The position numbers were made by a program, and so were the translations under genes. From assembly GCA_029976075.1 (NCBI GenBank), contig JARKNW010000012.1, positions 62,001-126,000 on the forward strand: a DNA stretch of 64,000 nucleotides, given 5' to 3'. A model generated the notes under the pieces. It saw nothing but the letters and a program-made list of their open reading frames with translations. It did no database searches and was not told where the DNA came from. This document shows, in pieces, positions 1 through 64,000 of the stretch; the first letter of the stretch is position 1, and each line of letters starts with the position of its first letter. This DNA is from Pleomorphomonas sp. GTDB lineage: Bacteria; Pseudomonadota; Alphaproteobacteria; Rhizobiales; Pleomorphomonadaceae.

Positions 1-329
1 GCCTCGGCACAGGCGGGAAAGTCGGCGAGCAACCGATGACCGATGAAGTGAAAATCGCCGATCAGCGGCACATCGACGCCGACCCGATCGAGCCGCTCGC
101 GGATCCGTGGCACGGCGGCGGCGCTCTCATCGCGGTCGACCGTAATGCGGACAAGTTCCGAGCCAGCGCGGGCGAGCGCCATCACCTGCGCCACCGTTGC
201 ATCGACGTCGGCAGTATCCGTGTTGGTCATCGATTGAACGACGACGGGTGCATCGCCACCGATCGTTACCTTGCCGACAAAGACGGGAACCGAGCGGCGG
301 CGCGGCGCCGGACCAAAGGAGTTGGGCAT
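1..329 (-). CDS. ispG: 4-hydroxy-3-methylbut-2-enyl diphosphate synthase, N-terminal part (cut by window edge)
   Basis: This is the first ~109 codons of IspG (GcpE), the 4Fe-4S enzyme that makes HMBPP in the MEP isoprenoid pathway. Visible are an N-terminal [16 protein letters not shown] stretch, the [18 protein letters not shown] segment and [20 protein letters not shown], all typical of the TIM-barrel N-terminus. The iron-sulfur cysteines lie in the missing C-terminal part, left of the window. I chose the ATG at 327-329; the frame stays open upstream (a TTG lies 10 codons earlier), so the start is likely but not certain. The zur-like gene ends 14 bases upstream on the same strand, so the two may be co-transcribed. 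The identification is firm. Confidence 0.93.
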
Positions 330-343
330 TGCGTCGAGAATCC

Positions 344-862
344 TCAACTGTGGCTGTGCGAGTGATCGTGATGATGGCCACCGGCCCGGCAGGCGGCACA
401 AAGACCGCGCACCTCGAGGACCGAGGCTGACGGCGAAAAACCTTCCGCCGCCGCTATGCGGGTGAGCAAACCGCCAAGCTCGGCCGGTTCGGCCTCGGTA
501 GCCGAGCCGCACTCCTCGCAAAGAAGGAACACGAGCGGAGCCTCCGGCCCCGAGCTGGCATGCCCATGCTCGTCGATGCAGGCAAGAAAGGCGTTTCGGC
601 TCTCGATGCGGTGAGCGAAACGATGCGCAACCAGGAAATCAAGGGCACGATAAACGGAGATCGGGCTCGGCCGGCGTGCCTTTTCGGCTATGCGATCCAT
701 GATCTCGTAGGCGGACACCGGCGCATGGCTCTCAAGCATCGCCTCAAGCACCTGCCGCCGCTGCTCGGTGAGACGCAGTCCCTCATCGCGGCAACGCTCC
801 TCGGCGCGAGCAACGGCGCGACTGCGGCAGACCTGATGATCGTGGTCGGAATCGTTGAGCAA
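344..862 (-). CDS. zur: Fur-family regulator, Zur type, with His-rich tail
   Basis: A 172-residue Fur-family repressor most like Zur, the zinc uptake regulator. The winged helix covers about residues 25-85, with [13 protein letters not shown], the SAYEIMDRI helix and the recognition segment [14 protein letters not shown]. The dimerisation domain has the structural-zinc cysteines C115/C118 (CEECG) and C155/C158 (CAAC), and the GLCAAC segment matches Zur better than Fur. The protein ends in a run rich in His, Asp and Ser ([12 protein letters not shown]), which could bind metal. I chose the TTG at 860-862 because GGAGAG lies just upstream and family homology begins after it; an in-frame start at 931 would add 23 unrelated residues. 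A -10-like TATATACT sits upstream on this strand. Zinc specificity is inferred from family resemblance. Confidence 0.85.
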
Positions 863-960
863 GTCTCTCTCCAGGCATCCAACACAGTATATAGTCGCCC
901 GAACCGTCCGGAGAAAGACTGATTGTCGCACCGTCCGGCCTGTCTTCCAGGGGGACCGCC

Positions 961-1818
961 ATGCATTTTCCCGCCGTCGACCGCAGCATTCTGATCACCG
1001 GAGCCTCCTCCGGTATCGGCCTTGCCGCCGCCACCACCATGGCAGGGCGAGGTTGGAGGGTATTTGCGACAGTGCGCCGCGCTGAGGATGGCGAGCGCCT
1101 CGCCTCCATACCCGGCGTAACGCCCCTTCTCATGGATTATGCCGATTCCGGCTCGATCGCCGCCACCGCCGACGCGGTGCTTGAAGCGACAGGCGGTCGG
1201 CTTGGCGCGCTCTACAACAACGGAGCCTATGGCCAGCCCGGGGCGCTCGAAGATCTGTCCACCGAAGTGCTCCGACACGTGTTCGAGGTCAACGTGCTCG
1301 GCTGGCACGATCTCACGCGCCGCTTGATCCCTTCGATGCGCCGAGCCGGAGCGGGACGCATCGTCATGTGCTCGTCGATCCTCGGCTTCCTGTCGATGCC
1401 CTATCGCGGGGCCTACAACGCTTCCAAGCATGCCATCGAAGGGCTGGCCGACAGCTGGCGGCTGGAACTGATCGATGCCGGTATCCACGTGGCCACCATC
1501 CAGCCCGGACCGATTGCCACCAGCTTTTCTTCGACCGCGATGAAGAAGTTCCATGAAAACGTCGATATAGGGGGCTCCGCAAACGCCGCCGGCTATCGTC
1601 AGCGGCTCGCCGATATGCAGCGGCCGCCAGAAGCGTCCTTCTTCAGAAAGCCGCCGGAGGCCGTGGTGGATTGCCTCGTCCATGCCTGCGAATCAGCCCG
1701 GCCCCGCCCCTACTACCGGGTGACATGGCTCACCAAGGGAGCCGCGGTGGCCAAGCATCTCTTGCCGGCCTCCTGGTTCGTCGCCTTACTGCATCGCGCG
1801 GCAAAAGCCGGCAATTGA
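961..1818 (+). CDS. SDR family NAD(P)-dependent oxidoreductase
   Basis: A 285-residue classical short-chain dehydrogenase. The Rossmann glycine motif TGASSGIG is at residues 13-20, an NNGAYG segment near 86-91 replaces the usual NNAG, the catalytic Ser lies in MCSSILG near 138-139, and the YNASK motif gives Tyr152 and Lys156. The length exceeds the usual 250, with a C-terminal extension containing HLLPASWFVALLHRAA that could touch membrane. The class resembles the DHRS/retinol-dehydrogenase-like SDRs found in many alphaproteobacteria; the substrate cannot be told from sequence. The ATG follows an AGGGGG ribosome binding site. It is transcribed away from zur, sharing a 98-base divergent region. 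Confidence 0.88.
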   Translation: MHFPAVDRSILITGASSGIGLAAATTMAGRGWRVFATVRRAEDGERLASIPGVTPLLMDYADSGSIAATADAVLEATGGRLGALYNNGAYGQPGALEDLSTEVLRHVFEVNVLGWHDLTRRLIPSMRRAGAGRIVMCSSILGFLSMPYRGAYNASKHAIEGLADSWRLELIDAGIHVATIQPGPIATSFSSTAMKKFHENVDIGGSANAAGYRQRLADMQRPPEASFFRKPPEAVVDCLVHACESARPRPYYRVTWLTKGAAVAKHLLPASWFVALLHRAAKAGN

Positions 1819-1991
1819 CGAGCACGGGCAATATCTTAGATGCAAGGCCGCCCAAGCGCGGCAGCACTTTGGCCTGCCTGCGAAACGGGCGGAAAACAGC
1901 GGCTTTCAGCTTCACATCACCGACATCATCAGCGTAGAGTATGCGGGCGTGGGGCCGGCTCGTACGCCGCCTCGGTGAAGGAGAGCGTGAG

Positions 1992-2549
1992 GTGACGATC
2001 GCCGTCTCGCCGGACGCACACCCGGCGCTGGTGCTGAACGCGGACTATCGTCCGCTCAGTTATTTCCCCTTGTCGCTGTGGTCCTGGCAGGATGCGATCA
2101 AGGCGGTTTTCCTCGACCGGGTCAATATCGTTTCCGAGTACGACGTGCTGGTGCGCAGCCCGAGCTTCGAGTTCCATCTACCGTCGGTCGTCTCGCTCAA
2201 GACCTTCGTCAAGCCGTCGCGCCAACCGGCCTTCACCCGCTTCAACGTCTTCCTGCGCGACCGTTTCGAGTGCCAGTATTGCGGCAGTCGCGAGGACCTG
2301 ACCTTCGATCACCTGATCCCGCGCTCGAAGGGGGGACAGACCACCTGGGAGAACGTGGTCGCGGCCTGTTCGGCCTGCAACCTCAAGAAGGCAGACAAGA
2401 CCGTCTCGGAAGTGGGCATGACGCTCGCCGGCCCGCCGTTCGCGCCGACCGTCCATGACCTGCACAACAATGGCCGGCTTTTCCCGCCCAATCATCTTCA
2501 CAAGAGTTGGCTGGACTTTCTCTACTGGGATGTCGAGCTCGATCCTTGA
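1992..2549 (+). CDS. HNH endonuclease
   Basis: A 185-residue HNH nuclease of the compact type widespread in alphaproteobacteria. Zinc-ribbon-like CQYC is at residues 94-97 and CSAC at 126-129. They flank the HNH core DHLIPRSKGG (Asp106-His107) and ENVV (Asn121). The N-terminus PALVLNADYRPLSYFPLSLW is the conserved lead segment of this family. I chose the GTG at 1992-1994: AAGGAG lies 8-9 bases upstream and the family starts here, whereas the ATG at 1941 adds 17 unconserved residues. The protein is not obviously part of a restriction or phage module; its role is unknown, though conservation suggests a housekeeping function. Confidence 0.88.
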   Translation: MTIAVSPDAHPALVLNADYRPLSYFPLSLWSWQDAIKAVFLDRVNIVSEYDVLVRSPSFEFHLPSVVSLKTFVKPSRQPAFTRFNVFLRDRFECQYCGSREDLTFDHLIPRSKGGQTTWENVVAACSACNLKKADKTVSEVGMTLAGPPFAPTVHDLHNNGRLFPPNHLHKSWLDFLYWDVELDP

Positions 2550-2555
2550 GAAGGA

Positions 2556-4688
2556 TCAGGCAAGAAGATGCTCGACCGCCTGCTTTTCGCGAGCGATGCG
2601 GCGCAGGATTTCCGACCGCACCGTCGGCGCACCGAAGTAATAGCCTTGCAGCTCGTGACAGCCGGCGCGTTTCAGTGCCTCGGCCTCTTCTGCCATTTCG
2701 ATGCCTTCGGCGGTCACCTCGGCCCCCAGGGTCTCCGCCAGTGCCACCGCCGCTTGCACGAGGCTCTGTGACGCCGGATCGCGGATCACGTCGATCACCA
2801 CGGATCGATCGATCTTCACCTTGTCGAAGGCGAACCGACGCAGGTAGGCAACCGACGAGAAACCTGTTCCGAAGTCATCGAGCGCCACCGATACGCCGAG
2901 AGCGTGCAGGGCTTCGACACTGCGGCGCGCCCGCTCTGGTTCGGACACGAGGAAACTCTCGGTGATGTCGAGTTCGAGTCTCTCCGGCGGCATGCCCGCC
3001 GACTTGAGGATGGCACCAAGCGCGTCGGGAAACCCCGGATCGCGGAACTGGGCGGCAAACACGTTGACGACCATCTTGAGATCGCCAAACGACCGGGCAT
3101 CGCGGGCAACGCGACGCAGCACATAGGTACCGATCAGATCACTCATCCCAGCTTCTTCGGCGACGGCGAGGAAAACCACCGGGCTGATCGGACCGCCGGG
3201 CCGGATCCAGCGGATCAGGGCCTCGACTGCCGAAATGCTGCCCGTCTTGGCCGAGACAACCGGCTGATAGTGCACCTGAAGGCCGTCGTTCGCCACCGCC
3301 TCGCGCAGCTCGGCGGCCAGCGCCGCCCGGGCCTGACGATCGGCATCCATGACGGCATCATAGAGATCGACGCGATTCTTGCCGCCGGCCTTGGCGACAT
3401 ACATGGCCACGTCGGCCCGTCGCACCAGTTCGCCCGGCGTCAGGTTGCCATCGACGTCAACGGCCACACCCACCGAGCAGCCCACCTTTACGGTGCGCCC
3501 TTCGAAATCGAAGGCCTCATCGAGAAAATCGACAAAGCTCTCTCCGAGGGCACGAGCACGCTCAGCCGGCATGTCCCCCTCGACAACCACAGCGAACTCG
3601 TCGCCGCCAAGCCGGGCCAGCGTACCGTCCTCGCCGACCAGAGCACGGAAACCGGCCGCAGTTGCCCGGATCAACCGATCGCCGACGTCATGGCCATAGG
3701 TATCGTTCACTTCCTTGAAGCCGTCGAGATCGGCAAACAACACCGCGATGGAATGGCGCGGGTTGGCATAGGCGTCGGCAAGCCGCTGATGGAAGGAGGC
3801 TCGGTTCGGCAAACCGGACAGCGGATCGTGGCTCGCCGCGTGGCGGGCCGTCGTTTCGTCGTGCCGCAGCCCGCTCATCATCTTCCAGATGGTCACGACG
3901 AGCACCGCCATGACCACAAACAGCAACAGCAGCACGGCCAGCACTGGCAGACGTGCGCGCTCCATTGCCTCCGTGCCGGACACACGCGGCTCCCATCCAA
4001 TGGAACCGAGCAGAGCACCAGCGGCCGAAACCAGCGGAACGGTATCTGACCCAACCGGTGCCGGACCAAAGACAAGGTGCTTGACACCGAGCGCTTCGGC
4101 CATGGCCGTGAACTGCGTTCCGGTCACCGACCGACCCACCAGAAGATAACGTTGGGAACCGGTCGAAGCAGTCCCGGTACCCGGCTCGATCTTCTGGACA
4201 CCCACCACCAGTGGGCCGAGACGCGATTGAACAAAGCCGGATGCCGACTGATCGGGGCGCTGAAGCGCGGCTGCGACAAGCGTTGCGACATCGGCGCGAC
4301 TGACGCCGACCCCATCGGGGCCAACGGCCTTCCCCTTGTGGAACGCGCGCAACGGCGCGCCACCGACATCGACGATCAGCAACGTATCAAAGATGCGCTC
4401 ACTCTCGGCCGGAACGCTGAAAGCATCCGCGGAACCGGCAGCGACCTCCCCCAATGCCTTGGCATTCCAAGCGGCAAACTCTGTGGCAGCAAGGTTCATC
4501 CGGGCGAGGGACTCATCTTTCAGCACCTCGACCACGCGCGCAATGCCACGCCGATCAATGTCGTTCACCTCGGCAGCCATGCGTGCCATGGCCAGATAAA
4601 CCACGGCCGCGGCGGCGAGCGCCGTCAGCGCGGTCGGGACGACCACACCGAAGACAAACTCCAGCCAGCGGCGGTTGGCGAAAATCAA
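2556..4688 (-). CDS. Membrane GGDEF-EAL protein with CHASE4-like sensor
   Basis: A 710-residue cyclic-di-GMP protein. TM1 is at about 10-36, a periplasmic CHASE4-like sensor at 37-240, TM2 at 247-268, GGDEF at ~285-440 and EAL at ~455-700. The diguanylate cyclase signature GGDEF is intact at 361-365. The phosphodiesterase motifs are also intact: EALIRW (489-494), LDITES, DDFGTGFSS (604 on) and EGIE (661-664). The protein could therefore make or degrade c-di-GMP depending on the signal. The likely start is a TTG at 4686-4688, since a stop lies only five codons further upstream. It ends 6 bases from the HNH gene end (convergent), and its 5' side is divergent from the EamA gene. Confidence 0.93.
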   Translation of the reverse strand: MIFANRRWLEFVFGVVVPTALTALAAAAVVYLAMARMAAEVNDIDRRGIARVVEVLKDESLARMNLAATEFAAWNAKALGEVAAGSADAFSVPAESERIFDTLLIVDVGGAPLRAFHKGKAVGPDGVGVSRADVATLVAAALQRPDQSASGFVQSRLGPLVVGVQKIEPGTGTASTGSQRYLLVGRSVTGTQFTAMAEALGVKHLVFGPAPVGSDTVPLVSAAGALLGSIGWEPRVSGTEAMERARLPVLAVLLLLFVVMAVLVVTIWKMMSGLRHDETTARHAASHDPLSGLPNRASFHQRLADAYANPRHSIAVLFADLDGFKEVNDTYGHDVGDRLIRATAAGFRALVGEDGTLARLGGDEFAVVVEGDMPAERARALGESFVDFLDEAFDFEGRTVKVGCSVGVAVDVDGNLTPGELVRRADVAMYVAKAGGKNRVDLYDAVMDADRQARAALAAELREAVANDGLQVHYQPVVSAKTGSISAVEALIRWIRPGGPISPVVFLAVAEEAGMSDLIGTYVLRRVARDARSFGDLKMVVNVFAAQFRDPGFPDALGAILKSAGMPPERLELDITESFLVSEPERARRSVEALHALGVSVALDDFGTGFSSVAYLRRFAFDKVKIDRSVVIDVIRDPASQSLVQAAVALAETLGAEVTAEGIEMAEEAEALKRAGCHELQGYYFGAPTVRSEILRRIAREKQAVEHLLA

Positions 4689-4837
4689 TGCAATGATCCA
4701 TTAGTTCAATCTTGCGCAACTTACCGGCATACCGTTAAAGCCTCGCAAATTCGTTCGCATGCTCCCCGAAAAATACAGAGCCTCTTGTCCGCAGGCGTGC
4801 AACGGTCCCCCAGGAAATCAGGAACCAGGCGAAGCTC

Positions 4838-5734
4838 ATGTCGAACCGCGTCCGTGCAACCCTGATCGGCCTTACCGCCATTCTCATGTGGTCGATGCTG
4901 GGTGTCTTCACCGGCGGCTCAGGGGCCGCACCACCCTTTCTGCTCAATGCCTTGTGCTTTGGCCTTTCCGGATCGATCGCCACGATCTGGTTGATCCTCC
5001 GCGGTCGTGCCAGCGTCCTGAAACAGCCGGCCAAGGTCTGGGTGGTGGGGACGCTAGGCCTTTTCGGATATCACGCCCTTTACTTTACGGCGCTGCGCAC
5101 CGCGCCGCTGGTCGAAGCCGGCCTCATAAACTATCTCTGGCCACTGCTCATCGTGCTTTTTTCCGGTCTCCTGCCTGGCGAGCGGCTGCGTGCCCATCAC
5201 CTTGTCGGCGTCGTCCTGGGCTTTTGCGGCGCTGCGCTTCTGGTGACGGCCGGCCGGTCGCTTACGCTCGAGGGCGGATATGCGTTCGGCTATCTCGCGG
5301 CCTTCCTCGCCGCCGTGGTCTGGGCTGGCTATTCCGTCATCTCGCGGCGCTTTGCCGGCGTACCCTCGGAAGCCGTCGCCGGCTTCTGCCTGGCAACGGC
5401 CGTCCTCAGCCTTCTCTGTCATGTTCTTTTCGAACAGACGGTGCTTCCATCCAGTCCGTTCGAATGGCTGATGGTGCTGCTGCTCGGTGCCTTCCCGGTA
5501 GGGCTCGCCTTCTTCGTCTGGGATCATGGCGTCAAGCACGGCGACATTCAGCTGATCGGCACGGTCTCCTATGCCACGCCGGTGCTCTCGACGCTGCTGC
5601 TGACCCTTACCGGCTACGGTGCGCTCGGCTGGACGACGGCGGTCGCCTGCGCTCTCGTAACCCTTGGCGCCATTATCGCCGCATGGGATGCACTTCCCTT
5701 CCGTCGTAGGACCGCCAAGCGGGCGGTTACCTGA
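4838..5734 (+). CDS. EamA/DMT-family transporter
   Basis: A 298-residue inner-membrane protein with about ten hydrophobic helices arranged as two EamA repeats (roughly 5-135 and 150-285). The first helix is LIGLTAILMWSMLGVF. Segments such as FTALRTAPLVEAGLINYLWPLL and the repeat-2 GDIQLIGTVSYATPVLSTLLL are typical of the drug/metabolite transporter superfamily. Members export amino acids, metabolites or drugs; the substrate here cannot be assigned. Its last 8 bases overlap the end of the convergent gloB gene. The ATG follows an AGGCGAAG stretch. Confidence 0.9.
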   Translation: MSNRVRATLIGLTAILMWSMLGVFTGGSGAAPPFLLNALCFGLSGSIATIWLILRGRASVLKQPAKVWVVGTLGLFGYHALYFTALRTAPLVEAGLINYLWPLLIVLFSGLLPGERLRAHHLVGVVLGFCGAALLVTAGRSLTLEGGYAFGYLAAFLAAVVWAGYSVISRRFAGVPSEAVAGFCLATAVLSLLCHVLFEQTVLPSSPFEWLMVLLLGAFPVGLAFFVWDHGVKHGDIQLIGTVSYATPVLSTLLLTLTGYGALGWTTAVACALVTLGAIIAAWDALPFRRRTAKRAVT

Positions 5735-6497
5735 AAGAATCCTTTCGTCGCCGCAACTCGGCAAACACCTCGACGGCTGGCTGCCCTACCATTCCCAAGC
5801 TTTCAGCGAGCCGTGGATCTCCGGCTCTCAGGAAGGGATTGGTGAGAAGCTCTCGCTGAAGCGTCACCGGCACAGTCGGCTGTCCGGCAGCGCGCAACAC
5901 CTCCACTTCGGCAAGCCGCTCGGCAAGCGATGCATTCTGGGGATCGACCGAAAGCGCAAAGCGGCCGTTGGAGGCCGTGTATTCATGGCCCGGACAGATG
6001 ACGGTCTCCGGCGGCAGCGCAGCAAGACGGAGAAGCGACTCCCACATTTCCGCCGCGCTGCCCTCGAACAAACGGCCACAGCCGAGGGAGAACAGCGTAT
6101 CGCCGGAAAACAGCGCCCGCGCCATTGGAGCGTGGTAGACGACGTGGCCGCGCGTATGGCCGGGCGTAGCGATAACCCGGAAATCCAGCGGGCCGACGGA
6201 AAGGCTTTCGCCATCGTGCACCGCTCGATCGAGCGGCGGCAGGCGATGGATGTCGGCGGCGGCGCCGATGAGCTTTGCACCGGTGCGCTCGACAATCGCG
6301 GCTGCGCCTTCGATATGGTCGCGGTGATGATGGGTGAGAAGAATGGCATCGAGCCGACCGCCCGATACATCGACGGCAGCCAGGATCGGCGCTGCCTCCG
6401 GTGCGTCGATGACCACGGCCGTTCCGCTTTCCCCATCGCGCAGGAGATAGGCGTAGTTATCGCCAAGACAGGCGATGACGTCGATCTTAGGGACCAT
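5727..6497 (-). CDS. gloB: Hydroxyacylglutathione hydrolase (glyoxalase II)
   Basis: A 256-residue metallo-beta-lactamase-fold enzyme that hydrolyses S-lactoylglutathione, completing methylglyoxal detoxification in the cytoplasm. The metal motif THHHRDH is at residues 55-61. Further ligands lie in TPGHTRGH, FSGDTLFSLGCGRLFEG and CPGHEYT, and the C-terminal segment FLRAGDP is the glyoxalase II glutathione-binding region. Length matches the family. The ATG at 6495-6497 is preceded by AAGGAGG at good spacing. It is divergent from the methyltransferase gene, a pairing common in rhizobia. Confidence 0.95.
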   Translation of the reverse strand: MVPKIDVIACLGDNYAYLLRDGESGTAVVIDAPEAAPILAAVDVSGGRLDAILLTHHHRDHIEGAAAIVERTGAKLIGAAADIHRLPPLDRAVHDGESLSVGPLDFRVIATPGHTRGHVVYHAPMARALFSGDTLFSLGCGRLFEGSAAEMWESLLRLAALPPETVICPGHEYTASNGRFALSVDPQNASLAERLAEVEVLRAAGQPTVPVTLQRELLTNPFLRAGDPRLAESLGMVGQPAVEVFAELRRRKDSFR

Positions 6498-6604
6498 CGG
6501 GAGCCTCCTTTACGGGCCTCGCAAAAAAGCGGCCGTCGCCCATTGCGGTCGGGCGACAGTCGATCAATATGGCGGAAAGGGCAAGGGCGCCCCCGGAGCC
6601 GCGC

Positions 6605-7363
6605 ATGTTTCTCGACGTCGTCGATCTCAGGGATTTCTATTCGAGCGATCTCGGACACGTCATCCGGCCCATCCTCACCGACCATTTCCGGAAGATCTGG
6701 CCGAGCGTCGCCGGTGACCGGCTGGCCGGCCTGGGCTTTGCCACGCCTTACCTAGCGCCATTCCGCGATGAGGCCGATCGCACTCTGGCCCTGATGCCGG
6801 CGGCTCAGGGAGCGGTCAACTGGCCAGCTGGCGGCCCTTCGGCCTCGGCGCTGGTCTGCGATGACATGCTGCCTCTTCCGGACTCGTCCATCGACCGACT
6901 TCTCATCATCCACGCTCTCGAAATGGCCAATGATCCGGCCGAGCTCCTGAAAGAAGCCTGGCGCGTCCTGTCGCCGGGCGGAAGGGTTCTGGCAGTCGTG
7001 CCCAACCGACGGGGACTCTGGGCGCGCGTCGACACCTCGCCCTTCGGCTACGGGCGACCTTTCTCGCGTGGTCAGATCACCAAGCTCTTGCGAGAAACAT
7101 CCTTCTCGCCCACCGCGTGGGACGAGGCGCTCTACGTGATGCCGGTACCCCGTCGCCATTTTATGCATGCCAGCGCCCGCTGGGAGGCGATCGGTTCACG
7201 CCTGTGGCCCGCCTTTGCCGGCGTCATCCTGGTGGAAGCGGCCAAACACCTTCATCAGGGGGTGCCGGTCATCCGGCGCGTGCGCTCGCCGGCCATTCGC
7301 CCGGTATTGCTGCCGTCGCCGGCCGGCTTGCCGAGCCCGCACCGCGCCGCCCCCCTCTCCTGA
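6605..7363 (+). CDS. Class I SAM-dependent methyltransferase
   Basis: A 252-residue methyltransferase-fold protein. A GLGFATPYL glycine segment lies near residues 40-48, then the acidic strand ALVCDDMLPLPDSSID, the post-motif LLIIHALEMANDP, and the LSPGGRVLAVVPNRRGLWAR segment typical of Methyltransf_11 proteins that sit beside gloB in rhizobia. The substrate is unknown. I chose the ATG at 6605 because GGAG lies six bases upstream and the conserved D-V-V-D-L-R-D-F-Y N-terminus follows; an ATG at 6569 adds 12 unconserved residues. The gene ends two bases from the convergent metW. Confidence 0.85.
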   Translation: MFLDVVDLRDFYSSDLGHVIRPILTDHFRKIWPSVAGDRLAGLGFATPYLAPFRDEADRTLALMPAAQGAVNWPAGGPSASALVCDDMLPLPDSSIDRLLIIHALEMANDPAELLKEAWRVLSPGGRVLAVVPNRRGLWARVDTSPFGYGRPFSRGQITKLLRETSFSPTAWDEALYVMPVPRRHFMHASARWEAIGSRLWPAFAGVILVEAAKHLHQGVPVIRRVRSPAIRPVLLPSPAGLPSPHRAAPLS

Positions 7364-7365
7364 TC

Positions 7366-8001
7366 TCAGCGACCTTCGCGCGACAGCAGGAAGACGGCCT
7401 GCGCTCCGAGCACGTTCCAGACGATCCAAGGCAGGCTGAACGGCAACCGTTTGCCGGAACCGTCGAGGACGATCGCCTGATCGACATGGGCGCCCACGTC
7501 TTCTGCCAGTTCGACGAAGTCACGAATGGTACAGAAATGGATGTTGGGCGTGTCGTACCAGGAATATGGCAGACGCTTGCTCACCGGCATGCGGCCAAGG
7601 AACATTAGCCGGAAGCGCACGTCGAGATGACCGAAGTTCGGCAACGACACGACGACGCGCCGGCCAATACGCAGCATCTCGTCGAGCACGCGGCGGGCGT
7701 TGCGTGTCGCCTGGATGGTGTGACTCAGCACCACGTAGTCGAACGACTGGTCCGGATACTGCACGAGGTCGCTGTCGGCATCGCCCTGAATCACCGAAAG
7801 GCCACGCCCCACGGCAGCGTTGACGCCCTCCTGACCGATCTCGATGCCCCGTGCGTCGACACCACGGGTACGTTCGAGGAGTTCCAGCAGCGCGCCGTCG
7901 CCGCAGCCGATGTCGAGCACGCGGGAGCCCGGCTCGATCAGATCGGCGATCAGCTTGAGGTCGATACGGACGTCGGAAGTAAGGTCGGCGAGGTCGGTCA
8001 T
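7366..8001 (-). CDS. metW: Methionine biosynthesis protein MetW
   Basis: A 211-residue methyltransferase-like protein. The SAM-binding glycine motif [12 protein letters not shown] is at about residues 28-39, followed by GIEIGQEGV, the QGDADSDL segment and [11 protein letters not shown], then the MetW-specific [19 protein letters not shown] and [15 protein letters not shown]. MetW works with MetX in homoserine acylation for methionine synthesis in many proteobacteria; its exact biochemical role is less settled. It overlaps metX by four bases (ATGA), so the pair is translationally coupled. Confidence 0.95.
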
Positions 8002-9263
8002 CGATTTTCCTCCGCCGCCGGTCCGGCAATGCCGCGCGCCCGCGCGGCGCCGCTCAAGAAGCCGCGCACGATGCGGAACTGTTCGGGAATATCCAGCAGG
8101 AAGCTGTCGTGGCCGCGATCACTTTCGATCTCCACGAAGCTGACAGGCGCCCCTGCCGCATTGAGCGCGTGCACGACCGCCCGGCTCTCGGGAGTCGGAT
8201 ACAGCCAGTCGGACGTGAACGAGAGCACACAGAAGCGGGTCTTGGTGCCTCTGAACACGTTGGCGAGCACGCCACCATGGTCGGCGGCGAGGTCGAAATA
8301 ATCGGTCGCTCGCGTGACATAGAGGTAGGAGTTGGCATCGAAGCGATCGACGAAGGTCATCCCCTGATGCCTGAGATAACTTTCGATCTGGAAGTCAGCG
8401 TCGAAGCCGAAGGCGACCGTTTCGCGATCCTGCAGGTTCCGGCCGAACTTCTGATGCAGCGAGCGATCTGACATATAGGTGATGTGAGCCGCCATGCGCG
8501 CGACGGCGAGGCCCTTCTTCGGATTGAGCCCCAGCTCGAGATAGCGGCCACCACTCCAGTCGGGATCCGCCATCACCGCCTGTCGGCCGACTTCGTGGAA
8601 GGCGATGTTCTGCGAGGAGTGGCGATAGCTTGTGGCGATCGCCACCGTCGAAAAGACCCGCTCGGGATAGCTGGCCGCCCACTGCAGCGCCTGCATGCCG
8701 CCCATCGAGCCGCCGACCACCGCGAACAGTTGGTCGATGCCGAGCCCCGAGACCAGCATGGCCTGCGCCCGGACCATATCGGCGATGGTCACCACGGGCA
8801 GGTCGAGGCCATAGGGCTTGCCGGTTTCCGGATTGGTGCTGGCCGGCCCCGTCGTACCGAGGCACCCCCCAAGCACGTTGGAACAGATGACGAAAAAGCG
8901 GTCGGTGTCGATCGGCTTGCCCGGGCCGACCATCAATGTCCACCACCCCGGCTTGCCGGTGACCGGATTGGTGCTGGCAACATGCTGGTCGCCGGTCAAT
9001 GCATGGCAGATCAGGATGGCGTTGGATCGGTCGGCGTTGAGCTCGCCATAGGTCTGATAGGCGATTTGCCAGGGTGCAATGGCCGGACCTGCGTCGAGGG
9101 TCAGCGGCGCGTCCATACCGAAGCGCATGACGAGGCTCGAAGGATTGTCGGCCTCGTTGCGACGCAGGCTCGCCTGCGCATCGGTCTCGGTAAGGGTCGC
9201 GTCCAGCATCGTCGTATCAGCATCCGGCAGCATTCGGACCGCAGGCATCATGCCTGCGACCAC
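7998..9263 (-). CDS. metX: Homoserine O-acetyltransferase
   Basis: An alpha/beta-hydrolase that acylates L-homoserine, the first committed step of methionine synthesis. The nucleophile elbow GGSMGG, the Asp in SFTSDWLYP and the His in RGHDSFLLD form the catalytic triad. [16 protein letters not shown] and [11 protein letters not shown] are family hallmarks. The start is uncertain: the longest frame opens with GTG at 9263, giving a Met-rich N-terminus (residues 1, 5, 6, 11 and 19 can all serve as starts) with no strong ribosome binding site for any. Family homology begins near [11 protein letters not shown] perfect 9-1-9 inverted repeat covers this start region. Whether the acyl donor is acetyl- or succinyl-CoA is not decided by sequence inspection. 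Confidence 0.94.
9240..9258. promoter_or_regulatory. Perfect 9-1-9 inverted repeat at the metX start
   Basis: CGCAGGCAT, one base, ATGCCTGCG. The repeat overlaps the first possible metX codons and lies just downstream of the promoter-like pair at 9275-9303. It could be an operator for a methionine regulator or an RNA hairpin masking the start. No riboswitch-like structure was seen here. Function is inferred from position only. Confidence 0.45.
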
Positions 9264-9274
9264 GAAGGAGGTTA

Positions 9275-9303
9275 GCTATCGGAACGGGGACGCTAAATGT
9301 CAA
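9275..9303 (-). promoter_or_regulatory. Putative metX promoter
   Basis: On the minus strand a perfect -35 TTGACA (9303-9298) is followed after 17 bases by GATAGC (9280-9275), a weak -10. A transcript starting here would begin at or just before the first possible metX codon. The 83-base gap to the upstream gene leaves no room for the SAM-II riboswitch often found before alphaproteobacterial metX. Confidence 0.45.
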
Positions 9304-9346
9304 GAAAATCGGCACTGCGAGTACCGAACCGCTTCGGAAGGATCGA

Positions 9347-9772
9347 TCAGGGATTTGCCCGGCGGATGGCCCTGACCATATCGCGGGCCGCAACTTTGGC
9401 AGCTTGCTGATCGTCGGTACCAAGCTGACTGCAATCCTGATTGAAGCTGTTCCTATCCTCCTGCGACACCGGCTGATCGCCAATGGCCGCGACAACGATG
9501 CGCAACGCGCAGGCTCTCACCGGATCGGTCTTCAGGGCGCCGTAACAACCGTTTCCCAGACAGAAAGCGAAATTGCGAAGTGAGAAGAGATCGCCGGAAA
9601 GCGCCTTTGGCCATTGGGGGGCCAACACCGCCTGCTCGCCGGCACAGGCGGGGTCTTTCGACTTGGTACAATCTGCCAGCAGATCTGTGTAGGCCGGCAC
9701 TCCATCGGCTGCATGGGCCGGCAGACTGCCTGCAGCGGCGACGAGGACAAGAGCAAGAAGCAAGATACGCAT
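9347..9772 (-). CDS. Small exported protein of unknown function
   Basis: A 141-residue protein with a clear signal peptide (MRILLLALVLVAAAGSLPAHA, probable cleavage after AHA) and so probably periplasmic. The mature part has six cysteines (in LADCTKS, PACAGE, FCLGNGCYG, RACALR and QDCSQL), which suggests disulfide bonds, and repeated helical segments reminiscent of Sel1-like repeats. I do not recognise the family. The ATG at 9770-9772 is preceded by GGAGC at 7-base spacing, better than the ATG two codons upstream. It is followed by metX on the same strand after 83 bases with its own promoter-like sequence, so a functional link to methionine synthesis is not implied. Confidence 0.72.
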   Translation of the reverse strand: MRILLLALVLVAAAGSLPAHAADGVPAYTDLLADCTKSKDPACAGEQAVLAPQWPKALSGDLFSLRNFAFCLGNGCYGALKTDPVRACALRIVVAAIGDQPVSQEDRNSFNQDCSQLGTDDQQAAKVAARDMVRAIRRANP

Positions 9773-9916
9773 GAACATGCTCCGAAGCGTCGTACGGGGC
9801 GCGCAAGAAGCTCGACCCGTGGGAGATTATCTGCTCAGCAAAGCTTGCCGCACAAGATCGCCCTTCAGCTCGCCCTTCGGATGGTTGAGCAAACATTTCA
9901 ATCGCAGGTGTATCCG

Positions 9917-11029
9917 TCAGACTGGCTCGACGGTCTCCTCGATGCGACCCCCCATGCGGCCGAGGCTGCCAAGGAATCTGTCCGGATCGACGTAAACGCC
10001 CTGCGGGAAAAGACCGGTATGCCGCTCGTCGCCGGTCATCTCCATGACGCAAGCGGTCGCGGCGATTGCAGTGAGTTCATAGGGATCGTCGTGGCTGATC
10101 CGGAGCCGGACCGTGACGGATGCGCCATCTCGGGTTCCACGACCGTCGCAGACCAGCACCGTCCACTCGTCGCGAGGCGTCCAGCGCTTCAGCGCCGCCA
10201 GGAAGACCGAGGCGGCCAATCGGCGAAGCGGAGGCAGCATGCTCATGAGCATCACCACAGGCAGCGCCACATAATCGATGACCGGTCCGAACCCACTGAT
10301 GTAGAAGCCGGTGTCCTCGAGGTTGGGGAGACGATCCGGCAACGAGCGCAGCTCCTCGATCCCCATGGCAATCGTCTGTTGCCGCCCTTGCGGCGGGCCG
10401 AAATCGAACTCACGGGAGTTGCGCCAGGATCGCATCCACCTGCCATCGCGGAAGGCACTCGGATCCATCTGCCTGAGCTCGCTCATGAAATCCTCGGCCG
10501 CGCCATCGCCGAAGCTCAAACGAGACCAGTCGACATTGAAGCTGGCATAAACCGGTGCCTGGGCAAGATCGGCCAGTGTCGACAATCGTCGAACCATCAC
10601 GGCCGGCAGGCCTGGATGAAAGCCGCCATCGCTGACGAACTGCAGACCGCGTCGAACGATTTCCGGCTCGATCGCCCGGAGTGCCCGCCACTTGGCTGGC
10701 GAAGACAGGTGAATGTCGAAGTAATCAATACCGAGCTGCAATGCCGCACTCGCCACCACCGGAACATGCTGGGTTGCCGCGGTGGCCGACACCACGAGAT
10801 CGACCCCCGAAAGCGCCGTCAGAAGACCGTTCCGGTCGGAGCTGTCGGCGTGAACACCAATCAGTGTCGCCCCCGTTTCAGCGGCGATACGGGCCGCCGC
10901 CTCGTCGACCGACGTTTTGGTGCGCCCCATCAGGCGGAGATCATAGCCACCGGCACGTGCAAGCAAGCGGGCGATACGCCGGCCGGTATTGCCAGCACCG
11001 CCCAGTACGGCAATTGTCGCCCGTGCCAT
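9917..11029 (-). CDS. Saccharopine dehydrogenase-like NAD(P)-binding protein
   Basis: A 370-residue protein with an N-terminal Rossmann fold: IAVLGGAGNTGRRIARLLA (residues 5-23) and the second strand YDLRLMGRT. It continues with VDLVVSATAATQHVPVV and a DYFDIHLS segment, as in saccharopine dehydrogenase-like oxidoreductases. The C-terminal half includes a hydrophobic stretch (VALPVVMLMSMLPPL). These proteins are often of unknown substrate; lysine metabolism should not be assumed. I chose the ATG at 11027-11029, preceded by GGGGGAG; the frame runs open 68 codons further upstream without conserved features. Confidence 0.82.
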   Translation of the reverse strand: MARATIAVLGGAGNTGRRIARLLARAGGYDLRLMGRTKTSVDEAAARIAAETGATLIGVHADSSDRNGLLTALSGVDLVVSATAATQHVPVVASAALQLGIDYFDIHLSSPAKWRALRAIEPEIVRRGLQFVSDGGFHPGLPAVMVRRLSTLADLAQAPVYASFNVDWSRLSFGDGAAEDFMSELRQMDPSAFRDGRWMRSWRNSREFDFGPPQGRQQTIAMGIEELRSLPDRLPNLEDTGFYISGFGPVIDYVALPVVMLMSMLPPLRRLAASVFLAALKRWTPRDEWTVLVCDGRGTRDGASVTVRLRISHDDPYELTAIAATACVMEMTGDERHTGLFPQGVYVDPDRFLGSLGRMGGRIEETVEPV

Positions 11030-11129
11030 GAACTCCCCCTGATGGTGGAACCTGCCACCACTCCCCACATGATTCTGAAACGGTTCCGCCACTTCAGCGA
11101 GACGTCTCATTGCGTAAATGATGGCTCGT

Positions 11130-12008
11130 TCAGCCGAGACCAACCATGCGACGGATGTCCGTGACAGTGGCGCCTGCCACCCGCAACGCCGCCAGGCCCT
11201 CCGACCCCTTCGACTTGGAGAGCTTCCGCCCATCCGGACCGGTGATCAGCCGATGGTGATGGTAACGCGGCGCAGGAAGCCCAAGGAGCGTTTGCAACAG
11301 GCGGTGCACGGCAGTGGCATAATAGAGATCGCGGCCACGCACCACATCGGTCACGCCCTGCAGCGCATCGTCGACGACGACGGCGAGATGATAGGCGGCG
11401 GGCACGAACTTGCCGGCGAGCACGATGTCTCCCCAAGCCGCGGGATCGGCCACAATCGTCGACGCAGGCCCATCCCGGTGATCGCCGAACTCCTGCCAGG
11501 AAAGCGGACCGACAAGACGGGCCGCTTTCGTCATGTCCAGCCTCAGCGCGTAGGGATGGCCGGCGTTGGCAAGCGCTTCGGCTTCGTCCTCGAGTCTGTC
11601 ACGATCTCGGGAAGGATAGAGCGGCGCGCCGTCCGGATCGCGTGGCCATGGCTGACCGTTCCGCGCCTCCTCGACGGCAATGGCGGCAGCGATCTCCGTT
11701 CGGCTCAGAAAAGAGCGATAGACAAGCCCGAGAGCAGCAAGTCGCTCGAGGGCCGACGCGTAATCGTCCGCGTGTTCCGACTGTCGACGAACCGGCCGTT
11801 CATAGGCAATGCCGAGCCAGTCGAGGTCGTCGAGAATCGCCCGCTCGTGTTCGGGGCGAGCACGGGTCACATCGACGTCTTCGATACGAACGAGCATGCG
11901 ACCGCCGGCTGCGGCGGCCATATCGGCATTGACGAGGGCTGAAAGGGCATGGCCGAGATGCAACGGACCGTTGGGGGATGGCGCGAAGCGAAAGACGGGA
12001 ACTGTCAT
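11130..12008 (-). CDS. gluQ: Glutamyl-Q tRNA(Asp) synthetase
   Basis: A 292-residue truncated glutamyl-tRNA synthetase paralogue that attaches glutamate to queuosine in tRNA-Asp. The nucleotide motif PSPNGPLHLGH is at residues 11-21, RIEDVDVTR follows, and the KLSKSKGS loop is near residue 265. The anticodon-binding domain of true GluRS is absent, as expected. The region that carries zinc-ligand cysteines in enterobacterial GluQ has none here (YRSFLSRTEIAAA). The gene is divergent from alkA with a 103-base gap. Confidence 0.9.
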   Translation of the reverse strand: MTVPVFRFAPSPNGPLHLGHALSALVNADMAAAAGGRMLVRIEDVDVTRARPEHERAILDDLDWLGIAYERPVRRQSEHADDYASALERLAALGLVYRSFLSRTEIAAAIAVEEARNGQPWPRDPDGAPLYPSRDRDRLEDEAEALANAGHPYALRLDMTKAARLVGPLSWQEFGDHRDGPASTIVADPAAWGDIVLAGKFVPAAYHLAVVVDDALQGVTDVVRGRDLYYATAVHRLLQTLLGLPAPRYHHHRLITGPDGRKLSKSKGSEGLAALRVAGATVTDIRRMVGLG

Positions 12009-12111
12009 TTCTCAACAAGGTTGCAATCTGACCAGCGCTGCTGCCGGCTTCTGGCGAACTGGACAGTATACGTTCATGAAGCTGAAGTCTCGTGCCGAAG
12101 GAGGACCCGCC

Positions 12112-12753
12112 ATGCGCCTCATCCTTGACGACGCCGACATGACCGAGGGGCTCGACTATCTCGAGCGCGTCGACCCGCGCCTCGGGCCGGTCAGGGCGGC
12201 GGCCGGCCCCGTTGGCGTCCGCTATCGTCCACCCGGCTTTGAAGGCATTGCCCGTATCGTCATGGCGCAGCAACTGTCCGTGGCCAGCGCCGATGCGATC
12301 TGGAGCCGTTTCGAGACACTTCTTGGCGAAGCGACGGCCGAGAACTATCTGCGTCAAAGCGAGGAAGCACTGCGCTCGGCCGGATTGTCGGGCGGCAAGG
12401 TCAGAACCCTCAACGCCCTCGCGACGGCTGCGGCCGCTGGTCTCGATCTCGAAGGCCTGGCCAATGAACCGGCGGAAGCTGCGACCGAAAAGCTGACGGC
12501 GATCCACGGCATCGGTCGCTGGACGGCCGAGATCTTCCTGCTGTTCTGCGCGCGCAATGCCGATGTGCTACCGGCGGGCGACCTTGCCCTGCAGGTCGCC
12601 GCAGCCGAGGCGCTCTCTCTGGAGAAACGTCCCAGTGAAAAGGAATTGCGGGCGATATCAGAGCTTTGGTCGCCTTGGCGCGGCGTTGCAGCCAAGCTGC
12701 TTTGGGCCTATTACAAAGCCATGCGACAGGGCAGGAACGTCCTCCCGGTCTGA
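12112..12753 (+). CDS. DNA-3-methyladenine glycosylase II (AlkA-type)
   Basis: A 213-residue HhH-GPD DNA glycosylase that removes alkylated bases. MAQQLSVASADAIW (51-64) is the family lead helix. The helix-hairpin-helix is HGIGRWTAEIFLLF (132-145) and the catalytic Asp is Asp157 in PAGDLALQ. The N-terminal AlkA subdomain is short, as in compact bacterial forms. I chose the ATG at 12112 because AAGGAGG lies seven bases upstream; an ATG at 12076 in frame is less well placed. The esterase gene follows after 23 bases, so the two probably share a transcript. Confidence 0.9.
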   Translation: MRLILDDADMTEGLDYLERVDPRLGPVRAAAGPVGVRYRPPGFEGIARIVMAQQLSVASADAIWSRFETLLGEATAENYLRQSEEALRSAGLSGGKVRTLNALATAAAAGLDLEGLANEPAEAATEKLTAIHGIGRWTAEIFLLFCARNADVLPAGDLALQVAAAEALSLEKRPSEKELRAISELWSPWRGVAAKLLWAYYKAMRQGRNVLPV

Positions 12754-12776
12754 ACCGATTCCGGAAGGAGCCTCTC

Positions 12777-13445
12777 ATGGCCGACATCGACGGTCCGCGC
12801 CTCGACCCCGCAAGCGGCAAAGCGGAGGCGCTCGTCGTCCTGCTGCACGGCTACGGCGCCAACGGCGAAGACCTTTACGACATCGCCGAGAGCTGGGCGC
12901 CCTTCCTGCCGGACGTCGCCTTCGCTTCGCCGCACGCGCCGGAAGCCTGTCCGATGGCGCCGGGCGGCCGCCAGTGGTTTCCTTTGACCATGCGCGACGA
13001 TTCCGAACGATGGGCCGGCGTTGTCGCCACCGGGCCGGCCCTTGATCGTTTCCTCGACGCCGAACTCGAGCGCTGGAGCGTCTCGCCAGACCGCCTCGTA
13101 CTGGTCGGCTTCAGTCAGGGTACAATGATGGCCCTGCACGTCGGCCTCAGGCGCAAGGTGACTCCGGCACTGATCGTCGGCTATTCGGGCTATCTGGCGG
13201 GTGCCGAGCATCTGGATGAGATCTCCGCAAAGCCGAAGGTCCTGCTGGTTCACGGCACCGCCGATCAGGTCCTGCCAGTCGAAAGCAGCCGCGTTGCCGC
13301 CGCTGCGCTGACCGCGGCAGGGTTGCCTGTATCGCTGCACCTTTCCCCCGGTCTGGGTCATGGCATCGATCGCATGGGGCTGGTTCTCGGCCTCAGAACC
13401 ATCGCCGAGGCCCTGGGTGTCGATCTCCCCGGCGCTGCTCGCTGA
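12777..13445 (+). CDS. Phospholipase/carboxylesterase-type alpha/beta hydrolase
   Basis: A 222-residue cytoplasmic serine hydrolase of the carboxylesterase/acyl-protein thioesterase family (COG0400). LLHGYGANGEDL (22-33) forms the oxyanion region. The nucleophile is Ser113 in GFSQG, with Asp163 (HGTADQVLP) and His195 (GLGHGID). No signal peptide is seen. The ATG is preceded by AAGGAG. It lies between alkA and the cobalamin adenosyltransferase, all on the plus strand. The natural substrate is unknown. Confidence 0.9.
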   Translation: MADIDGPRLDPASGKAEALVVLLHGYGANGEDLYDIAESWAPFLPDVAFASPHAPEACPMAPGGRQWFPLTMRDDSERWAGVVATGPALDRFLDAELERWSVSPDRLVLVGFSQGTMMALHVGLRRKVTPALIVGYSGYLAGAEHLDEISAKPKVLLVHGTADQVLPVESSRVAAAALTAAGLPVSLHLSPGLGHGIDRMGLVLGLRTIAEALGVDLPGAAR

Positions 13446-13533
13446 TCGCGCTTGACGACCGCCGCCCAATGACGGATTGAGCGCCCCACCCTTCTACGCG
13501 AATATGCGGAGGAGGGTTTAGCCAGGAGGCAGC

Positions 13534-14115
13534 ATGGTTCGGCTCAATCGCATTTACACCCGCACCGGTGACGACGGTTCGAGTGGTCTGTCCACCGGCG
13601 AGCGCCGTTCGAAGGACGACCCGCGTTTCGAAGCGATCGGCAGCGTCGACGAGACAAACGCGGCGATCGGCGTCGCTCGTCTACACATCTCCGAATATCC
13701 GGACCTCGACCTGATGCTGGGCGCCATCCAGAACGACCTGTTCGATCTCGGGGCCGATCTTGCAACGCCGGAAGCGGCGGAACCGCCCCCCTTCGAGCCA
13801 TTGCGCATCCTGGCCATCCAGGTCGAGCGGCTCGAGAAGGAAATCGATTATCTCAATCGCGGCCTTGCGCCGCTCACCACCTTCGTGCTGCCGGGCGGCA
13901 GCGCAGCCGCCGCCCATCTTCATATGGCACGCACCATTTGCCGTCGGGCAGAACGCGCCGCAGTGACGCTTGTCCGGACCACCGGCGAACAGGTCAACCC
14001 TGAGGCGGTGCGCTATCTCAATCGCCTGTCCGACTTCCTGTTCGTGGCAAGTCGCTGGGCAAACGATCTCGGCGGTCGCGATGTGCTGTGGGTGCCCGGC
14101 CAGAATCGCGAATGA
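13534..14115 (+). CDS. ATP:cob(I)alamin adenosyltransferase, PduO type
   Basis: A 193-residue trimeric-type corrinoid adenosyltransferase that makes adenosylcobalamin. The ATP-binding N-terminus YTRTGDDGSSGLSTGERRSKDDPRFEAIGSVDETNA (residues 8-43), LNRGLAPLTTFVLPGGS, and the C-terminal RICRRAE-like (TICRRAERAAV) and YLNRLSDFLFVASRWAN segments are diagnostic. The ATG follows CAGGAGG. In several rhizobia this gene directly precedes etfB-etfA-hbdA; here those genes lie 30 kb away at 44.5 kb. A B12-dependent mutase elsewhere is implied but not seen in the window. Confidence 0.94.
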   Translation: MVRLNRIYTRTGDDGSSGLSTGERRSKDDPRFEAIGSVDETNAAIGVARLHISEYPDLDLMLGAIQNDLFDLGADLATPEAAEPPPFEPLRILAIQVERLEKEIDYLNRGLAPLTTFVLPGGSAAAAHLHMARTICRRAERAAVTLVRTTGEQVNPEAVRYLNRLSDFLFVASRWANDLGGRDVLWVPGQNRE

Positions 14116-14177
14116 TGCGGCGAGGCTTCGCCGTTTCGGACTTGGCAGAACGCACGCAAGACAGTTTGGTCGGAGCG

Positions 14178-14567
14178 TCAGGCGATCTTCTCGGCAGCGG
14201 CCGGCCCGACCAGCGCCCGCGCCACGGCAAGCCGAATCTCGGCAAGCGTGAACGGCTTGGAGACGACGTCACTGACGAGATTCTCGAGCCCGAAGGCACG
14301 CTCGCGCTGATCGGCGAAGCCAGTCATCAGAAGAATGGAAAGGTTCGGGTAGTCGCGCGCAACGGAGAGCGCCAGTGCAATGCCATCCATGACCGGCATC
14401 ATGATGTCGGACAGCAGCAGGTCGAAATCGCCCCGCTGCGCGTTGAGCACCTCAAGCGCGATGCCGCCATCTTCGGCCTCCGTGACTTCATGCCCATCGA
14501 GCTCCAGCGCCCTCTTCACGAAGGCCCTGACCGACTCGTCGTCCTCAGTCAGCAGAATACGCGCCAT
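14178..14567 (-). CDS. cpdR: Single-domain response regulator CpdR
   Basis: A 129-residue stand-alone receiver domain. The acidic pocket is ARILLTEDDESVR (residues 2-14), the phosphoacceptor is Asp54 in LLSDIMMP, the Thr/Ser site is LLMTGF, and the conserved Lys is in VSKPF. CpdR, when unphosphorylated, directs ClpXP to degrade CtrA and other cell-cycle proteins in Caulobacter and rhizobia; phosphorylation comes through the CckA-ChpT relay. The sequence closely fits alphaproteobacterial CpdR. It lies 87 bases downstream of hpt on the same strand. Two CtrA-type boxes occur elsewhere in this window. Confidence 0.9.
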   Translation of the reverse strand: MARILLTEDDESVRAFVKRALELDGHEVTEAEDGGIALEVLNAQRGDFDLLLSDIMMPVMDGIALALSVARDYPNLSILLMTGFADQRERAFGLENLVSDVVSKPFTLAEIRLAVARALVGPAAAEKIA

Positions 14568-14654
14568 GGCCGCCCCCGGGGATACTCCCGTTGGAATCGA
14601 ACAAATTTGATATGATTGTTACACAACTGGGCCGATCGCACCAGATGAGCGATC

Positions 14655-15185
14655 TTAGTCGGTAACGACCCCCACGAAGGGCAATTGACGGTAGGCGTGC
14701 GCTGCATCCATGCCATAACCGACCACGAACACGTCGGCGCAGGAGAAGCCGACGATATCGGCTTCGATCTCGGCCTTTCGCTTGCCCGGCTTGTCGAGCA
14801 GCACCGCGACCTTGACCTCTTTTGCTCCACGGTCCTCGGTAAGGCGCCGGGCGAAGGCCAGCGTCCGTCCCGACTCCAGAATATCGTCGATGATCAGAAC
14901 CGAGCGCCCGGCGACATCGGTATCGATGTCGCGAATGATCTTGACGATGCCCGACGACGTCGTGCCCGTTCCGTAACTCGACAGCATCATGAATTCCACC
15001 TGCGGCGCCAATCCCTCGCGATGCAGGGCGCGCAGAAGATCGGCGGCAAACATGAAGCTGCCCTTGAGAATGGCGATCACCATCAGATCTTCGGGATGGC
15101 TGGCGGCGATCTCCTTGGCAATGGCGTCGACGCGCGCGGCAATCGTCTCTTCCGAAAACAGCACGTCTATGGTCTTGCCCATCAT
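14655..15185 (-). CDS. hpt: Hypoxanthine phosphoribosyltransferase
   Basis: A 176-residue purine salvage enzyme converting hypoxanthine (and possibly guanine) plus PRPP to the nucleotide. The PRPP-binding loop is VLIIDDILESGRTL (about residues 93-106). IAILKGSFMFAADLLRAL is the N-terminal pyrophosphate loop region, and DIVGFSCADVFVVGYGMDAAHAYRQLPFVGVV is the conserved C-terminus. Length fits the family. Two adjacent ATGs start the gene, preceded by AGGAG at six bases. It is followed by cpdR. Confidence 0.95.
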   Translation of the reverse strand: MMGKTIDVLFSEETIAARVDAIAKEIAASHPEDLMVIAILKGSFMFAADLLRALHREGLAPQVEFMMLSSYGTGTTSSGIVKIIRDIDTDVAGRSVLIIDDILESGRTLAFARRLTEDRGAKEVKVAVLLDKPGKRKAEIEADIVGFSCADVFVVGYGMDAAHAYRQLPFVGVVTD

Positions 15186-15297
15186 CCCGGTCTCCTGAGG
15201 TCGCGACGGTCGATGAGCCCCCGGCCCAACACGAACCGGAAAGGGGCGCGCATCCGGAACCGTCGCAAAGCCCCGGCCGCTTTCGCGCGGAGCTATA

Positions 15298-16311
15298 TTA
15301 CGGCTGATGCTGGTCTGTAAACCGCACTTCCACGCTGACCGATGCTTCCGGAGGCGCGAGAAGTCGCGTCTTGAAATGCACCTTGCCCGACTGATCGATA
15401 TTAAGCTGGGGCAAGGCGTAGTTCCAGGCGTAGACGTCCCGACCGGTGGACGACTTGAGCGTCACCCGGACCGCCGGCAAGCTCTTGGATTCGGTCTCGA
15501 GATTGATGATATCCCCCTCCACCACCAACACCGGCGTCGATCCATCCATCTCCTGATGGGCAACGACGCCCTGGAAGTCGAGGCCTCGCAGATTGACCTT
15601 GAGGCCGATCATTTCATAGATGCCGGCAAAATCGGGGAAAGTTGCGACAACCCTCTCGCGACCGACCACGGCCGTCACGCAGAACAGCACCAGAAAGCCG
15701 ATCAACAGCACCGACGCGACCGGCGTCGAGAGATGCCGATCCAGCATGACGATGGTCGAGGCACCCCGGCGGGTCGCCTTGCCGCGTTTCTTGCGACTGG
15801 TGTCGAACCCGGCTGGCGGCGCATCGATGGTGGGGGAGGCGTCGACAGCGGCGGAGGGGGGCATTTCCTCGCCGGGCGGTTCGTTGGTCTCCTCCACGGC
15901 CGGCCCGGTTGCGAAGAGATCGTCGACCGCCGACTGGTCGTTTGTATCCGCCGCGGCTTCAGGGGCAGGCTCGTCCGACGCCGCGTCGTCATCCGGACCG
16001 GATGCGAACAGGTCATCGATTGCCGACTGATCGTTGGCGCCCTCATTCGGATCGGCGGCCGCCTCGGCATCGAAATCGCTTTCCGGACCAGCCCCGGCAA
16101 TGGCATCGCGCCACTCGTCTTCACTGGGTTCGGGCCCACCAACGACGGGCCTTTCGGCTGGAGCGCGGGCAATTGGCGCTTCGGGATAGTCGTTGGGCGT
16201 GGCATGCCAAACGGTACCGCAGCGGGCACAACGCACCTTGCGGCCAGTCACGCCGAGCGTGCCATCGGCAACCTGATACCCCGTCTCACAAGCGGGGCAG
16301 ACAATTCTCAT
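15298..16311 (-). CDS. MJ0042-type zinc-ribbon membrane protein (DUF3426-like)
   Basis: A 337-residue protein. It starts with an MJ0042 zinc ribbon (CPACETGYQV and CARCGTVWHA, residues 5-36). A long acidic linker (about 40-175) follows, then one membrane helix (about 195-215, VLLIGFLVLFCVTAVVG) and a C-terminal DUF3426-like beta domain of about 110 residues. The linker has a near-duplicate unit: NDQSAIDDLFASGP followed some 40 residues later by NDQSAVDDLFATGP. Such proteins are common next to ftsEX in alphaproteobacteria but have no defined function. Divergent from ftsE across a 351-base region with an exact CtrA-type box. Confidence 0.85.
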   Translation of the reverse strand: MRIVCPACETGYQVADGTLGVTGRKVRCARCGTVWHATPNDYPEAPIARAPAERPVVGGPEPSEDEWRDAIAGAGPESDFDAEAAADPNEGANDQSAIDDLFASGPDDDAASDEPAPEAAADTNDQSAVDDLFATGPAVEETNEPPGEEMPPSAAVDASPTIDAPPAGFDTSRKKRGKATRRGASTIVMLDRHLSTPVASVLLIGFLVLFCVTAVVGRERVVATFPDFAGIYEMIGLKVNLRGLDFQGVVAHQEMDGSTPVLVVEGDIINLETESKSLPAVRVTLKSSTGRDVYAWNYALPQLNIDQSGKVHFKTRLLAPPEASVSVEVRFTDQHQP

Positions 16312-16662
16312 CTTCGCCCCCGAATGGCCGCCGGATGGGCATCCTCAGGAAAAGCGGGCAACCCATCGCCCACACCGACGTTGCAACTTATCCAAGGGAT
16401 GGCGGCAACATGCTTAATGAAACGTTAAGGACAGGGACTGCAACATCAATTATGAGGTCTAGGGACAACGCAAGAAGCCGTGAGCTGCAACCTAGGTATC
16501 TGTTCGGTGCGAATCGAAGCAACCCGAGGCGCTGGGAGTTGCACAAGCGATTGACTCTGGAACACTTCCTGGTCGATCAGATGGCGTCGTCCGACCGGGG
16601 AAACGTACCGAGCCGGTGGGCATTCCGGCGACTTGGGCTGGAACAACGATGAGGCGTGGCCG
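16312..16662. other. Divergent regulatory region between the zinc-ribbon gene and ftsE
   Basis: About 350 bases with no convincing coding sequence. It holds the CtrA-type box at 16414-16428 and must contain promoters for both genes. A short frame opens on the plus strand at 16452 but has no coding character. No RNA family was recognised. Confidence 0.6.
16414..16428. promoter_or_regulatory. CtrA-type box TTAA-N7-TTAA
   Basis: Exact match: TTAA, seven bases (TGAAACG), TTAA. CtrA, the cell-cycle response regulator of alphaproteobacteria, recognises TTAA-N7-TTAA(C). The box is about 235 bases before the ftsE start and about 100 bases before the zinc-ribbon start. The motif is rare in G+C-rich DNA, but binding is inferred, not shown. 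Confidence 0.5.
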
Positions 16663-17322
16663 GTGATCAGATTTGAAAATGTCGGCCTCCGCTATGGAAC
16701 CGGGCGGGAGGTACTGAGCGATCTCACCTTCTCGATCGCTCCCCATTCCTTTCAGTTTCTGACCGGCCCTTCCGGCGCCGGCAAGACAACCCTGATCAGG
16801 CTTCTGTTCCTCAATCTCAAGCCGACCCGCGGCCTCATTTCCATCTTCGGCAAGGATACGGCGCTGCTGAAACGCGCGGACATGCCGGCTCTTCGGCGGC
16901 GGATAGGGGTCGTATTCCAGGACTTCCGACTGCTCGATCATCTCACCACCTATGAGAACGTGGCTTTGCCCTATCGTGTTCTCGGCAAGGACGAGGCAAG
17001 CTACCGCGCCGATGTCACCGACCTCCTCGACTGGGTCGGCCTCGGCGACCGCAAGCACGTCTACCCACCGGTGCTGTCGGGCGGAGAAAAGCAGCGAGCG
17101 GCCATCGCCCGCGCCCTGATTACCAAGCCGGAGTTCCTGCTTGCCGACGAACCGACAGGCAACGTCGATCCTCCGCTTGCCCGCCGCCTGCTGCGCCTCT
17201 TTCTGGAGCTCAACCGCCTCGGGACAGCGGTACTCATCGCCACCCACGACATCGGCCTGATGGACCAGCTCGACGCGCGACGCATGGTCATCGAAGGCGG
17301 CCATCTCGAGATCTACGAATGA
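16663..17322 (+). CDS. ftsE: Cell division ATP-binding protein FtsE
   Basis: A 219-residue ABC ATPase that pairs with FtsX at the divisome to control peptidoglycan hydrolases. Walker A is GPSGAGKTT (35-43), the Q-loop VVFQDFRLLDHLT, the signature LSGGEKQR, Walker B LLADEPTGNVD, and the switch His in ATHDI. FtsE-specific segments such as LKPTRGLISIFGKD are present. I chose GTG at 16663-16665 (GAGG eight bases upstream) because family members begin MIRFENVGLRYG; an upstream ATG at 16633 adds ten non-family residues. Overlaps ftsX by four bases. Confidence 0.95.
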   Translation: MIRFENVGLRYGTGREVLSDLTFSIAPHSFQFLTGPSGAGKTTLIRLLFLNLKPTRGLISIFGKDTALLKRADMPALRRRIGVVFQDFRLLDHLTTYENVALPYRVLGKDEASYRADVTDLLDWVGLGDRKHVYPPVLSGGEKQRAAIARALITKPEFLLADEPTGNVDPPLARRLLRLFLELNRLGTAVLIATHDIGLMDQLDARRMVIEGGHLEIYE

Positions 17323-18284
17323 AGACGGCGGTCACCAAACGGATCAGGGCCGTTACCACGCCCAAGGCACCCCCGGGACCCGACGGCACGACCGCCTCGC
17401 CGATCGTGCCCCCACAGGCCATAGCCGGCCGGACGCTGGTCCTGGTCATCGCCATCATGACTTTCCTTGCCGGCTTCACCATCGCGGTCGTCTCGGTGAT
17501 CGACCGGGCTGCCGACGCCTGGGCGTCGGACATCGGTCGTGAAGTCACCATCGAAGTCAGACCGCTCGATGGCGTCGCCATTGACGCCGAGGTGGACAAG
17601 GCGGTGGCGCTTGCCCAGGAATTCCCGGGAGTAAGCGGAGCCCGAGGTCTCAGCGACGCTGAAACGCAGCGACTGTTGGAGCCCTGGCTCGGGCCAGGCG
17701 CCGATCTTTCCGCCCTGCCGGTGCCGCGCCTTGTGGTCGTCTCCATCGATGACGCCTCCAGTTTCGATGCCAAGGCACTTTCGGAGTCCGTGGGGCGCGA
17801 GATCCGGGGTGGTAGCGTCGACAATCACGCGCTGTGGATCGACCGCCTGTCGGCCATGGCATCATCGATGGTATTCGCCGGCATCGGCCTGATGGCTCTC
17901 ATGCTGATAGCGCTGGTGCTTTCGGTGGTTTTTGCGACACGGGCCGCCATGGCGGGAAACCGCGATGTCATTGAGGTTCTGCATTTCTGCGGCGCAGAGG
18001 ATGGCTTCATTGCCGGCCAGTTCCAGCGTCGCTTCCTGCTGTTCGGCGTGGAAGGCGGAGCCATCGGCGGTGCTCTGGCCCTTCTGGCCATGGCCATTGC
18101 CGCCTGGGCCATCGGTGGCTCCACCGGTCGGCCGGGCGCCGATCAGCTCGAAGCCCTGTTCGGCCGCTTCGAACTGCCGGGAACCGCCTACGGCCTGGTG
18201 CTGGCGCTGGTGGTAGCGGTGGCACTTCTGACGGCGCTCACCTCACGTCTCGCGGTACGGCGGTCACTCTCGGCTCTCGATTAA
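17319..18284 (+). CDS. ftsX: Cell division permease FtsX
   Basis: A 321-residue inner-membrane partner of FtsE. A Pro-rich cytoplasmic N-terminus of about 35 residues is followed by TM1 (about 40-62), a periplasmic domain (about 63-180), and three further helices (about 185-210, 235-265 and 285-305), the standard FtsX layout. The VIEVLHFCGAEDGFIAGQFQRRFL segment between TM2 and TM3 is the conserved FtsE-contact region. The gene is translationally coupled to ftsE by an ATGA overlap. Confidence 0.93.
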   Translation: MKTAVTKRIRAVTTPKAPPGPDGTTASPIVPPQAIAGRTLVLVIAIMTFLAGFTIAVVSVIDRAADAWASDIGREVTIEVRPLDGVAIDAEVDKAVALAQEFPGVSGARGLSDAETQRLLEPWLGPGADLSALPVPRLVVVSIDDASSFDAKALSESVGREIRGGSVDNHALWIDRLSAMASSMVFAGIGLMALMLIALVLSVVFATRAAMAGNRDVIEVLHFCGAEDGFIAGQFQRRFLLFGVEGGAIGGALALLAMAIAAWAIGGSTGRPGADQLEALFGRFELPGTAYGLVLALVVAVALLTALTSRLAVRRSLSALD

Positions 18285-18345
18285 GGGAGCGACCGGGCGA
18301 TAGCTCGGATTTGTCAATCGCCAGCCGATTTCTTACAATGAAACC

Positions 18346-19044
18346 ATGATGGAATCGTCCCCTCCTGCGAGAGAGACGGCCGGCGGCCCCGAGCAAGCCT
18401 CCGGCGAGCGTACCCGCGCCCGTCGGTCGATAGGCGTCATTCTGGTTGCGGCCCTCCTTATTGGTGGCGGCTTCTTCTTCGGTGGCTTCTTCCGTTTCGT
18501 CGAGACCATCGTCAGTTACCAGACACCGTCGCCGCTGGCCGCCGACGGAATCGTCGTGCTCACCGGTGGCGCCGAGCGCATCACCGGCGCCATCGAACTG
18601 ATGACCGCAGGCAAGGCGCGACGGCTGCTGATCTCGGGCGTTCATCCGGAGACTTCGGCATCTCGGCTGGGCCGTCTGGTGGAAGCCGAGCCGGACATGA
18701 TGGCCTGCTGCGTCGATCTTGATCGTCGGGCAGCCAATACCATCGGCAATGCGCTCGAAACGGCCAAATGGGCGCGGCGCAACGGCTTCCTGTCGCTGAT
18801 CGTCGTCACCTCGGCCTACCACATGCCGCGCTCCATGCTGGAGCTGTCGCACGCAATGCCGGACATTCGCCTCATTCCCTATCCGGTGACCCGACCTGGC
18901 CTGACGCTCGGCAACTGGTCGGAGGACAGGGGGGTAATCCTGCTTCTCCTGCAGGAGTACCTGAAGTATACGGCAACGCGCCTTCGCCTGTTGCTCGGCG
19001 GCGTCGATGGCCTCGCCGAGGTCATTGGTGGAATTTTTGGCTGA
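18346..19044 (+). CDS. YdcF/SanA-type DUF218 protein
   Basis: A 232-residue protein with one N-terminal membrane helix (about residues 27-50, GVILVAALLIGGGFFFGG) and a DUF218 domain: ADGIVVLTGGAERITGAIELM, RRLLISGVHPE, the NTIGNALETAKW segment and VVTSAYHMPRSMLELSHAMP. DUF218 proteins (ElyC, SanA, YdcF) are linked to envelope integrity. It sits between ftsEX and plsC, a conserved rhizobial order, so a cell-envelope role is likely; the activity is unknown. Confidence 0.87.
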   Translation: MMESSPPARETAGGPEQASGERTRARRSIGVILVAALLIGGGFFFGGFFRFVETIVSYQTPSPLAADGIVVLTGGAERITGAIELMTAGKARRLLISGVHPETSASRLGRLVEAEPDMMACCVDLDRRAANTIGNALETAKWARRNGFLSLIVVTSAYHMPRSMLELSHAMPDIRLIPYPVTRPGLTLGNWSEDRGVILLLLQEYLKYTATRLRLLLGGVDGLAEVIGGIFG

Positions 19045-19181
19045 CGCTGCCGAGAAGCCACCGGCTTTCCGGCCCGGCGGAAGCCCAGACAAGAAAATCG
19101 GCGCATCCATCCGAAAAGCCGCGAGGCACTTCGAATGAGTGCGAGTCCAAACAAAAGCCTCCCAGTACCGGAAGACGATCC

Positions 19182-19958
19182 ATGCTGATCCGTTCCTACC
19201 TTTACAGCTTCGCCTTCTTTTCGGTGACTGCCATCGTGGCCATCTTCGGGGCACCGTTCGCGCTCGGCGGCCACAGGGGGGTGATGATCGTCGTCAAGTC
19301 CTGGACCTGGATACTGATCCGCCTGCACAGGCTCATCACTGGAACGCACCACGAATACCGGCATCTTGAACGCATTCCGCCCGGCGGTTTCATCCTGGCA
19401 TCCAAGCACCAATCCACGTTCGAAACGCTGGCTCTCGTTCCCCTGCTCGCCGATCCAGCATTCATCCTGAAGCGCGAGCTGACATGGATCCCGGTCTTCG
19501 GTTGGTGGCTGAAGCTCGCCGGCAACATCGCCATCGACCGTGGAAGCCCCACCACTGCCCTCAGAAAGGTGATCGAGGGCACTCGCGCCGCCGTCGCCGA
19601 AGGCCGCCAGGTGATTATCTTTCCCGAAGGTACCCGTTCCGAGGCCGGCGCGCGGCCGGACTACAAGCAGGGCATCGCCCAGATCTACAAGTCACTCGAC
19701 GTGCCGGTGGTCCCGGTTGCCCACAATGCCGGTACCGTATGGCCACGCAAGGCACGCGTTCATCGGCGTGGCACCATCGTCGTCGAGTTCCTGGAACCCA
19801 TTCCACCCGGCCTCAAGCCGCGCGAGATGTTCCAGAAGCTGGAAAGCGACATCGAGGCGGCTTGCGATCGCCTGCTGGTCGAAGCGGCCGCAAGGGGGGA
19901 CGATCTGCCGGTCACGGCGCGGGCGCGCGTCGCCGAACTCAAAGCGACGGCGTCATAA
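19182..19958 (+). CDS. plsC: 1-acylglycerol-3-phosphate O-acyltransferase
   Basis: A 258-residue membrane acyltransferase making phosphatidic acid. An N-terminal hydrophobic segment (residues 3-30) precedes motif I SKHQSTFETL, which is HX4E rather than the canonical HX4D; Glu is common in alphaproteobacterial homologues. Motif III FPEGTRS and the VPVVPVAHNAGTVW segment (motif IV) are present. I chose the ATG at 19182 because the hydrophobic start of the family follows; the frame is open far upstream without family similarity. A 17-codon frame starting at 19136 ends inside the first plsC codons. Its 3' end overlaps the convergent ChaC-type gene by 20 bases. Confidence 0.92.
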   Translation: MLIRSYLYSFAFFSVTAIVAIFGAPFALGGHRGVMIVVKSWTWILIRLHRLITGTHHEYRHLERIPPGGFILASKHQSTFETLALVPLLADPAFILKRELTWIPVFGWWLKLAGNIAIDRGSPTTALRKVIEGTRAAVAEGRQVIIFPEGTRSEAGARPDYKQGIAQIYKSLDVPVVPVAHNAGTVWPRKARVHRRGTIVVEFLEPIPPGLKPREMFQKLESDIEAACDRLLVEAAARGDDLPVTARARVAELKATAS

Positions 19959-20469
19959 GCGCCAAAACGACCCGTTCCAGAGATCGGTCCCGGATACCCA
20001 TGTCCTGCAGACGCTTGAGCGTCGCCGTGACGTAGTCGACGTTAGGCCCCATCGCGCCGGAGCTTTGGCGAATGATGGCAAGCATCTCCTCGAAATCGAG
20101 ACCGCCAGCATATTGTTCATGCGCCTGATTGGCGACGTAGACCAGCGCACCCACCGTTTCGCCACTGGCAAGCCGTACCGGCCGAACGACCTCGTGGTAG
20201 ACCATGGAGATCTGCTCGCGCGCCCTGAGATAGGCGATCACCGCCTCGCGATCCGCCTCGGCTACCTCGAAGGCAACGCCGTGACAGGAGCCTCCGCGAT
20301 CGAGGCCGAACACGAGGCCAGGATTTTTCGGGGTTCCGCGATAGTGCGTCGAGCGAATGCAAAGGGCACGGCGGACGCCATGCATGCGCGCCTGCACCGC
20401 CCGCAGATAAGGAAACCCGGGATTCCACATCAGCGAGCCGTAGCCGAACACCCAGATGCTCGCGTCCAT
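19939..20469 (-). CDS. Gamma-glutamylcyclotransferase (ChaC family)
   Basis: A 176-residue ChaC-like enzyme that likely cleaves glutathione to 5-oxoproline and Cys-Gly. The diagnostic substrate loop is FGYGSLMWNPGF (residues 8-19). A GTPKNPGLVFGLDRGGSC segment and YHEVVRPV follow. I chose the ATG at 20467-20469, with GGAG seven bases upstream; an in-frame start at 20526 adds 19 residues unlike the family. The 3' end overlaps plsC by 20 bases on the opposite strand. Confidence 0.9.
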   Translation of the reverse strand: MDASIWVFGYGSLMWNPGFPYLRAVQARMHGVRRALCIRSTHYRGTPKNPGLVFGLDRGGSCHGVAFEVAEADREAVIAYLRAREQISMVYHEVVRPVRLASGETVGALVYVANQAHEQYAGGLDFEEMLAIIRQSSGAMGPNVDYVTATLKRLQDMGIRDRSLERVVLALMTPSL

Positions 20470-20625
20470 CCGTCCGCTCCGTTGCAACCAGATCAGAAGG
20501 CGTAGCATTTCGAAGGATGAAAGCAACGCCTGGCAAAGACGATTCCATCTTTCGCCACATTACTCTAGTGGATGGAAGGTGAACGGTGCGTCCACGGCGG
20601 GCGCGAATGTCTTCGGGGGAGCGTC

Positions 20626-21624
20626 ATGAAGCGGACGATGCGGTGGGGCCTCTGGATGATCGTTGCCGTCGCCATCCTTTGGAGCGGCGCATGGTTTGGC
20701 GCCCGCTGGTGGCTGGGCAACTCGATCGCAAAGTCGATGGCGGACCTCTCGGCAACGAACGGGATCACCATCGATTGTCCAGGAGAGGCAATCGGCGGCT
20801 GGCCTTTCCAACTCACCGTCGATTGTCGCAAGGGCATCACGGTCGCTCTTCCCGATGGCGGCAAGTTCACTGCCGCCGGTGCGCATGGCGAAGGGGCTAT
20901 CTTCAATCCCCATCAGCTCGATTTCCGATTTGATGCCCCGCTCTCCTACACCACCCCCGACGGCCGCAAGCTCGACGTGGCGGCCAGCGAACTGGCAGCC
21001 AACCTTGGTCTGAAAGATGGGCGCGCCGATCGGGTCGCCGTCAAGGCAAAGGACATTTCGGCCTCCGGGCCGCTGGCTGGCGGCACCGAGGGCAAGTTGA
21101 CCATCGTGCGCGGCGATCTCCTGTTGGCACGTGCCGACGAGCGCCCGGCCGATGGCGAGATCGCGGCGACCATGGACGGCCTTGGAATCGCCGTCGGAAA
21201 GACGGCCCTGACGCCGCTTCCCGTACGTCTGGCGGTGGCCGCCACCCTCGCCGAGGCGGATATGGCCATGGCCGGTCCGGCAGGACTTGCCCGCTGGAAA
21301 GCGGCAGGTGGCAAGCTGACGCTGCATCGGCTGATGACCGAACTGGGCGGAGCCACATTGACGCTGACCGGTGAAGGCACGGTGTCCGAAACCGGCCTTG
21401 TGGAGGCCAACGGAAAGGTAACGGGCCACAACCTCAATGCCTTGGCGATCGCTGCGGCGGCCGGCGGCCGGAGCCTGTCGCCGGAGGTGGCAGGACTCGT
21501 CATGGCCTTCGTGCTGATGGGCTCGGCCTCGGATGACGGCGGCCGCTCCATCGGCCTTGAGATCAACGACGGCGTCGTTTCGGCCAATGGACGGAAGATC
21601 GCCCGTCTCGAACCGCTATTCTGA
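20626..21624 (+). CDS. DUF2125 family protein
   Basis: A 332-residue protein with an N-terminal membrane anchor or signal (WGLWMIVAVAILWSGAWFGARWW, residues 6-28) and a large predicted beta-rich domain beginning ITIDCPGEAIGGWPFQLTVDC. This fits DUF2125, an alphaproteobacterial envelope family of unknown function whose repeated beta pattern recalls AsmA-like proteins. GGGGGAG precedes the ATG at 20626; an ATG at 20572 is less likely. The gene ends with a 9-base overlap with convergent tyrC, a neighbourhood conserved in rhizobia. Confidence 0.83.
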   Translation: MKRTMRWGLWMIVAVAILWSGAWFGARWWLGNSIAKSMADLSATNGITIDCPGEAIGGWPFQLTVDCRKGITVALPDGGKFTAAGAHGEGAIFNPHQLDFRFDAPLSYTTPDGRKLDVAASELAANLGLKDGRADRVAVKAKDISASGPLAGGTEGKLTIVRGDLLLARADERPADGEIAATMDGLGIAVGKTALTPLPVRLAVAATLAEADMAMAGPAGLARWKAAGGKLTLHRLMTELGGATLTLTGEGTVSETGLVEANGKVTGHNLNALAIAAAAGGRSLSPEVAGLVMAFVLMGSASDDGGRSIGLEINDGVVSANGRKIARLEPLF

Positions 21625-22557
21625 GGCAGGCTTCGGCGCCGCCTTGTGAGATCGACCGAAGTCCGCCTCCGGCGCATCCTGGCCCAAGGTCAGGATACCG
21701 CGTCGGATGGCGCGGGTCCGGCTGAACAGATCATAGAGCCGGTCACCTTCGCCCCACCGGATCTGCCGCTGCAAGGCGAACAGATCCTCCTGGAAGCGCC
21801 CCAGAACCTCCAGGACCGCATCCTTGTTGTGCAGGAAGACATCCCGCCACATGGTTGGATCGGAGGCGGCGATACGGGTGAAGTCTCGGAAGCCGCCGGC
21901 CGAGAACTTCATAACCTCGGACTCGGTGACCTTCTCGAGATCGGCTGCGGTACCGACGATGTTGTAGGCGATAAGGTGCGGCAAATGACTGGTGATCGCC
22001 AGCACCAGATCGTGCCGCTCGGAGCTCATGCACTCGACGTTGGCGCCCATGCCGGCCCAAAAGGCAACAAGCCGGTCGAGGGCCTTGGGGTCGGTCCCCT
22101 CATCCGGGCATACGATCGACCAGCGATTGACGAACAGCTCGGGAAAGCCGGCATCGGGGCCGGAATATTCGGTGCCAGCCACCGGGTGGGCAGGAATGAA
22201 ATGCACATTGTCGGGCAGATGCGGCTTCATCTGCCGCACGACCGAACCCTTGACGGAGCCGACATCCGAGACGATGGCGCCCGATTTGAGGTGAGGGGAA
22301 ATCGCTCGGGCCACGGCTTCGGCGGCACCGACCGGCACGCAGGCGATGATGAGATCCGCATCCGCCGCGGCATCGCCCGCAGACGCATGATAGCTATCGC
22401 CGAGCGCAAGCTCTTCGGCCCGTTTCAAGATGACCGGCGACAGGTCGGATATGGCGATCTTGTCAACGAGGCCATTGAGACGAGCCGCCCGCGCGATGGA
22501 CGAGCCGATCAGGCCGATGCCGATGATGGCGAGGCGGGGAAACAGGGCGTCAGTCAT
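21616..22557 (-). CDS. tyrC: Prephenate/arogenate dehydrogenase
   Basis: A 313-residue NAD(P)-dependent dehydrogenase of tyrosine biosynthesis. The Rossmann motif is [16 protein letters not shown] (9-24). The catalytic region is [16 protein letters not shown], and [12 protein letters not shown] plus [23 protein letters not shown] are family hallmarks. No ACT or chorismate mutase domain is fused. Whether prephenate or arogenate is preferred cannot be read off. The gene overlaps hisC by four bases (ATGA). Confidence 0.92.
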
Positions 22558-23660
22558 GCGGTCCCCTTCATGAAAGCGGTCAACACCTCGACAAGCCGGT
22601 GGCAAGATTCTTCCGAGCCCACCGTCATCCGGAGTGCGTTGGGCAAGCCATAGCCTGCCACCTTGCGAACCACCACGCCTTCGGCAAGCAACGCCCTGTC
22701 GGCGGCATCGGCCGTCTTGCCCATCTCGGGGAAGTGCACCAGCAGGAAGTTGGCGACCGATGGAGTGACCTTCAGTCCCAGCTTGCCGAGTTCGGCCGAG
22801 AGCCAGGCACTCCAGCGGGTATTGTGCTCGATCGCCGCGTCGACGAAAGCACGGTCCCGCATGGCAGCGGCGCCGGCGCTGATGGCGGCCGCGTTGAGGT
22901 TGAACGGCCCGCGCACCCGCTCCAACACGTCGACAATCGCCTTGGGTCCGTAGAGCCAACCGATCCGGAGTGCGGCAAGGCCGTGGATCTTCGAAAAGGT
23001 CCGCGTCATCACCACGTTGTCGGCAGACGCGACCAGCTCGACGCCACTCTCGTAATCGTTGCGGCGAACATACTCGGCATAGGCGGCGTCCAGCACCAGA
23101 AGGACGTTGCCCGGCAGCCCGGCATGCAACCGCCGCACCTCCGCCATCGGTATGTAGGTGCCGGTGGGGTTGTTCGGGTTGGCAAGGAACACCATGCGCG
23201 TCCGCGGCGTTACCGCCGCGAGGATGGCGTCGACATCCGTCGTGTAGGCCGCCTCCTTTGCAACAACCGGGGTTGCCCCCGCTGCGAGAATGGAGATGCG
23301 GTAGACGAGAAAGCCGTGCTCGGAATAGATCGCCTCATCACCGGGCGACAGATAGCACTCGGCCAGGAGGTGCAGGAGTTCGTCCGAGCCATTGCCGCAG
23401 ATGACACGGTCAATGTTGAGCCCATGGGTCTCGGCAATCGCCCGCCTGAGTTCGGTCGACGATCCGTCGGGATAAAGCTCCAGCCTGCCCGCCACCTGCC
23501 TATAGGCTTCCAGCGCCTTCGGGCTCGGCCCGAGCGGAGTCTCGTTGGAAGAGAGCTTATGAAGTTTCTTGCCCGGAGCCGCCTTCGAGCCGCCGGGAAC
23601 GTAGAGGTCGATGTCGAGAATGCCGCTGCGAGGAACCGGAACGAAAGATGTATCAGACAT
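22554..23660 (-). CDS. hisC: Histidinol-phosphate / aromatic aminotransferase
   Basis: A 368-residue fold-type I PLP aminotransferase. [12 protein letters not shown] begins the family core. GNGSDELL binds cofactor phosphate, NPNNPTGT and DAAYAEYV contact PLP, and the Schiff-base Lys is in [15 protein letters not shown]. The protein fits HisC2-type enzymes; coupling to tyrC by a four-base overlap suggests use on prephenate or phenylpyruvate as well as histidinol phosphate. A 13-codon frame overlaps the start but has no leader-like composition. Confidence 0.92.
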
Positions 23661-23856
23661 GGAAGGACGCCTCGAAAATATCGGCGCCCGTCATACGGCA
23701 CGCTTCGCAGTCGCGCAAAGGAAAAGCGGGATCGTCAGATTACCAGGGCTTCGGGAGTCGGACCGGAGCGAACTTAGGCTAGCCGGCAAGAGCGCTCGAT
23801 GGCTGGCGCCCTGAAAGATCGGCAGCGCGTCGAACACCTGAGTATCGGCTGTCCAC

Positions 23857-24810
23857 TCAACCGAGGAGCCAGGCCCAGAAGGTCGTCGTCACCACGCCGA
23901 CGGCTGTCGTGATGGTGATTGACGACGAGGCGAGCCCGTGACCGACGCCGAAGCGATTGGCAATCAGCCAGGCATTGATGCCGGTCGGCACCGACGACGT
24001 CAGAACCAGCGCCGCCGTCCAGGTGGCGTCGAGACCCAGCAACCGGCTCGCCACGTAGACGGAAGCCGGCAGAAGAAACAGCTTGAACAGCGAGGTGACG
24101 AGGGCCGGTCGGACACCGTCGGAGATGCCATATTTCATCAGCGCCATGCCGAGCGAGATCAGCGCCGCCGAACCGGCGATGTCCCCGATATCGTTCACCA
24201 CCGTCCCGACAACGCCCGTGAGCGGCAGACCCGACGTGCGCCAGAGGGACCCCAGCACAAGACCGACCACCAGAGGATTGCGGACAAGGTTGCGGCCCAC
24301 CTGTTTCAGGACGGCGGCAATCGATTGGGCTTGCCGCCCGCCGGCCTGTCGTTCGGCCTGCTCCATCAACACGGTTCCGGCGATCATCATCACCGGCAGG
24401 TGGGCGCAGAGCAGGATCGACAGCGCCACGACGCCGTCATCGCCGACGATGCGCTGGACCAGCGGCAGGCCGATGAACAGGTTGTTGGCAAAGGCGGAGC
24501 TGACGCCGGCCAGCACACCGATGCGGGCATCGCGCCCGAAAAGACGCGTCACCGCCAAATGCCCGGCTGTCCAGGTGACGGCAACGCCCGAAAAGTAGGC
24601 CACCCAGATCGTCCAGGGGGAACTGCCTTGGACATGAGCCACCGCGACCGTCTTGAACAGCAGCGTCGGCATGGCGATCGTAAAGACGAAATCGGAAAGA
24701 CCATCGCCAACCTCCGCCTTCATCACCCTGAACCGGACCAGGAGATAGCCGATCAGGATCAACAGGAAGATGGGCAGGACATCGAGGGCAATGGCGATCA
24801 CGGGCGGCAA
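23857..24810 (-). CDS. AEC family permease (auxin efflux carrier-like)
   Basis: A 317-residue inner-membrane protein with about ten helices in two five-helix halves: ALDVLPIFLLILIGYLLVRF at the start, and VGLVLGSLWRTSGLPLTG and SLGMALMKYG in the middle, as in AEC family transporters (COG0679). Bacterial members carry dicarboxylates or similar organic anions; the substrate is not evident. The start is uncertain between TTG (24808-24810) and GTG three codons later. It is followed at 196 bases by hisC on the same strand. Confidence 0.87.
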   Translation of the reverse strand: MPPVIAIALDVLPIFLLILIGYLLVRFRVMKAEVGDGLSDFVFTIAMPTLLFKTVAVAHVQGSSPWTIWVAYFSGVAVTWTAGHLAVTRLFGRDARIGVLAGVSSAFANNLFIGLPLVQRIVGDDGVVALSILLCAHLPVMMIAGTVLMEQAERQAGGRQAQSIAAVLKQVGRNLVRNPLVVGLVLGSLWRTSGLPLTGVVGTVVNDIGDIAGSAALISLGMALMKYGISDGVRPALVTSLFKLFLLPASVYVASRLLGLDATWTAALVLTSSVPTGINAWLIANRFGVGHGLASSSITITTAVGVVTTTFWAWLLG

Positions 24811-24977
24811 CCGGCGCTGAAGCCGAGAGGGGGCCGGCGGCCACCACGGCGCGTCGGAGATCGGCGATGAGTTATACTTTCTGCCTACTCTTCCTGCACT
24901 ACCGCCCGCAAGGCCGAAGCAATGCGGATCGGCCCGCTCGCTTGCCTCGAAAGAGGCTCGGTGCCAAACTCCAGCCC

Positions 24978-25394
24978 ATGTTCGAAAAGATCGCCATGTT
25001 GAGATGCCTTGCCACCGCCGCCGTGCTGGCAGGTTTCACCCTGCCCGCCACAGCCTTCGAGCTTTCCTTTTCCTGGGGAGCCACGCCAGCTTGCGACACT
25101 GGCCGGCCGGCCGAGGTGGACAGCCCGGAGTTCCGTCTTTCCAACGTCCCCCCGGGTACTCGCGTCATCGCCTTTGAGATGACGGATCTCAACGCGCCCG
25201 AGTTCCATCATGGCGGCGGTACGGTGCCCTATTCCGGCAATGACCTGATTCCGGCCGGAGCCTTCCGTTATCTCGGACCATGCCCGCCGATGGGCCAGCA
25301 TCGTTATACGTGGACCGCGACCGCCAGGGACCGAGGGACCACCTTCGGTCGCACGCTCGGCGAAACATCGGCCACGCGTTCCTTCCCCCGTTGA
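24978..25394 (+). CDS. Exported PEBP/YbhB-like protein
   Basis: A 138-residue protein with a signal peptide (MLRCLATAAVLAGFTLPATAFE, from residue 7). The mature part shows PEBP traits: an SPEFRLSNVPPGTRVIAFEMTDLNAP strand that stands for the family DPDAP motif, FHHGGG, and GPCPPMGQHRYTWTATARD, close to the PEBP GPCPPxGxHRY signature. It is shorter than YbhB/YbcL, with a degenerate first motif. Ligand and role are unknown. The start at 24978 is chosen before the signal sequence; ATG 24996 is an alternative. slyX follows after 12 bases. Confidence 0.75.
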   Translation: MFEKIAMLRCLATAAVLAGFTLPATAFELSFSWGATPACDTGRPAEVDSPEFRLSNVPPGTRVIAFEMTDLNAPEFHHGGGTVPYSGNDLIPAGAFRYLGPCPPMGQHRYTWTATARDRGTTFGRTLGETSATRSFPR

Positions 25395-25406
25395 TCGAGG
25401 CGAGAC

Positions 25407-25625
25407 ATGACTTCGCAAACCACCGAAGCGCGGATCGACGCGCTCGAAGAGAAGATCGCCTATCAGGATCAGGTGATCGAAGACCTCAACACCGCGGTCA
25501 CCGATCAGTGGAAAGAGATCGACACGCTGAAGCGTCTCGTGGCGAACCTTCTCGACGAGGTCAAGGAAATGGAGCTGGCGGCGCGAGCGACCGCCGGTCG
25601 CGAGCCACCGCCACCTCATTACTGA
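25407..25625 (+). CDS. slyX: SlyX family protein
   Basis: A 72-residue coiled-coil protein: RIDALEEKIAYQDQVIEDL followed by WKEIDTLKRLVANLLDEVKEM, with the C-terminal PPPPHY typical of SlyX. The biochemical role is not established. GAGG lies six bases before the ATG. It ends 13 bases from the convergent chemoreceptor gene. Confidence 0.9.
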   Translation: MTSQTTEARIDALEEKIAYQDQVIEDLNTAVTDQWKEIDTLKRLVANLLDEVKEMELAARATAGREPPPPHY

Positions 25626-25638
25626 ACCGATGCCACTC

Positions 25639-27327
25639 TCAGGCGGCACGCATCTCACGCATCAGCCGGTCGACCTCGGCCTGCAAGGCCTTGCTGTCGC
25701 CGAGCATGCGCCGAGCCTGGGCAGCCACTTCCTGCGACTTCGAATCGGAAGCCTCGGCATTCTCCATCAGGCGGGTCATGTCGGTCGCAAGGCTGCCCAC
25801 GGCAACGAGCGTCGATGAAATCGCGCGGGTGATCTCCGAGACGGCGGCGTTCTGCTGATCGAGGGTCGCGGCAATCGACGAGGCGACCTCGTTGACCCGC
25901 TCGATCGACTGCTCGACGGTATTGGTGGCGCTCACCGCTTCGCCAGTCGCCGACTGGATGACACCAATGCGCCGTGAAATCTCGTCGGTTGCCTTGGAGG
26001 TCTGGGCGGCCAGCTGCTTCACTTCGGACGCCACGACAGCGAACCCCTTGCCGGCCTCACCGGCCCGCGCCGCCTCGATGGTGGCATTGAGAGCGAGAAG
26101 GTTGGTCTGGTCGGCGATCTCCTGGATCAGCGCCACCACCTTGCCGATTTCGCTCGATGCCTCGTCGAGACCGCGGATCACCTCGGTAGCCCGGGCGGTC
26201 TCCCGAACGGCACCGCTCGAGATGTCGGCCGCCTTGTCGACCTGAGCGACGATCTCGGAGATCGATGCCGAGAGCTCTTCGGCGGCGCTCGACACGGCCT
26301 GCACGTTATCCTTGGCCTGCCGGCCAGCCTCGGCCGAGGCTTCCGCCTGACGGCGGGTATGGTCCGATACGGCGAGCAGGTCGGAGGCGACGCGCTCGAA
26401 GCCAGTAGCGGTGCTTTCGATGCCGGCCGAAGTTTCGCGGAACGACCGATCGAAACCATCGGCAAGCCCGGTCAGCGCATCGCGCCGTGCCTTTTCCATC
26501 GCAGCGGCCCGGGCAGCCTCGGCATCGGCCTCGGCAGCGATGCGCTGGCGTTGCAGATCGCGGAAGCGGGCAACGGCACGACCGATCAGGCCGATCTCAT
26601 CCTTGCGGGCAGCCCCGGAAATCTCGGCGTCAAGATCACCACCCTGCAGCCGGTCCATCGAGCGGGTGAGGCGCGAGAGAGGGCCGGCGATACCACGTGC
26701 CACGACAAATGACAGGGCACCGAGCAGGATGAGGGAAACCAGGGTGATGAGCCCGATGCGACGCGTGCTCGCGGCAAGCGAGGCCTCGATATCGGCCACA
26801 TGGAAACCGGTGCCCAGCATCCAGTTCCAGCCTTCGACGCCCGATGCGTAGGCGAGTTTCAGCGACGGGTCCTTTTCGCCGGGCTTGACCCACATGTACT
26901 CGTAACTGCCACCGCCAGCCTTGGCGATCGCCAACATGTCACGGACGATCAGCTTGCCATTGGTATCCTTCATGTCGATGAGGCTCTTGCCCTCGAGTTC
27001 GGGCTTGGCTGGCAGCAGGATGTTCTGGCCATTGGCATCGTAGATGAAGAAGTAATTCTTGTCGGGCCCGAAGCGAACCGGCCGCAGAACCGCCTTGGCG
27101 GCATCCTGGGCCTCGGTCACGCTCATCTCGCCCTTGGCCGCGCGGTCGCGGAACCCCTCGATCATCGACCGGGCTGTCTCGACCTGATCCTGCAGTTCCA
27201 GTTTTTTCTGACCCATCAGCTCCGAGCGGAGATCGGCATAACCGAGGTAACCGATCGTCGCGAGCCCGGCGATCGCCAGTAGAACGATGGCGGCGATCTT
27301 GGCGGATACGGAGTGAATGCTGAACAT
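25639..27327 (-). CDS. Methyl-accepting chemotaxis protein with sCache_2 sensor
   Basis: A 562-residue chemoreceptor. TM1 is at about 8-28, the periplasmic single-Cache domain at about 30-185 ([25 protein letters not shown] and [16 protein letters not shown] are typical sCache_2 segments), TM2 at about 190-210, HAMP at about 211-265 and a signalling domain at about 340-545. The tip reads [22 protein letters not shown]. No C-terminal CheR pentapeptide is seen. I chose the ATG at 27325-27327 with GAGG upstream; a GTG five codons earlier is possible. Ligands of such Cache domains are often small organic acids. Confidence 0.93.
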
Positions 27328-27465
27328 GGAGGCGTGCCTCACCGGTATTGGCCCGAAAACTGGGGTTTAATACGGTTTAGGCGCCGCCCGTTAACTTTGG
27401 CTTACAGAACAGGTTCAGGACACGCAATTATTGACAAAAGGAACTAAATGCGTCGCCGGCTCATA

Positions 27466-28086
27466 TTAGCCGACAAGCCCACCCTCCTCCTCGATGAAGC
27501 GGACCACATCGGCAACGTTATGCCCGCGCCGGACATCGGTGAACACGAAGGGACGGCCCTTGCGCATCAGCTTGGCGTCCCTGTCCATCACCTCGAGCGA
27601 GGCTCCGACATACGGAGCAAGGTCGATCTTGTTGATCACCAGGAGATCGGAGCGGGTAATGCCGGGTCCTCCCTTGCGGGGAATCTTGTCGCCGGCCGAA
27701 ACGTCGATGACGTAGATCGTGAGGTCGGCGAGCTCCGGCGAAAAGGTGGCGGCCAGGTTGTCGCCACCCGACTCGATGAGGATGAGATCGAGGTCGGGGA
27801 ACTTCTCGTTCATATCGGCGACGGCGGCGAGATTGATCGAGGCGTCCTCACGGATTGCCGTATGCGGACATCCCCCGGTTTCCACGCCGGCGATCCGTTC
27901 TGGCGGCAAGGCGCCGGACCGCGTCAGGAACTCCGCGTCTTCGCGGGTATAGATGTCGTTGGTGATGGCGGCGATCTGATAGCGATCACGAAGGGCCTTG
28001 CAAAGGGCATCCATCAGGGCAGTCTTGCCGGACCCCACGGGTCCACCGACGCCGACACGTAGCGGACCGTTGGCTGTCTTGGTCAT
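27466..28086 (-). CDS. ureG: Urease accessory GTPase UreG
   Basis: A 206-residue SIMIBI GTPase that powers nickel insertion into urease. The P-loop [11 protein letters not shown] is at about residues 13-23. The metal-binding [10 protein letters not shown] motif (Cys-Pro-His), [19 protein letters not shown] and [13 protein letters not shown] are all present. It overlaps ureF by four bases (ATGA) and is the last gene of the urease cluster. It needs the UreD-UreF scaffold encoded here. Confidence 0.97.
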
Positions 28087-28778
28087 GAGCGGAACAACCT
28101 CGTGTACTGGGTTTCATGGGCCATGGAGGCAATGTCGGCGCGCAGGCTTGCCCCACCGATATCGTCTGGCGAGGCGGTCAGCGCATCCGCAGCGACCGTG
28201 GCAATGACGGGGGAAAGGTCCCGGATCACCCGCTGCCCTTCGGTCTGGCCAAGCGGTACGGCACGCACCGCCGCCGAGACGAGGTTGGCGGCAAAGGCGG
28301 TGAGATAGGCTTCCACGGTCTCTGCGAGCGGCAGAAGATGATCGGCGGCCGTCACGGCGACCGCCACCGGATAGGCGATCGGGCTGGGGGATAGGCGGGT
28401 TGCGAGAGCAACGAGCGTCGGCGCCCCCCACGTATCGGCAATGGCCGTCACGAAGGCCCGTCCCTGTGCCCCGCTTTCAAGGCGCCGCTCTTTGGAGGGC
28501 TGAAGCGCGTAAGCGAGTTCGGCAATCTCTCGCAGATCTTCCTGCCGCTGATCGGAAGCAGCACGAAAGGCGGCGGCGAGCAGGATGGCGTCACTGCGAC
28601 CGGCCCCATGGCGGAGAACATCGGAAAGCCAGGCGAACAGCGCGCCGGCCGAAGTAACCGTACCGTCTTCCACCGCCCATTCGAGGCCGTGACTGTAGGT
28701 GAAGGCGCCGACCGGAAAGGCCGGCGACAGCCAGGTCATCAAACGAGACAACGCGATCCCGGCCAGAGGCTCAGTCAT
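28083..28778 (-). CDS. ureF: Urease accessory protein UreF
   Basis: A 231-residue helical scaffold that binds UreD and UreG during urease activation. [27 protein letters not shown] near residues 13-39 is the UreF signature, and [15 protein letters not shown] lies toward the C-terminus. I chose the ATG at 28776-28778; the frame is open upstream only because it reads across the His-codon-rich end of ureE. It overlaps ureE by 8 bases and ureG by 4. Confidence 0.95.
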
Positions 28779-29418
28779 GCTTGTGACTGTGCTCGTGCGA
28801 ATGATCGTGCCCGTGAGAGTGCTCATGGGAATGATCGTGTCCGCAACCGCAGCCTTCGCCATGGACGTGTTCGTGATGGTGATGGGCACTGGCCTCACCA
28901 TGTTCATGATGGTGGCGCTCCGGCCCGTGCTCGTGGCTGTGCTCGTGCACTCCATGATCATGATCATGATCGTGGCCGTGCGTCTCGCCATGACCGTAGG
29001 CGCCGCCCTCGGGATCAAACGCGGCCAGCACGGGGATCACCGTGGCGCCAAGCCCCTTCAGCATGTCTTCGATGACATGATCGTAGCGGATGCGCAGCCG
29101 GTCGCCGAGAAACTGAGCCGGCAGATGCCGATTACCGAGATGCCAGGCGACACGGACGAGCTCGGCCGGGCTGGCGGCACCAATCTCGAGAAGGCGCTCG
29201 GGTACCGCCTGCACCAGGATCAACCGGCCATCCTCAAGCTCGAGAGCGTCGCCGTCCTTCATGACGGCCGCTTCCTTGAGGTCGAGAAGGAACACGGTCT
29301 TGCCGACGCACCGCATCACAAGGCGGCGGCGATGACGGTCATCACGTTCGAGAGCAAGCGTATCGGCAGGCGTTCCGGACCAGGTGCCGGCGGGATGGAT
29401 GCGAGTAGCGGTAATCAT
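28771..29418 (-). CDS. ureE: Urease nickel chaperone UreE with long His-rich tail
   Basis: A 215-residue nickel chaperone. The N-terminal peptide-binding domain (to about residue 75) and the metallochaperone domain with GNRHLPAQFLGDRLRIRYDHVIEDML (about 94-120) are followed by about 75 residues dominated by His, Asp, Glu and Gly, including a CGCG. This tail is longer than in many UreE proteins and could store many nickel ions. The gene overlaps the upstream MFS gene by four bases (ATGA) and ureF by eight, so MFS-ureE-ureF-ureG are tightly coupled. Confidence 0.95.
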   Translation of the reverse strand: MITATRIHPAGTWSGTPADTLALERDDRHRRRLVMRCVGKTVFLLDLKEAAVMKDGDALELEDGRLILVQAVPERLLEIGAASPAELVRVAWHLGNRHLPAQFLGDRLRIRYDHVIEDMLKGLGATVIPVLAAFDPEGGAYGHGETHGHDHDHDHGVHEHSHEHGPERHHHEHGEASAHHHHEHVHGEGCGCGHDHSHEHSHGHDHSHEHSHKHD

Positions 29419-30641
29419 GGCGTGTTGGTCCTGGCGGACGGAGGAAGGGACGGATGGGCGAGCTTAGCCAAAAGCGCCGCCGAGGCAAGCGCTGCCGCCA
29501 TCAAGGCGAGGCCGAGAAACGCCGCTGAGGCGACACCGGTCTGGTGAATCATGGCGACGAAGATGACCGGCGCCACGGCATTGGCGATATTCTGCGGCAG
29601 GGCCAGCCGACCGGACTGCCTTGAAAATTCATCGGGCGGGAAGAATACCAGCGGCAATACCGCCCGCGCCATGGCCGACAGCCCGGCCCCGAAGGCGTAG
29701 ATCGTCACGAAGGCCGGTAGCAGCCACTCTCCTTCGGCACCGGAGAGAAGCAAAGCGAACGAGCCCCCCATCAGCAATGCGGCCGCCGCCGTCGTGGCAA
29801 GCGGACCGCCACGTCCATCGAGAACGAGATCGGCGGCGCGGGCCGCGATGCTGACCACCGGCCGGATGGTCCCGAGCCACAACGCATACTCCACGGATGC
29901 GCCTGCCCCGCGCAACAGTTCGAGATAGGCGGCGGCCAACCCGAAGGTGGTAAACGAGAAAGCCACCGAGATGACGCCGATATGAAGAAAGGCACGCGTC
30001 GCGCCATCGCGATCAAGGGCAACCGATGGCTTGCGGGTCGCATCCGGCTCCACCAGTTGGCTACCGATCGGCGGCAAGGCGAAAAGGTGCAGCGGCAGGC
30101 AGACCAGGAGATGGAGCCCTGCCATGGCGAAGAGAGTCATGCGCCACCCCACCACCGCATCGATGGCATCGAGGATGGGCCAGAAGATGGTCGAGGAGAC
30201 GCCGGTGAAGATCATCAGGACGCCGATCGTTCGCCGGCCGGCGGCTCCCTCGCGCTCGACAGCCGCCGCATAAGCCGGCACCGATAGCGCCAGCGAGCCG
30301 GCGGCACCGATCATTGTCCAGGCAATGAAATAGCCGACCGGTCCCTCGGCAGCGGCCAGCAAGGCAAGACCGGCGGTGGAGGTGGCCGAGCCCATCACCA
30401 GCACGCGCGCCGCGCCCATCCGCCGAACGGCTTCTCCGACCGCCGGACCGGTCAGGCCGATCACCAGCATCATCAACGTCAGACCGAAGAACGTCGTGTC
30501 GATGCTGAGCCCGACGTCCGACGCCATCTTCCGCGCCATCACGCCCGGCATGTCGAAGGTCGTGCCCCAGCCGATCACCTGCGTCACGGCGAGCACGCCG
30601 ACGAGACGAAAACGCATCGGAGATCCAAGGCGCAAGCTCAT
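29415..30641 (-). CDS. MFS transporter embedded in the urease cluster
   Basis: A 408-residue major facilitator protein with about 12 helices. The first contains VLAVTQVIGWGTTFDMPGVMA, and the inter-helix loop EAVRRMGAARVLVMGS stands for the family motif after TM2. The substrate cannot be read from sequence. Its four-base overlap with ureE suggests a role connected with urea, nickel or the products of urea breakdown, but this is inference from position. The start is uncertain (ATG 30641 or ATG 30617); neither has a strong ribosome binding site. No metal-binding His cluster is seen in the protein. Confidence 0.85.
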   Translation of the reverse strand: MSLRLGSPMRFRLVGVLAVTQVIGWGTTFDMPGVMARKMASDVGLSIDTTFFGLTLMMLVIGLTGPAVGEAVRRMGAARVLVMGSATSTAGLALLAAAEGPVGYFIAWTMIGAAGSLALSVPAYAAAVEREGAAGRRTIGVLMIFTGVSSTIFWPILDAIDAVVGWRMTLFAMAGLHLLVCLPLHLFALPPIGSQLVEPDATRKPSVALDRDGATRAFLHIGVISVAFSFTTFGLAAAYLELLRGAGASVEYALWLGTIRPVVSIAARAADLVLDGRGGPLATTAAAALLMGGSFALLLSGAEGEWLLPAFVTIYAFGAGLSAMARAVLPLVFFPPDEFSRQSGRLALPQNIANAVAPVIFVAMIHQTGVASAAFLGLALMAAALASAALLAKLAHPSLPPSARTNTP

Positions 30642-30755
30642 GATTTCCGGCCCAAGCCCATGCCTATCGAAGCATTGCGGCAAGACGCGATCGGACTTGC
30701 CGAAAGGCCCCAAGGCAGCGACGACTGCCCTGGACTATGAGGAAGGGTTGCAGAC

Positions 30756-31165
30756 ATGAAGGTAAAACTCGTCCCCCGAACTCAACGTCGACGATCTCGA
30801 ACGCGCATTGGCCTTCTACGTCGATCTCCTCGGCTTTCGCATCCACGATCAGAAGCGGGAAGACCGTTTAGCCCTATATCGAGCGCGATGGCGTCGAATT
30901 GATGATGGAGAAAACCTTCGATCAGGGGCACCATTGGCATCCGGCCCCTCTTGAACACCCATATGGCCGCGCCATCAACTCTCAGATCGAAGTAACGGAT
31001 CTGGTGGCACACTACGCTCGCCGGCGCGCCACCATCCATCGTTGCCCCCCGGGATCCTGGGGCTTGAAAAGAAGGAACCTCTCGTCGGTGGCAGCAACCA
31101 GCGACAGTTCGTCGCCGCCGACTGGGAAGGCTGGCTGCTTTGCTTCTGCGAAAACCGCCAGCTGA
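30756..31165 (+). pseudogene. Frameshifted VOC/glyoxalase-bleomycin-resistance-like gene
   Basis: The plus strand encodes a recognisable VOC-fold protein broken over three frames. MKVKLVP opens at 30756; the next frame gives ELNVDDLERALAFYVDLLGF and RIHDQKREDR. A second shift near 30870 gives YIERDGVELMMEK, TFDQGHHWHP and SQIEVTDLVAHYAR. A third near 31030-31045 gives PPGILGLEKKEPLVGG, RQFVAADWEGWLL and CFCENR. ALAFYVDLLGF is the classic VOC N-terminal strand-helix. At least two shifts fall next to runs of C. It lies antisense to its neighbours between ureC and the MFS gene. Decay is the simplest reading; sequencing error at poly-C is possible. Confidence 0.8.
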
Positions 31166-31172
31166 CTCCCCT

Positions 31173-32888
31173 TCAAAACAGGAAATACCGTTGCGCCATG
31201 GGCAGCACATCGGCTGGAGCACAGGTCAGCAGCTCGCCGTCGGCCCGCACCTCATAGGTTTCCGGATCGACTTCGATCACCGGCGTCGCCGAATTATGGA
31301 TCAGTGATGCCTTGGAAATGCCGCCGCGCGTGTTCTCGACCGGCAGCACGACACGGTCGAGACCAAGCTTCTCCTTGATGCCATTCTCATAGGCATAGCG
31401 GGAAACGAAGGTGACCGACGAACGGGTCATCGCCTTGCCGAAGGCGCCGAACATCGGTCGATAATGCACCGGCTGCGGCGTCGGGATCGAGGCGTTTGGG
31501 TCGCCCATGGCGGCGGCGGCGATGGTCCCCATCTTCAGCACCAGATCCGGCTTCACGCCGAAGAAGGCCGGCGTCCACAAGACGAGGTCGGCGAGCTTGC
31601 CGACTTCCACCGAGCCGACATGCTTGGAGAGTCCCTGGGCGATGGCCGGGTTGATCGTCACCTTGGCGATGTAGCGCTTGACGCGGAAGTTGTCGGCATC
31701 GGTGCCGACGTCCTCGGGCAGAGCGCCGCGCTGTACCTTCATCTTGTGCGCGGTTTGGAAGGTACGGATGATCACCTCGCCAATCCGGCCCATGGCCTGG
31801 CTGTCGGAGGAAATGATCGAGAATGCGCCCATGTCGTGCAGGATGTCTTCCGCCGCGATGGTCTCCTTGCGGATGCGGCTCTCGGCGAAGGCGACATCTT
31901 CGGGGATCGAGCCATCGAGGTGATGGCAGACCATCAGCATATCGAGGTGCTCGTCGAGCGTGTTGCGCGTGTAGGGCCGCGTCGGATTGGTCGACGACGG
32001 CAGCACGTTGGAGAGGCCCGCTACCTTGATGATGTCGGGCGCGTGGCCGCCACCGGCGCCCTCGGTGTGGTAGGCGTGGATGGTGCGCCCCTTGAAGGCG
32101 GCGATCGTGTCCTCGACGAAGCCGCTTTCGTTGAGCGTGTCGGTATGGATCATCACCTGCACGTCGTAGTCGTCGGCAACGGCAAGGCAGTTGTCGATGG
32201 CAGCCGGCGTGGTACCCCAGTCCTCGTGCAGCTTCAGGCCGCATGCGCCGGCCTTCACCTGCTCGATCAGAGCCGCCGGCAGCGATGCGTTGCCCTTGCC
32301 TGAGAAGGCAAGGTTCATCGGCAGTCCCTCGGCCGCCTCGATCATCCGTTCAAGGTGCCAGGGGCCTGGCGTACAGGTGGTGGCCGCAGTGCCGGTGGCC
32401 GGCCCCGTGCCGCCGCCCAGCATTGTGGTGATGCCGGCATAGAGTGCCTCGTCTACCTGCTGCGGGCAGATGAAATGGATGTGGGTGTCGAGCGCGCCGG
32501 CGGTCAGGATCTTGCCTTCGCCAGCGATCGCCTCGGTGCCGGGCCCGACGACGATGGTGACCCCGGGCTGCACATCCGGATTGCCGGCCTTGCCGATGCC
32601 GGAAATGCGGCCATCGGTGATGCCGACATCGGCCTTGTAGATGCCGGAGTGATCGATGATCAGCGCGTTGGTGATGACGGTATCGACCGCCCCTTCGGCC
32701 CGGCTCGCCTGGCTCTGGCCCATGCCGTCGCGGATGACCTTGCCGCCGCCGAATTTCACCTCTTCGCCGTAGATGGTGAAATCCTTCTCCACCTTCACGA
32801 ACAGCTCGGTATCGGCAAGGCGCACCTTGTCGCCAACGGTGGGACCGAACATGTCGGCATAGGCGGCGCGGGACATGCGGTAGGGCAT
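31173..32888 (-). CDS. ureC: Urease subunit alpha
   Basis: The 571-residue catalytic subunit of urease. Nickel ligands are His136 and His138 ([11 protein letters not shown]), the carbamylated Lys219 (GLKLHEDWG), His248, His274 ([15 protein letters not shown]) and Asp362 (SSDSQAMGR). The flap Cys321 and catalytic His322 are in [12 protein letters not shown]. All needed residues are present and the length is normal, so the enzyme should be active once the accessory proteins load nickel. GGAG lies upstream of the ATG. ureB lies 87 bases upstream. Confidence 0.98.
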
Positions 32889-32975
32889 TGGTCAGTCTCC
32901 TGCAGAGAGCAGTTAGAAACTCAAAAAGCTGGCCGCGTCACGGCCGAACGAAAAGGCGCTCATCCGTGGGGATGC

Positions 32976-33281
32976 TCACAGCTTCCCCATGACCGCCTGA
33001 CGGAAACCGTAGACCTCGCCCTTTCCGGCGTAAGGAACCAGGGTCACCGACCGGCTCTGCCCCGGTTCGAAACGCACGGCGGTGCCGGCGGGTATGTCGA
33101 GCCGGTAGCCGCGAGCCTTGTCGCGGTCGAAAACGAGCGCGGGGTTGGTCTCTGCAAAATGATAGTGACTGCCAACCTGCACCGGTCGATCGCCGGAATT
33201 GGCCACTTCGAGGACGAGCGTCGGTCGACCGGCATTGAGTTCGATATCGCCGGCTTCAGGGAGGACTTCACCTGGAATCAT
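32976..33281 (-). CDS. ureB: Urease subunit beta
   Basis: A 101-residue beta subunit beginning [19 protein letters not shown], the family start. It contains [38 protein letters not shown] and a C-terminal [12 protein letters not shown] chose the ATG at 33279-33281; a GTG two codons earlier is in frame. It is separated from ureA by an AT-rich membrane-protein ORF, so the subunits are not adjacent as in most urease operons. Confidence 0.96.
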
Positions 33282-33343
33282 GGTCACTTTCTCGTCTTAA
33301 AGTCTGGAAGTTTAACTAAAAGCAGAGACTTTCAGTCAGCGGC

Positions 33344-33925
33344 TTAAGAAGCTTCATTCAAATTATCAATTAATAAGTTCTCAAAAAGCAAGAAAATCAA
33401 AATTATAGATATAACTATAGATATGTAACCGAAATTCTTATAACAAATATCAAATACATACTTCGTTATAGGTAAGTGAAAAGCGAATTTTGTAAGAACA
33501 ACACAAACAACTCCGATCGACACAACACCCCAAATAGTAAATCTAATAGCATGCATAGGTTTTTGACCGTCACCTCGATGATACTGAGACCACCCAATTG
33601 ACGAGTCCTTCTTTTCATAATTCCTTATCAAATAAGCGTGGTATTTATACAACATCTTTTCGTAAGAATAAAACTTTGCAAATCCAAATAACATCAGAGC
33701 TATAGCGCATATGCCAACAGTAAATATGAGATACTGATCAATTTCATCAACCCCATTTCTAGAATAGAGAAAAACAATTAATGACCCAACAGCAGCAAAG
33801 CAAGTTAGTTCATTCTTCTCAAGAAGAGATAGGTTTTCTTTAATCATATCGTGTATGAATTTATACTCCTCTATCCTCAGATTCGATTCCATCTTCCTTG
33901 CAGATATCGATCTTACCTTCCGCAT
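33344..33925 (-). CDS. AT-rich ORF between ureA and ureB: four-helix membrane protein of unknown function
   Basis: A 193-residue protein. An N-terminal amphipathic helix (IEEYKFIHDMIKENLSLLEK, residues about 18-37) is followed by TM1 (about 39-57), TM2 (about 65-84), a Tyr/Lys-rich cytoplasmic stretch with YLIRNYEKKDSSIGW, TM3 (about 124-147) and TM4 (about 166-188). The layout (EY-type helix, two helices, Y-x-I-R-x-x-E then GW, two helices) recalls a scattered bacterial family of unknown function. Hand count gives about one third G+C over 33361-33900, against over 60% around it. The ATG at 33923-33925 follows the ureA stop by seven bases and reuses AGGTGAGG inside the ureA end as ribosome binding site. 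Probably acquired, yet placed for coupled translation. Confidence 0.75.
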   Translation of the reverse strand: MRKVRSISARKMESNLRIEEYKFIHDMIKENLSLLEKNELTCFAAVGSLIVFLYSRNGVDEIDQYLIFTVGICAIALMLFGFAKFYSYEKMLYKYHAYLIRNYEKKDSSIGWSQYHRGDGQKPMHAIRFTIWGVVSIGVVCVVLTKFAFHLPITKYVFDICYKNFGYISIVISIILIFLLFENLLIDNLNEAS

Positions 33926-33932
33926 TCTATCC

Positions 33933-34235
33933 TCACCTGATCGGTTCATGAACGGTGACGAGCTTGGTGCCATCGGGGAAAGTCGCTTCCACCTGAACGT
34001 CATGGATCATCTCGGCGATCCCTTCCATCACCTGCTCGCGGCGGAGCACGGTGGCGCCTCCCGCCATAAGTTCGGCCACCGTTCGCCCATCGCGAGCCCC
34101 CTCGACCACGTAGTCGGTGATGAGAGCCACCGCCTCCGGATGATTGAGCTTGACGCCTCGCTCGAGGCGGTTTCGGGCCACCATGGCGGCGAGGCTGACG
34201 AGCAGCTTGTCCTTTTCGCGCGGCGTCAGATTCAT
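33933..34235 (-). CDS. ureA: Urease subunit gamma
   Basis: The 100-residue gamma subunit. The start [20 protein letters not shown], the middle [28 protein letters not shown], and the C-terminal [14 protein letters not shown] are diagnostic. It is 14 bases after ureD. Its last codons contain AGGTGAGG, which serves the AT-rich ORF that follows. Confidence 0.97.
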
Positions 34236-34249
34236 CGGTTTTCCTCGTC

Positions 34250-35185
34250 TCAGATCGACCAGGCGCGCGGCAGCGGCCGGTCGGTGAGGGTTTCGATCAG
34301 GGGTTCGACAATGGCGCGCAAGCGGCGCCCGTCAATGGCAAGACAACGTATGGACAAAAGCCCGTCGAAGGCGGAAGCGCCCGCCTCGATGCCGTCGGCA
34401 GCCAGCGAGCCGATCAGATCGCGCGCCCGATCGAGCTGCGACACCGCCTCGGCTGCCGCCACCAATATGGTCGCGAACGCCCGAGCACCGCGACCAGTGG
34501 CGCCCCCCGCCAGAATGGCTCGGCTGTCGCCATGAAGGCGCAGGGCGTCGGCATAGATGAGCCGCCCGTCGCGTCGGATGCGCCAATGGTCGGCAAGATC
34601 GACGGCGTTGACCTCCTCGCCCATGGCCGTGCGTCCGAGTACCAGACTTTCCACCGCAACAAGCCGGGCATCGCCAGCGAGATCGACATCAAGACATCGG
34701 CGAAGCCCCGCGCCGTCGAAAACGATGGTCTCCTGGGGTAACCAGTGGGCCGTGGCACCAGTCTCGACGACCAGACGGTTATCGATACGGCCGACACCGT
34801 CGACACGTCGATAGATGCGCTCGGCAGCCTGGGTCGTGACGGTTGCCCTCGTTCCAGCACCGAAATGCGCTTCGAAGGAGAGATGATCACCACCGGTGAC
34901 GCCACCGGCACTGTTGAGGAAGACGGCGGCGGGGCCCGACCCATCATAAACCCGTGGCATTCGAACCTTTGCCGAACCGTCCTGGAAGAGATCGGCAAGT
35001 CGGGTCTCGTTCCGCCCGTCGATGCTGCGCAAGGCGAAACCGACGCGTGCCGACCCATCGGCCCTTTCGAACCGGGGCACTTCCTCGCCAGGCAACGCGG
35101 CAGTCGAAAAGTCGGCCAAGTTCTCCCCCAATGCCACAGCGGCCAGCGCTGCGGCTGCCCGGCAATGTGGCAAAAGGCCCGCCAA
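34250..35185 (-). CDS. ureD: Urease accessory protein UreD
   Basis: UreD (UreH), scaffold partner of UreF in urease maturation. [31 protein letters not shown] is the family hallmark, with [10 protein letters not shown] and the [12 protein letters not shown] segment. The start is uncertain: the longest frame opens at TTG 35185, with GTG at 35137 and TTG at 35116 (GGGGGAG just before it) as alternatives; no ATG precedes the conserved core. It starts 34 bases after lysA on the same strand with no visible terminator, so urease genes may be partly read from the argH-lysA transcript. Confidence 0.92.
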
Positions 35186-35218
35186 CCGGCGAGCCCAAAA
35201 CTTGGGCAGATGACGCCG

Positions 35219-36487
35219 TTAAATGAGCCAGTCGGGCAGACGATCGAGGCCGATCAGATCGTCATAGGTGGAACGAGGACGCACCACCGACCAGCGGTCG
35301 CCGTCCACCAGCACCTCCGGCACCAGAAGACGGGAGTTGTAGGTGCCGGCTTGCACCGCGCCATAGGCGCCGGCCGAGAACACCGCAAGCAGCTCGCCCG
35401 GCTGCGCCACCGGCAAGTTGCGGCCGCGCGCCAGATAGTCGCCGCTCTCGCAGACGGGACCGACGACGTCCACCTTCTCCTGCTCGGCTCCGGCTGGCCG
35501 CTCGTCGACCGGACGGATCTCGTGATAGGCGTCGTAAAGGGTCGGCCGAACCAGATCGTTCATCGCCGCGTCGACGATGACGAATGTCTTCGCCTTGCCA
35601 CGCTTCACATACTGCACCTCGGTGACAAGGATGCCGGCATTGCCGACAATGAAGCGGCCGGGCTCGATCAGCACCTCGCAGTCGAGCGACCGGGTATGCC
35701 GGCGCACCACCTCGACATAGGCGGCCGGGTGCGGCGGCGGCGTGTTGTCGGCCTTGTAGGGGATGCCGAGTCCACCGCCGAGATCGACATGGCGGATGGC
35801 ATGTCCGGCACCGCGAAGGGCCGCAACCAGTTCGCCGAGCCTGCCGAAGGCGGCATCGAAAGGCTCGAGTTCGGTGATCTGCGAGCCGATATGCATGTCG
35901 ATGCCGGCAACTTCCAGCCCCGGCAGCGCGGCGGCGCGCGCATAGACACGGACCGCCTCCTTCCAGGGAATACCAAACTTGTCCTCGGCCTTGCCGGTAG
36001 AAATCTTGGCGTGGGTGCGAGCGTCGACATCGGGATTGATGCGAAGCGAGACCGGAGCCGTCCGACCAAGGCGGGTTGCCACGGCCGACAGGCGCTCAAG
36101 CTCCGGCTCGCTCTCGACGTTGAAGCACTTGATGCCTTCGCCAAGCGCATATTCGATTTCACGCACCGTCTTGGCGACGCCGGAAAAGACGATCTTGTCG
36201 GCAGGAATGCCGGCGGCACGCGCCCGGCGAAGCTCACCCTCGGAAACGACGTCGGCACCGGCACCGAGACGAGCCAGCGTTCCGATCACCGCCTGATTAG
36301 AATTGGCCTTCAGCGCGTAGCAGACGAGCGAGTGCTCATCGCCAAGCGCCTCGCGGAACACCCGGAAATGGCGGGCGATCGTGGCCGAGGAATAGATGTA
36401 AACTGGCGTTCCGACCGCGGAGGCGATGGTGGGCACAGCGACGTCCTCGGCATGGAGCACGCCGCCGCGATAGTTGAAATGATGCAA
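35219..36487 (-). CDS. lysA: Diaminopimelate decarboxylase
   Basis: A 422-residue fold-type III PLP enzyme converting meso-diaminopimelate to lysine. PLP Lys is in VCYALKANSNQAV (about residues 54-66), the HIGSQITEL motif and DLGGGLGIPY bind cofactor phosphate, EPGRFIVGNAG follows, and the C-terminal barrel has the CESGDYLA catalytic Cys region. Length is normal. lptM lies ten bases upstream and argH precedes that, an order conserved in proteobacteria. Confidence 0.97.
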   Translation of the reverse strand: MHHFNYRGGVLHAEDVAVPTIASAVGTPVYIYSSATIARHFRVFREALGDEHSLVCYALKANSNQAVIGTLARLGAGADVVSEGELRRARAAGIPADKIVFSGVAKTVREIEYALGEGIKCFNVESEPELERLSAVATRLGRTAPVSLRINPDVDARTHAKISTGKAEDKFGIPWKEAVRVYARAAALPGLEVAGIDMHIGSQITELEPFDAAFGRLGELVAALRGAGHAIRHVDLGGGLGIPYKADNTPPPHPAAYVEVVRRHTRSLDCEVLIEPGRFIVGNAGILVTEVQYVKRGKAKTFVIVDAAMNDLVRPTLYDAYHEIRPVDERPAGAEQEKVDVVGPVCESGDYLARGRNLPVAQPGELLAVFSAGAYGAVQAGTYNSRLLVPEVLVDGDRWSVVRPRSTYDDLIGLDRLPDWLI

Positions 36488-36497
36488 CCGGACCCCC

Positions 36498-36710
36498 TCA
36501 GATGAGACCGTCGAGAATGAAGGGCTTGTTGGGCTTCACCTTTTCCTGAACGGGTTTCACCGCCCCGGGGTCGTTGGTGGCGGGGGATGCCGCTTCCGGA
36601 GCTGTCGCCTCGGTGGTCGAATTCGGCTCATCGAGCGTCCCCTTCCGGCCGCAGCCGGTGACCGCGAGGCCGACCATCAGCATTATCATCCCGAGACGCA
36701 GAACCATCAT
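36498..36710 (-). CDS. lptM: LptM-type small lipoprotein
   Basis: A 70-residue lipoprotein. A hydrophobic signal (LRLGMIMLMVGLAVTGC) ends in the lipobox with Cys20, followed by GRKG, the mark of the YifL/LptM family. LptM helps mature the outer-membrane LPS translocon LptD in E. coli. The position just before lysA is conserved in proteobacteria. The second ATG (36707) could equally be the start. The mature part is Pro/Ala/Thr-rich. Confidence 0.87.
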   Translation of the reverse strand: MMVLRLGMIMLMVGLAVTGCGRKGTLDEPNSTTEATAPEAASPATNDPGAVKPVQEKVKPNKPFILDGLI

Positions 36711-36748
36711 ATCCTCGTTCCGTTTGCTTCGAAGAGGTTAGGCCATCC

Positions 36749-38128
36749 TCAGCCGAGGAGCGCCGCCCAGCGCTTCACTTCCGCCCGCACGTTATCGGGC
36801 GCCGTGCCACCGTGAGAGGTACGGCTGCGGACGGAATTCTCGACGGTAAGCACATCGTAGACCGCTTCGTTGATGCCGTCATGCACCGTTTTCATGTCGG
36901 CAAGCGGGATGTCAGACAGTTCGATGCCGCGTTCGGCAGCGATCGCAACCAGGCGGCCAGTGACGTGGTGCGCATCGCGGAACGGCAGCCCGAGCACCCG
37001 AACCAGCCAGTCGGCGAGATCGGTGGCGGTGGAAAATCCAGAGCCGGCGGCAGCGGCCATTCGCGTCACGTTGGGCACCAGATCGTCGACCATGCCGGTC
37101 ATGGCGGCCAGCACCAGCGAAAGGTTCTCGAAACAGTCGAACGCCTGCTCCTTGTCCTCCTGCATGTCCTTCTGATAGGCGAGCGGCAGGCCCTTCATGA
37201 TGATCAGCAGAGCGTTCATGTCGCCGATGATGCGGCCGGCCTTGGCGCGAACCAGTTCGGCGGCGTCCGGGTTGCGCTTCTGCGGCATGATCGACGAGCC
37301 CGTCGAGAAGGCATCCGAGAGACGCACGAAGCTGAACTGCGCCGACGACCAGATGACGATCTCCTCGGCGAGACGCGACAGATGCACGGCGATGATCGAT
37401 GCGGCCGCCATCGCCTCGAGCGCGAAGTCGCGGTCTGAGACGCTGTCGAGCGAGTTGGCGGTCGGGCGATCGAAGCCAAGGCTCGCAGCCGTCATGTGGC
37501 GATCGATCGGGAAAGACGTGCCGGCCAGCGCGGCCGCACCGAGCGGACACTCATTGAGGCGCCGCCGCGCGTCCTGCACGCGACCGCGATCGCGAGAGAG
37601 CATCTCGACATAGGCCATCAGGTGGTGGCCGAAGGTGACAGGTTGGGCCGACTGCAAATGCGTGAACCCGGGCATCACGGTGTCAGCGTGTTCGCCCGCC
37701 CGCTTCACCAGCGACCGCATCAGATCGGCGAGCTGACCATCGACATGGTCGAGCGTGTCACGTACCCAGAGGCGGAAGTCGGTCGCCACCTGATCGTTGC
37801 GCGAGCGAGCGGTGTGCAAACGTCCGGCTGCGGCGCCGATCAGCTCCTTGAGGCGCGATTCCACGTTCATGTGGATGTCTTCGAGGGCTCGCGAGAAGGT
37901 GAAATGCCCGCCGTCGATTTCCGCCTTGATCGCGTCGAGACCTTCGGCGATCTTGCCGGCGTCGTCCTTGGAAATGATACCGCGGGCGGCGAGCATTTCG
38001 GCATGCGCCTTGGAGCCGGCGATATCCTGGGCGTAGAGCTTCCGGTCGAAGTCGATGGAGGCGTTGATCTCCTCCATGATCGCGGACGGTCCAGCCGAAA
38101 ACCGGCCGCCCCACATGCGGTTGCTCAT
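36749..38128 (-). CDS. argH: Argininosuccinate lyase
   Basis: A 459-residue enzyme of the fumarase/aspartase superfamily, cleaving argininosuccinate to arginine and fumarate. It starts [21 protein letters not shown] and [17 protein letters not shown] are substrate loops, and [18 protein letters not shown] is the superfamily signature with the catalytic Ser. I chose the ATG at 38126-38128 with GGAG nine bases upstream; a GTG three codons earlier is possible. Divergent from tlpA across 30 bases, as in many rhizobia. Confidence 0.97.
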
Positions 38129-38158
38129 CGGGTACACTCCAGGAACGAGGATCGGTCG

Positions 38159-38794
38159 ATGCCGTTCAAGCCTTCCCGCCGCGTCTTCGCCGCGATCGCG
38201 ATCGTTGCGGTGGCTGCCGGCCTTGCTGCGGTATACGTGACGGACAGGGGCGCTGTCGAGAGCAGTGGTCGTTGCCTCGCGGCAACCCCCAAGGCGGCGG
38301 CCCTCAAGTCTTTTGCGACCGGCGATCTGTCAGCCCTGCTCCCGGCCGATGCGCCGACCGACTTTTCCGATCTGGTCCTTCGAACCCCGGATGGGGCGGA
38401 GCGCCGCCTCGGTGAGTTTGCCGGCCGTACGCTGGTTCTTAACATGTGGGCGACCTGGTGCGTGCCTTGCCGCACGGAAATGCCCCATCTTCAGGCACTG
38501 CAAGAAAAACGCGGGCGCGCCGACTTCTCGGTCATAGCCCTCAACGTTGATGTCGGCCGCCCGGAGAAGCCGGCACGTTTCCTCGAGGACATCGGCGCCA
38601 CGTCTCTCGTCGACCTGCGCGATCCCGAGATGCGAGCCTTCAATGAGCTGAAATCAAAGGGATTGGTATTGGGACTGCCCACCACGTTCGTGGTGAACCG
38701 TGACGGCTGCGCCCTCGCGTCCTTGGCTGGTCCCGCCAAATGGGACTCGCCTGAAGCGCTGGCGTTGGTCGAAGCCGCCGCCAAGCAGGACTGA
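38159..38794 (+). CDS. tlpA: TlpA-type periplasmic thiol:disulfide oxidoreductase
   Basis: A 211-residue membrane-anchored thioredoxin-fold protein. One N-terminal helix (residues 8-26, [20 protein letters not shown]) anchors a periplasmic domain with the active site [15 protein letters not shown] (near 97-111) and the cis-Pro in GLPTTFVV. TlpA reduces cysteines during cytochrome oxidase assembly in Bradyrhizobium; the same role is likely here but inferred. GAGG lies eight bases before the ATG. Confidence 0.9.
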
Positions 38795-38810
38795 AGAGGA
38801 CAAGAGAATC

Positions 38811-39065
38811 TCAGGCGTGGCTGCGTCCGGCAAACCCGAACAGCGGCAAGAAGCGTTCGAGCCAATCGCCAATGCGCTCGAGATGGTCGACTTCCTGCTC
38901 TTCGAGACGACTGATGATGGCCCTGCGACGCTCGGTTGTGCTCATCGCCTGGAAACGGGCCACTGCCCGCTGATGGGACGCTTCGATGATGCGGACGACC
39001 ACGGCATGGTCTCCGTCCATCCACGAAAACAGAAACGACTCCGGCTTTGTAAGGGTGGTTAGCAC
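38811..39065 (-). CDS. Small hypothetical protein
   Basis: An 84-residue frame with GTG start, or 69 residues from the ATG at 39020. It has no signal peptide and is predicted mostly helical (HQRAVARFQAM, TTERRRAIISRLEEQEVDHLERIGDWLERFLPL). I do not recognise the family. Codon positions look like a real gene and it sits alone between tlpA and an AT-rich regulatory region carrying a CtrA-type box. Confidence 0.5.
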   Translation of the reverse strand: MLTTLTKPESFLFSWMDGDHAVVVRIIEASHQRAVARFQAMSTTERRRAIISRLEEQEVDHLERIGDWLERFLPLFGFAGRSHA

Positions 39066-39149
39066 GCTTTCAATCCCGTCTTGGTCGGGAGTTCGTAGCG
39101 CGCCCCACAGCGCCCGACCACTCCGGTTCCAAGGATCGAACCAATATGG

Positions 39150-39165
39150 TTAACGGACCATTAAC
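39150..39165. promoter_or_regulatory. CtrA-type box TTAA-N7-TTAAC
   Basis: Exact match to the full CtrA consensus: TTAA, CGGACCA, TTAAC. It lies about 85 bases upstream of the small minus-strand gene ending at 38811. Regulation by CtrA is inferred from the motif. Confidence 0.5.
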
Positions 39166-39277
39166 GAGCACCCACTGCAAGCTTCCCGTTATTCGTGCAC
39201 AGGGAAAACGATAACGAAAAAAGATAGATACGCCAGAGGTATAGTTAATTCAGGCAGGAAAGGTGCTTTATCAAAAC

Positions 39278-39286
39278 TGTGGATAA
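39278..39286 (-). promoter_or_regulatory. DnaA box-like 9-mer
   Basis: TGTGGATAA on the plus strand equals the perfect DnaA box TTATCCACA on the minus strand. A single box is not an origin; it may be a DnaA-regulated site or chance within an AT-rich region. Confidence 0.35.
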
Positions 39287-39382
39287 ACTGTTAACCAAGC
39301 GCTCACCGCCTTGAAAAGTGAACGCGTCGGCATTCCCGCCCCCGCCATCAATACGTGTAATTGCGCACGGAGCTCGCCATGA

Positions 39383-40597
39383 TCAGGCATGTCGCGACGG
39401 TGGTGTGAACCCGGAAAGCGCCAGCGGATTATCGGTCATCGCCGCTCGATCCGGTGTGTCAGGGGCCAGAACCCCGGCAAAGGCATCGAAAAGATGCCTC
39501 ACCTCATCTTCGGCAAGATCGCGGGTGATGAAGACCAGCCGCGTCCGCCGATCGGCGTCCGGCCAGGCAGGCAGACGCACCGGAGGATGAAACAGTTCCT
39601 GAACCGCATGGACGACCAGCGGATGTTCGGGATCCTCTGCAAGCCTCACCACGCCCTTGAGCCGCAGCAGCTTCGGCCCATGCGCCGCGCGCAGCAGTTC
39701 GAGGAACATTTCAAGCGCACCAGCCGGCAGTGCTCCATCGGAAACCAGCGAGAAGGCACTCACGCCATCGTGGCGGCTTTCCTCGTCGTGATGATGATGG
39801 GCGCCCTCATCATCGTGGCGATGGCTTGGATGGCTGCAGCCACTGCCGGCGCAGTCATGATCGTGGTGGTGATGGTCGTGGTGATGGTGTTCGCCCGCCT
39901 CGTCGAAAGCCTCCGCGTTGAGCCAGCGCCGCACGTCGGCCGTCTTGGTGGCAGGGTCATAAAGACCGCAGCCGAGAACATCGGCAGGCGAGGCGGCAGC
40001 GGCATCGACGAGTGGGGCAGCCGGGTTGAGCGTCGAAAGCCTGCGCCGCAGAGCGGGAAGACGCGCGGCACCCTCGGGAAGATCGGCCTTGGCAATCACC
40101 AGCCGGTCGGCCACGGCCACCTGCTTCACTGCCTCCTCGTGCTCATCGAGTGTCCGGCTGCCGTTGACCGCGTCGATGACCGTGATCACCCCGTCGACGG
40201 CATAGCGTATGGACAGGTAGGGATGAGCGGTCAGTGTGGCCAGAACCGGCACCGGATCGGCCAGACCGGTCGTCTCGATGACGATGCGGGTCAGGGTATC
40301 GATCCGGCCGTTGTCGACGCCGCGCAGGAAGTTTTCCAGAGTGGTCACCAGCTCGCCGCGCACCGTGCAGCAAAGGCACCCCGACGATAGCTCGACGATG
40401 CCATCATCGGCCGCCTCGACCAGCAGATGGTCGATTCCGATCTCGCCGAACTCATTGATGATGAAACCGGTTCCGGCCAGCGCCGGATCACGCACAAGGC
40501 GGTTGAGCAACGAAGTCTTGCCAGCCCCGAGAAAGCCGGTGACGATGGTAACGGGAATGGCGGGCTTCGGGACGCGCGCGCGATCGGCTTCCGGCAA
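39383..40597 (-). CDS. CobW/COG0523 GTPase with His-rich insert
   Basis: A 404-residue metallochaperone-type GTPase. The P-loop TGFLGAGKTSLL is at residues 20-31, the metal site SGCLCC at 72-77 (CxCC), NEFGEIGID is switch I, and RIVIETTGLADP follows. An insert near residues 236-277 is very rich in His and Asp. The CobW C-terminal domain follows. COG0523 members deliver zinc, iron, cobalt or nickel; the His tract suggests a divalent metal, but which is not clear. The TTG start has AAGGA eight bases upstream. It lies 24 bases after the D-Ala-D-Ala carboxypeptidase gene. Confidence 0.9.
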   Translation of the reverse strand: MPEADRARVPKPAIPVTIVTGFLGAGKTSLLNRLVRDPALAGTGFIINEFGEIGIDHLLVEAADDGIVELSSGCLCCTVRGELVTTLENFLRGVDNGRIDTLTRIVIETTGLADPVPVLATLTAHPYLSIRYAVDGVITVIDAVNGSRTLDEHEEAVKQVAVADRLVIAKADLPEGAARLPALRRRLSTLNPAAPLVDAAAASPADVLGCGLYDPATKTADVRRWLNAEAFDEAGEHHHHDHHHHDHDCAGSGCSHPSHRHDDEGAHHHHDEESRHDGVSAFSLVSDGALPAGALEMFLELLRAAHGPKLLRLKGVVRLAEDPEHPLVVHAVQELFHPPVRLPAWPDADRRTRLVFITRDLAEDEVRHLFDAFAGVLAPDTPDRAAMTDNPLALSGFTPPSRHA

Positions 40598-40621
40598 GAC
40601 TTCGTTCCTTTCTGCGAGACC

Positions 40622-41752
40622 TCAGCGAGTGGGCTTGGGTAGCGGCAGAGGAGCGACAGCCCCCTTGCCGGCCTCGGCTTCCACGACGGCCGGCTCAACT
40701 GGATCAGGCATGTCGCTGGCACCGCCGAGGCTAATGGGAACCGGATCCATCACCTTGAAGCGTGGCACCAGATAGCTCGCCGGCTGATCGTCGCCGTCGC
40801 CAAGATCCTCGCTCACCGGTGGGGCCTTGGCCCCCTTTTTGTGCTTCGGCTTCGGACAGGCAAGGTCGCGCACGTCGGCAACCGTGCTGGCCACCGGCCC
40901 GCGAGGCGTCAACCGGTCGAGCGTCACCGATGCGGCTGTGGCCGGCGTTCGGAACGACGCTTCGAGCAGACTCGCCGCCAGTTCGTCGCGCTCCCGCGCC
41001 GTCTTGCCGCCGAGCACGATGGTGAGGATCTGCCGGCCGTTGCGCGTCGCGGTAGCCACGACGTTGAAGCCCGACGAGCAGATGAAGCCCGTCTTCATGC
41101 CGTCGGCACCGGGATAACGTTCCAGGAGATTGTTGTGATTCTGGATGATCTTGCCGCCGAGCGACAAGGCCGTCGTCCGGTAGAGGTCCCGATAGCCGGG
41201 GAAATCATTGAGGAGCGTGCGGGCGAGCAACGCGTAGTCGCGTGCGGTCGTCCATTGGTCGGGAACCGGCAACCCATTGGCGTTGGCGAAACGGGTGTTG
41301 ATCATGCCGAGCGACCGCGTCGCAGCGTTCATGCGAGCGACGAACCCCTCGAGACTGCCGCCGACCCTTTGGGCCAGGGCATAGGCAACGTCGTTGGCCG
41401 ACTTCACCATGATGATCCGGAGAGCCGTATCGATCGTCAGAACCGTTCCCGGCTTGAAGCCCATTTTGGAAGGCTGCTCGCGCGTCGCCTCCGGCGTCAT
41501 CACGACGCCCGAATCACCTCGGATCTCACCGGCCTTGATCGCCGAAAGCGTCACATAGACGGTCATCAGCTTGGTGATCGAGGCCGGATACCAAGGATCG
41601 AAGCTCTGGTTCTCGGCCAGCACGGCACCGGTGGTGAGATCGACCGACAGATAAGGGGCGGCGACAGCACCGCCGGCAAGACCCAGAAACAGCGGCAGCG
41701 TAGCGGCAAGGCAGAAAATGCGGCGGGCACGGCCACGCGGGCCGGAAATCAT
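40622..41752 (-). CDS. D-alanyl-D-alanine carboxypeptidase (penicillin-binding protein)
   Basis: A 376-residue periplasmic serine peptidase (S11). A signal peptide covers about 1-32 (ARRIFCLAATLPLFLGLAGGAVAA). The active site has SITK (58-61), SAN (118-120) and KTG (220-222), all intact. The C-terminus is a Lys/Pro/Ala-rich tail. It trims peptidoglycan pentapeptides. I chose the ATG at 41750-41752; the frame runs open 44 codons upstream without signal features. Divergent from the TIGR02302 gene. Confidence 0.93.
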   Translation of the reverse strand: MISGPRGRARRIFCLAATLPLFLGLAGGAVAAPYLSVDLTTGAVLAENQSFDPWYPASITKLMTVYVTLSAIKAGEIRGDSGVVMTPEATREQPSKMGFKPGTVLTIDTALRIIMVKSANDVAYALAQRVGGSLEGFVARMNAATRSLGMINTRFANANGLPVPDQWTTARDYALLARTLLNDFPGYRDLYRTTALSLGGKIIQNHNNLLERYPGADGMKTGFICSSGFNVVATATRNGRQILTIVLGGKTARERDELAASLLEASFRTPATAASVTLDRLTPRGPVASTVADVRDLACPKPKHKKGAKAPPVSEDLGDGDDQPASYLVPRFKVMDPVPISLGGASDMPDPVEPAVVEAEAGKGAVAPLPLPKPTR

Positions 41753-41958
41753 CGGCAAGGCTTTCTTCCCGGAAAACGTCGTCCAAAGACGGATGATCTT
41801 AGCCGAAGGTCGTGTCTCCGCAAAGGCGCAAGACGACCGGCGGTTCCCGAATGTCGTCCGAAGGCGGCCACAATGCGGCGACACCCTTATCTTCGACCCA
41901 TTTACACCCTAAAGTGACGACAAGGACACAGAGCCATGACTGCCGCGGGAAAGGCCCG

Positions 41959-44385
41959 ATGATCGAAGGACCACACCGGCCCGATATCCAGGACAGCGAC
42001 TTGCCGCGCGAAACCGTGCGCGCCGTGGCGCTTTCCGGCTTGGCGCTTACCTGGGAACACCTGTGGCCGCGCCTCGTGCTTGCGCTCTCGCTTATCGGCG
42101 TGTTTCTGGCCTTTGCATGGCTTGGCATCTTCGAGCACTTGCCCGCTGTCTTGCGCCTTGTTGCCGTCGGCCTGTTTGCCACGATCGAGCTGGCGGTGCT
42201 GATCTACCTCCTTCGTACACCCCGGTTCGGTCGGCGACAGGCGATCGAACGTCTCGAACGTGGCGTCCCGCACCGCCCTCTCAGCGCTTACCTCGATCAG
42301 CCGGCGATGGCTGGCGACACCTTGGCCGAGGCCCTCTGGCAAGCTCACCGCCGTCGCCTCGAGGCGAGCGTGCAAGCCCTAAGGCCCGCTCCGCCGTCCC
42401 CACGCCTCGATCGCATCGATTCTCACGGCCTCCGGGCGGCGGTGTTCCTGCTCGTCATCGTGGGCTTTTTTGCCACCTCAGACCACATGGGATCGATCAC
42501 GGGCCTCTTCCGGCTGCCGGCTGGCGCCCCGTCCGACATGCGTGTCGATGTCTGGGCCAATCCGCCAACCTACACCGGCCTCTCGCCGCGCGCCCTTGTG
42601 ACGACGGCAAACGGCAACGTGCTGCCATCCGACACCCAACCCATTACCCTGCCAGCCGGAACCACCCTCGCCATTCGCCTCGCAGGCGTCGGTTCTGCCT
42701 CGGTGACCTTCGCTGACGACGGCAAGCCGCCGATCGCACTCGAGGGACGAACGCCAGCTCAAGGCCAGATGGCCTATGAGCATCACCTTGCCACATCCGG
42801 GCACCTCAAGCTCGCTGGCGACAGCCTTTCGGCGATCGACCTGCCGATTGCCGTCCGCCTCGACGCCCCCCCGCAAGTTCGCCTCATCGAGCAACCGGCG
42901 GCGACGGCGCGCGGTGCGCTCCGCCTCGCCTATGCGATCAGCGACGACTACCGGGTCGCCGCCGCGCGCGCCATCCTGGCGCCCGAGAGTCCCGAAGGTG
43001 CCCGCCCGCTCGTCGGCCTGCCCGATCTGACGCTTCCGTTGCCGCGCCGGGGCGAGGAGCGGGCAACAGCGACGTCCGATCTCACCACCCATCCGCTGGC
43101 CGGCAGCCAGGTTCGCCTTGTCCTGGAAGCACGCGATGACGCCGGCCACGTCAGCGAAACGCCCCCGCTTCTCATCGATCTGCCAGCCCGCCCGTTCCGG
43201 AATCCCTTGGCCGCAGCCATCGTCGAGCAGCGGCGACTGCTGGCCTCCGACGCCCGCAGCGCCAAGACCGTGGCCGCCACTTTCGAGACGCTGGGCGACC
43301 TTGGTGCCGCCTTCATCGACAAGCCCGGTCAGATCATCGGACTGCGTGTCGCCCGCAACAGCATCCTGGCGGCGCGGAACGACGCCGAGCTCAAACCCGT
43401 ACTCGACTATCTCTGGCAAATGGCGCTCGCCATCGAGGCAGGAGATCTCGCTCCCGCGGCGGAACGTCTTGCCGCCGCTCGCGAGGCTCTCAAAAAGGCT
43501 CTTGCCGATGGCGCCTCGCCCGAGGAAATTGCCCGCCTCACAGACGAGCTGAAGGCCGCACTGGACGAATATCTGAAGGGGATGGCGGAAGCTGCGTCCG
43601 GCGATCCTTCCCGCCTTGGCGATCTCGGCCAGAAGGGGGGCGGGCGCGTCACCAGCGACGACCTCAAGAAGCTCATCGATCGCATGCGGCAACTCGGTGA
43701 ACTCGGCGAGCGCGATGCCGCCGCCGAGTTGTTGTCGCAGCTCGACGATATTCTGTCCGGCCTCCAGTTCGCCCGTCCAGGCGCCGATGGCGGCAATAGC
43801 GATCCGACGCTGGATGCCCTGGCCGACATCATCCGCCGGCAACAGGAGTTGCAGAACCGCACCCACAAGCTGACGCCGGACGGCTATACCGGGAAGGAGT
43901 TCGACGATCCAAGTGGTGAGCGGCAGGCCCTCAACGATCTTCAGCGCGAACAATCCGAGCTATCTCGCCGCCTTCAGGACCTGATGTCCGACCTTTCCAA
44001 ACGAGGTGGAGGCGAACAAGGAAAAAGCGGGCTCGAAGGTGCCGGCCGAGCCATGCAGGATGCCAGCCGCAACCTTGGGGAAGGCAATGCCGACTCAGCG
44101 GTCGGCGAACAGGGTAATGCTCTCGACGCCTTGCGGCGCGGGGCCCGGGAAATGATGCAGGGCAAAGGGCAAGGCAGCGCCGGTGTCCGCGAAAGCGGAA
44201 CCGATCCGCTTGGCCGCCCGACCGGCAAGCGCGGCCCGGATTTTGGTGACGACACCAAGGTGCCCGGCGAGATCGAGGTCCAGCGGGCCCGTCGGCTTCT
44301 CGAGGAGTTGCGCCGCCGCTACGCCGATCCTGGCCGCCCGGCACTCGAACTTGACTATCTACGGCGGCTGATTGCCCCGTTTTAG
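41959..44385 (+). CDS. TIGR02302 family membrane protein (DUF4175)
   Basis: An 808-residue protein restricted mainly to alphaproteobacteria. Two N-terminal helices (about 42-62 and 67-87) and a third (about 155-175) are followed by a large domain with WANPPTYTGLSPRALV (about 196-211). The C-terminal half is helical and low-complexity, rich in Gln, Gly, Arg and Glu (ELSRRLQDLMSDLSKRGGGEQGKSGLEGAG-like, broken here for length). It ends with ELRRRYADPGRPALELDYLRRL. Function is unknown; the context beside a PBP suggests an envelope role. Confidence 0.88.
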   Translation: MIEGPHRPDIQDSDLPRETVRAVALSGLALTWEHLWPRLVLALSLIGVFLAFAWLGIFEHLPAVLRLVAVGLFATIELAVLIYLLRTPRFGRRQAIERLERGVPHRPLSAYLDQPAMAGDTLAEALWQAHRRRLEASVQALRPAPPSPRLDRIDSHGLRAAVFLLVIVGFFATSDHMGSITGLFRLPAGAPSDMRVDVWANPPTYTGLSPRALVTTANGNVLPSDTQPITLPAGTTLAIRLAGVGSASVTFADDGKPPIALEGRTPAQGQMAYEHHLATSGHLKLAGDSLSAIDLPIAVRLDAPPQVRLIEQPAATARGALRLAYAISDDYRVAAARAILAPESPEGARPLVGLPDLTLPLPRRGEERATATSDLTTHPLAGSQVRLVLEARDDAGHVSETPPLLIDLPARPFRNPLAAAIVEQRRLLASDARSAKTVAATFETLGDLGAAFIDKPGQIIGLRVARNSILAARNDAELKPVLDYLWQMALAIEAGDLAPAAERLAAAREALKKALADGASPEEIARLTDELKAALDEYLKGMAEAASGDPSRLGDLGQKGGGRVTSDDLKKLIDRMRQLGELGERDAAAELLSQLDDILSGLQFARPGADGGNSDPTLDALADIIRRQQELQNRTHKLTPDGYTGKEFDDPSGERQALNDLQREQSELSRRLQDLMSDLSKRGGGEQGKSGLEGAGRAMQDASRNLGEGNADSAVGEQGNALDALRRGAREMMQGKGQGSAGVRESGTDPLGRPTGKRGPDFGDDTKVPGEIEVQRARRLLEELRRRYADPGRPALELDYLRRLIAPF

Positions 44386-44412
44386 CCTCTCCGGCGACGG
44401 CGCAGCCTGCCG

Positions 44413-44441
44413 TTGACGACTGAACGAGCGGTCGCTACGGT
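44413..44441 (+). promoter_or_regulatory. Possible etfB promoter
   Basis: TTGACG, 17 bases, TACGGT, about 75 bases before etfB. The -35 is good and the -10 weak, so the call is tentative. Confidence 0.3.
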
Positions 44442-44516
44442 CACCCTCCGCGCTCGAAATCCGCCGGCAGATGGCCGTTTCGACCTGCGCCCCATTGGTC
44501 CGGAGAGATGGTCCCG

Positions 44517-45266
44517 ATGAAGATTCTCGTGCCCGTGAAACGGGTGGTCGACTACAACGTCAACATCCGAGTCAAGGCCGACGGTTCCGGCGTCGATCTG
44601 GCAAACGTCAAGATGTCGATGAACCCCTTCGATGAGATCGCCGTCGAGGAAGCGTTGCGCTTGCGCGAGGCCGGGATAGCCACCGAGGTGGTCGCCGTGT
44701 CGATCGGCCCCAAGGAGGCCCAGGAAACGGTGCGTACCGCACTGGCCATGGGCGCCGACCGCGGCATCGTGCTTGAGACGCAGGGCGTCGTGGAGCCGCT
44801 CGCCGTCGCCAAGCTCTTGAAGGCCATCGTGGCCGAAGAAATGCCCGGCCTGATCATTCTCGGCAAGCAGGCAATCGACGACGACAGCAATCAGACGGGC
44901 CAGATGCTCGCCGCTTTGCTCGGTTGGCCGCAGGGTACGTTTGCCTCCAAGCTTGTCCTCGGCGATGGCGCCATCGAAGTGACCCGCGAGGTCGATGGTG
45001 GGTTGCAGACGGTGCGTCTCGCGATGCCAGCCGTCGTCACCGCCGACCTGCGCCTCAACGAGCCACGCTATGCTTCTCTGCCCAACATCATGAAAGCCAA
45101 GAAGAAGCCGATCGACCTGAGACCGGCCGCGCAATACGGCGTCGACCTCACCCCGCGCCTGACGGTGCTGAAGACCGCCGAGCCGCCGGTGCGACCGGCC
45201 GGCCGACGTCTCGCGTCGGTTGCCGAACTGATCGACCATCTGAAGACCGAAGCCGGCGTGCTCTGA
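44517..45266 (+). CDS. etfB: Electron transfer flavoprotein subunit beta
   Basis: The 249-residue small ETF subunit, which carries AMP and passes electrons from acyl-CoA dehydrogenases to ETF-QO. It starts [14 protein letters not shown], has [23 protein letters not shown], the AMP-binding [21 protein letters not shown], and the recognition loop [17 protein letters not shown] with the conserved Leu. I chose the ATG at 44517 (GGAGAG upstream) over one three codons earlier. It is followed by etfA after 15 bases. Confidence 0.97.
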
Positions 45267-45281
45267 GAAAGGCCAGCGAAC

Positions 45282-46220
45282 ATGACCACCCTCCTCCTTG
45301 CCGCCCACGACGGGGCTTCGATCAAGGATGCCACGCTGAAGGCACTGACCGCCGCGCTCCTGATCGGCGACGACATTCACGTGCTGGTGGCTGGTGACGG
45401 CGTTGCCGGCGCTGCGGCCGAGGCGGCAAAGCTCAAGGGCGTCAGCCGCGTGTTGACGGTGGAGACCCCGGCACTCGGTCACGGCCTCGCCGAACCGCTC
45501 GCCGCTCTCATCGTCTCGCTGGCACCGGCTTATGCAGCGGTCCTGGCGCCCTCGACATCCACCTTCAAGAATGCCCTGCCGCGCGCCGCTGCTCTGCTCG
45601 ATGTGATGCAGATTTCCGACATTACCGCAGTGCTCGCCGCCGACACCTTCGAGCGGCCGACCTATGCCGGCAATGCCGTGCTGACCGTGCGCTCGTCCGA
45701 CCCGATCAAGCTCATCACCGTCCGCACCGCCTCCTTCCGGGCCACGCCCGTGGAAGATCGGACGCCAGCCCCGATCGAGGCCGTTCCTGCGCCGGCCGAT
45801 CCTGCCATCTCGGCCTTCGTAGGCGATGCCTTCTCCAAGGCCGACCGGCCGGAGCTGACATCGGCACGGGTCGTGGTTTCAGGCGGCCGAGCACTCGGCT
45901 CGGAAGAACAGTTCCAGACGGTCCTGCTGCCCCTGGCCGATCGGCTGGGCGCGGCAGTGGGGGCCAGTCGCGCCGCGGTTGATGCCGGTTACGCCCCCAA
46001 CGACTGGCAGGTTGGCCAGACCGGCAAGGCGGTATCCCCCGACCTCTACGTTGCGGTCGGAATTTCCGGCGCCATCCAGCATCTGGCCGGAATGAAGGAC
46101 TCCAAGGTCATCGTTGCGATCAACAAGGATCCGGAGGCACCGATCTTCCAGGTTGCCGACTACGGCCTTGTTGGTGATCTGTTCGAACTCGTGCCGGAGC
46201 TGACGAAAGCCCTCGGTTGA
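45282..46220 (+). CDS. etfA: Electron transfer flavoprotein subunit alpha
   Basis: The 312-residue FAD-binding ETF subunit. The C-terminal FAD domain has [52 protein letters not shown] (split across residues about 225-264) and [21 protein letters not shown]. The N-terminal domain pairs with EtfB. It precedes hbdA by 74 bases. Confidence 0.97.
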
Positions 46221-46294
46221 GCTAGAATGATCTGATACTTGTCACAGGGGGGCGCGCCGCAGACTGCGGCATCCCGAGAGGCTCGAGGACTTCT

Positions 46295-47173
46295 ATGGTT
46301 GAAATCAGGTCGATCGGCGTCATGGGCGCGGGTCAGATGGGCTCCGGCATCGCGCATGTCTGTGCTCTCGCAGGTCTCGACGTCGGGCTTTACGACATCG
46401 CGCGCGATCGGCTGGAGGCTTGCCTCAACGTCGTTTCTGCCAATCTTGGCCGCCAGGTTGCATCCAAGAAGATCACCGAGGAGCAACGTCGGGAAGCGCT
46501 TTCCCGCATCAAGCTCCTGAATGACCTCGAAGGCTTCTCCGACACTGACCTCGTCATCGAGGCTGTCACCGAGAACGAGACGATCAAGCGCAAGGCACTT
46601 TCCCAGCTCTGTCCCGAGCTGAAGCCCGAGGCGATGATCGGCACCAATACCTCGTCCGTATCCATCACCCGCCTCGCCGCTTCCACCGACCGGCCCGAAC
46701 GCTTCATCGGTATCCATTTCATGAACCCGGTGCCGGTCATGCAGCTCGTCGAACTGGTGCGCGGCATCGCCACCGAAGACGAAACCTTCGAGGCGGCCCG
46801 TGCCTTCGTGGCCAAGCTCGGCAAGACGGTCGCTGTCTCCGAAGATTTCCCGGCCTTCATGGTCAACCGTATCCTGCTGCCGATGATCAACGAGGCAATT
46901 TACACGCTCTACGAGGGTGTAGGCACGGTGGACTCGATCGACACCGCCATGCGGCTCGGCGCCAATCATCCGATGGGGCCGTTGCAGCTTGCCGATTTCA
47001 TCGGCCTCGATACCTGTCTTTCCATCATGCAGGTCCTGCACGATGGTCTCGCCGACAGCAAGTACCGCCCCTGCCCGCTTCTGGTGAAATACGTCGAAGC
47101 CGGCTGGCTTGGACGCAAGACCCAGCGCGGCTTCTACGACTATCGAGGCGCGACGCCGGTACCGACACGCTGA
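46295..47173 (+). CDS. hbdA: 3-hydroxybutyryl-CoA dehydrogenase
   Basis: A 292-residue NAD-dependent dehydrogenase of beta-oxidation or PHB-related metabolism. The Rossmann motif is GVMGAGQMGSGIAH (about 8-21), IEAVTENETIK follows, the catalytic His-Glu pair is in GIHFMNPVPVMQLVELV, and GFVVNR-type PAFMVNRILLPMINEA and NHPMGPLQLADFIGLD are present. GAGG precedes the ATG. Transcribed with etfBA; a terminator follows at 47204. Confidence 0.95.
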   Translation: MVEIRSIGVMGAGQMGSGIAHVCALAGLDVGLYDIARDRLEACLNVVSANLGRQVASKKITEEQRREALSRIKLLNDLEGFSDTDLVIEAVTENETIKRKALSQLCPELKPEAMIGTNTSSVSITRLAASTDRPERFIGIHFMNPVPVMQLVELVRGIATEDETFEAARAFVAKLGKTVAVSEDFPAFMVNRILLPMINEAIYTLYEGVGTVDSIDTAMRLGANHPMGPLQLADFIGLDTCLSIMQVLHDGLADSKYRPCPLLVKYVEAGWLGRKTQRGFYDYRGATPVPTR

Positions 47174-47203
47174 GCAGCCGGCCCAGCCCCCGTTCCATAT
47201 GAA

Positions 47204-47243
47204 AGCCCCTTGCTCTCCTTCAGGAAGGCAAGGGGTTCTCTTT
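47204..47243 (+). terminator. Rho-independent terminator after hbdA
   Basis: Stem CCCCTTGC (47206-47213) with GCAAGGGG (47228-47235), extended by one GU and one AU pair, then TTCTCTTTT. It lies between the convergent hbdA and beta-mannosidase genes. Confidence 0.75.
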
Positions 47244-47260
47244 TGACCGACTGCGTCTGG

Positions 47261-49744
47261 TCACACCCTGCGAATGACGATTTCCGCCGGCCGATAACTC
47301 GAGCGAAGATCGTGGGCCACCAGGCTGTCAACCGGATCGACATCACCCGAACGAGAGGTCCAGGTGACCTTGGCCGGGTTCTCCGGCGTCACGAGGATGG
47401 CGTTGTCCGAGAAGACGCCATAGGGCTCCGTCTCGAGGGACACGTAAAAGGCCGGCGAGGCGGCCGTTATGGTGAAGTCCCACACGCCAGCATCGCGCCT
47501 TGCCGCCTCGACGACGAGGCCCGGATCCCTGAGACGCAATGCCTTGTAGGGCGGGACGGCATGATGATCGAAATGATTGCCTGCCGGATCGCTCCAATCG
47601 AAAGCCAGCACCTCGTCCGGGCTGCCATTGGCAGGAACGCTCAGGAGCAGAACGGCCTTGTCGATCGGCACGGTCTTCATGAACTCACCCGCCGGACGGT
47701 GAGAGCCATCGACCGAAAGCCAGAACGCACTGCCCGCGATCACCACCTCCGATGGCGTATCGTTGACGGCAAAGAGCCCGACCGTGGCGGTATCCGCCGA
47801 TGGGATAGCCACCACGTTGATCGGTGCGAAGAAGCGCTTGGCCATCGAGTGCAGCAGCTTCCAGCGGCCGCCGTACTCGATCGAAGACCAGGAAGCCACC
47901 GGGTAGGTGTCATTGAGCTGCCAGTAGAGCGTGCCCATGCACTCCGGCTTGATCGACCGCCAGAAATCGATGGCGGTCTTCATGGCTAGGCCCTGCTGTA
48001 CCTGGCTGAGATAGACGACGTTTTCGAAATTCTTCGGAAAGCGGAAGTAGCGAGAAATGGTCTCTACGATACGTGCGTTGCCGCCGGCGTTCTTCTGATG
48101 CAGCTCCATGGCCGGCGAGGCGATGTCGAGGTCTTCCTCGTCGATGTAACGGCGAAGCGTCGGCAGCGACACAAAGGACTGGAAGCCGAACTCGGAGGCA
48201 AAACGCGGTCGCACCCTGCGATAGGCAGCAAAGGACTTGCCGGCGTGCCAGACGTCCCACATGTGCTGGTCGCCGGAGCCCTCGGCCTTCCAGGCATCTC
48301 CGAAGTCCATCGGCCCCTTGGAGGGCGAGGACGGCCAGAACAGCCGATCCGGGTCGGCACGATTGACCGCCAGCTCGATCGTCCGACTCAACCGATCATA
48401 GGCGACGAGATACCGGTCACGATTAGCACGCGCCACCTCGAACCAGGTCAGGGCGCCGATCACTTCGTTGTCGCCGCAGTAGAGGGCGATCGACGCGTGG
48501 TGCGACAGGCGCCGGATCTGGTGCTCGATCTCTCGATCGACCTCGGCAAGGAACACATTGTCGGCCGGGTAGAGGGCACAGGCGAACATCATGTCCTGCC
48601 AGATCAGGATACCCAGCTCATCACAGAGGTCATAGAACCAGTCGGGTTCGTATTGGCCGCCACCCCAGATGCGCAGCATGTTCATGCCGACGGCCACGGC
48701 ATCCTCGAGAAGGGGACGCACGGCTTCCGGCGTGATGCGCGACGGTAGCGCATCGCCGGGAATCCAGTTGGCACCACGACAGAACAGGTCAAGGCCATTG
48801 ACGCGCACCGTCAGCGGGACGCCGATCTCGTCTCGCTTGGTCATCATCTCGAGGCGCCGGAGGCCGATCCGCTGACGATGGGTCGTACCGCCCAGGGTGA
48901 CGACAAGATCATAAAGAGGCTGGCTTCCCGAGCCGACCGGCCACCAGAGACGCGGGCTTTCGACGTGCAGCGTCACTTCGGCGACCGTGATGCCAGCCCG
49001 GCAGGCCACCTGCAGGCTGGCCTTTTCATCGCCGAGCTCAACGGTGAGCAGTTCCTCGCAAGCGCCCTTTGCGTCAATACGGACCTCGATGTCCACATCG
49101 ACCGCGCCAGTTGCCGCATCATGTCGCTGTCGATGCTGGACGTAGGTGATGGTCGGCAGGTCGGTTCGCTCAATCCGAATGTCGCCATAGAGGCCGAACG
49201 GCATCATGGCGATGTTCCAGTCCCAGCCGGCGTGGCACTGCACCTTGCGAAGAAGATTGATGTGAGCTGCCGATTGCATCTGCGCGCTGTAGGGCTGCTC
49301 GAAAGGTTGCTTGGCGGCAGCCTCGATGGCTGCGACGACGTTGGACCGGAAGACGATCTCGATGTCGTTGTCGCCATTTCGGAGGGCACTACCGACTTCG
49401 GCTCGATGCGGCCGGAACATGTTGGCCGCAGCGAGCACCAGTTGGCCGTTGATCCGCACCTCGGCAACCGTGTCGAGGCCATCGACGTAGAGCGCCCAGG
49501 GATGGGCGAGCATCTCTGCATCCACGGAGAAGGTGCGGCGGGCAACCCAGTCGCGCTCCGCCGGCCAGCGCACGAGGAGTTCATTCTCGCCCACGTAGGG
49601 ATCGGGAATGACACCGGCTGCGATCAGCGCCGATAGCGCATCGCCCGGTAAGGGAAACGGAACGGAAATCGATTCATCGGCCGCATGAAGCGTCCAGTTT
49701 CCCGCGAGGTCTTTCGCGGAAGCGCGATTGACGAGGTCAGCCAT
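47261..49744 (-). CDS. Glycoside hydrolase family 2 beta-mannosidase
   Basis: An 827-residue GH2 enzyme with the usual order: jelly-roll domain (about 8-180), immunoglobulin-like domain (about 190-300), TIM barrel (about 305-620) and C-terminal beta domains. The acid/base is probably Glu427 in CGDNEVIG and the nucleophile Glu518 in RFASEFGFQSF. NMLRIWGGGQYEPDWFYDLCDELG is the mannosidase-type barrel segment. No signal peptide with the chosen ATG at 49744, so a cytoplasmic enzyme acting on imported oligosaccharides. A LacI regulator lies upstream on the same strand. Confidence 0.92.
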   Translation of the reverse strand: MADLVNRASAKDLAGNWTLHAADESISVPFPLPGDALSALIAAGVIPDPYVGENELLVRWPAERDWVARRTFSVDAEMLAHPWALYVDGLDTVAEVRINGQLVLAAANMFRPHRAEVGSALRNGDNDIEIVFRSNVVAAIEAAAKQPFEQPYSAQMQSAAHINLLRKVQCHAGWDWNIAMMPFGLYGDIRIERTDLPTITYVQHRQRHDAATGAVDVDIEVRIDAKGACEELLTVELGDEKASLQVACRAGITVAEVTLHVESPRLWWPVGSGSQPLYDLVVTLGGTTHRQRIGLRRLEMMTKRDEIGVPLTVRVNGLDLFCRGANWIPGDALPSRITPEAVRPLLEDAVAVGMNMLRIWGGGQYEPDWFYDLCDELGILIWQDMMFACALYPADNVFLAEVDREIEHQIRRLSHHASIALYCGDNEVIGALTWFEVARANRDRYLVAYDRLSRTIELAVNRADPDRLFWPSSPSKGPMDFGDAWKAEGSGDQHMWDVWHAGKSFAAYRRVRPRFASEFGFQSFVSLPTLRRYIDEEDLDIASPAMELHQKNAGGNARIVETISRYFRFPKNFENVVYLSQVQQGLAMKTAIDFWRSIKPECMGTLYWQLNDTYPVASWSSIEYGGRWKLLHSMAKRFFAPINVVAIPSADTATVGLFAVNDTPSEVVIAGSAFWLSVDGSHRPAGEFMKTVPIDKAVLLLSVPANGSPDEVLAFDWSDPAGNHFDHHAVPPYKALRLRDPGLVVEAARRDAGVWDFTITAASPAFYVSLETEPYGVFSDNAILVTPENPAKVTWTSRSGDVDPVDSLVAHDLRSSYRPAEIVIRRV

Positions 49745-49930
49745 GAAAAACTCGAAGATGTCGGAAGCCGCTGCTCCTCCGGGATGGGAATCCCTCCCCT
49801 CGCGGAGCGACACACGCCGGGGAACCTCGTCACAATAGCCCGACGCCCCAGGGCCGGCAACCGAAACGATGCGATAGGAAGAGGCCACCCGAGCTGGTTG
49901 GTAGTAGGGTAGCCTCGATCGAAGCGACGA

Positions 49931-50953
49931 TCAGCGACGCGTCGGCACGTGCATCTCGGCGACAGCCAGTTCCTGCAACTGGGAAATATCCGTCTCGCCC
50001 TCGAGACGGCGCAGCATCAGGCGTGTCAGGCGACGGCCGGCTTCTTGCAGCGGAAAATAGAAGCTTACCGGCATCGGCTCGACATACTCGATCAGCCGGG
50101 TGGTGGTTGATGCGCAGAAGCCGAAGTCCGCTGGATCCAGCCCAATATCGCGAAGGCCGGTCATCATGCCGAGCGACGTGATGTCGTTGACGCAAATGAA
50201 GGCGTCGGGCGGACTTTCCTGCACCATCAGGTCCTTGACCGAGGCACGCGTCCGTCGCGCCGTGAGGTCGAGGTCCAGAATAAGGCGCGGATCGATCTCC
50301 ATGCCGGCTTCGGCCAACGCCTTGCGATAGCCGCGGAGCCGATACTGCGAGAACATGAACTCGGCCGGTGGATTGATCAGGCAAATGCGCCGATATCCGC
50401 TGGCCAGAAGATGTTGCACCGCGCGATAGGTGGCATCCTCGTCGTCGATATCGAACCAAGCGTGCGGCGTGAACAGCTCCGTCCGGCCGAAGGAAACAAA
50501 GGGGAAATCACGTTCGAGGAGGAACCGAACGCGGGGATCCATCGGCAGGGTATGATCGAAGATCAGCCCGTCGGCACGCCGCCCGTCGATGATGGTCTTC
50601 AGGGCGTCTATCGGGTCGGCTCCAGGAGCAAGCGGCACCGCCGTGATAGCATAACCGGCCGCCTGTGCAACTTCATGCACGCCTTGCAGCAACCCCACGG
50701 AACCGGTGTCGGCAATGTCATCGGGTGGGGCCGCCGACATCAGCACGCAGATCGAGTAGGAAAGACCGGTTCGCAGCGTCAACCCGCCGACATCGCGAAC
50801 ATAGCCGAGTTCGGCCGCCGCCTTCTGAACGCGCTCGATGGTCTCCTTGCGGACCTCCGGCCCGTTGCGCAGCGCTCGACTGACGGTCGTGATGGATAGG
50901 TCGAGGTGGCGGGCCAAACTTTTCAGATTGAGCCGAGCACGATCATCGCCCAC
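49931..50953 (-). CDS. LacI-family transcriptional regulator
   Basis: A 340-residue repressor. The N-terminal helix-turn-helix NLKSLARHLDLSITTVSRAL (9-28) is followed by the hinge ELGYVRDVGG and a periplasmic-binding-protein-like sugar domain (about 62-335; SIGL-like GLLQGVHEVAQAAGY, ADGLIFDHTLPMDPRV, DAFICVNDITSLGMM). It probably senses a mannose-containing sugar and controls the mannosidase that follows, an inference from adjacency. Candidate operators lie upstream. Confidence 0.92.
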   Translation of the reverse strand: MGDDRARLNLKSLARHLDLSITTVSRALRNGPEVRKETIERVQKAAAELGYVRDVGGLTLRTGLSYSICVLMSAAPPDDIADTGSVGLLQGVHEVAQAAGYAITAVPLAPGADPIDALKTIIDGRRADGLIFDHTLPMDPRVRFLLERDFPFVSFGRTELFTPHAWFDIDDEDATYRAVQHLLASGYRRICLINPPAEFMFSQYRLRGYRKALAEAGMEIDPRLILDLDLTARRTRASVKDLMVQESPPDAFICVNDITSLGMMTGLRDIGLDPADFGFCASTTTRLIEYVEPMPVSFYFPLQEAGRRLTRLMLRRLEGETDISQLQELAVAEMHVPTRR

Positions 50954-50985
50954 GTTGGGTGAACTCCGAAAACTACAAATTGCTT

Positions 50986-50999
50986 TCGATCAATATCGA
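50986..50999. promoter_or_regulatory. Inverted repeat, possible LacI-family operator
   Basis: TCGAT-CAAT-ATCGA, 33 bases upstream of the LacI-family start. LacI-type operators are short palindromes in such positions, so autoregulation is possible. Unproven. Confidence 0.35.
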
Positions 51000-51093
51000 T
51001 TTTGGTGGGCCTGTCGACAGTTTTATTGCCTCCGAACACCATGCAGCGATCGTCCTGCGACAAGAAAACCGCTTCAGACTGGAAGATTTACGG

Positions 51094-51117
51094 GATAGTG
51101 CTTATGATCTCACTATC
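51094..51117. repeat. Inverted repeat GATAGTG-N10-CACTATC
   Basis: Perfect 7-base arms at 51094-51100 and 51111-51117 separated by ten bases, spanning roughly two helical turns between arm centres. Could be an operator or a hairpin; it lies 140 bases before the LacI-family start. Confidence 0.4.
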
Positions 51118-51165
51118 AGTTGACCAAGAACCCCGCGCATTTAATCGGCGGAACCGGCTCGTCGG

Positions 51166-51182
51166 CACCGATGGCATCGGTG
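51166..51182. repeat. Perfect inverted repeat with 8-base arms
   Basis: CACCGATG, one base, CATCGGTG. It falls in the possible gene remnant at 51116-51304, so it could be coincidental codon use rather than an operator. Confidence 0.35.
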
Positions 51183-51497
51183 GCCGCAGGAAGCTCGAAA
51201 GCAAAGACTGACAGGGTCGTCTCGCCCAATGCACCATGAGGCAAATCTCGGAGATATCGACCGATCACGGCCTTGGCACCCGCAAAGTCCCCCGCCTTCG
51301 ATCCAGAAATTACTCGACGACAGACCTGCCAAAGTCCGAGGTTCGGGGCCCGCGTTCATGCTGTGTCACGCCCATCCCGGCCGACAGCCCAATGCATTCT
51401 AGGTTTGCAGGCGCACCCTATTGTCATACTAATCAAAATCATTCGGGAGATCGCACGCACCTAGCGGTTGTTCCCGTACCCTATTTGGAGTCCGTTC

Positions 51498-52454
51498 ATG
51501 TCCCGCGCCTTGGCCGCTCGCCCGAAGGTCCTGATGGTTTCGCCGATGCCCGAATGGGATCTCGCGCCAATGCGTGAGGCTTACGACCTTGTCGAACTAC
51601 CGGCGGGTGGTCCGGATGATTTACCGACGACGGCCGATATCACTGCCCTGGTTACCTCCGGCGGACGCGGTGCCGACGCCGCGCTGATCGCCGCGCTGCC
51701 AGATCTTCGGCTGATCGCCGTCTACGGTGTCGGCTATGACAAGGTCAACCTGGATGCGGCTTCTCGGCGCAATGTCGCAGTTACCAATACGCCGGACGTG
51801 CTCACTGCCGACGTCGCCGACATGGCACTGGCGCTGGCGCTGGCTCTCGCCCGCCGGATCGTCGACGGCGACGCCTTGGTGCGATCCGGGACATGGCCCG
51901 AGCAAGCCTTGCCACTGACCGGCAGCGTTTCGGGCCGCAGGGTCGGTATCGTCGGGCTAGGCCGGATCGGCGAGGCGATTGGTCGCAGGTTTGCCGGGTT
52001 CGACACTGAGATCGGCTATTGGAACCGTTCTCCCAAGCCTCTCTCGTCCTGGCGGGCATTCCCGACTCCCACGTCGCTGGCCGCCTGGGCTGACATCCTA
52101 ATTGTGGCGGTTGCCGGTGGAGATGATACGGCCGGACTTGTCTCGGCCGAGACTATTGCCGCTCTCGGACGGAATGGCCTGCTGATCAACATCTCGCGCG
52201 GCACCACCGTTGACGAAGAGGCACTGATCATCGCGCTGGAGAGCGAAGCCATTGCCGGCGCGGGGCTCGATGTCTTTCTCAACGAACCTGCAATCGATGA
52301 GCGCTTTTTCGGCCTCGGCAACGTCGTGCTGTCCCCGCATCGTGGCAGTGCAACCGTCGCAACGCGGCGGGCCATGGGCGCGGTGGTACGCGCCAACCTT
52401 GCGGCACACTTCGCAGGTGAGGTATTGCCGACCGCGGTCCTTCAAGGTCGGTGA
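51498..52454 (+). CDS. D-isomer-specific 2-hydroxyacid dehydrogenase
   Basis: A 318-residue NAD(P)-dependent dehydrogenase resembling glyoxylate/hydroxypyruvate reductases. Cofactor motif GIVGLGRIGEAIGRRFAGF lies near residues 152-170. The catalytic Arg is in NISRGTTVDEEAL, the Glu in NEPAIDE, and the His in LSPHRGSAT. The Arg in NRSPKP after the second strand suggests NADPH preference. GGAG is seven bases before the ATG at 51498. Divergent from the LacI regulator. The substrate is unknown. Confidence 0.9.
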   Translation: MSRALAARPKVLMVSPMPEWDLAPMREAYDLVELPAGGPDDLPTTADITALVTSGGRGADAALIAALPDLRLIAVYGVGYDKVNLDAASRRNVAVTNTPDVLTADVADMALALALALARRIVDGDALVRSGTWPEQALPLTGSVSGRRVGIVGLGRIGEAIGRRFAGFDTEIGYWNRSPKPLSSWRAFPTPTSLAAWADILIVAVAGGDDTAGLVSAETIAALGRNGLLINISRGTTVDEEALIIALESEAIAGAGLDVFLNEPAIDERFFGLGNVVLSPHRGSATVATRRAMGAVVRANLAAHFAGEVLPTAVLQGR

Positions 52455-52680
52455 TTAAGTCGCAGACCCTGTCATTTCTCCTTAAGACGATAGGGTTACA
52501 TGTCATTTTTTACAAGCAAAGAAACTTGAGGCCGTCACTCTATTGTTTGGAAAACTTTAATAGCGCGTCGTTATCGTCATCCGATACGCAGGGTTGTGTG
52601 CAGCTTCGAAGCCATATGTCGCGGGCAAGGCAAGCGCAAACCAGAAAATGAAGTGTTCCGAGCAGTCGGGGGAAGAAGCG

Positions 52681-54699
52681 ATGGCGCGTTTGTTCAATAA
52701 TCTGTCCATCGGTTCCAAGGTATTCGTAGCCTTCGCACTGGTCATCGCGCTACTCATTACGTGTGCAGGGCTCTCGCTCTTCTCGATAAGCTCTTTCGAG
52801 AACTCCTTCAGCCAGCATCGGAGCCGCGTTGACGAGGTTGAGCTTACACGCGACATCGATTACGCCTTCCTGGACCTCAAGGCCAAGGTTGACACCTATC
52901 TCGTAGCGGGCAACGAAACCGCCCTGTCCGATGCCAAGGCTGCCGCTGAAACCACGCGCGCCTCCATTACCAACGCCATAGGCAAGCTGGACCAAGGCGC
53001 CCGCAAGGACAACATGACGGCCATCGCCTCGTTGTTCGACAACTATAACGCCGTTTTCACCAAGCTCATCGAGCTCAAGACCAGCCAGCAGAAAATCATT
53101 CATGACAGCGTCGATCCGCTGGGAGAAAAACTCAAGAACGATATGCTGTTCTTCTCTTCCAAGGTCGACAAGCTGGGCAAGGCGGAACTGATCCCCATCG
53201 CCACCAAGGCAACCGAGCAATACAACGCCGGCCGCATCGCGGTTTACAAGCTGTTGAACAATGGCACGGCAGACGATCTCAAAGCGGCCGATGCCGGCTT
53301 CAATGGCCTGGTTCAGCGCCTCAACCTGGTCATCAAGGCGGTTGGCGAAGGACAGGAGGCGGCCCAGCTCGGCAAGGTGTTGAAGTCGGCGACCGCCTAT
53401 CAGGACGCCTATCGTCAGGCCAACCAGATCTCCGCCGACCTTCGCGATCTGACGTCCAAGGAGCTGCTCGCTGCCTCGACGTCGATTGCCGACAAGGTGG
53501 CCGGCGTCCGTTCCGCCGCCTCGGTCGAGTCGACAACGATCGGCGTCGCCACCACCGGTCTCCTCAACACGATCCGACGCATGTTGCTCATTGTGGCAGG
53601 CGTTTCGCTCGTCGGCGCCGTGGTTCTTGCCATCGTGATCGGTCGGTCGATTTCGCGGCCGGTCGTGGCAATTGCACACGCCATGGGAAAAGTATCGGAT
53701 GGCGACCTTCGGACGGCTGTCCCCGGTCTTGGTCGCAAGGATGAAGTGGGCACCATGGCCGAGGCCCTCGAGGTGTTCAAGACGAGCCTTGCCCAAGCAG
53801 CCGAAGCACGCGCCGCACGAGACGCCGATGCGGCAGCCCAGGCGGAGCTTCGACGCAATGAAGTGCAGCAGCTGGCAGACATGTTCGAGGAAACCGTCGG
53901 CGGCATCGCTTCCTCGCTGGCCGCCGCAGCCGGGCAGCTCAACGGGTCGGCGCAGACGCTTTCCCATTCCTCAGCCGACGTGACGCAGAAGGCCTCGACC
54001 GTGACCACGGCCTCGGAAGCCGCTTCGGCCGGCGTCGGCACGGTTGCCGCCGCTGCCGAGGAACTCGCGTCGTCGATCGCCGAAATTGGCCGGCAGGTCA
54101 ACGAATCGACCGAAGTGGCCTCGAAGGCGGTGAGCGACGCATCCGAGACCGCTGCCAAGGTACGAGAGCTGTCGGAAGCGGCGCGCAAGATCGGCGCCGT
54201 GGTCGACCTCATCAATACCATCGCAGGCCAGACCAACCTGCTGGCGCTCAATGCAACCATCGAGGCGGCTCGGGCCGGAGAGGCCGGCAAGGGATTCGCC
54301 GTCGTCGCGGCGGAAGTGAAGCAACTCGCTGACCAGACCGCCAAGGCGACCAGCGAGATCGGTGCCCAGGTGGCATCGATCCAGGCATCGACCGCCGACT
54401 CCAGCGATGCCATCATGCGCATCACCGAAACCATCGGCCACATCTCGAAGGTGTCCAACACGGTCGCCGGTTCGGTCCGCGACCAGGGTATGGCGACGCA
54501 GGAAATTGCCGACTCCGTGCAGAAGGCAGCCGAGGGCACCAGTACGGTGGCAAGCAACATCGTCAAGGTCGGCGAGGCCGCCGGTGCGTCGGCCGCCGCC
54601 GCCCAGGAAGTGTTGCACGCCTCCGATGCGCTATCGGCCCAGGCGGAGCGCCTGCAAAACGAACTTCAGCGCTTCCTGGCCACGATTCGCGTCGCCTGA
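52681..54699 (+). CDS. Methyl-accepting chemotaxis protein with long helical sensor
   Basis: A 672-residue chemoreceptor. TM1 lies at about 13-36 and a ~260-residue all-helical periplasmic domain follows, the size of the helical bimodular (HBM) or tandem four-helix sensors. TM2 is at about 302-324, HAMP at about 325-378 and the signalling domain at about 430-665, with the tip [20 protein letters not shown]. It shares the tip with the two other receptors here but has a different sensor. GGGGAAG precedes the ATG at 52681. It ends six bases from convergent ccmB. Confidence 0.92.
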
Positions 54700-54705
54700 C
54701 CCACG

Positions 54706-55374
54706 TCAGTCGAGCCCGTTCCTGAGCGCAGAGGCGGTGGCGATCGGAGAAATCGCTGCCGCCACAAGCGTCAGGGCGGCAAGAAGAGAAAACGGCGTGC
54801 GAAAAGCCCCGGAATCATAGGCGACGGCGTTGGCAGCTGCGACGCCGAAAATCAGGACAGGCACGGCGAACGGCAAGACCAGGATGGGGAGCAACAGGCC
54901 ACCGCGCCTCAGCGACACCGTCAGTCCGGCCCCGATCGCACCGAGCAAGGTCAACGCCGGCGTGCCGACGAGAAGCGTGGCCAGCGTGGCCAGCGTCACA
55001 TCGACAGGCATGGCCAGAAGCAGCGACAGGAAAGGAGCGGCAATGACCAGCGGCAGCCCTGTCGCTGTCCAGTGCGCGGCCACCTTGACGATGACCTGAA
55101 GCTCCAGCGATCGTCCAGATGCGACCATAAGGTCGAGCGTACCATCGTCGCGATCGGCCTCGAACAGCCGGTCGAGGCCGAGCAGCGTCGCCAGCAAGGC
55201 ACCGATCCAAAGGATGGCCGGCCCCAAACGCGACAACAGATTGAGATCCGGTCCGATGGCGAAGGGAAAGGTCGTGACAACGATCAGATAGAACAGCACG
55301 CCCATCATCGCGCCTCCACCGATGCGGACCGCAAGACGCAACTCCCGGATATAAAGGGCGCCGAACGGCGACAT
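54706..55374 (-). CDS. ccmB: Heme exporter protein CcmB
   Basis: A 222-residue membrane protein with six hydrophobic helices. It starts FGALYIRELRLAVRIGGG, and has LLGLDRLFEADRDDGTLDLM, the conserved CcmB loop contacting CcmA, and LPLVIAAPFLSLLLAMP. CcmAB release heme from CcmC-CcmE during cytochrome c maturation. It overlaps ccmA by one base (TGATG). No ccmC follows; a chemoreceptor gene on the other strand ends six bases away. Confidence 0.94.
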   Translation of the reverse strand: MSPFGALYIRELRLAVRIGGGAMMGVLFYLIVVTTFPFAIGPDLNLLSRLGPAILWIGALLATLLGLDRLFEADRDDGTLDLMVASGRSLELQVIVKVAAHWTATGLPLVIAAPFLSLLLAMPVDVTLATLATLLVGTPALTLLGAIGAGLTVSLRRGGLLLPILVLPFAVPVLIFGVAAANAVAYDSGAFRTPFSLLAALTLVAAAISPIATASALRNGLD

Positions 55375-56015
55375 CAGACCACCTCCTCCGCAACGAGACG
55401 CAGCGAACGGGCACCGACCAGACCGATAGCAAGATGGGTAGCCGCTATGACACCTCCGCCCATTTTCAGATGGGCGGCCATAAGGCCCACAAGGCTCGCT
55501 TCCGATGCCGCATCAAGGGCGGCGGTCGGCTCGTCGAGCAACCAAAGCGGCCTTCGAACGGCAACAAGATGGGCGATAGCAAGGCGACGCCTCTGTCCTG
55601 CCGATAGATAGGCCGCCGGCAAACTGGCGAGATCCTGAAGGCCGACGCTCGCAAGGGCCGCATCCACCGGAACGCCACCCTCGGAACCGAGAAAATCCTG
55701 CCAGAAAGCCAGATTCTCGCGGACCGTCAGTGCCGGCTTAACCGCATCCTTGTGGCCCAGGTAATGAACATGACGACCGACCTCATCGGCATCGACGACG
55801 CCCTCGGCCAGAAACCTGACCGACCCGCCCGATGGCCGGCTGAGACCGGCGAGCGCCCTGAGCAGGGTCGATTTGCCGACACCGTTCGGGCCGGTCACCA
55901 GCACGGCTTCGCCACCTGAGACCTCGAAGTCGGCGCCTTCGATCACGCGCCGACCGCCACGGTCCACCGCGAGAGCTTTCACGACGAGGCGAAAGGACTG
56001 AAAGGGCAAAGTCAC
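55374..56015 (-). CDS. ccmA: Cytochrome c biogenesis ATP-binding protein CcmA
   Basis: A 213-residue ABC ATPase. Walker A is VTGPNGVGKSTLLRAL, the CcmA-specific HYLGHKDAVKPALTVRENLAFW follows, the signature is LSAGQRRRLA, and Walker B is LWLLDEPTAALD. I chose the GTG at 56013-56015 with GGAG six bases upstream; an ATG at 56060 would add 15 non-family residues. Divergent from acnA. Confidence 0.95.
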   Translation of the reverse strand: MTLPFQSFRLVVKALAVDRGGRRVIEGADFEVSGGEAVLVTGPNGVGKSTLLRALAGLSRPSGGSVRFLAEGVVDADEVGRHVHYLGHKDAVKPALTVRENLAFWQDFLGSEGGVPVDAALASVGLQDLASLPAAYLSAGQRRRLAIAHLVAVRRPLWLLDEPTAALDAASEASLVGLMAAHLKMGGGVIAATHLAIGLVGARSLRLVAEEVV

Positions 56016-56325
56016 GGCAATCTCCGGCTGGCGGGCCTTTTTCCAATAGAGCATTGCCACTGAAGGCGTAAGCCGCTTTCGCTTCGTGACTGACCGAGGC
56101 GATACCGACCATGGAATCGGGCTCCATATGGTAGAATTTCGTACACAAGGTCTGGTGAGCCGCCCCCTTATTCTCTATAAGGCGCAAGGAAGTGTCCGGT
56201 CGTCATTGACCATTACGTAAACGTCAAACAGCTCGCCGGTGGCGAGGTCCTTGCCCGAGCGGATACCGGCACCCGCCGACATCCACCCCGCCAAGGCGCC
56301 CCCGGCACGGAAAGGGGCCCCGCGC
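56016..56325. other. Divergent region between ccmA and acnA
   Basis: About 310 bases. It holds the palindrome at 56206-56227 and a plus-strand TATAAG (56176-56181) that could be a -10 for acnA. In-frame codons upstream of acnA are open from 56239, but family homology begins at 56326. No RNA element recognised. Confidence 0.5.
56206..56227. promoter_or_regulatory. Operator-like 22-base imperfect palindrome upstream of acnA
   Basis: Layout TTGAC-2-TTACGTAA-2-GTCAA: 18 of 22 positions are symmetric. It lies about 100 bases before acnA and about 190 before ccmA. A dimeric repressor site is plausible; the binding protein is unknown. The TTGAC arm could also serve as a -35 element. Confidence 0.45.
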
Positions 56326-59022
56326 ATGCCGTCGCTCGACAGCTTCAAGTCCAAGAGAGAACTTCAGGTCGGTTCGAAGACCTATGTCTACTACGACCTG
56401 AAGGCGGCGGAGGAGAACGGCCTGACCGGCGTCTCGCGCCTGCCGGCCTCCCTGAAGGTCATCCTCGAAAATCTGCTGCGCTTCGAGGACGGTCGTTCGG
56501 TGACCGAGGCCGACATCAGGGCCATGGCGGCATGGCTCGACAACAAGGGCAAGATCGACAAGGAAATTGCCTATCGTCCGGCCCGCGTGCTGATGCAGGA
56601 CTTCACCGGCGTGCCGGCGGTCGTCGACCTCGCCGCCATGCGCGATGCCATGGTCGCCCTCGGCGGCGACCCGCGCAAGATCAACCCGCTCGTTCCCGTC
56701 GATCTCGTCATCGACCACTCAGTCGTCGTCGATTACTTCGGCAGCACCTCCGCGCTCGCTCAGAACGTTGCCCGTGAATACGAGCAGAACATGGAGCGTT
56801 ATAACTTCCTGAAGTGGGGGCAGAACGCCTTCCATAACTTCCGAGTCGTGCCGCCAGGCACCGGCATCTGTCACCAGGTCAATGTCGAGTATCTGGCCCA
56901 GACGGTTTGGACCAACGAGGAAGGCAACGTCACCTACGCCTATCCGGACACCTGCGTCGGTACCGACAGCCACACCACCATGGTCAACGGTCTTGCCGTG
57001 CTCGGCTGGGGCGTCGGCGGTATCGAGGCCGAGGCCGCCATGCTCGGCCAGCCGGTATCCATGCTGATTCCGGAAGTTGTTGGCTTCAAGCTGACTGGCA
57101 AGGTGACCGAGGGCGTGACCGCCACCGACGTGGTGCTGACGGTCACCCAGATGCTGCGCAAGAAGGGCGTCGTCGGCAAGTTCGTCGAATACTTCGGCCC
57201 CGGCCTCGACAGCCTGACGCTGGCCGACCGCGCGACCATCGCCAACATGGGCCCGGAATATGGCGCCACCTGCGGCTTCTTCCCCGTCGACGCCGAGACG
57301 ATCCGTTACCTGAAGTTCTCGGGTCGCGCCGACGACCGTGTCGCTCTCGTCGACGCCTACAGCCGTGCCCAAGGCCTCTATCGCACAACCGAGACGCCCG
57401 ATCCGGTGTTCACCGATGTGCTGGAGCTTGATCTCTCGACGGTCGTGCCGTCGCTGGCCGGTCCAAAGCGGCCCGAAGGTCGAGTGTCGCTCAGCGACGC
57501 CAAGACCGGCTTCGCCTCTGCAATGGAAACCGAATACAAGAAGCTCGCCGACATCGGTACGCGCTATCCGGTTGCGGATGGCAACTTCGATCTGGGCCAC
57601 GGCGACGTCGTGATCGCCGCCATCACCTCCTGCACCAACACCTCCAACCCCAGTGTGCTTGTGGCAGCCGGTCTTCTCGCCCGCAAGGCGCGTGAGAAGG
57701 GCCTCACCGTCAAGCCGTGGGTGAAGACGTCGTTGGCGCCCGGCTCGCAGGTCGTCGCCGAATATCTCAGCAAGTCCGGCCTGCAGAAGGATCTCGACGC
57801 CCTCGGCTTCAACCTCGTCGGCTTCGGCTGTACCACCTGTATCGGCAACTCGGGCCCGCTGCCGGAGCCGATTTCCAAGGCGATCAACGACAACGGCATC
57901 GTCGCCGCTGCCGTATTGTCGGGTAATCGCAACTTCGAGGGACGTGTCAGCCCCGATGTGCAGGCCAACTATCTCGCGTCGCCGCCGCTGGTCGTCGCCT
58001 ACGCGTTGGCCGGTAGCGTGCAGAAGGATCTGTCGAAGGAGCCGCTCGGTACTGGTTCCGACGGCGAGCCGGTCTATCTCCGCGATGTCTGGCCGTCGAG
58101 CCGCGAGGTGAACGAGACTATCTCCGAGTTCATCACCGCCGAGATGTTCAAGGAAAAGTATGCCGACGTTTTCAAGGGCGACGCTCGCTGGCGCGCCGTC
58201 GAGGCGGGTATCGGCCAGACCTACGGCTGGAACATCGGCTCGACCTACGTGCAGAACCCGCCCTATTTCACCGGCATCACCATGACGCCACCGCCGGTCA
58301 CCGACATCATCGGTGCCCGCATCCTCGGACTGTTCGGCGACAAGATCACCACCGACCACATCTCGCCGGCCGGTTCGATCAAGGTGGCAAGCCCGGCTGG
58401 TCAGTATCTTACCGGCCATCAGGTCCGTCCGGCCGACTTCAACCAGTTCGGTACGCGTCGCGGCAACCATGAAGTGATGATGCGCGGCACCTTTGCCAAC
58501 ATCCGCATCAAGAACAACATGGTGAAGGACGATACCGGCAACGTGGTCGAGGGCGGCTGGACCATCCATCATCCCTCGGGTGACCGGATGTACATCTACG
58601 ACGCCGCCATGCGCTACAAGGAGCAGGGCGTACCGCTGGTCGTCTTCGCCGGCGTCGAGTATGGCAACGGCTCGTCGCGCGACTGGGCAGCCAAGGGCAC
58701 CAATCTCCTCGGTGTCAAGGCGGTGATCGCCGAGAGCTTCGAGCGAATCCACCGGTCCAATCTGGTCGGCATGGGCATCGTTCCCTTGACCTTCGAGGAA
58801 GGAACGACTTGGAAGAGCCTCGGCCTCGTCGGTAACGAGACGGTGACCATCGAGGGCATCGCCAACGTCAAGCCCCGCCAGACCATGATCGCCAAGATCG
58901 TCCGGGCGGACGGCTCCGAGATCGACGTGCCGCTTCTCTGCCGCATCGATACGCTCGACGAACTCGACTACTACCGTAACGGCGGCATCCTGCATTACGT
59001 GCTCAGGCAGCTCGCCGCCTGA
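56326..59022 (+). CDS. acnA: Aconitate hydratase A
   Basis: An 898-residue TCA-cycle aconitase of the IRP1/AcnA type. Iron-sulfur cluster cysteines lie in [10 protein letters not shown] and in [12 protein letters not shown] (CxxC). [16 protein letters not shown] and [12 protein letters not shown] are active-site segments; the swivel domain has [14 protein letters not shown] with the substrate-binding Arg. Length is normal. The ATG at 56326 follows AAAGGGG; an upstream ATG at 56239 adds 29 non-family residues. A strong terminator follows. Confidence 0.97.
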
Positions 59023-59081
59023 GAGCGGGGTGTCTTCACCTGATCGCCGGCCAGCGGCTTGAAAAAGGCGAAACCCAACGT

Positions 59082-59111
59082 AAAAAGGCCCGCTCGCGAG
59101 TGGGCCTTTTT
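59082..59111. terminator. Bidirectional rho-independent terminator after acnA
   Basis: AAAAAGGCCC (59082-59091) pairs with GGGCCTTTTT (59102-59111), and the loop can close further by CTC/GAG. A-run on one side and T-run on the other allow use by both convergent genes, acnA and the PAS chemoreceptor. Confidence 0.9.
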
Positions 59112-59135
59112 CATTGTCTTGCCGGCACTTGCCGA

Positions 59136-60416
59136 TCAGGCGCGCTTCACGCCCTGCAGGAAGCGGTCGACGGTAGACCGCAGCCCCCCCGCCTCTCCGG
59201 ACAGTGCCTTCGCCGAATCCAACACCGCTTCGGCTGCCCTGCGCGTCTCTACCGAAGCGTTGGCAACCCCATTGGTGTTGATCGACACCTTCTGGCTGGC
59301 TGCCGATGCCTGCTGAATATTGCTGGCGATGGCGGCCGTTGCCCGCGATTGCTGCTCGACGGCAGCGGCAATGGCACCGGCAATCTCGTTGATGTCGCCG
59401 ATACGCGTCGCAATGCCGCCGATGGCACCCACCGCCTGGGTGGTGGCCGTTTGCACGGCTCCGATCTGCGCGCCGATCTCGTCGGTTGCCCGTGTCGTCT
59501 GGTTGGCGAGCGCCTTCACTTCCTGGGCAACAACTGCAAAGCCACGTCCGGCCTCGCCGGCTCGTGCCGCCTCGATGGTGGCATTGAGGGCCAGAAGGTT
59601 GGTCTGGCTGGCAATGCCGTTGATCAGGCTGATCACCTCGCCGATCTTGGCGGAGCTTTCGGCCAGACCCTTGACGATTTCGTTGGTATGGCGCGCCTCT
59701 TCATTGGCGGCGCTGGAGATGGTGCTCGACTGGTGAACCTGCCGACCAATTTCGGCGATCGATGCCGACAGTTCCCCTGCCGACTCGGAAACGATGCCGA
59801 CCGCTGCCGACACCTGCTCGGAAGCCGCCGCAAGCTCGGTGAGCTGACGGTTGGTCTGCTCGGCCGACCCCGACATTGCCTGCGACGACGATTCCAACTG
59901 ATCGGCAACCTGCCCTACCGTACCGAGCGCCGTCGAGACGTTGCGATCGAATTCGGAGGTAAGCTGTTGCAGAACCGATGCCTTGGCGCTTCGCGCTTCC
60001 TCCTCGCGACGAGCCTCTCGCTCACGCAGAGCCGCGGAAAGATCGGCAAGGTTGGTGAAAACGACCGGTCGCCCATCGACCTTCGACAAAATGAGCGTCA
60101 CGAGAACCGGAAAGTCGGTACCGTCGGTTCGCCGATGCATCCACTCGAAGCGCTTGTAGCCGGTGGCCATCGCCTCGCGGATCAGCGCTTCAGACTTGGT
60201 CCCCGAAGGCTGCCCGTCCGGCTGTGTCGGCGGCGACAGGGCGGCTGGCGTACTGGCCGTCAAGGCAGCCTTCGACGGTGAGCCGAACATTTTGACCGCA
60301 GCTGCATTGCAGTCCATGAACTTGCCATCGGCGATAACCAGGACAGCGTCGGGTGTACTGTCGAAGAAATTGATCTTGATCCTCTCGGAAGAGGTCCTGC
60401 GTCCGAACAGCGGCAT
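59136..60416 (-). CDS. Soluble PAS-domain chemoreceptor
   Basis: A 426-residue receptor without membrane helices. An N-terminal PAS domain (about 14-130; [29 protein letters not shown], then [20 protein letters not shown]) is followed by a coiled coil and a signalling domain (about 180-425) with [18 protein letters not shown]. The domain order suggests a cytoplasmic sensor of redox, energy or a small ligand. No heme or flavin ligand can be named. Its end faces acnA across the terminator. Confidence 0.9.
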
Positions 60417-60636
60417 ATTTGCCTCGCCTCGAATTCAAGTTTTCCCCGATGAGGGGAATCGTTCAAGAACTACAACCCGCTGGTAAAGGATTGCTTGTTT
60501 TGGCAGGGTATGCCGGCATAATTGCCCTAGGTAATACTGCGAAGAACTCACCGACTGCACATCAATCGTGACGATGTCGCCGGCCATCGATTGCAAAGGA
60601 CAGGTCGGAGCACCGCATGGCGGCGCCCAAATCGTC

Positions 60637-60665
60637 TTGACCAGCCTTGCCCTTTCGGCCATAAA
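60637..60665 (+). promoter_or_regulatory. Putative asd leader promoter
   Basis: TTGACC (60637-60642), 17 bases, CATAAA (60660-60665). Transcription would start near 60672, about 20 bases before the leader ORF and about 285 bases before asd. Confidence 0.55.
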
Positions 60666-60692
60666 GCCGAGCATTCGAGAGAGGAATGGTCC

Positions 60693-60797
60693 ATGTCGTT
60701 CGCGAATGGTGCCCGTCAGGCAATGATCGCGCTGGGTTTCACCCCGGCGGAAGTTGCCATGACGAAAACGGCGACGACGAAAACGACCACGACGTGA
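60693..60797 (+). CDS. Thr/Lys-rich leader peptide upstream of asd (putative attenuator)
   Basis: A 34-codon ORF whose last 12 residues read MTKTATTKTTTT: after the Met, eight Thr (seven ACG, one ACC), two Lys and one Ala in 11 codons, then TGA. GAGAGGA lies seven bases before the ATG at 60693; an internal ATG at 60759 with GGAAG upstream would give just the 12-residue tail. Thr and Lys are both made from aspartate semialdehyde, the product of the gene 161 bases downstream. Classic attenuators (thr, trp, his, ilv) have such end-product codon runs before exclusive hairpins. No protein function is expected beyond ribosome stalling. Inferred from sequence; expression is unproven. Confidence 0.6.
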   Translation: MSFANGARQAMIALGFTPAEVAMTKTATTKTTTT

Positions 60798-60818
60798 TCG
60801 ACGCTTCCTCGCCCCGCA

Positions 60819-60860
60819 CCGTCCTCCTCGGGGTTAGAGGAGGCGGAAGGTGGCCTCCTC
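60819..60860 (+). promoter_or_regulatory. Mutually exclusive hairpins in the asd leader
   Basis: Segment 1 CCTCCTC (60823-60829) pairs with segment 2 GAGGAGG (60837-60843), extendable by CCG/CGG with one bulge. Segment 2 GAGGAGGC (60837-60844) can instead pair with segment 3 GCCTCCTC (60853-60860) with an eight-base loop. Only one can form. Segment 3 also overlaps GGTGGCC (60849-60855), complementary to GGCCGCC (60892-60898), which can itself fold with GGCGG (60905-60909). No clear U-run follows, so any termination may be rho-dependent, or the control may act on translation. Confidence 0.5.
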
Positions 60861-60958
60861 GAACGTCTCCCTGACAGACTGAAGAGCGACCGGCCGCCAG
60901 ACAAGGCGGGGGACGACTTTTACGGCGCAAAGCCACACTTTCAGAAGGTCAGTCCAAC

Positions 60959-61990
60959 ATGGGTTACAAGGTCGCTGTGGTCGGTGCCACCGGAAACGTG
61001 GGCCGCGAAATGCTTTCGATCCTCGCCGAACGCGGCTTCACGGCCGACGAGGTCATCGCCGTCGCCTCGCGCCGGAGTCAGGGCACCGAAGTATCGTTTG
61101 GCGACAAGACGCTGAAGGTGCAGGCGCTCGAGCACGTCGACTTCTCGGATGTCGATATCTGCGTCATGTCGGCCGGCGGATCCATTTCCAAGGAATGGTC
61201 GCCGAAGATCGGCGCACAGAAGTGTGTCGTGATCGACAACTCCTCGGCTTGGCGCTACGACGAGGACGTGCCGCTGGTCGTGCCGGAAGTGAATGCCGAT
61301 GCCGCCGCCGGCTTCACCAAGAAATACATCATTGCCAATCCGAACTGCTCGACGGCCCAGCTCGTCGTGGCTCTCAAGCCATTGCACGACAAGGCCAAGA
61401 TCAAGCGCGTGGTGGTCTCGACCTACCAGTCGGTATCGGGTGCCGGCAAGGACGCGATGGATGAGCTGTTCACCCAGACCCGCGCCATCTTCGTCTCCGA
61501 CCCGGTCGAGCCGAAGAAGTTCCCGAAGCGCATCGCCTTCAATCTCATTCCGCACATCGACGTCTTCATGGAAGACGGCTTCACCAAGGAAGAGTGGAAG
61601 ATGACGGCGGAAACCAAGAAGATCCTCGACCCGAAGATCAAGCTGACCGCCACCTGCGTTCGCGTGCCGGTCTTCATCTCCCATTCGGAGGTGGTCAACA
61701 TCGAGTTCGAGAACCCGATCACCGCCGATGAGGCTCGCTCGCTGTTGCGCGAGGCGCCCGGCTGCCTCGTCATCGACAAGCACGAACCCGGCGGTTACAT
61801 CACCCCCTACGAGGCGGCCGGCGAAGATGCGACCTATATCTCCCGCATCCGCGAAGACATCACGGTTGAGAACGGCCTGACCATGTGGGTTGTCTCCGAC
61901 AACCTGCGCAAGGGCGCCGCGCTCAACGCCGTGCAGATCGCCGAAGTGCTGATCAACCGCGGCCTCATCAAGCCCAAGAAGGCCGCCTGA
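60959..61990 (+). CDS. asd: Aspartate-semialdehyde dehydrogenase
   Basis: A 343-residue NADP enzyme of the branch leading to Lys/diaminopimelate, Met, Thr and Ile. The cofactor motif is VGATGNVGREM (8-18). The catalytic Cys is Cys130 in NPNCSTAQ, and the active-site His lies in RVPVFISHSEV. KVVVSTYQ-like RVVVSTYQSVSGAGKDAMDEL binds substrate. Full length. Preceded by a ~285-base leader with the Thr/Lys-rich ORF; followed by a strong terminator. Confidence 0.97.
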   Translation: MGYKVAVVGATGNVGREMLSILAERGFTADEVIAVASRRSQGTEVSFGDKTLKVQALEHVDFSDVDICVMSAGGSISKEWSPKIGAQKCVVIDNSSAWRYDEDVPLVVPEVNADAAAGFTKKYIIANPNCSTAQLVVALKPLHDKAKIKRVVVSTYQSVSGAGKDAMDELFTQTRAIFVSDPVEPKKFPKRIAFNLIPHIDVFMEDGFTKEEWKMTAETKKILDPKIKLTATCVRVPVFISHSEVVNIEFENPITADEARSLLREAPGCLVIDKHEPGGYITPYEAAGEDATYISRIREDITVENGLTMWVVSDNLRKGAALNAVQIAEVLINRGLIKPKKAA

Positions 61991-62012
61991 GCATCCAGCT
62001 CAACGCTTTCTC

Positions 62013-62049
62013 AGCCGCCGCGAACCCCATCGCGGCGGCTTTCTTTTTG
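62013..62049 (+). terminator. Rho-independent terminator after asd
   Basis: An 11-base perfect stem, AGCCGCCGCGA (62013-62023) with TCGCGGCGGCT (62030-62040), six-base loop, then TTCTTTTT. Confidence 0.9.
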
Positions 62050-62052
62050 GTC

Positions 62053-62589
62053 TCAGCCTCGCGCAAGTTCACCGGGCGCCGAATGCTCGCCATCGCCCAG
62101 CGCTCTCTGCATCAAGACCTGATCGAGCCAGCGGTCGAACTTGTAGCCGAGCGCCGGCGCAACGCCGACCAGTGTGAAGCCAAGGGCGGCGTGCAGCTTG
62201 CGTGAACCGACATTGCCACTGTCGCCGATCACAGCGATCATCTGACGGAAACCGCGCCGGGCACAATCGTCGATCAAGGCTTGCAGAAGGCGCTTGCCAA
62301 TCCCCTGTCCTCGCCGAGATGGGTCGATGTAGATCGAGTTCTCCACGGTGTAGCGATAGGCGAGGCGCGGCCGATAGGCGCTGGCATAGGAGTAGCCGGC
62401 CAAGGCGCCGCCCATTTCGGCAACGAGGTAGGGATAGCCACCACCGGTGATCGCTTCGAAGCGCTTCAGCATCTCGGCCTCTGTGGGTGGCTCGAGCTCC
62501 CAGGAGGCGGTGCCGGTACGAACAGCCTCCTGATAGATGGCGGCGATTGCCGGAATGTCTCCGGAACGGGCGGGGCGAATGGTCAGCAT
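62053..62589 (-). CDS. GNAT N-acetyltransferase (phosphinothricin/methionine sulfone type)
   Basis: A 178-residue acetyltransferase. MLTIRPARSGDIPAIAAIYQEAV is the PAT-type start. TASWELEPPTEAEM and the acetyl-CoA loop RRGQGIGKRLLQALID follow, then SGNVGSRKLHAALGF. Enzymes of this class acetylate phosphinothricin-like or methionine-derived compounds; the natural substrate here is unknown. The start at 62589 is chosen by homology; an ATG eight codons earlier is possible. Confidence 0.87.
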   Translation of the reverse strand: MLTIRPARSGDIPAIAAIYQEAVRTGTASWELEPPTEAEMLKRFEAITGGGYPYLVAEMGGALAGYSYASAYRPRLAYRYTVENSIYIDPSRRGQGIGKRLLQALIDDCARRGFRQMIAVIGDSGNVGSRKLHAALGFTLVGVAPALGYKFDRWLDQVLMQRALGDGEHSAPGELARG

Positions 62590-62721
62590 GGTCGAATCCA
62601 AGAGTACAGACATGCGTCGAAGCGCGGCCTCTAGATGGCACGCTCGCGCCCTCGCCTCAAACGAAAACGGCGCCGGGAACACCCGACGCCGCATCTTTGA
62701 TCAGGACGCTACCAACTGTCG

Positions 62722-63471
62722 TCAGCGACGATCGCCCATCAGACGAAGCAGCATGATGAACAGGTTGATGAAGTCCATGTAGAGGTTAAGCGCGCCCATG
62801 ATGGCCTTGCGGCCAGCGGTGGCACTGTCGTCACCCTCGTAATACATCTCCTTGATGGTCTGCGTGTCGTAGGCCGTCAGACCGGCGAAGATGCCCACGC
62901 CGATGATCGAGATGGCAAACTCCATCGCCGACGACTGCATGAAGATGTTGACCAGCGAGGCGATGATCAGCCCGAACAGGCCCATGATCAGGAACGATCC
63001 CATGGCACTGAGGTTGCGCTTGGTCGTGTAGCCATAGAGGCTGAGAGCCGCGAAGGTTGCCGCCGAGATGAAGAATACCTGCGTGATCGACTGCTGGGTA
63101 TAAACCAGGAAGATCGACGAAAGCGACAGACCCATCAGGGCTGCGAAAGCCCAGAACAGACCCTGCGCCACAGGCATGCTGAGACGCTGGATGCCGAAGG
63201 AGAACACCAGCACCAAGCCAATCGGCGCCAGCATCACCAGCCACTGCAGCGGGCTCGTGTAGAGCGCGATACCGAAGGAGGTGAGGGTAATCGGATCCCA
63301 GCTCGCCACGGCGGCATTGGCGGCAAGCGCCGCGACGCCGCCGGTCACGGCGAGGCCGATCGCCATGTAGTTGTAGACCGACAGCATGTAGCTCCGGAGA
63401 CCCTGATCGATCTCCGCGGAATAGGCCCGGGAACCGTAGCCCGAGGGGATGTTGCGTTCAGGGAATGCCAT
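62722..63471 (-). CDS. Bax inhibitor-1/YccA family membrane protein
   Basis: A 249-residue protein with seven hydrophobic helices after a 30-residue N-terminus (YSAEIDQGLRSYMLSVYNYM). ALMGLSLSSIFLVYTQQSI, LYGYTTKRNLSAMGSFLIMGL and the C-terminal AYDTQTIKEMYYEG and NLYMDFINLFIMLLRLMG are family hallmarks, including the Asp residues of the proposed pH-gated calcium leak. Role in alphaproteobacteria is not defined. Confidence 0.94.
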   Translation of the reverse strand: MAFPERNIPSGYGSRAYSAEIDQGLRSYMLSVYNYMAIGLAVTGGVAALAANAAVASWDPITLTSFGIALYTSPLQWLVMLAPIGLVLVFSFGIQRLSMPVAQGLFWAFAALMGLSLSSIFLVYTQQSITQVFFISAATFAALSLYGYTTKRNLSAMGSFLIMGLFGLIIASLVNIFMQSSAMEFAISIIGVGIFAGLTAYDTQTIKEMYYEGDDSATAGRKAIMGALNLYMDFINLFIMLLRLMGDRR

Positions 63472-63605
63472 TGGGGTCTCGATCCTTTTCTAGATACGCG
63501 AGGCCGAGGGGAAGACGAGCCTCCCCTGCTCGAAAAGACAATATGGGCGCACGCCCGCGAAAGCTCAAGGGCGACACCCGGACCGCGCCCGAACATGACG
63601 AAGAT

Positions 63606-64000
63606 TTAAAGATTCCGGAGAACGGGCGCCGCCTTGGCCGACAGTGCGCGGAAAGTACCGAGCAAACCGAGCCCTATCGTGAGAAGAAGCGCAACACCCA
63701 CCGCGCCGATGGCCACCCAAGGATTGAAATCGACCGGCACGTCCATGATGCCGGTGAGCACCCCCCAGGCAGCAGCACCTCCCGCAACGAGCGCGAAGAC
63801 GGCGGTCAAAACGCCGAGCAAAGCGTATTCCAGCGCGAAAGCGAGCAGGACGCGAGCACGCGTCGCCCCGAAAGTCTTGAGGAGAACGGCATCATAAACG
63901 CGCTGGCGATGGCCAGACGCCAACGCACCAGCCAGAACGAGCACCGAGGCAGCAAGCGCTATGGAGGCGGCCGCGCGGATCGCCAGCGTCAGTGACCCGA
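63606..64000 (-). CDS. FtsX-like/YbbP-type ABC permease, C-terminal part (cut by window edge)
   Basis: The last ~131 codons of a large predicted permease; the frame is open to the right edge. It shows LAIRAAASIALAASVLVLAGAL (one helix), SGHRQRVYDAVLLKTFGATRARVL, the FtsX-domain coupling segment, then two helices and LRNL at the end. It matches the C-terminus of YbbP-type permeases that work with a lipoprotein-release-like ATPase. The rest lies outside the window. Confidence 0.88.
   Translation of the reverse strand, partial: GSLTLAIRAAASIALAASVLVLAGALASGHRQRVYDAVLLKTFGATRARVLLAFALEYALLGVLTAVFALVAGGAAAWGVLTGIMDVPVDFNPWVAIGAVGVALLLTIGLGLLGTFRALSAKAAPVLRNL

Follow-up and report, generated by a model that had tools for sequence, protein, structure and literature searches.

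In Pleomorphomonas sp. a short open reading frame rich in threonine and lysine codons ends upstream of asd, a gene that feeds the synthesis of lysine, threonine, methionine and the diaminopimelate of the cell wall. Is this frame the leader of an attenuator, and if so, which amino acids would it sense, and how might it act on the gene? In the thr leader of Escherichia coli and in the his, trp and ilv attenuators, a run of codons for the end product is combined with alternative hairpins set by the position of the ribosome and with an intrinsic terminator. We have analyzed the asd locus in a stretch of 64,000 nucleotides (contig JARKNW010000012.1, positions 62,001 to 126,000; hereafter the window), together with asd upstream regions from related bacteria. 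The leader and a switchable hairpin that follows it probably tune threonine and lysine synthesis to supply.

The leader locus

The original prediction described a promoter-like TTGACC-N17-CATAAA, followed by a 34-codon frame with a ribosome binding site (RBS) that ends 161 nt before asd and has a tail of eight threonine codons, two lysine codons and one alanine codon. Reading of the sequence confirms all of these elements (Table 1), the 161 nt lying between the leader stop and the asd ATG. The 34 amino acid product is MSFANGARQAMIALGFTPAEVAMTKTATTKTTTT, and its C terminus reads TKTATTKTTTT (tail MTKTATTKTTTT). Transcription would be expected to start at about 60672.

Table 1. Features of the asd leader region, in coordinates of the window
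Feature	Positions	Strand	Basis
asd leader promoter, TTGACC (60637-60642), 17-nt spacer, CATAAA (60660-60665)	60637..60665	+	genus-level alignment; predicted
Leader ORF RBS, GAGAGGA	60679..60685	+	sequence; GAGAGG seen in 14 genus-level loci
Leader ORF, 34 codons (ATG at 60693) and stop (TGA, 60795-60797); Thr/Lys run, codons 24-34	60693..60797	+	sequence; tail in 20/20 family loci
H1 hairpin (ZfZ with XB), 15 bp, 12-nt loop	60802..60845	+	folding; own-versus-cross pairing, 46 representatives
Segment A, pyrimidine-rich, within the H1 loop, can pair with B or C	60820..60827	+	own-versus-cross pairing, 46 representatives
Segment B, which forms the 3' arm of H1 and can pair with ZfZ or A	60837..60845	+	pairing tests, constrained folding
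M hairpin region (CCGCC/GGCGG)	60886..60909	+	M pairings covary across families; window form read from sequence
Segment C, complementary to A; ACTTTTA follows it in the window	60905..60915	+	pairing tests, genus alignment
asd RBS, AGAAGG	60943..60948	+	sequence; identical in 12/14 genus-level loci
asd, aspartate-semialdehyde dehydrogenase, 343 aa	60959..61990	+	S. meliloti homologue so annotated, 81% identical

Alignment of 14 genus-level loci, the window included, reveals a conserved block that starts at CTTGAC and spans CATA.AG, the leader RBS and the start codon. CTTGAC and CATA are kept in all 14 loci, and the sequence further upstream is not conserved. Within the frame conservation fades in the middle of the peptide, and the Thr/Lys run and the bases just after it are nearly invariant. 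A promoter scanner, whose rule wants a T at the end of the second hexamer, returned no site for the leader promoter. A search of the 5.36-Mb assembly for the codon pattern ACN-ACN-AAR-(ACN)4-TRA gives a single occurrence, and the reversed control pattern gives none. Upstream of homoserine dehydrogenase in the same genome, inspection by eye revealed no Thr leader.

No Rfam family (the lysine riboswitch, Thr_leader, the asd RNA and others) matches the locus at the gathering threshold. At E ≤ 5 the locus gives two microRNA models only, both below threshold and on the opposite strand. Elsewhere in the window, positions 32449-32733 (+ strand) match RF02514 (5' ureB sRNA) above threshold, with 91.6 bits; we suspect that this is a urease gene and not the sRNA.

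Occurrence of the leader among relatives

Upstream regions were found by way of asd itself. The gene was matched in all 20 genomes of the family, our own included, in 119 of 121 genomes of an order-level sample (30 loci taken, four of them already included, and 60 more), and in 88 of 96 genomes of a class-level sample (30 loci taken); the best 80 asd loci of a named genome collection were also used. A leader was scored where threonine and lysine together (T+K) account for at least seven of the last 15 codons of a frame that ends 50–250 nt before asd.

Such a leader is present in 83 of 176 distinct upstream sequences; among the controls, 3 of 880 block-shuffled sequences and none of 176 antisense sequences qualify. 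(Before removal of four order-level sequences identical to loci of the named collection the corresponding counts were 84/180, 5/900 and 0/180.) All 20 family loci have the conserved Thr/Lys codon run that the original prediction proposed to look for in relatives, as do 63 of the 156 other distinct asd loci. By source, with duplicates still included, the leader occurs in 45 of 85 order-level loci and 19 of 75 loci of the named collection. On sequence comparison, the Thr/Lys leader before asd is real and widespread in the order Hyphomicrobiales, and it is partly anticipated in print (see below).

Fifty-five named loci fall below even a T+K of six, and these are mostly from Bradyrhizobium. Rhodopseudomonas, Xanthobacter, Ancylobacter, Pseudolabrys and methylotrophs are among the other loci below that value, and the Methylobacterium locus examined has no such leader. 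A leader with codons for two end products is found in many families, but not in the Bradyrhizobium loci examined. Several leader-negative Bradyrhizobium loci (L088, L131, L132 and others) share a frame ending HGPTLS at −81 before asd, possibly another conserved upstream feature.

Beyond the order, 2 of the 28 best-matching class-level loci (L203 and L224) have a Thr/Lys leader. That of L224 ends 123 nt before asd and is followed by AAAAGGCCCGC...GCGGGCCTTTT, which has the shape of a textbook terminator.

Codon usage in the leader tails

For the analysis of codons and RNA structure we took 69 loci with at least five threonine codons and a T+K of at least six in the last 12 codons, in a frame that ends 60–240 nt before asd, identical regions having been removed. 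Omission of near-duplicates left 48 representatives. In these, threonine makes up 54% and lysine 17% of the last 12 codons, compared with 9% and 3% of the preceding 22. At least one lysine codon lies within the last 12 in 68 of the 69 loci.

The comparison also reveals a pronounced codon bias. Lysine in the tails of the 48 representatives is encoded by AAA 78 times and AAG 20 times (98 codons), and in the asd genes of the same loci by AAA 108 times and AAG 1007 times (1115 codons), so that AAA is enriched in the tails with an odds ratio of 36 (p about 1e-51). ACG is over-used relative to ACC in the same tails. Over the last four codons of 19 family loci, threonine is kept through synonymous ACG, ACC and ACT, with one lysine at one place.

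AAA is decoded by the UUU isoacceptor of tRNA-Lys only, and this exclusive reading might sharpen the sensing of starvation. In our genome 45 tRNA genes were found, and among the 30 loci examined both tRNA-Lys(UUU) and tRNA-Lys(CUU) are present, together with tRNA-Thr species GGU, CGU (two) and UGU.

RNA pairing downstream of the leader

Pairing was assessed by calculating the duplex energy of each species' own segments and of segments combined across species, with row and column centring. The tests used 46 species, corresponding to the 48 representatives without L152 and L159, which have aberrant long loops.

The stretch after the leader stop (ZfZ) and that after the loop (XB) form the hairpin H1, for which the own energy is −23.4 kcal/mol compared with −18.7 kcal/mol for cross-species combinations (z = −10.4), and the own partner is better in 98% of the species. 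The second strongest pairing between segments is A:C (z = −7.5, own better in 91%), and A:B gives z = −4.0, with own better in 78%. All three pairings are still significant in 27 loci below 75% identity and in nine below 70%. The original prediction had also suggested a search for covarying stems, and these three answer to that description. Within the genus A:C exhibits a compensatory difference, CGTCCTCC with GGGGGACG in L003 and CGTTCTCC with GGGGAACG in L010; there is one mismatch in L012.

H1 can form in all 46 representatives, with a median of 15 bp and a minimum of 11, and in each of them it begins 3–7 nt past the first base of the leader stop. In 40 of the 46, no more than one codon separates the last threonine codon from the stop.

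In a sliding survey of 406 window pairs the top ranks, leaving aside overlapping windows, were Z:X, an M pairing, ZfZ:B (twice), A:B, A:C and a second M pairing; z for all pairs has a spread of 1.7, with a positive tail to 3.6. Both M pairings show covariation between families (z = −7.3 and −5.2), and the M hairpin is taken as constitutive in our model. ZfZ:B and A:B both covary, and as judged by this comparison they are mutually exclusive structures.

Other combinations gave no such signal. ZfZ with the C/RBS region exhibits no covariation in the 46 representatives (whole-segment z = −0.3, −0.3 and −0.1 in three versions), nor in stricter identity sets (z = 0.9 and −1.5), and single-window tests, whose X:C row is unusable owing to undefined duplex energies, reached at most z = −2.2 (Z:C) and −1.6 (Zf:SD). 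A with the RBS region had the wrong sign in the same 46. RNAalifold gave zero pairs on a MAFFT alignment of 26 hand-chosen members of the 48 representatives. A covariance model built from three seeds (R1) gave 16 matches at E ≤ 1 over 87 sources, of which 12 are at the expected place, i.e., the three seeds and nine further loci, and the other four are misplaced. A rerun on 12 sources gave 13 matches, two of them on the opposite strand.

A second pyrimidine segment, GCCTCCTCGAAC (window 60853-60864), offers segment B another partner, and the adjacent CGTCTCCC (60864-60871) can pair with C. These pairings give a further alternative fold, with ACTTTT after C.

Ribosome position and the choice of fold

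Folding was calculated with the RNA made unavailable for pairing as far as 10 nt beyond the codon in the A site. With no ribosome H1 exceeds A:B in 23 of the 46 species. For a ribosome whose A site holds the 11th codon ahead of the stop, close to the first threonine codon, the count is 19; it declines to 17 for the sixth codon before the stop, to 7 for the second and to 2 for the last, and with the stop itself in the A site a single species remains. In the window H1 retains about 13.9 expected pairs until the ribosome is at the last codon, when it falls to 2.0 and A:B rises to 4.3. The position of the ribosome is thus predicted to set H1 against A:B, the flip from one to the other being a computed one.

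Chimeras were constructed in silico with ZfZ of a foreign species. With the ribosome upstream these form less H1 than the native RNA (3.3 compared with 5.5 expected pairs), and at the last codon the dominance of A:B is the same as in the native RNA. Because the A:B dominance is equally seen in the chimeras, only the H1 side is sequence-specific in this folding.

A proposed model for the control of asd

The reading that we prefer is a ribosome-position switch on the asd leader RNA that would sense charged tRNA-Thr and tRNA-Lys, with the starved state forming H1 and turning asd on. We consider the chances that this is correct to be evenly balanced. On shortage of threonine or lysine the ribosome would stall within the Thr/Lys run, leaving the RNA after the stop free to form H1. 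Segment A would then lie in the H1 loop, from which it could also form a pseudoknot with C, and the RBS of asd would remain usable, allowing the gene to be expressed. With an ample supply of both amino acids the ribosome would reach the last codon or the stop and cover the foot of H1. B would pair with A instead, and the freed pyrimidine-rich ZfZ could pair with the purine-rich C/RBS region, lowering the translation of asd. We prefer this classical wiring because H1 can still form when the ribosome stalls earlier than the last one or two codons, and is lost on termination.

Would the switch act at a terminator or at the asd RBS? Control of the initiation of translation seems the likelier output. 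With each state imposed, the asd RBS is harder to open in the A:B state than with H1 formed, by more than 0.5 kcal/mol, in 29 of 48 loci and easier to open in 9, in a test that forbids ZfZ:C/RBS pairing in the H1 state and so partly builds in its result. The window has the opposite sign (6.9 kcal/mol in the H1 state, 5.2 in the A:B state).

Two simpler forms of RBS control were considered. In nested folding of 48 loci with ribosome footprints and no forced states, access to the RBS did not change consistently as the ribosome was moved, and on this result we rejected a simple nested fold as the means of sequestering the asd RBS. Direct pairing of ZfZ with the RBS, for which no covariation was found, is kept as a conjectural step of the model.

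A fuller version of the preferred reading is offered tentatively, as a possibility that we rate below even. In it the branch-point gene asd of the Hyphomicrobiales would be under a terminator-less attenuator whose crossing pairings, H1 with the A:C pseudoknot as opposed to A:B, read the position of the ribosome on the Thr/AAA-Lys run, so that a single leader would combine the signals of two end products and be tuned to tRNA-Lys(UUU).

Alternative explanations

The leader RNA might set premature termination of transcription, either weakly intrinsic or Rho-dependent, and not the translation of asd. Most known amino-acid leaders act by transcription attenuation. Part of the genus has ACTTTT or ACTTTTT after C, three loci with Brucella names (L078, L083 and L119) have a hairpin followed by TTTTT, and L224, outside the order, has the terminator described above. 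Against this, 51 of 69 loci have no TTTT anywhere from the leader stop to asd (18 have one, and 6 have runs of five T), and TTTT lies within 14 nt after C in only 2 of 48. An intrinsic terminator scan of the + strand of the window stretch gave none. We regard this explanation as rather unlikely. The absence of a conserved U-tract terminator means that the element is not a textbook thr/his/trp attenuator, and the classic terminator model was rejected on this ground. The attenuator-like character ascribed to the leader in the original prediction therefore holds as regards the Thr/Lys run, the promoter core and the covarying stems, but not as regards the thr/his/trp type.

A serious rival, albeit an improbable one, has the opposite wiring. 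H1 with the A:C pseudoknot would be the off state, blocking the entry of ribosomes at asd, and dwelling of the leader ribosome on the last threonine codons would melt H1, bring about A:B and turn asd on, in the manner of ermC. The strength of A:C would be accounted for, and most representatives have C a short distance 5' of the asd RBS (median 21.5 nt to the ATG), although in the window the distance is 46 nt. The calculated loss of H1 with a ribosome at the last codon is also in keeping with this wiring, and a ribosome stalled on the last threonine codon would overlap the foot of H1 in 42–44 of the 46 species if it protects 13–15 nt from the A site. However, the calculation gives the same effect for a ribosome at the stop, so that plentiful amino acids would also switch asd on, and stalls at earlier threonine codons leave H1 largely intact.

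It is very improbable that the RNA binds a ligand or protein, with the upstream frame merely providing translation through it and the Thr/Lys bias serving RNA composition. To our eye H1 and A:C resemble the expression platform of a riboswitch, and the AAA and ACG codons keep the run A-rich; yet threonine is kept through the synonymous changes noted above, and also in families with a different RNA, and no Rfam family matches at the locus. Finally, a chance repeat, or a functional small protein with no role in attenuation, as the short and repetitive frame with its variable mid-peptide might suggest, is extremely improbable, given the near-empty shuffled and antisense controls, the conservation of just the Thr/Lys tail beside asd, and a codon pattern unique in the genome.

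Relation to known systems

The asd leader is like the thr, his, trp and ilv attenuators in having a run of end-product codons and, by sequence comparison, mutually exclusive RNA structures. It differs from them in lacking a conserved intrinsic terminator, in the gene, asd, and in that lysine joins threonine. In translation attenuation of the ermC type, four segments exchange their pairing, the output is at the downstream RBS and the signal is an antibiotic. The asd leader would likewise exchange pairings among four segments, with a proposed output at the downstream RBS, but its signal would be uncharged tRNA, and the pairings 1:3 and 2:4 cross, making a pseudoknot possible.

If the preferred reading is true, a single leader reading two end products would allow the influence of codon choice and tRNA isoacceptors on attenuation to be tested in a natural setting, and a switch that works with no terminator would broaden what genome scans for attenuators should seek.

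Among alphaproteobacterial leaders, uORFC-8-2 of the Rhodobacterales (PMC8632094) similarly carries end-product codons, but these are for cysteine and precede cysS; the main text of that paper, in the form available, contains neither "asd" nor "semialdehyde". The accessible portions of PMC5584792, PMC7143759, PMC8632094 and PMC1273637 do not name an asd leader element.

The original prediction knew of no such described element, which was too strong a statement. As described in the available part of Hadjeras et al. (2023; PMC10117765), SEP5 of Sinorhizobium meliloti is an upstream frame in the 5' UTR of an "aspartate dehydrogenase" gene, with six threonine and three lysine codons near its 3' end, and is termed "possibly a leader peptide". 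Its translation was demonstrated there by Ribo-seq and by Western blotting of a tagged fusion under another promoter, and in the sources consulted translation of a Thr/Lys leader frame is reported solely for this S. meliloti homologue. The asd leader of S. meliloti (L256) ends KTTAKTTTKTV, with six threonine and three lysine residues, and fits the printed description, so that SEP5 is very probably the asd leader element. The leader of the window has eight threonine and two lysine codons. Among the matches listed, in which few subscription papers were covered, we noticed no description of an alphaproteobacterial asd leader besides SEP5.

SEP5 makes the element not wholly new; the wide spread, the AAA bias and the predicted terminator-less switching RNA are new relative to print. 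The available part of PMC10117765 describes no RNA switch for SEP5, and regards it as conserved only in Sinorhizobium. We find the leader also in Shinella, Rhizobium and many further loci of the Hyphomicrobiales. The Shinella and Rhizobium loci and a second Sinorhizobium locus have tails closely like that of S. meliloti, and share with it the A segment CTCTCTCCCC and the C segment GGAGAGA downstream. The S. meliloti locus was taken from a plasmid collection, where asd is carried by CP090106.1, a 3.7-Mb record titled plasmid pSymB that, to judge by its size, may be a mislabelled chromosome.
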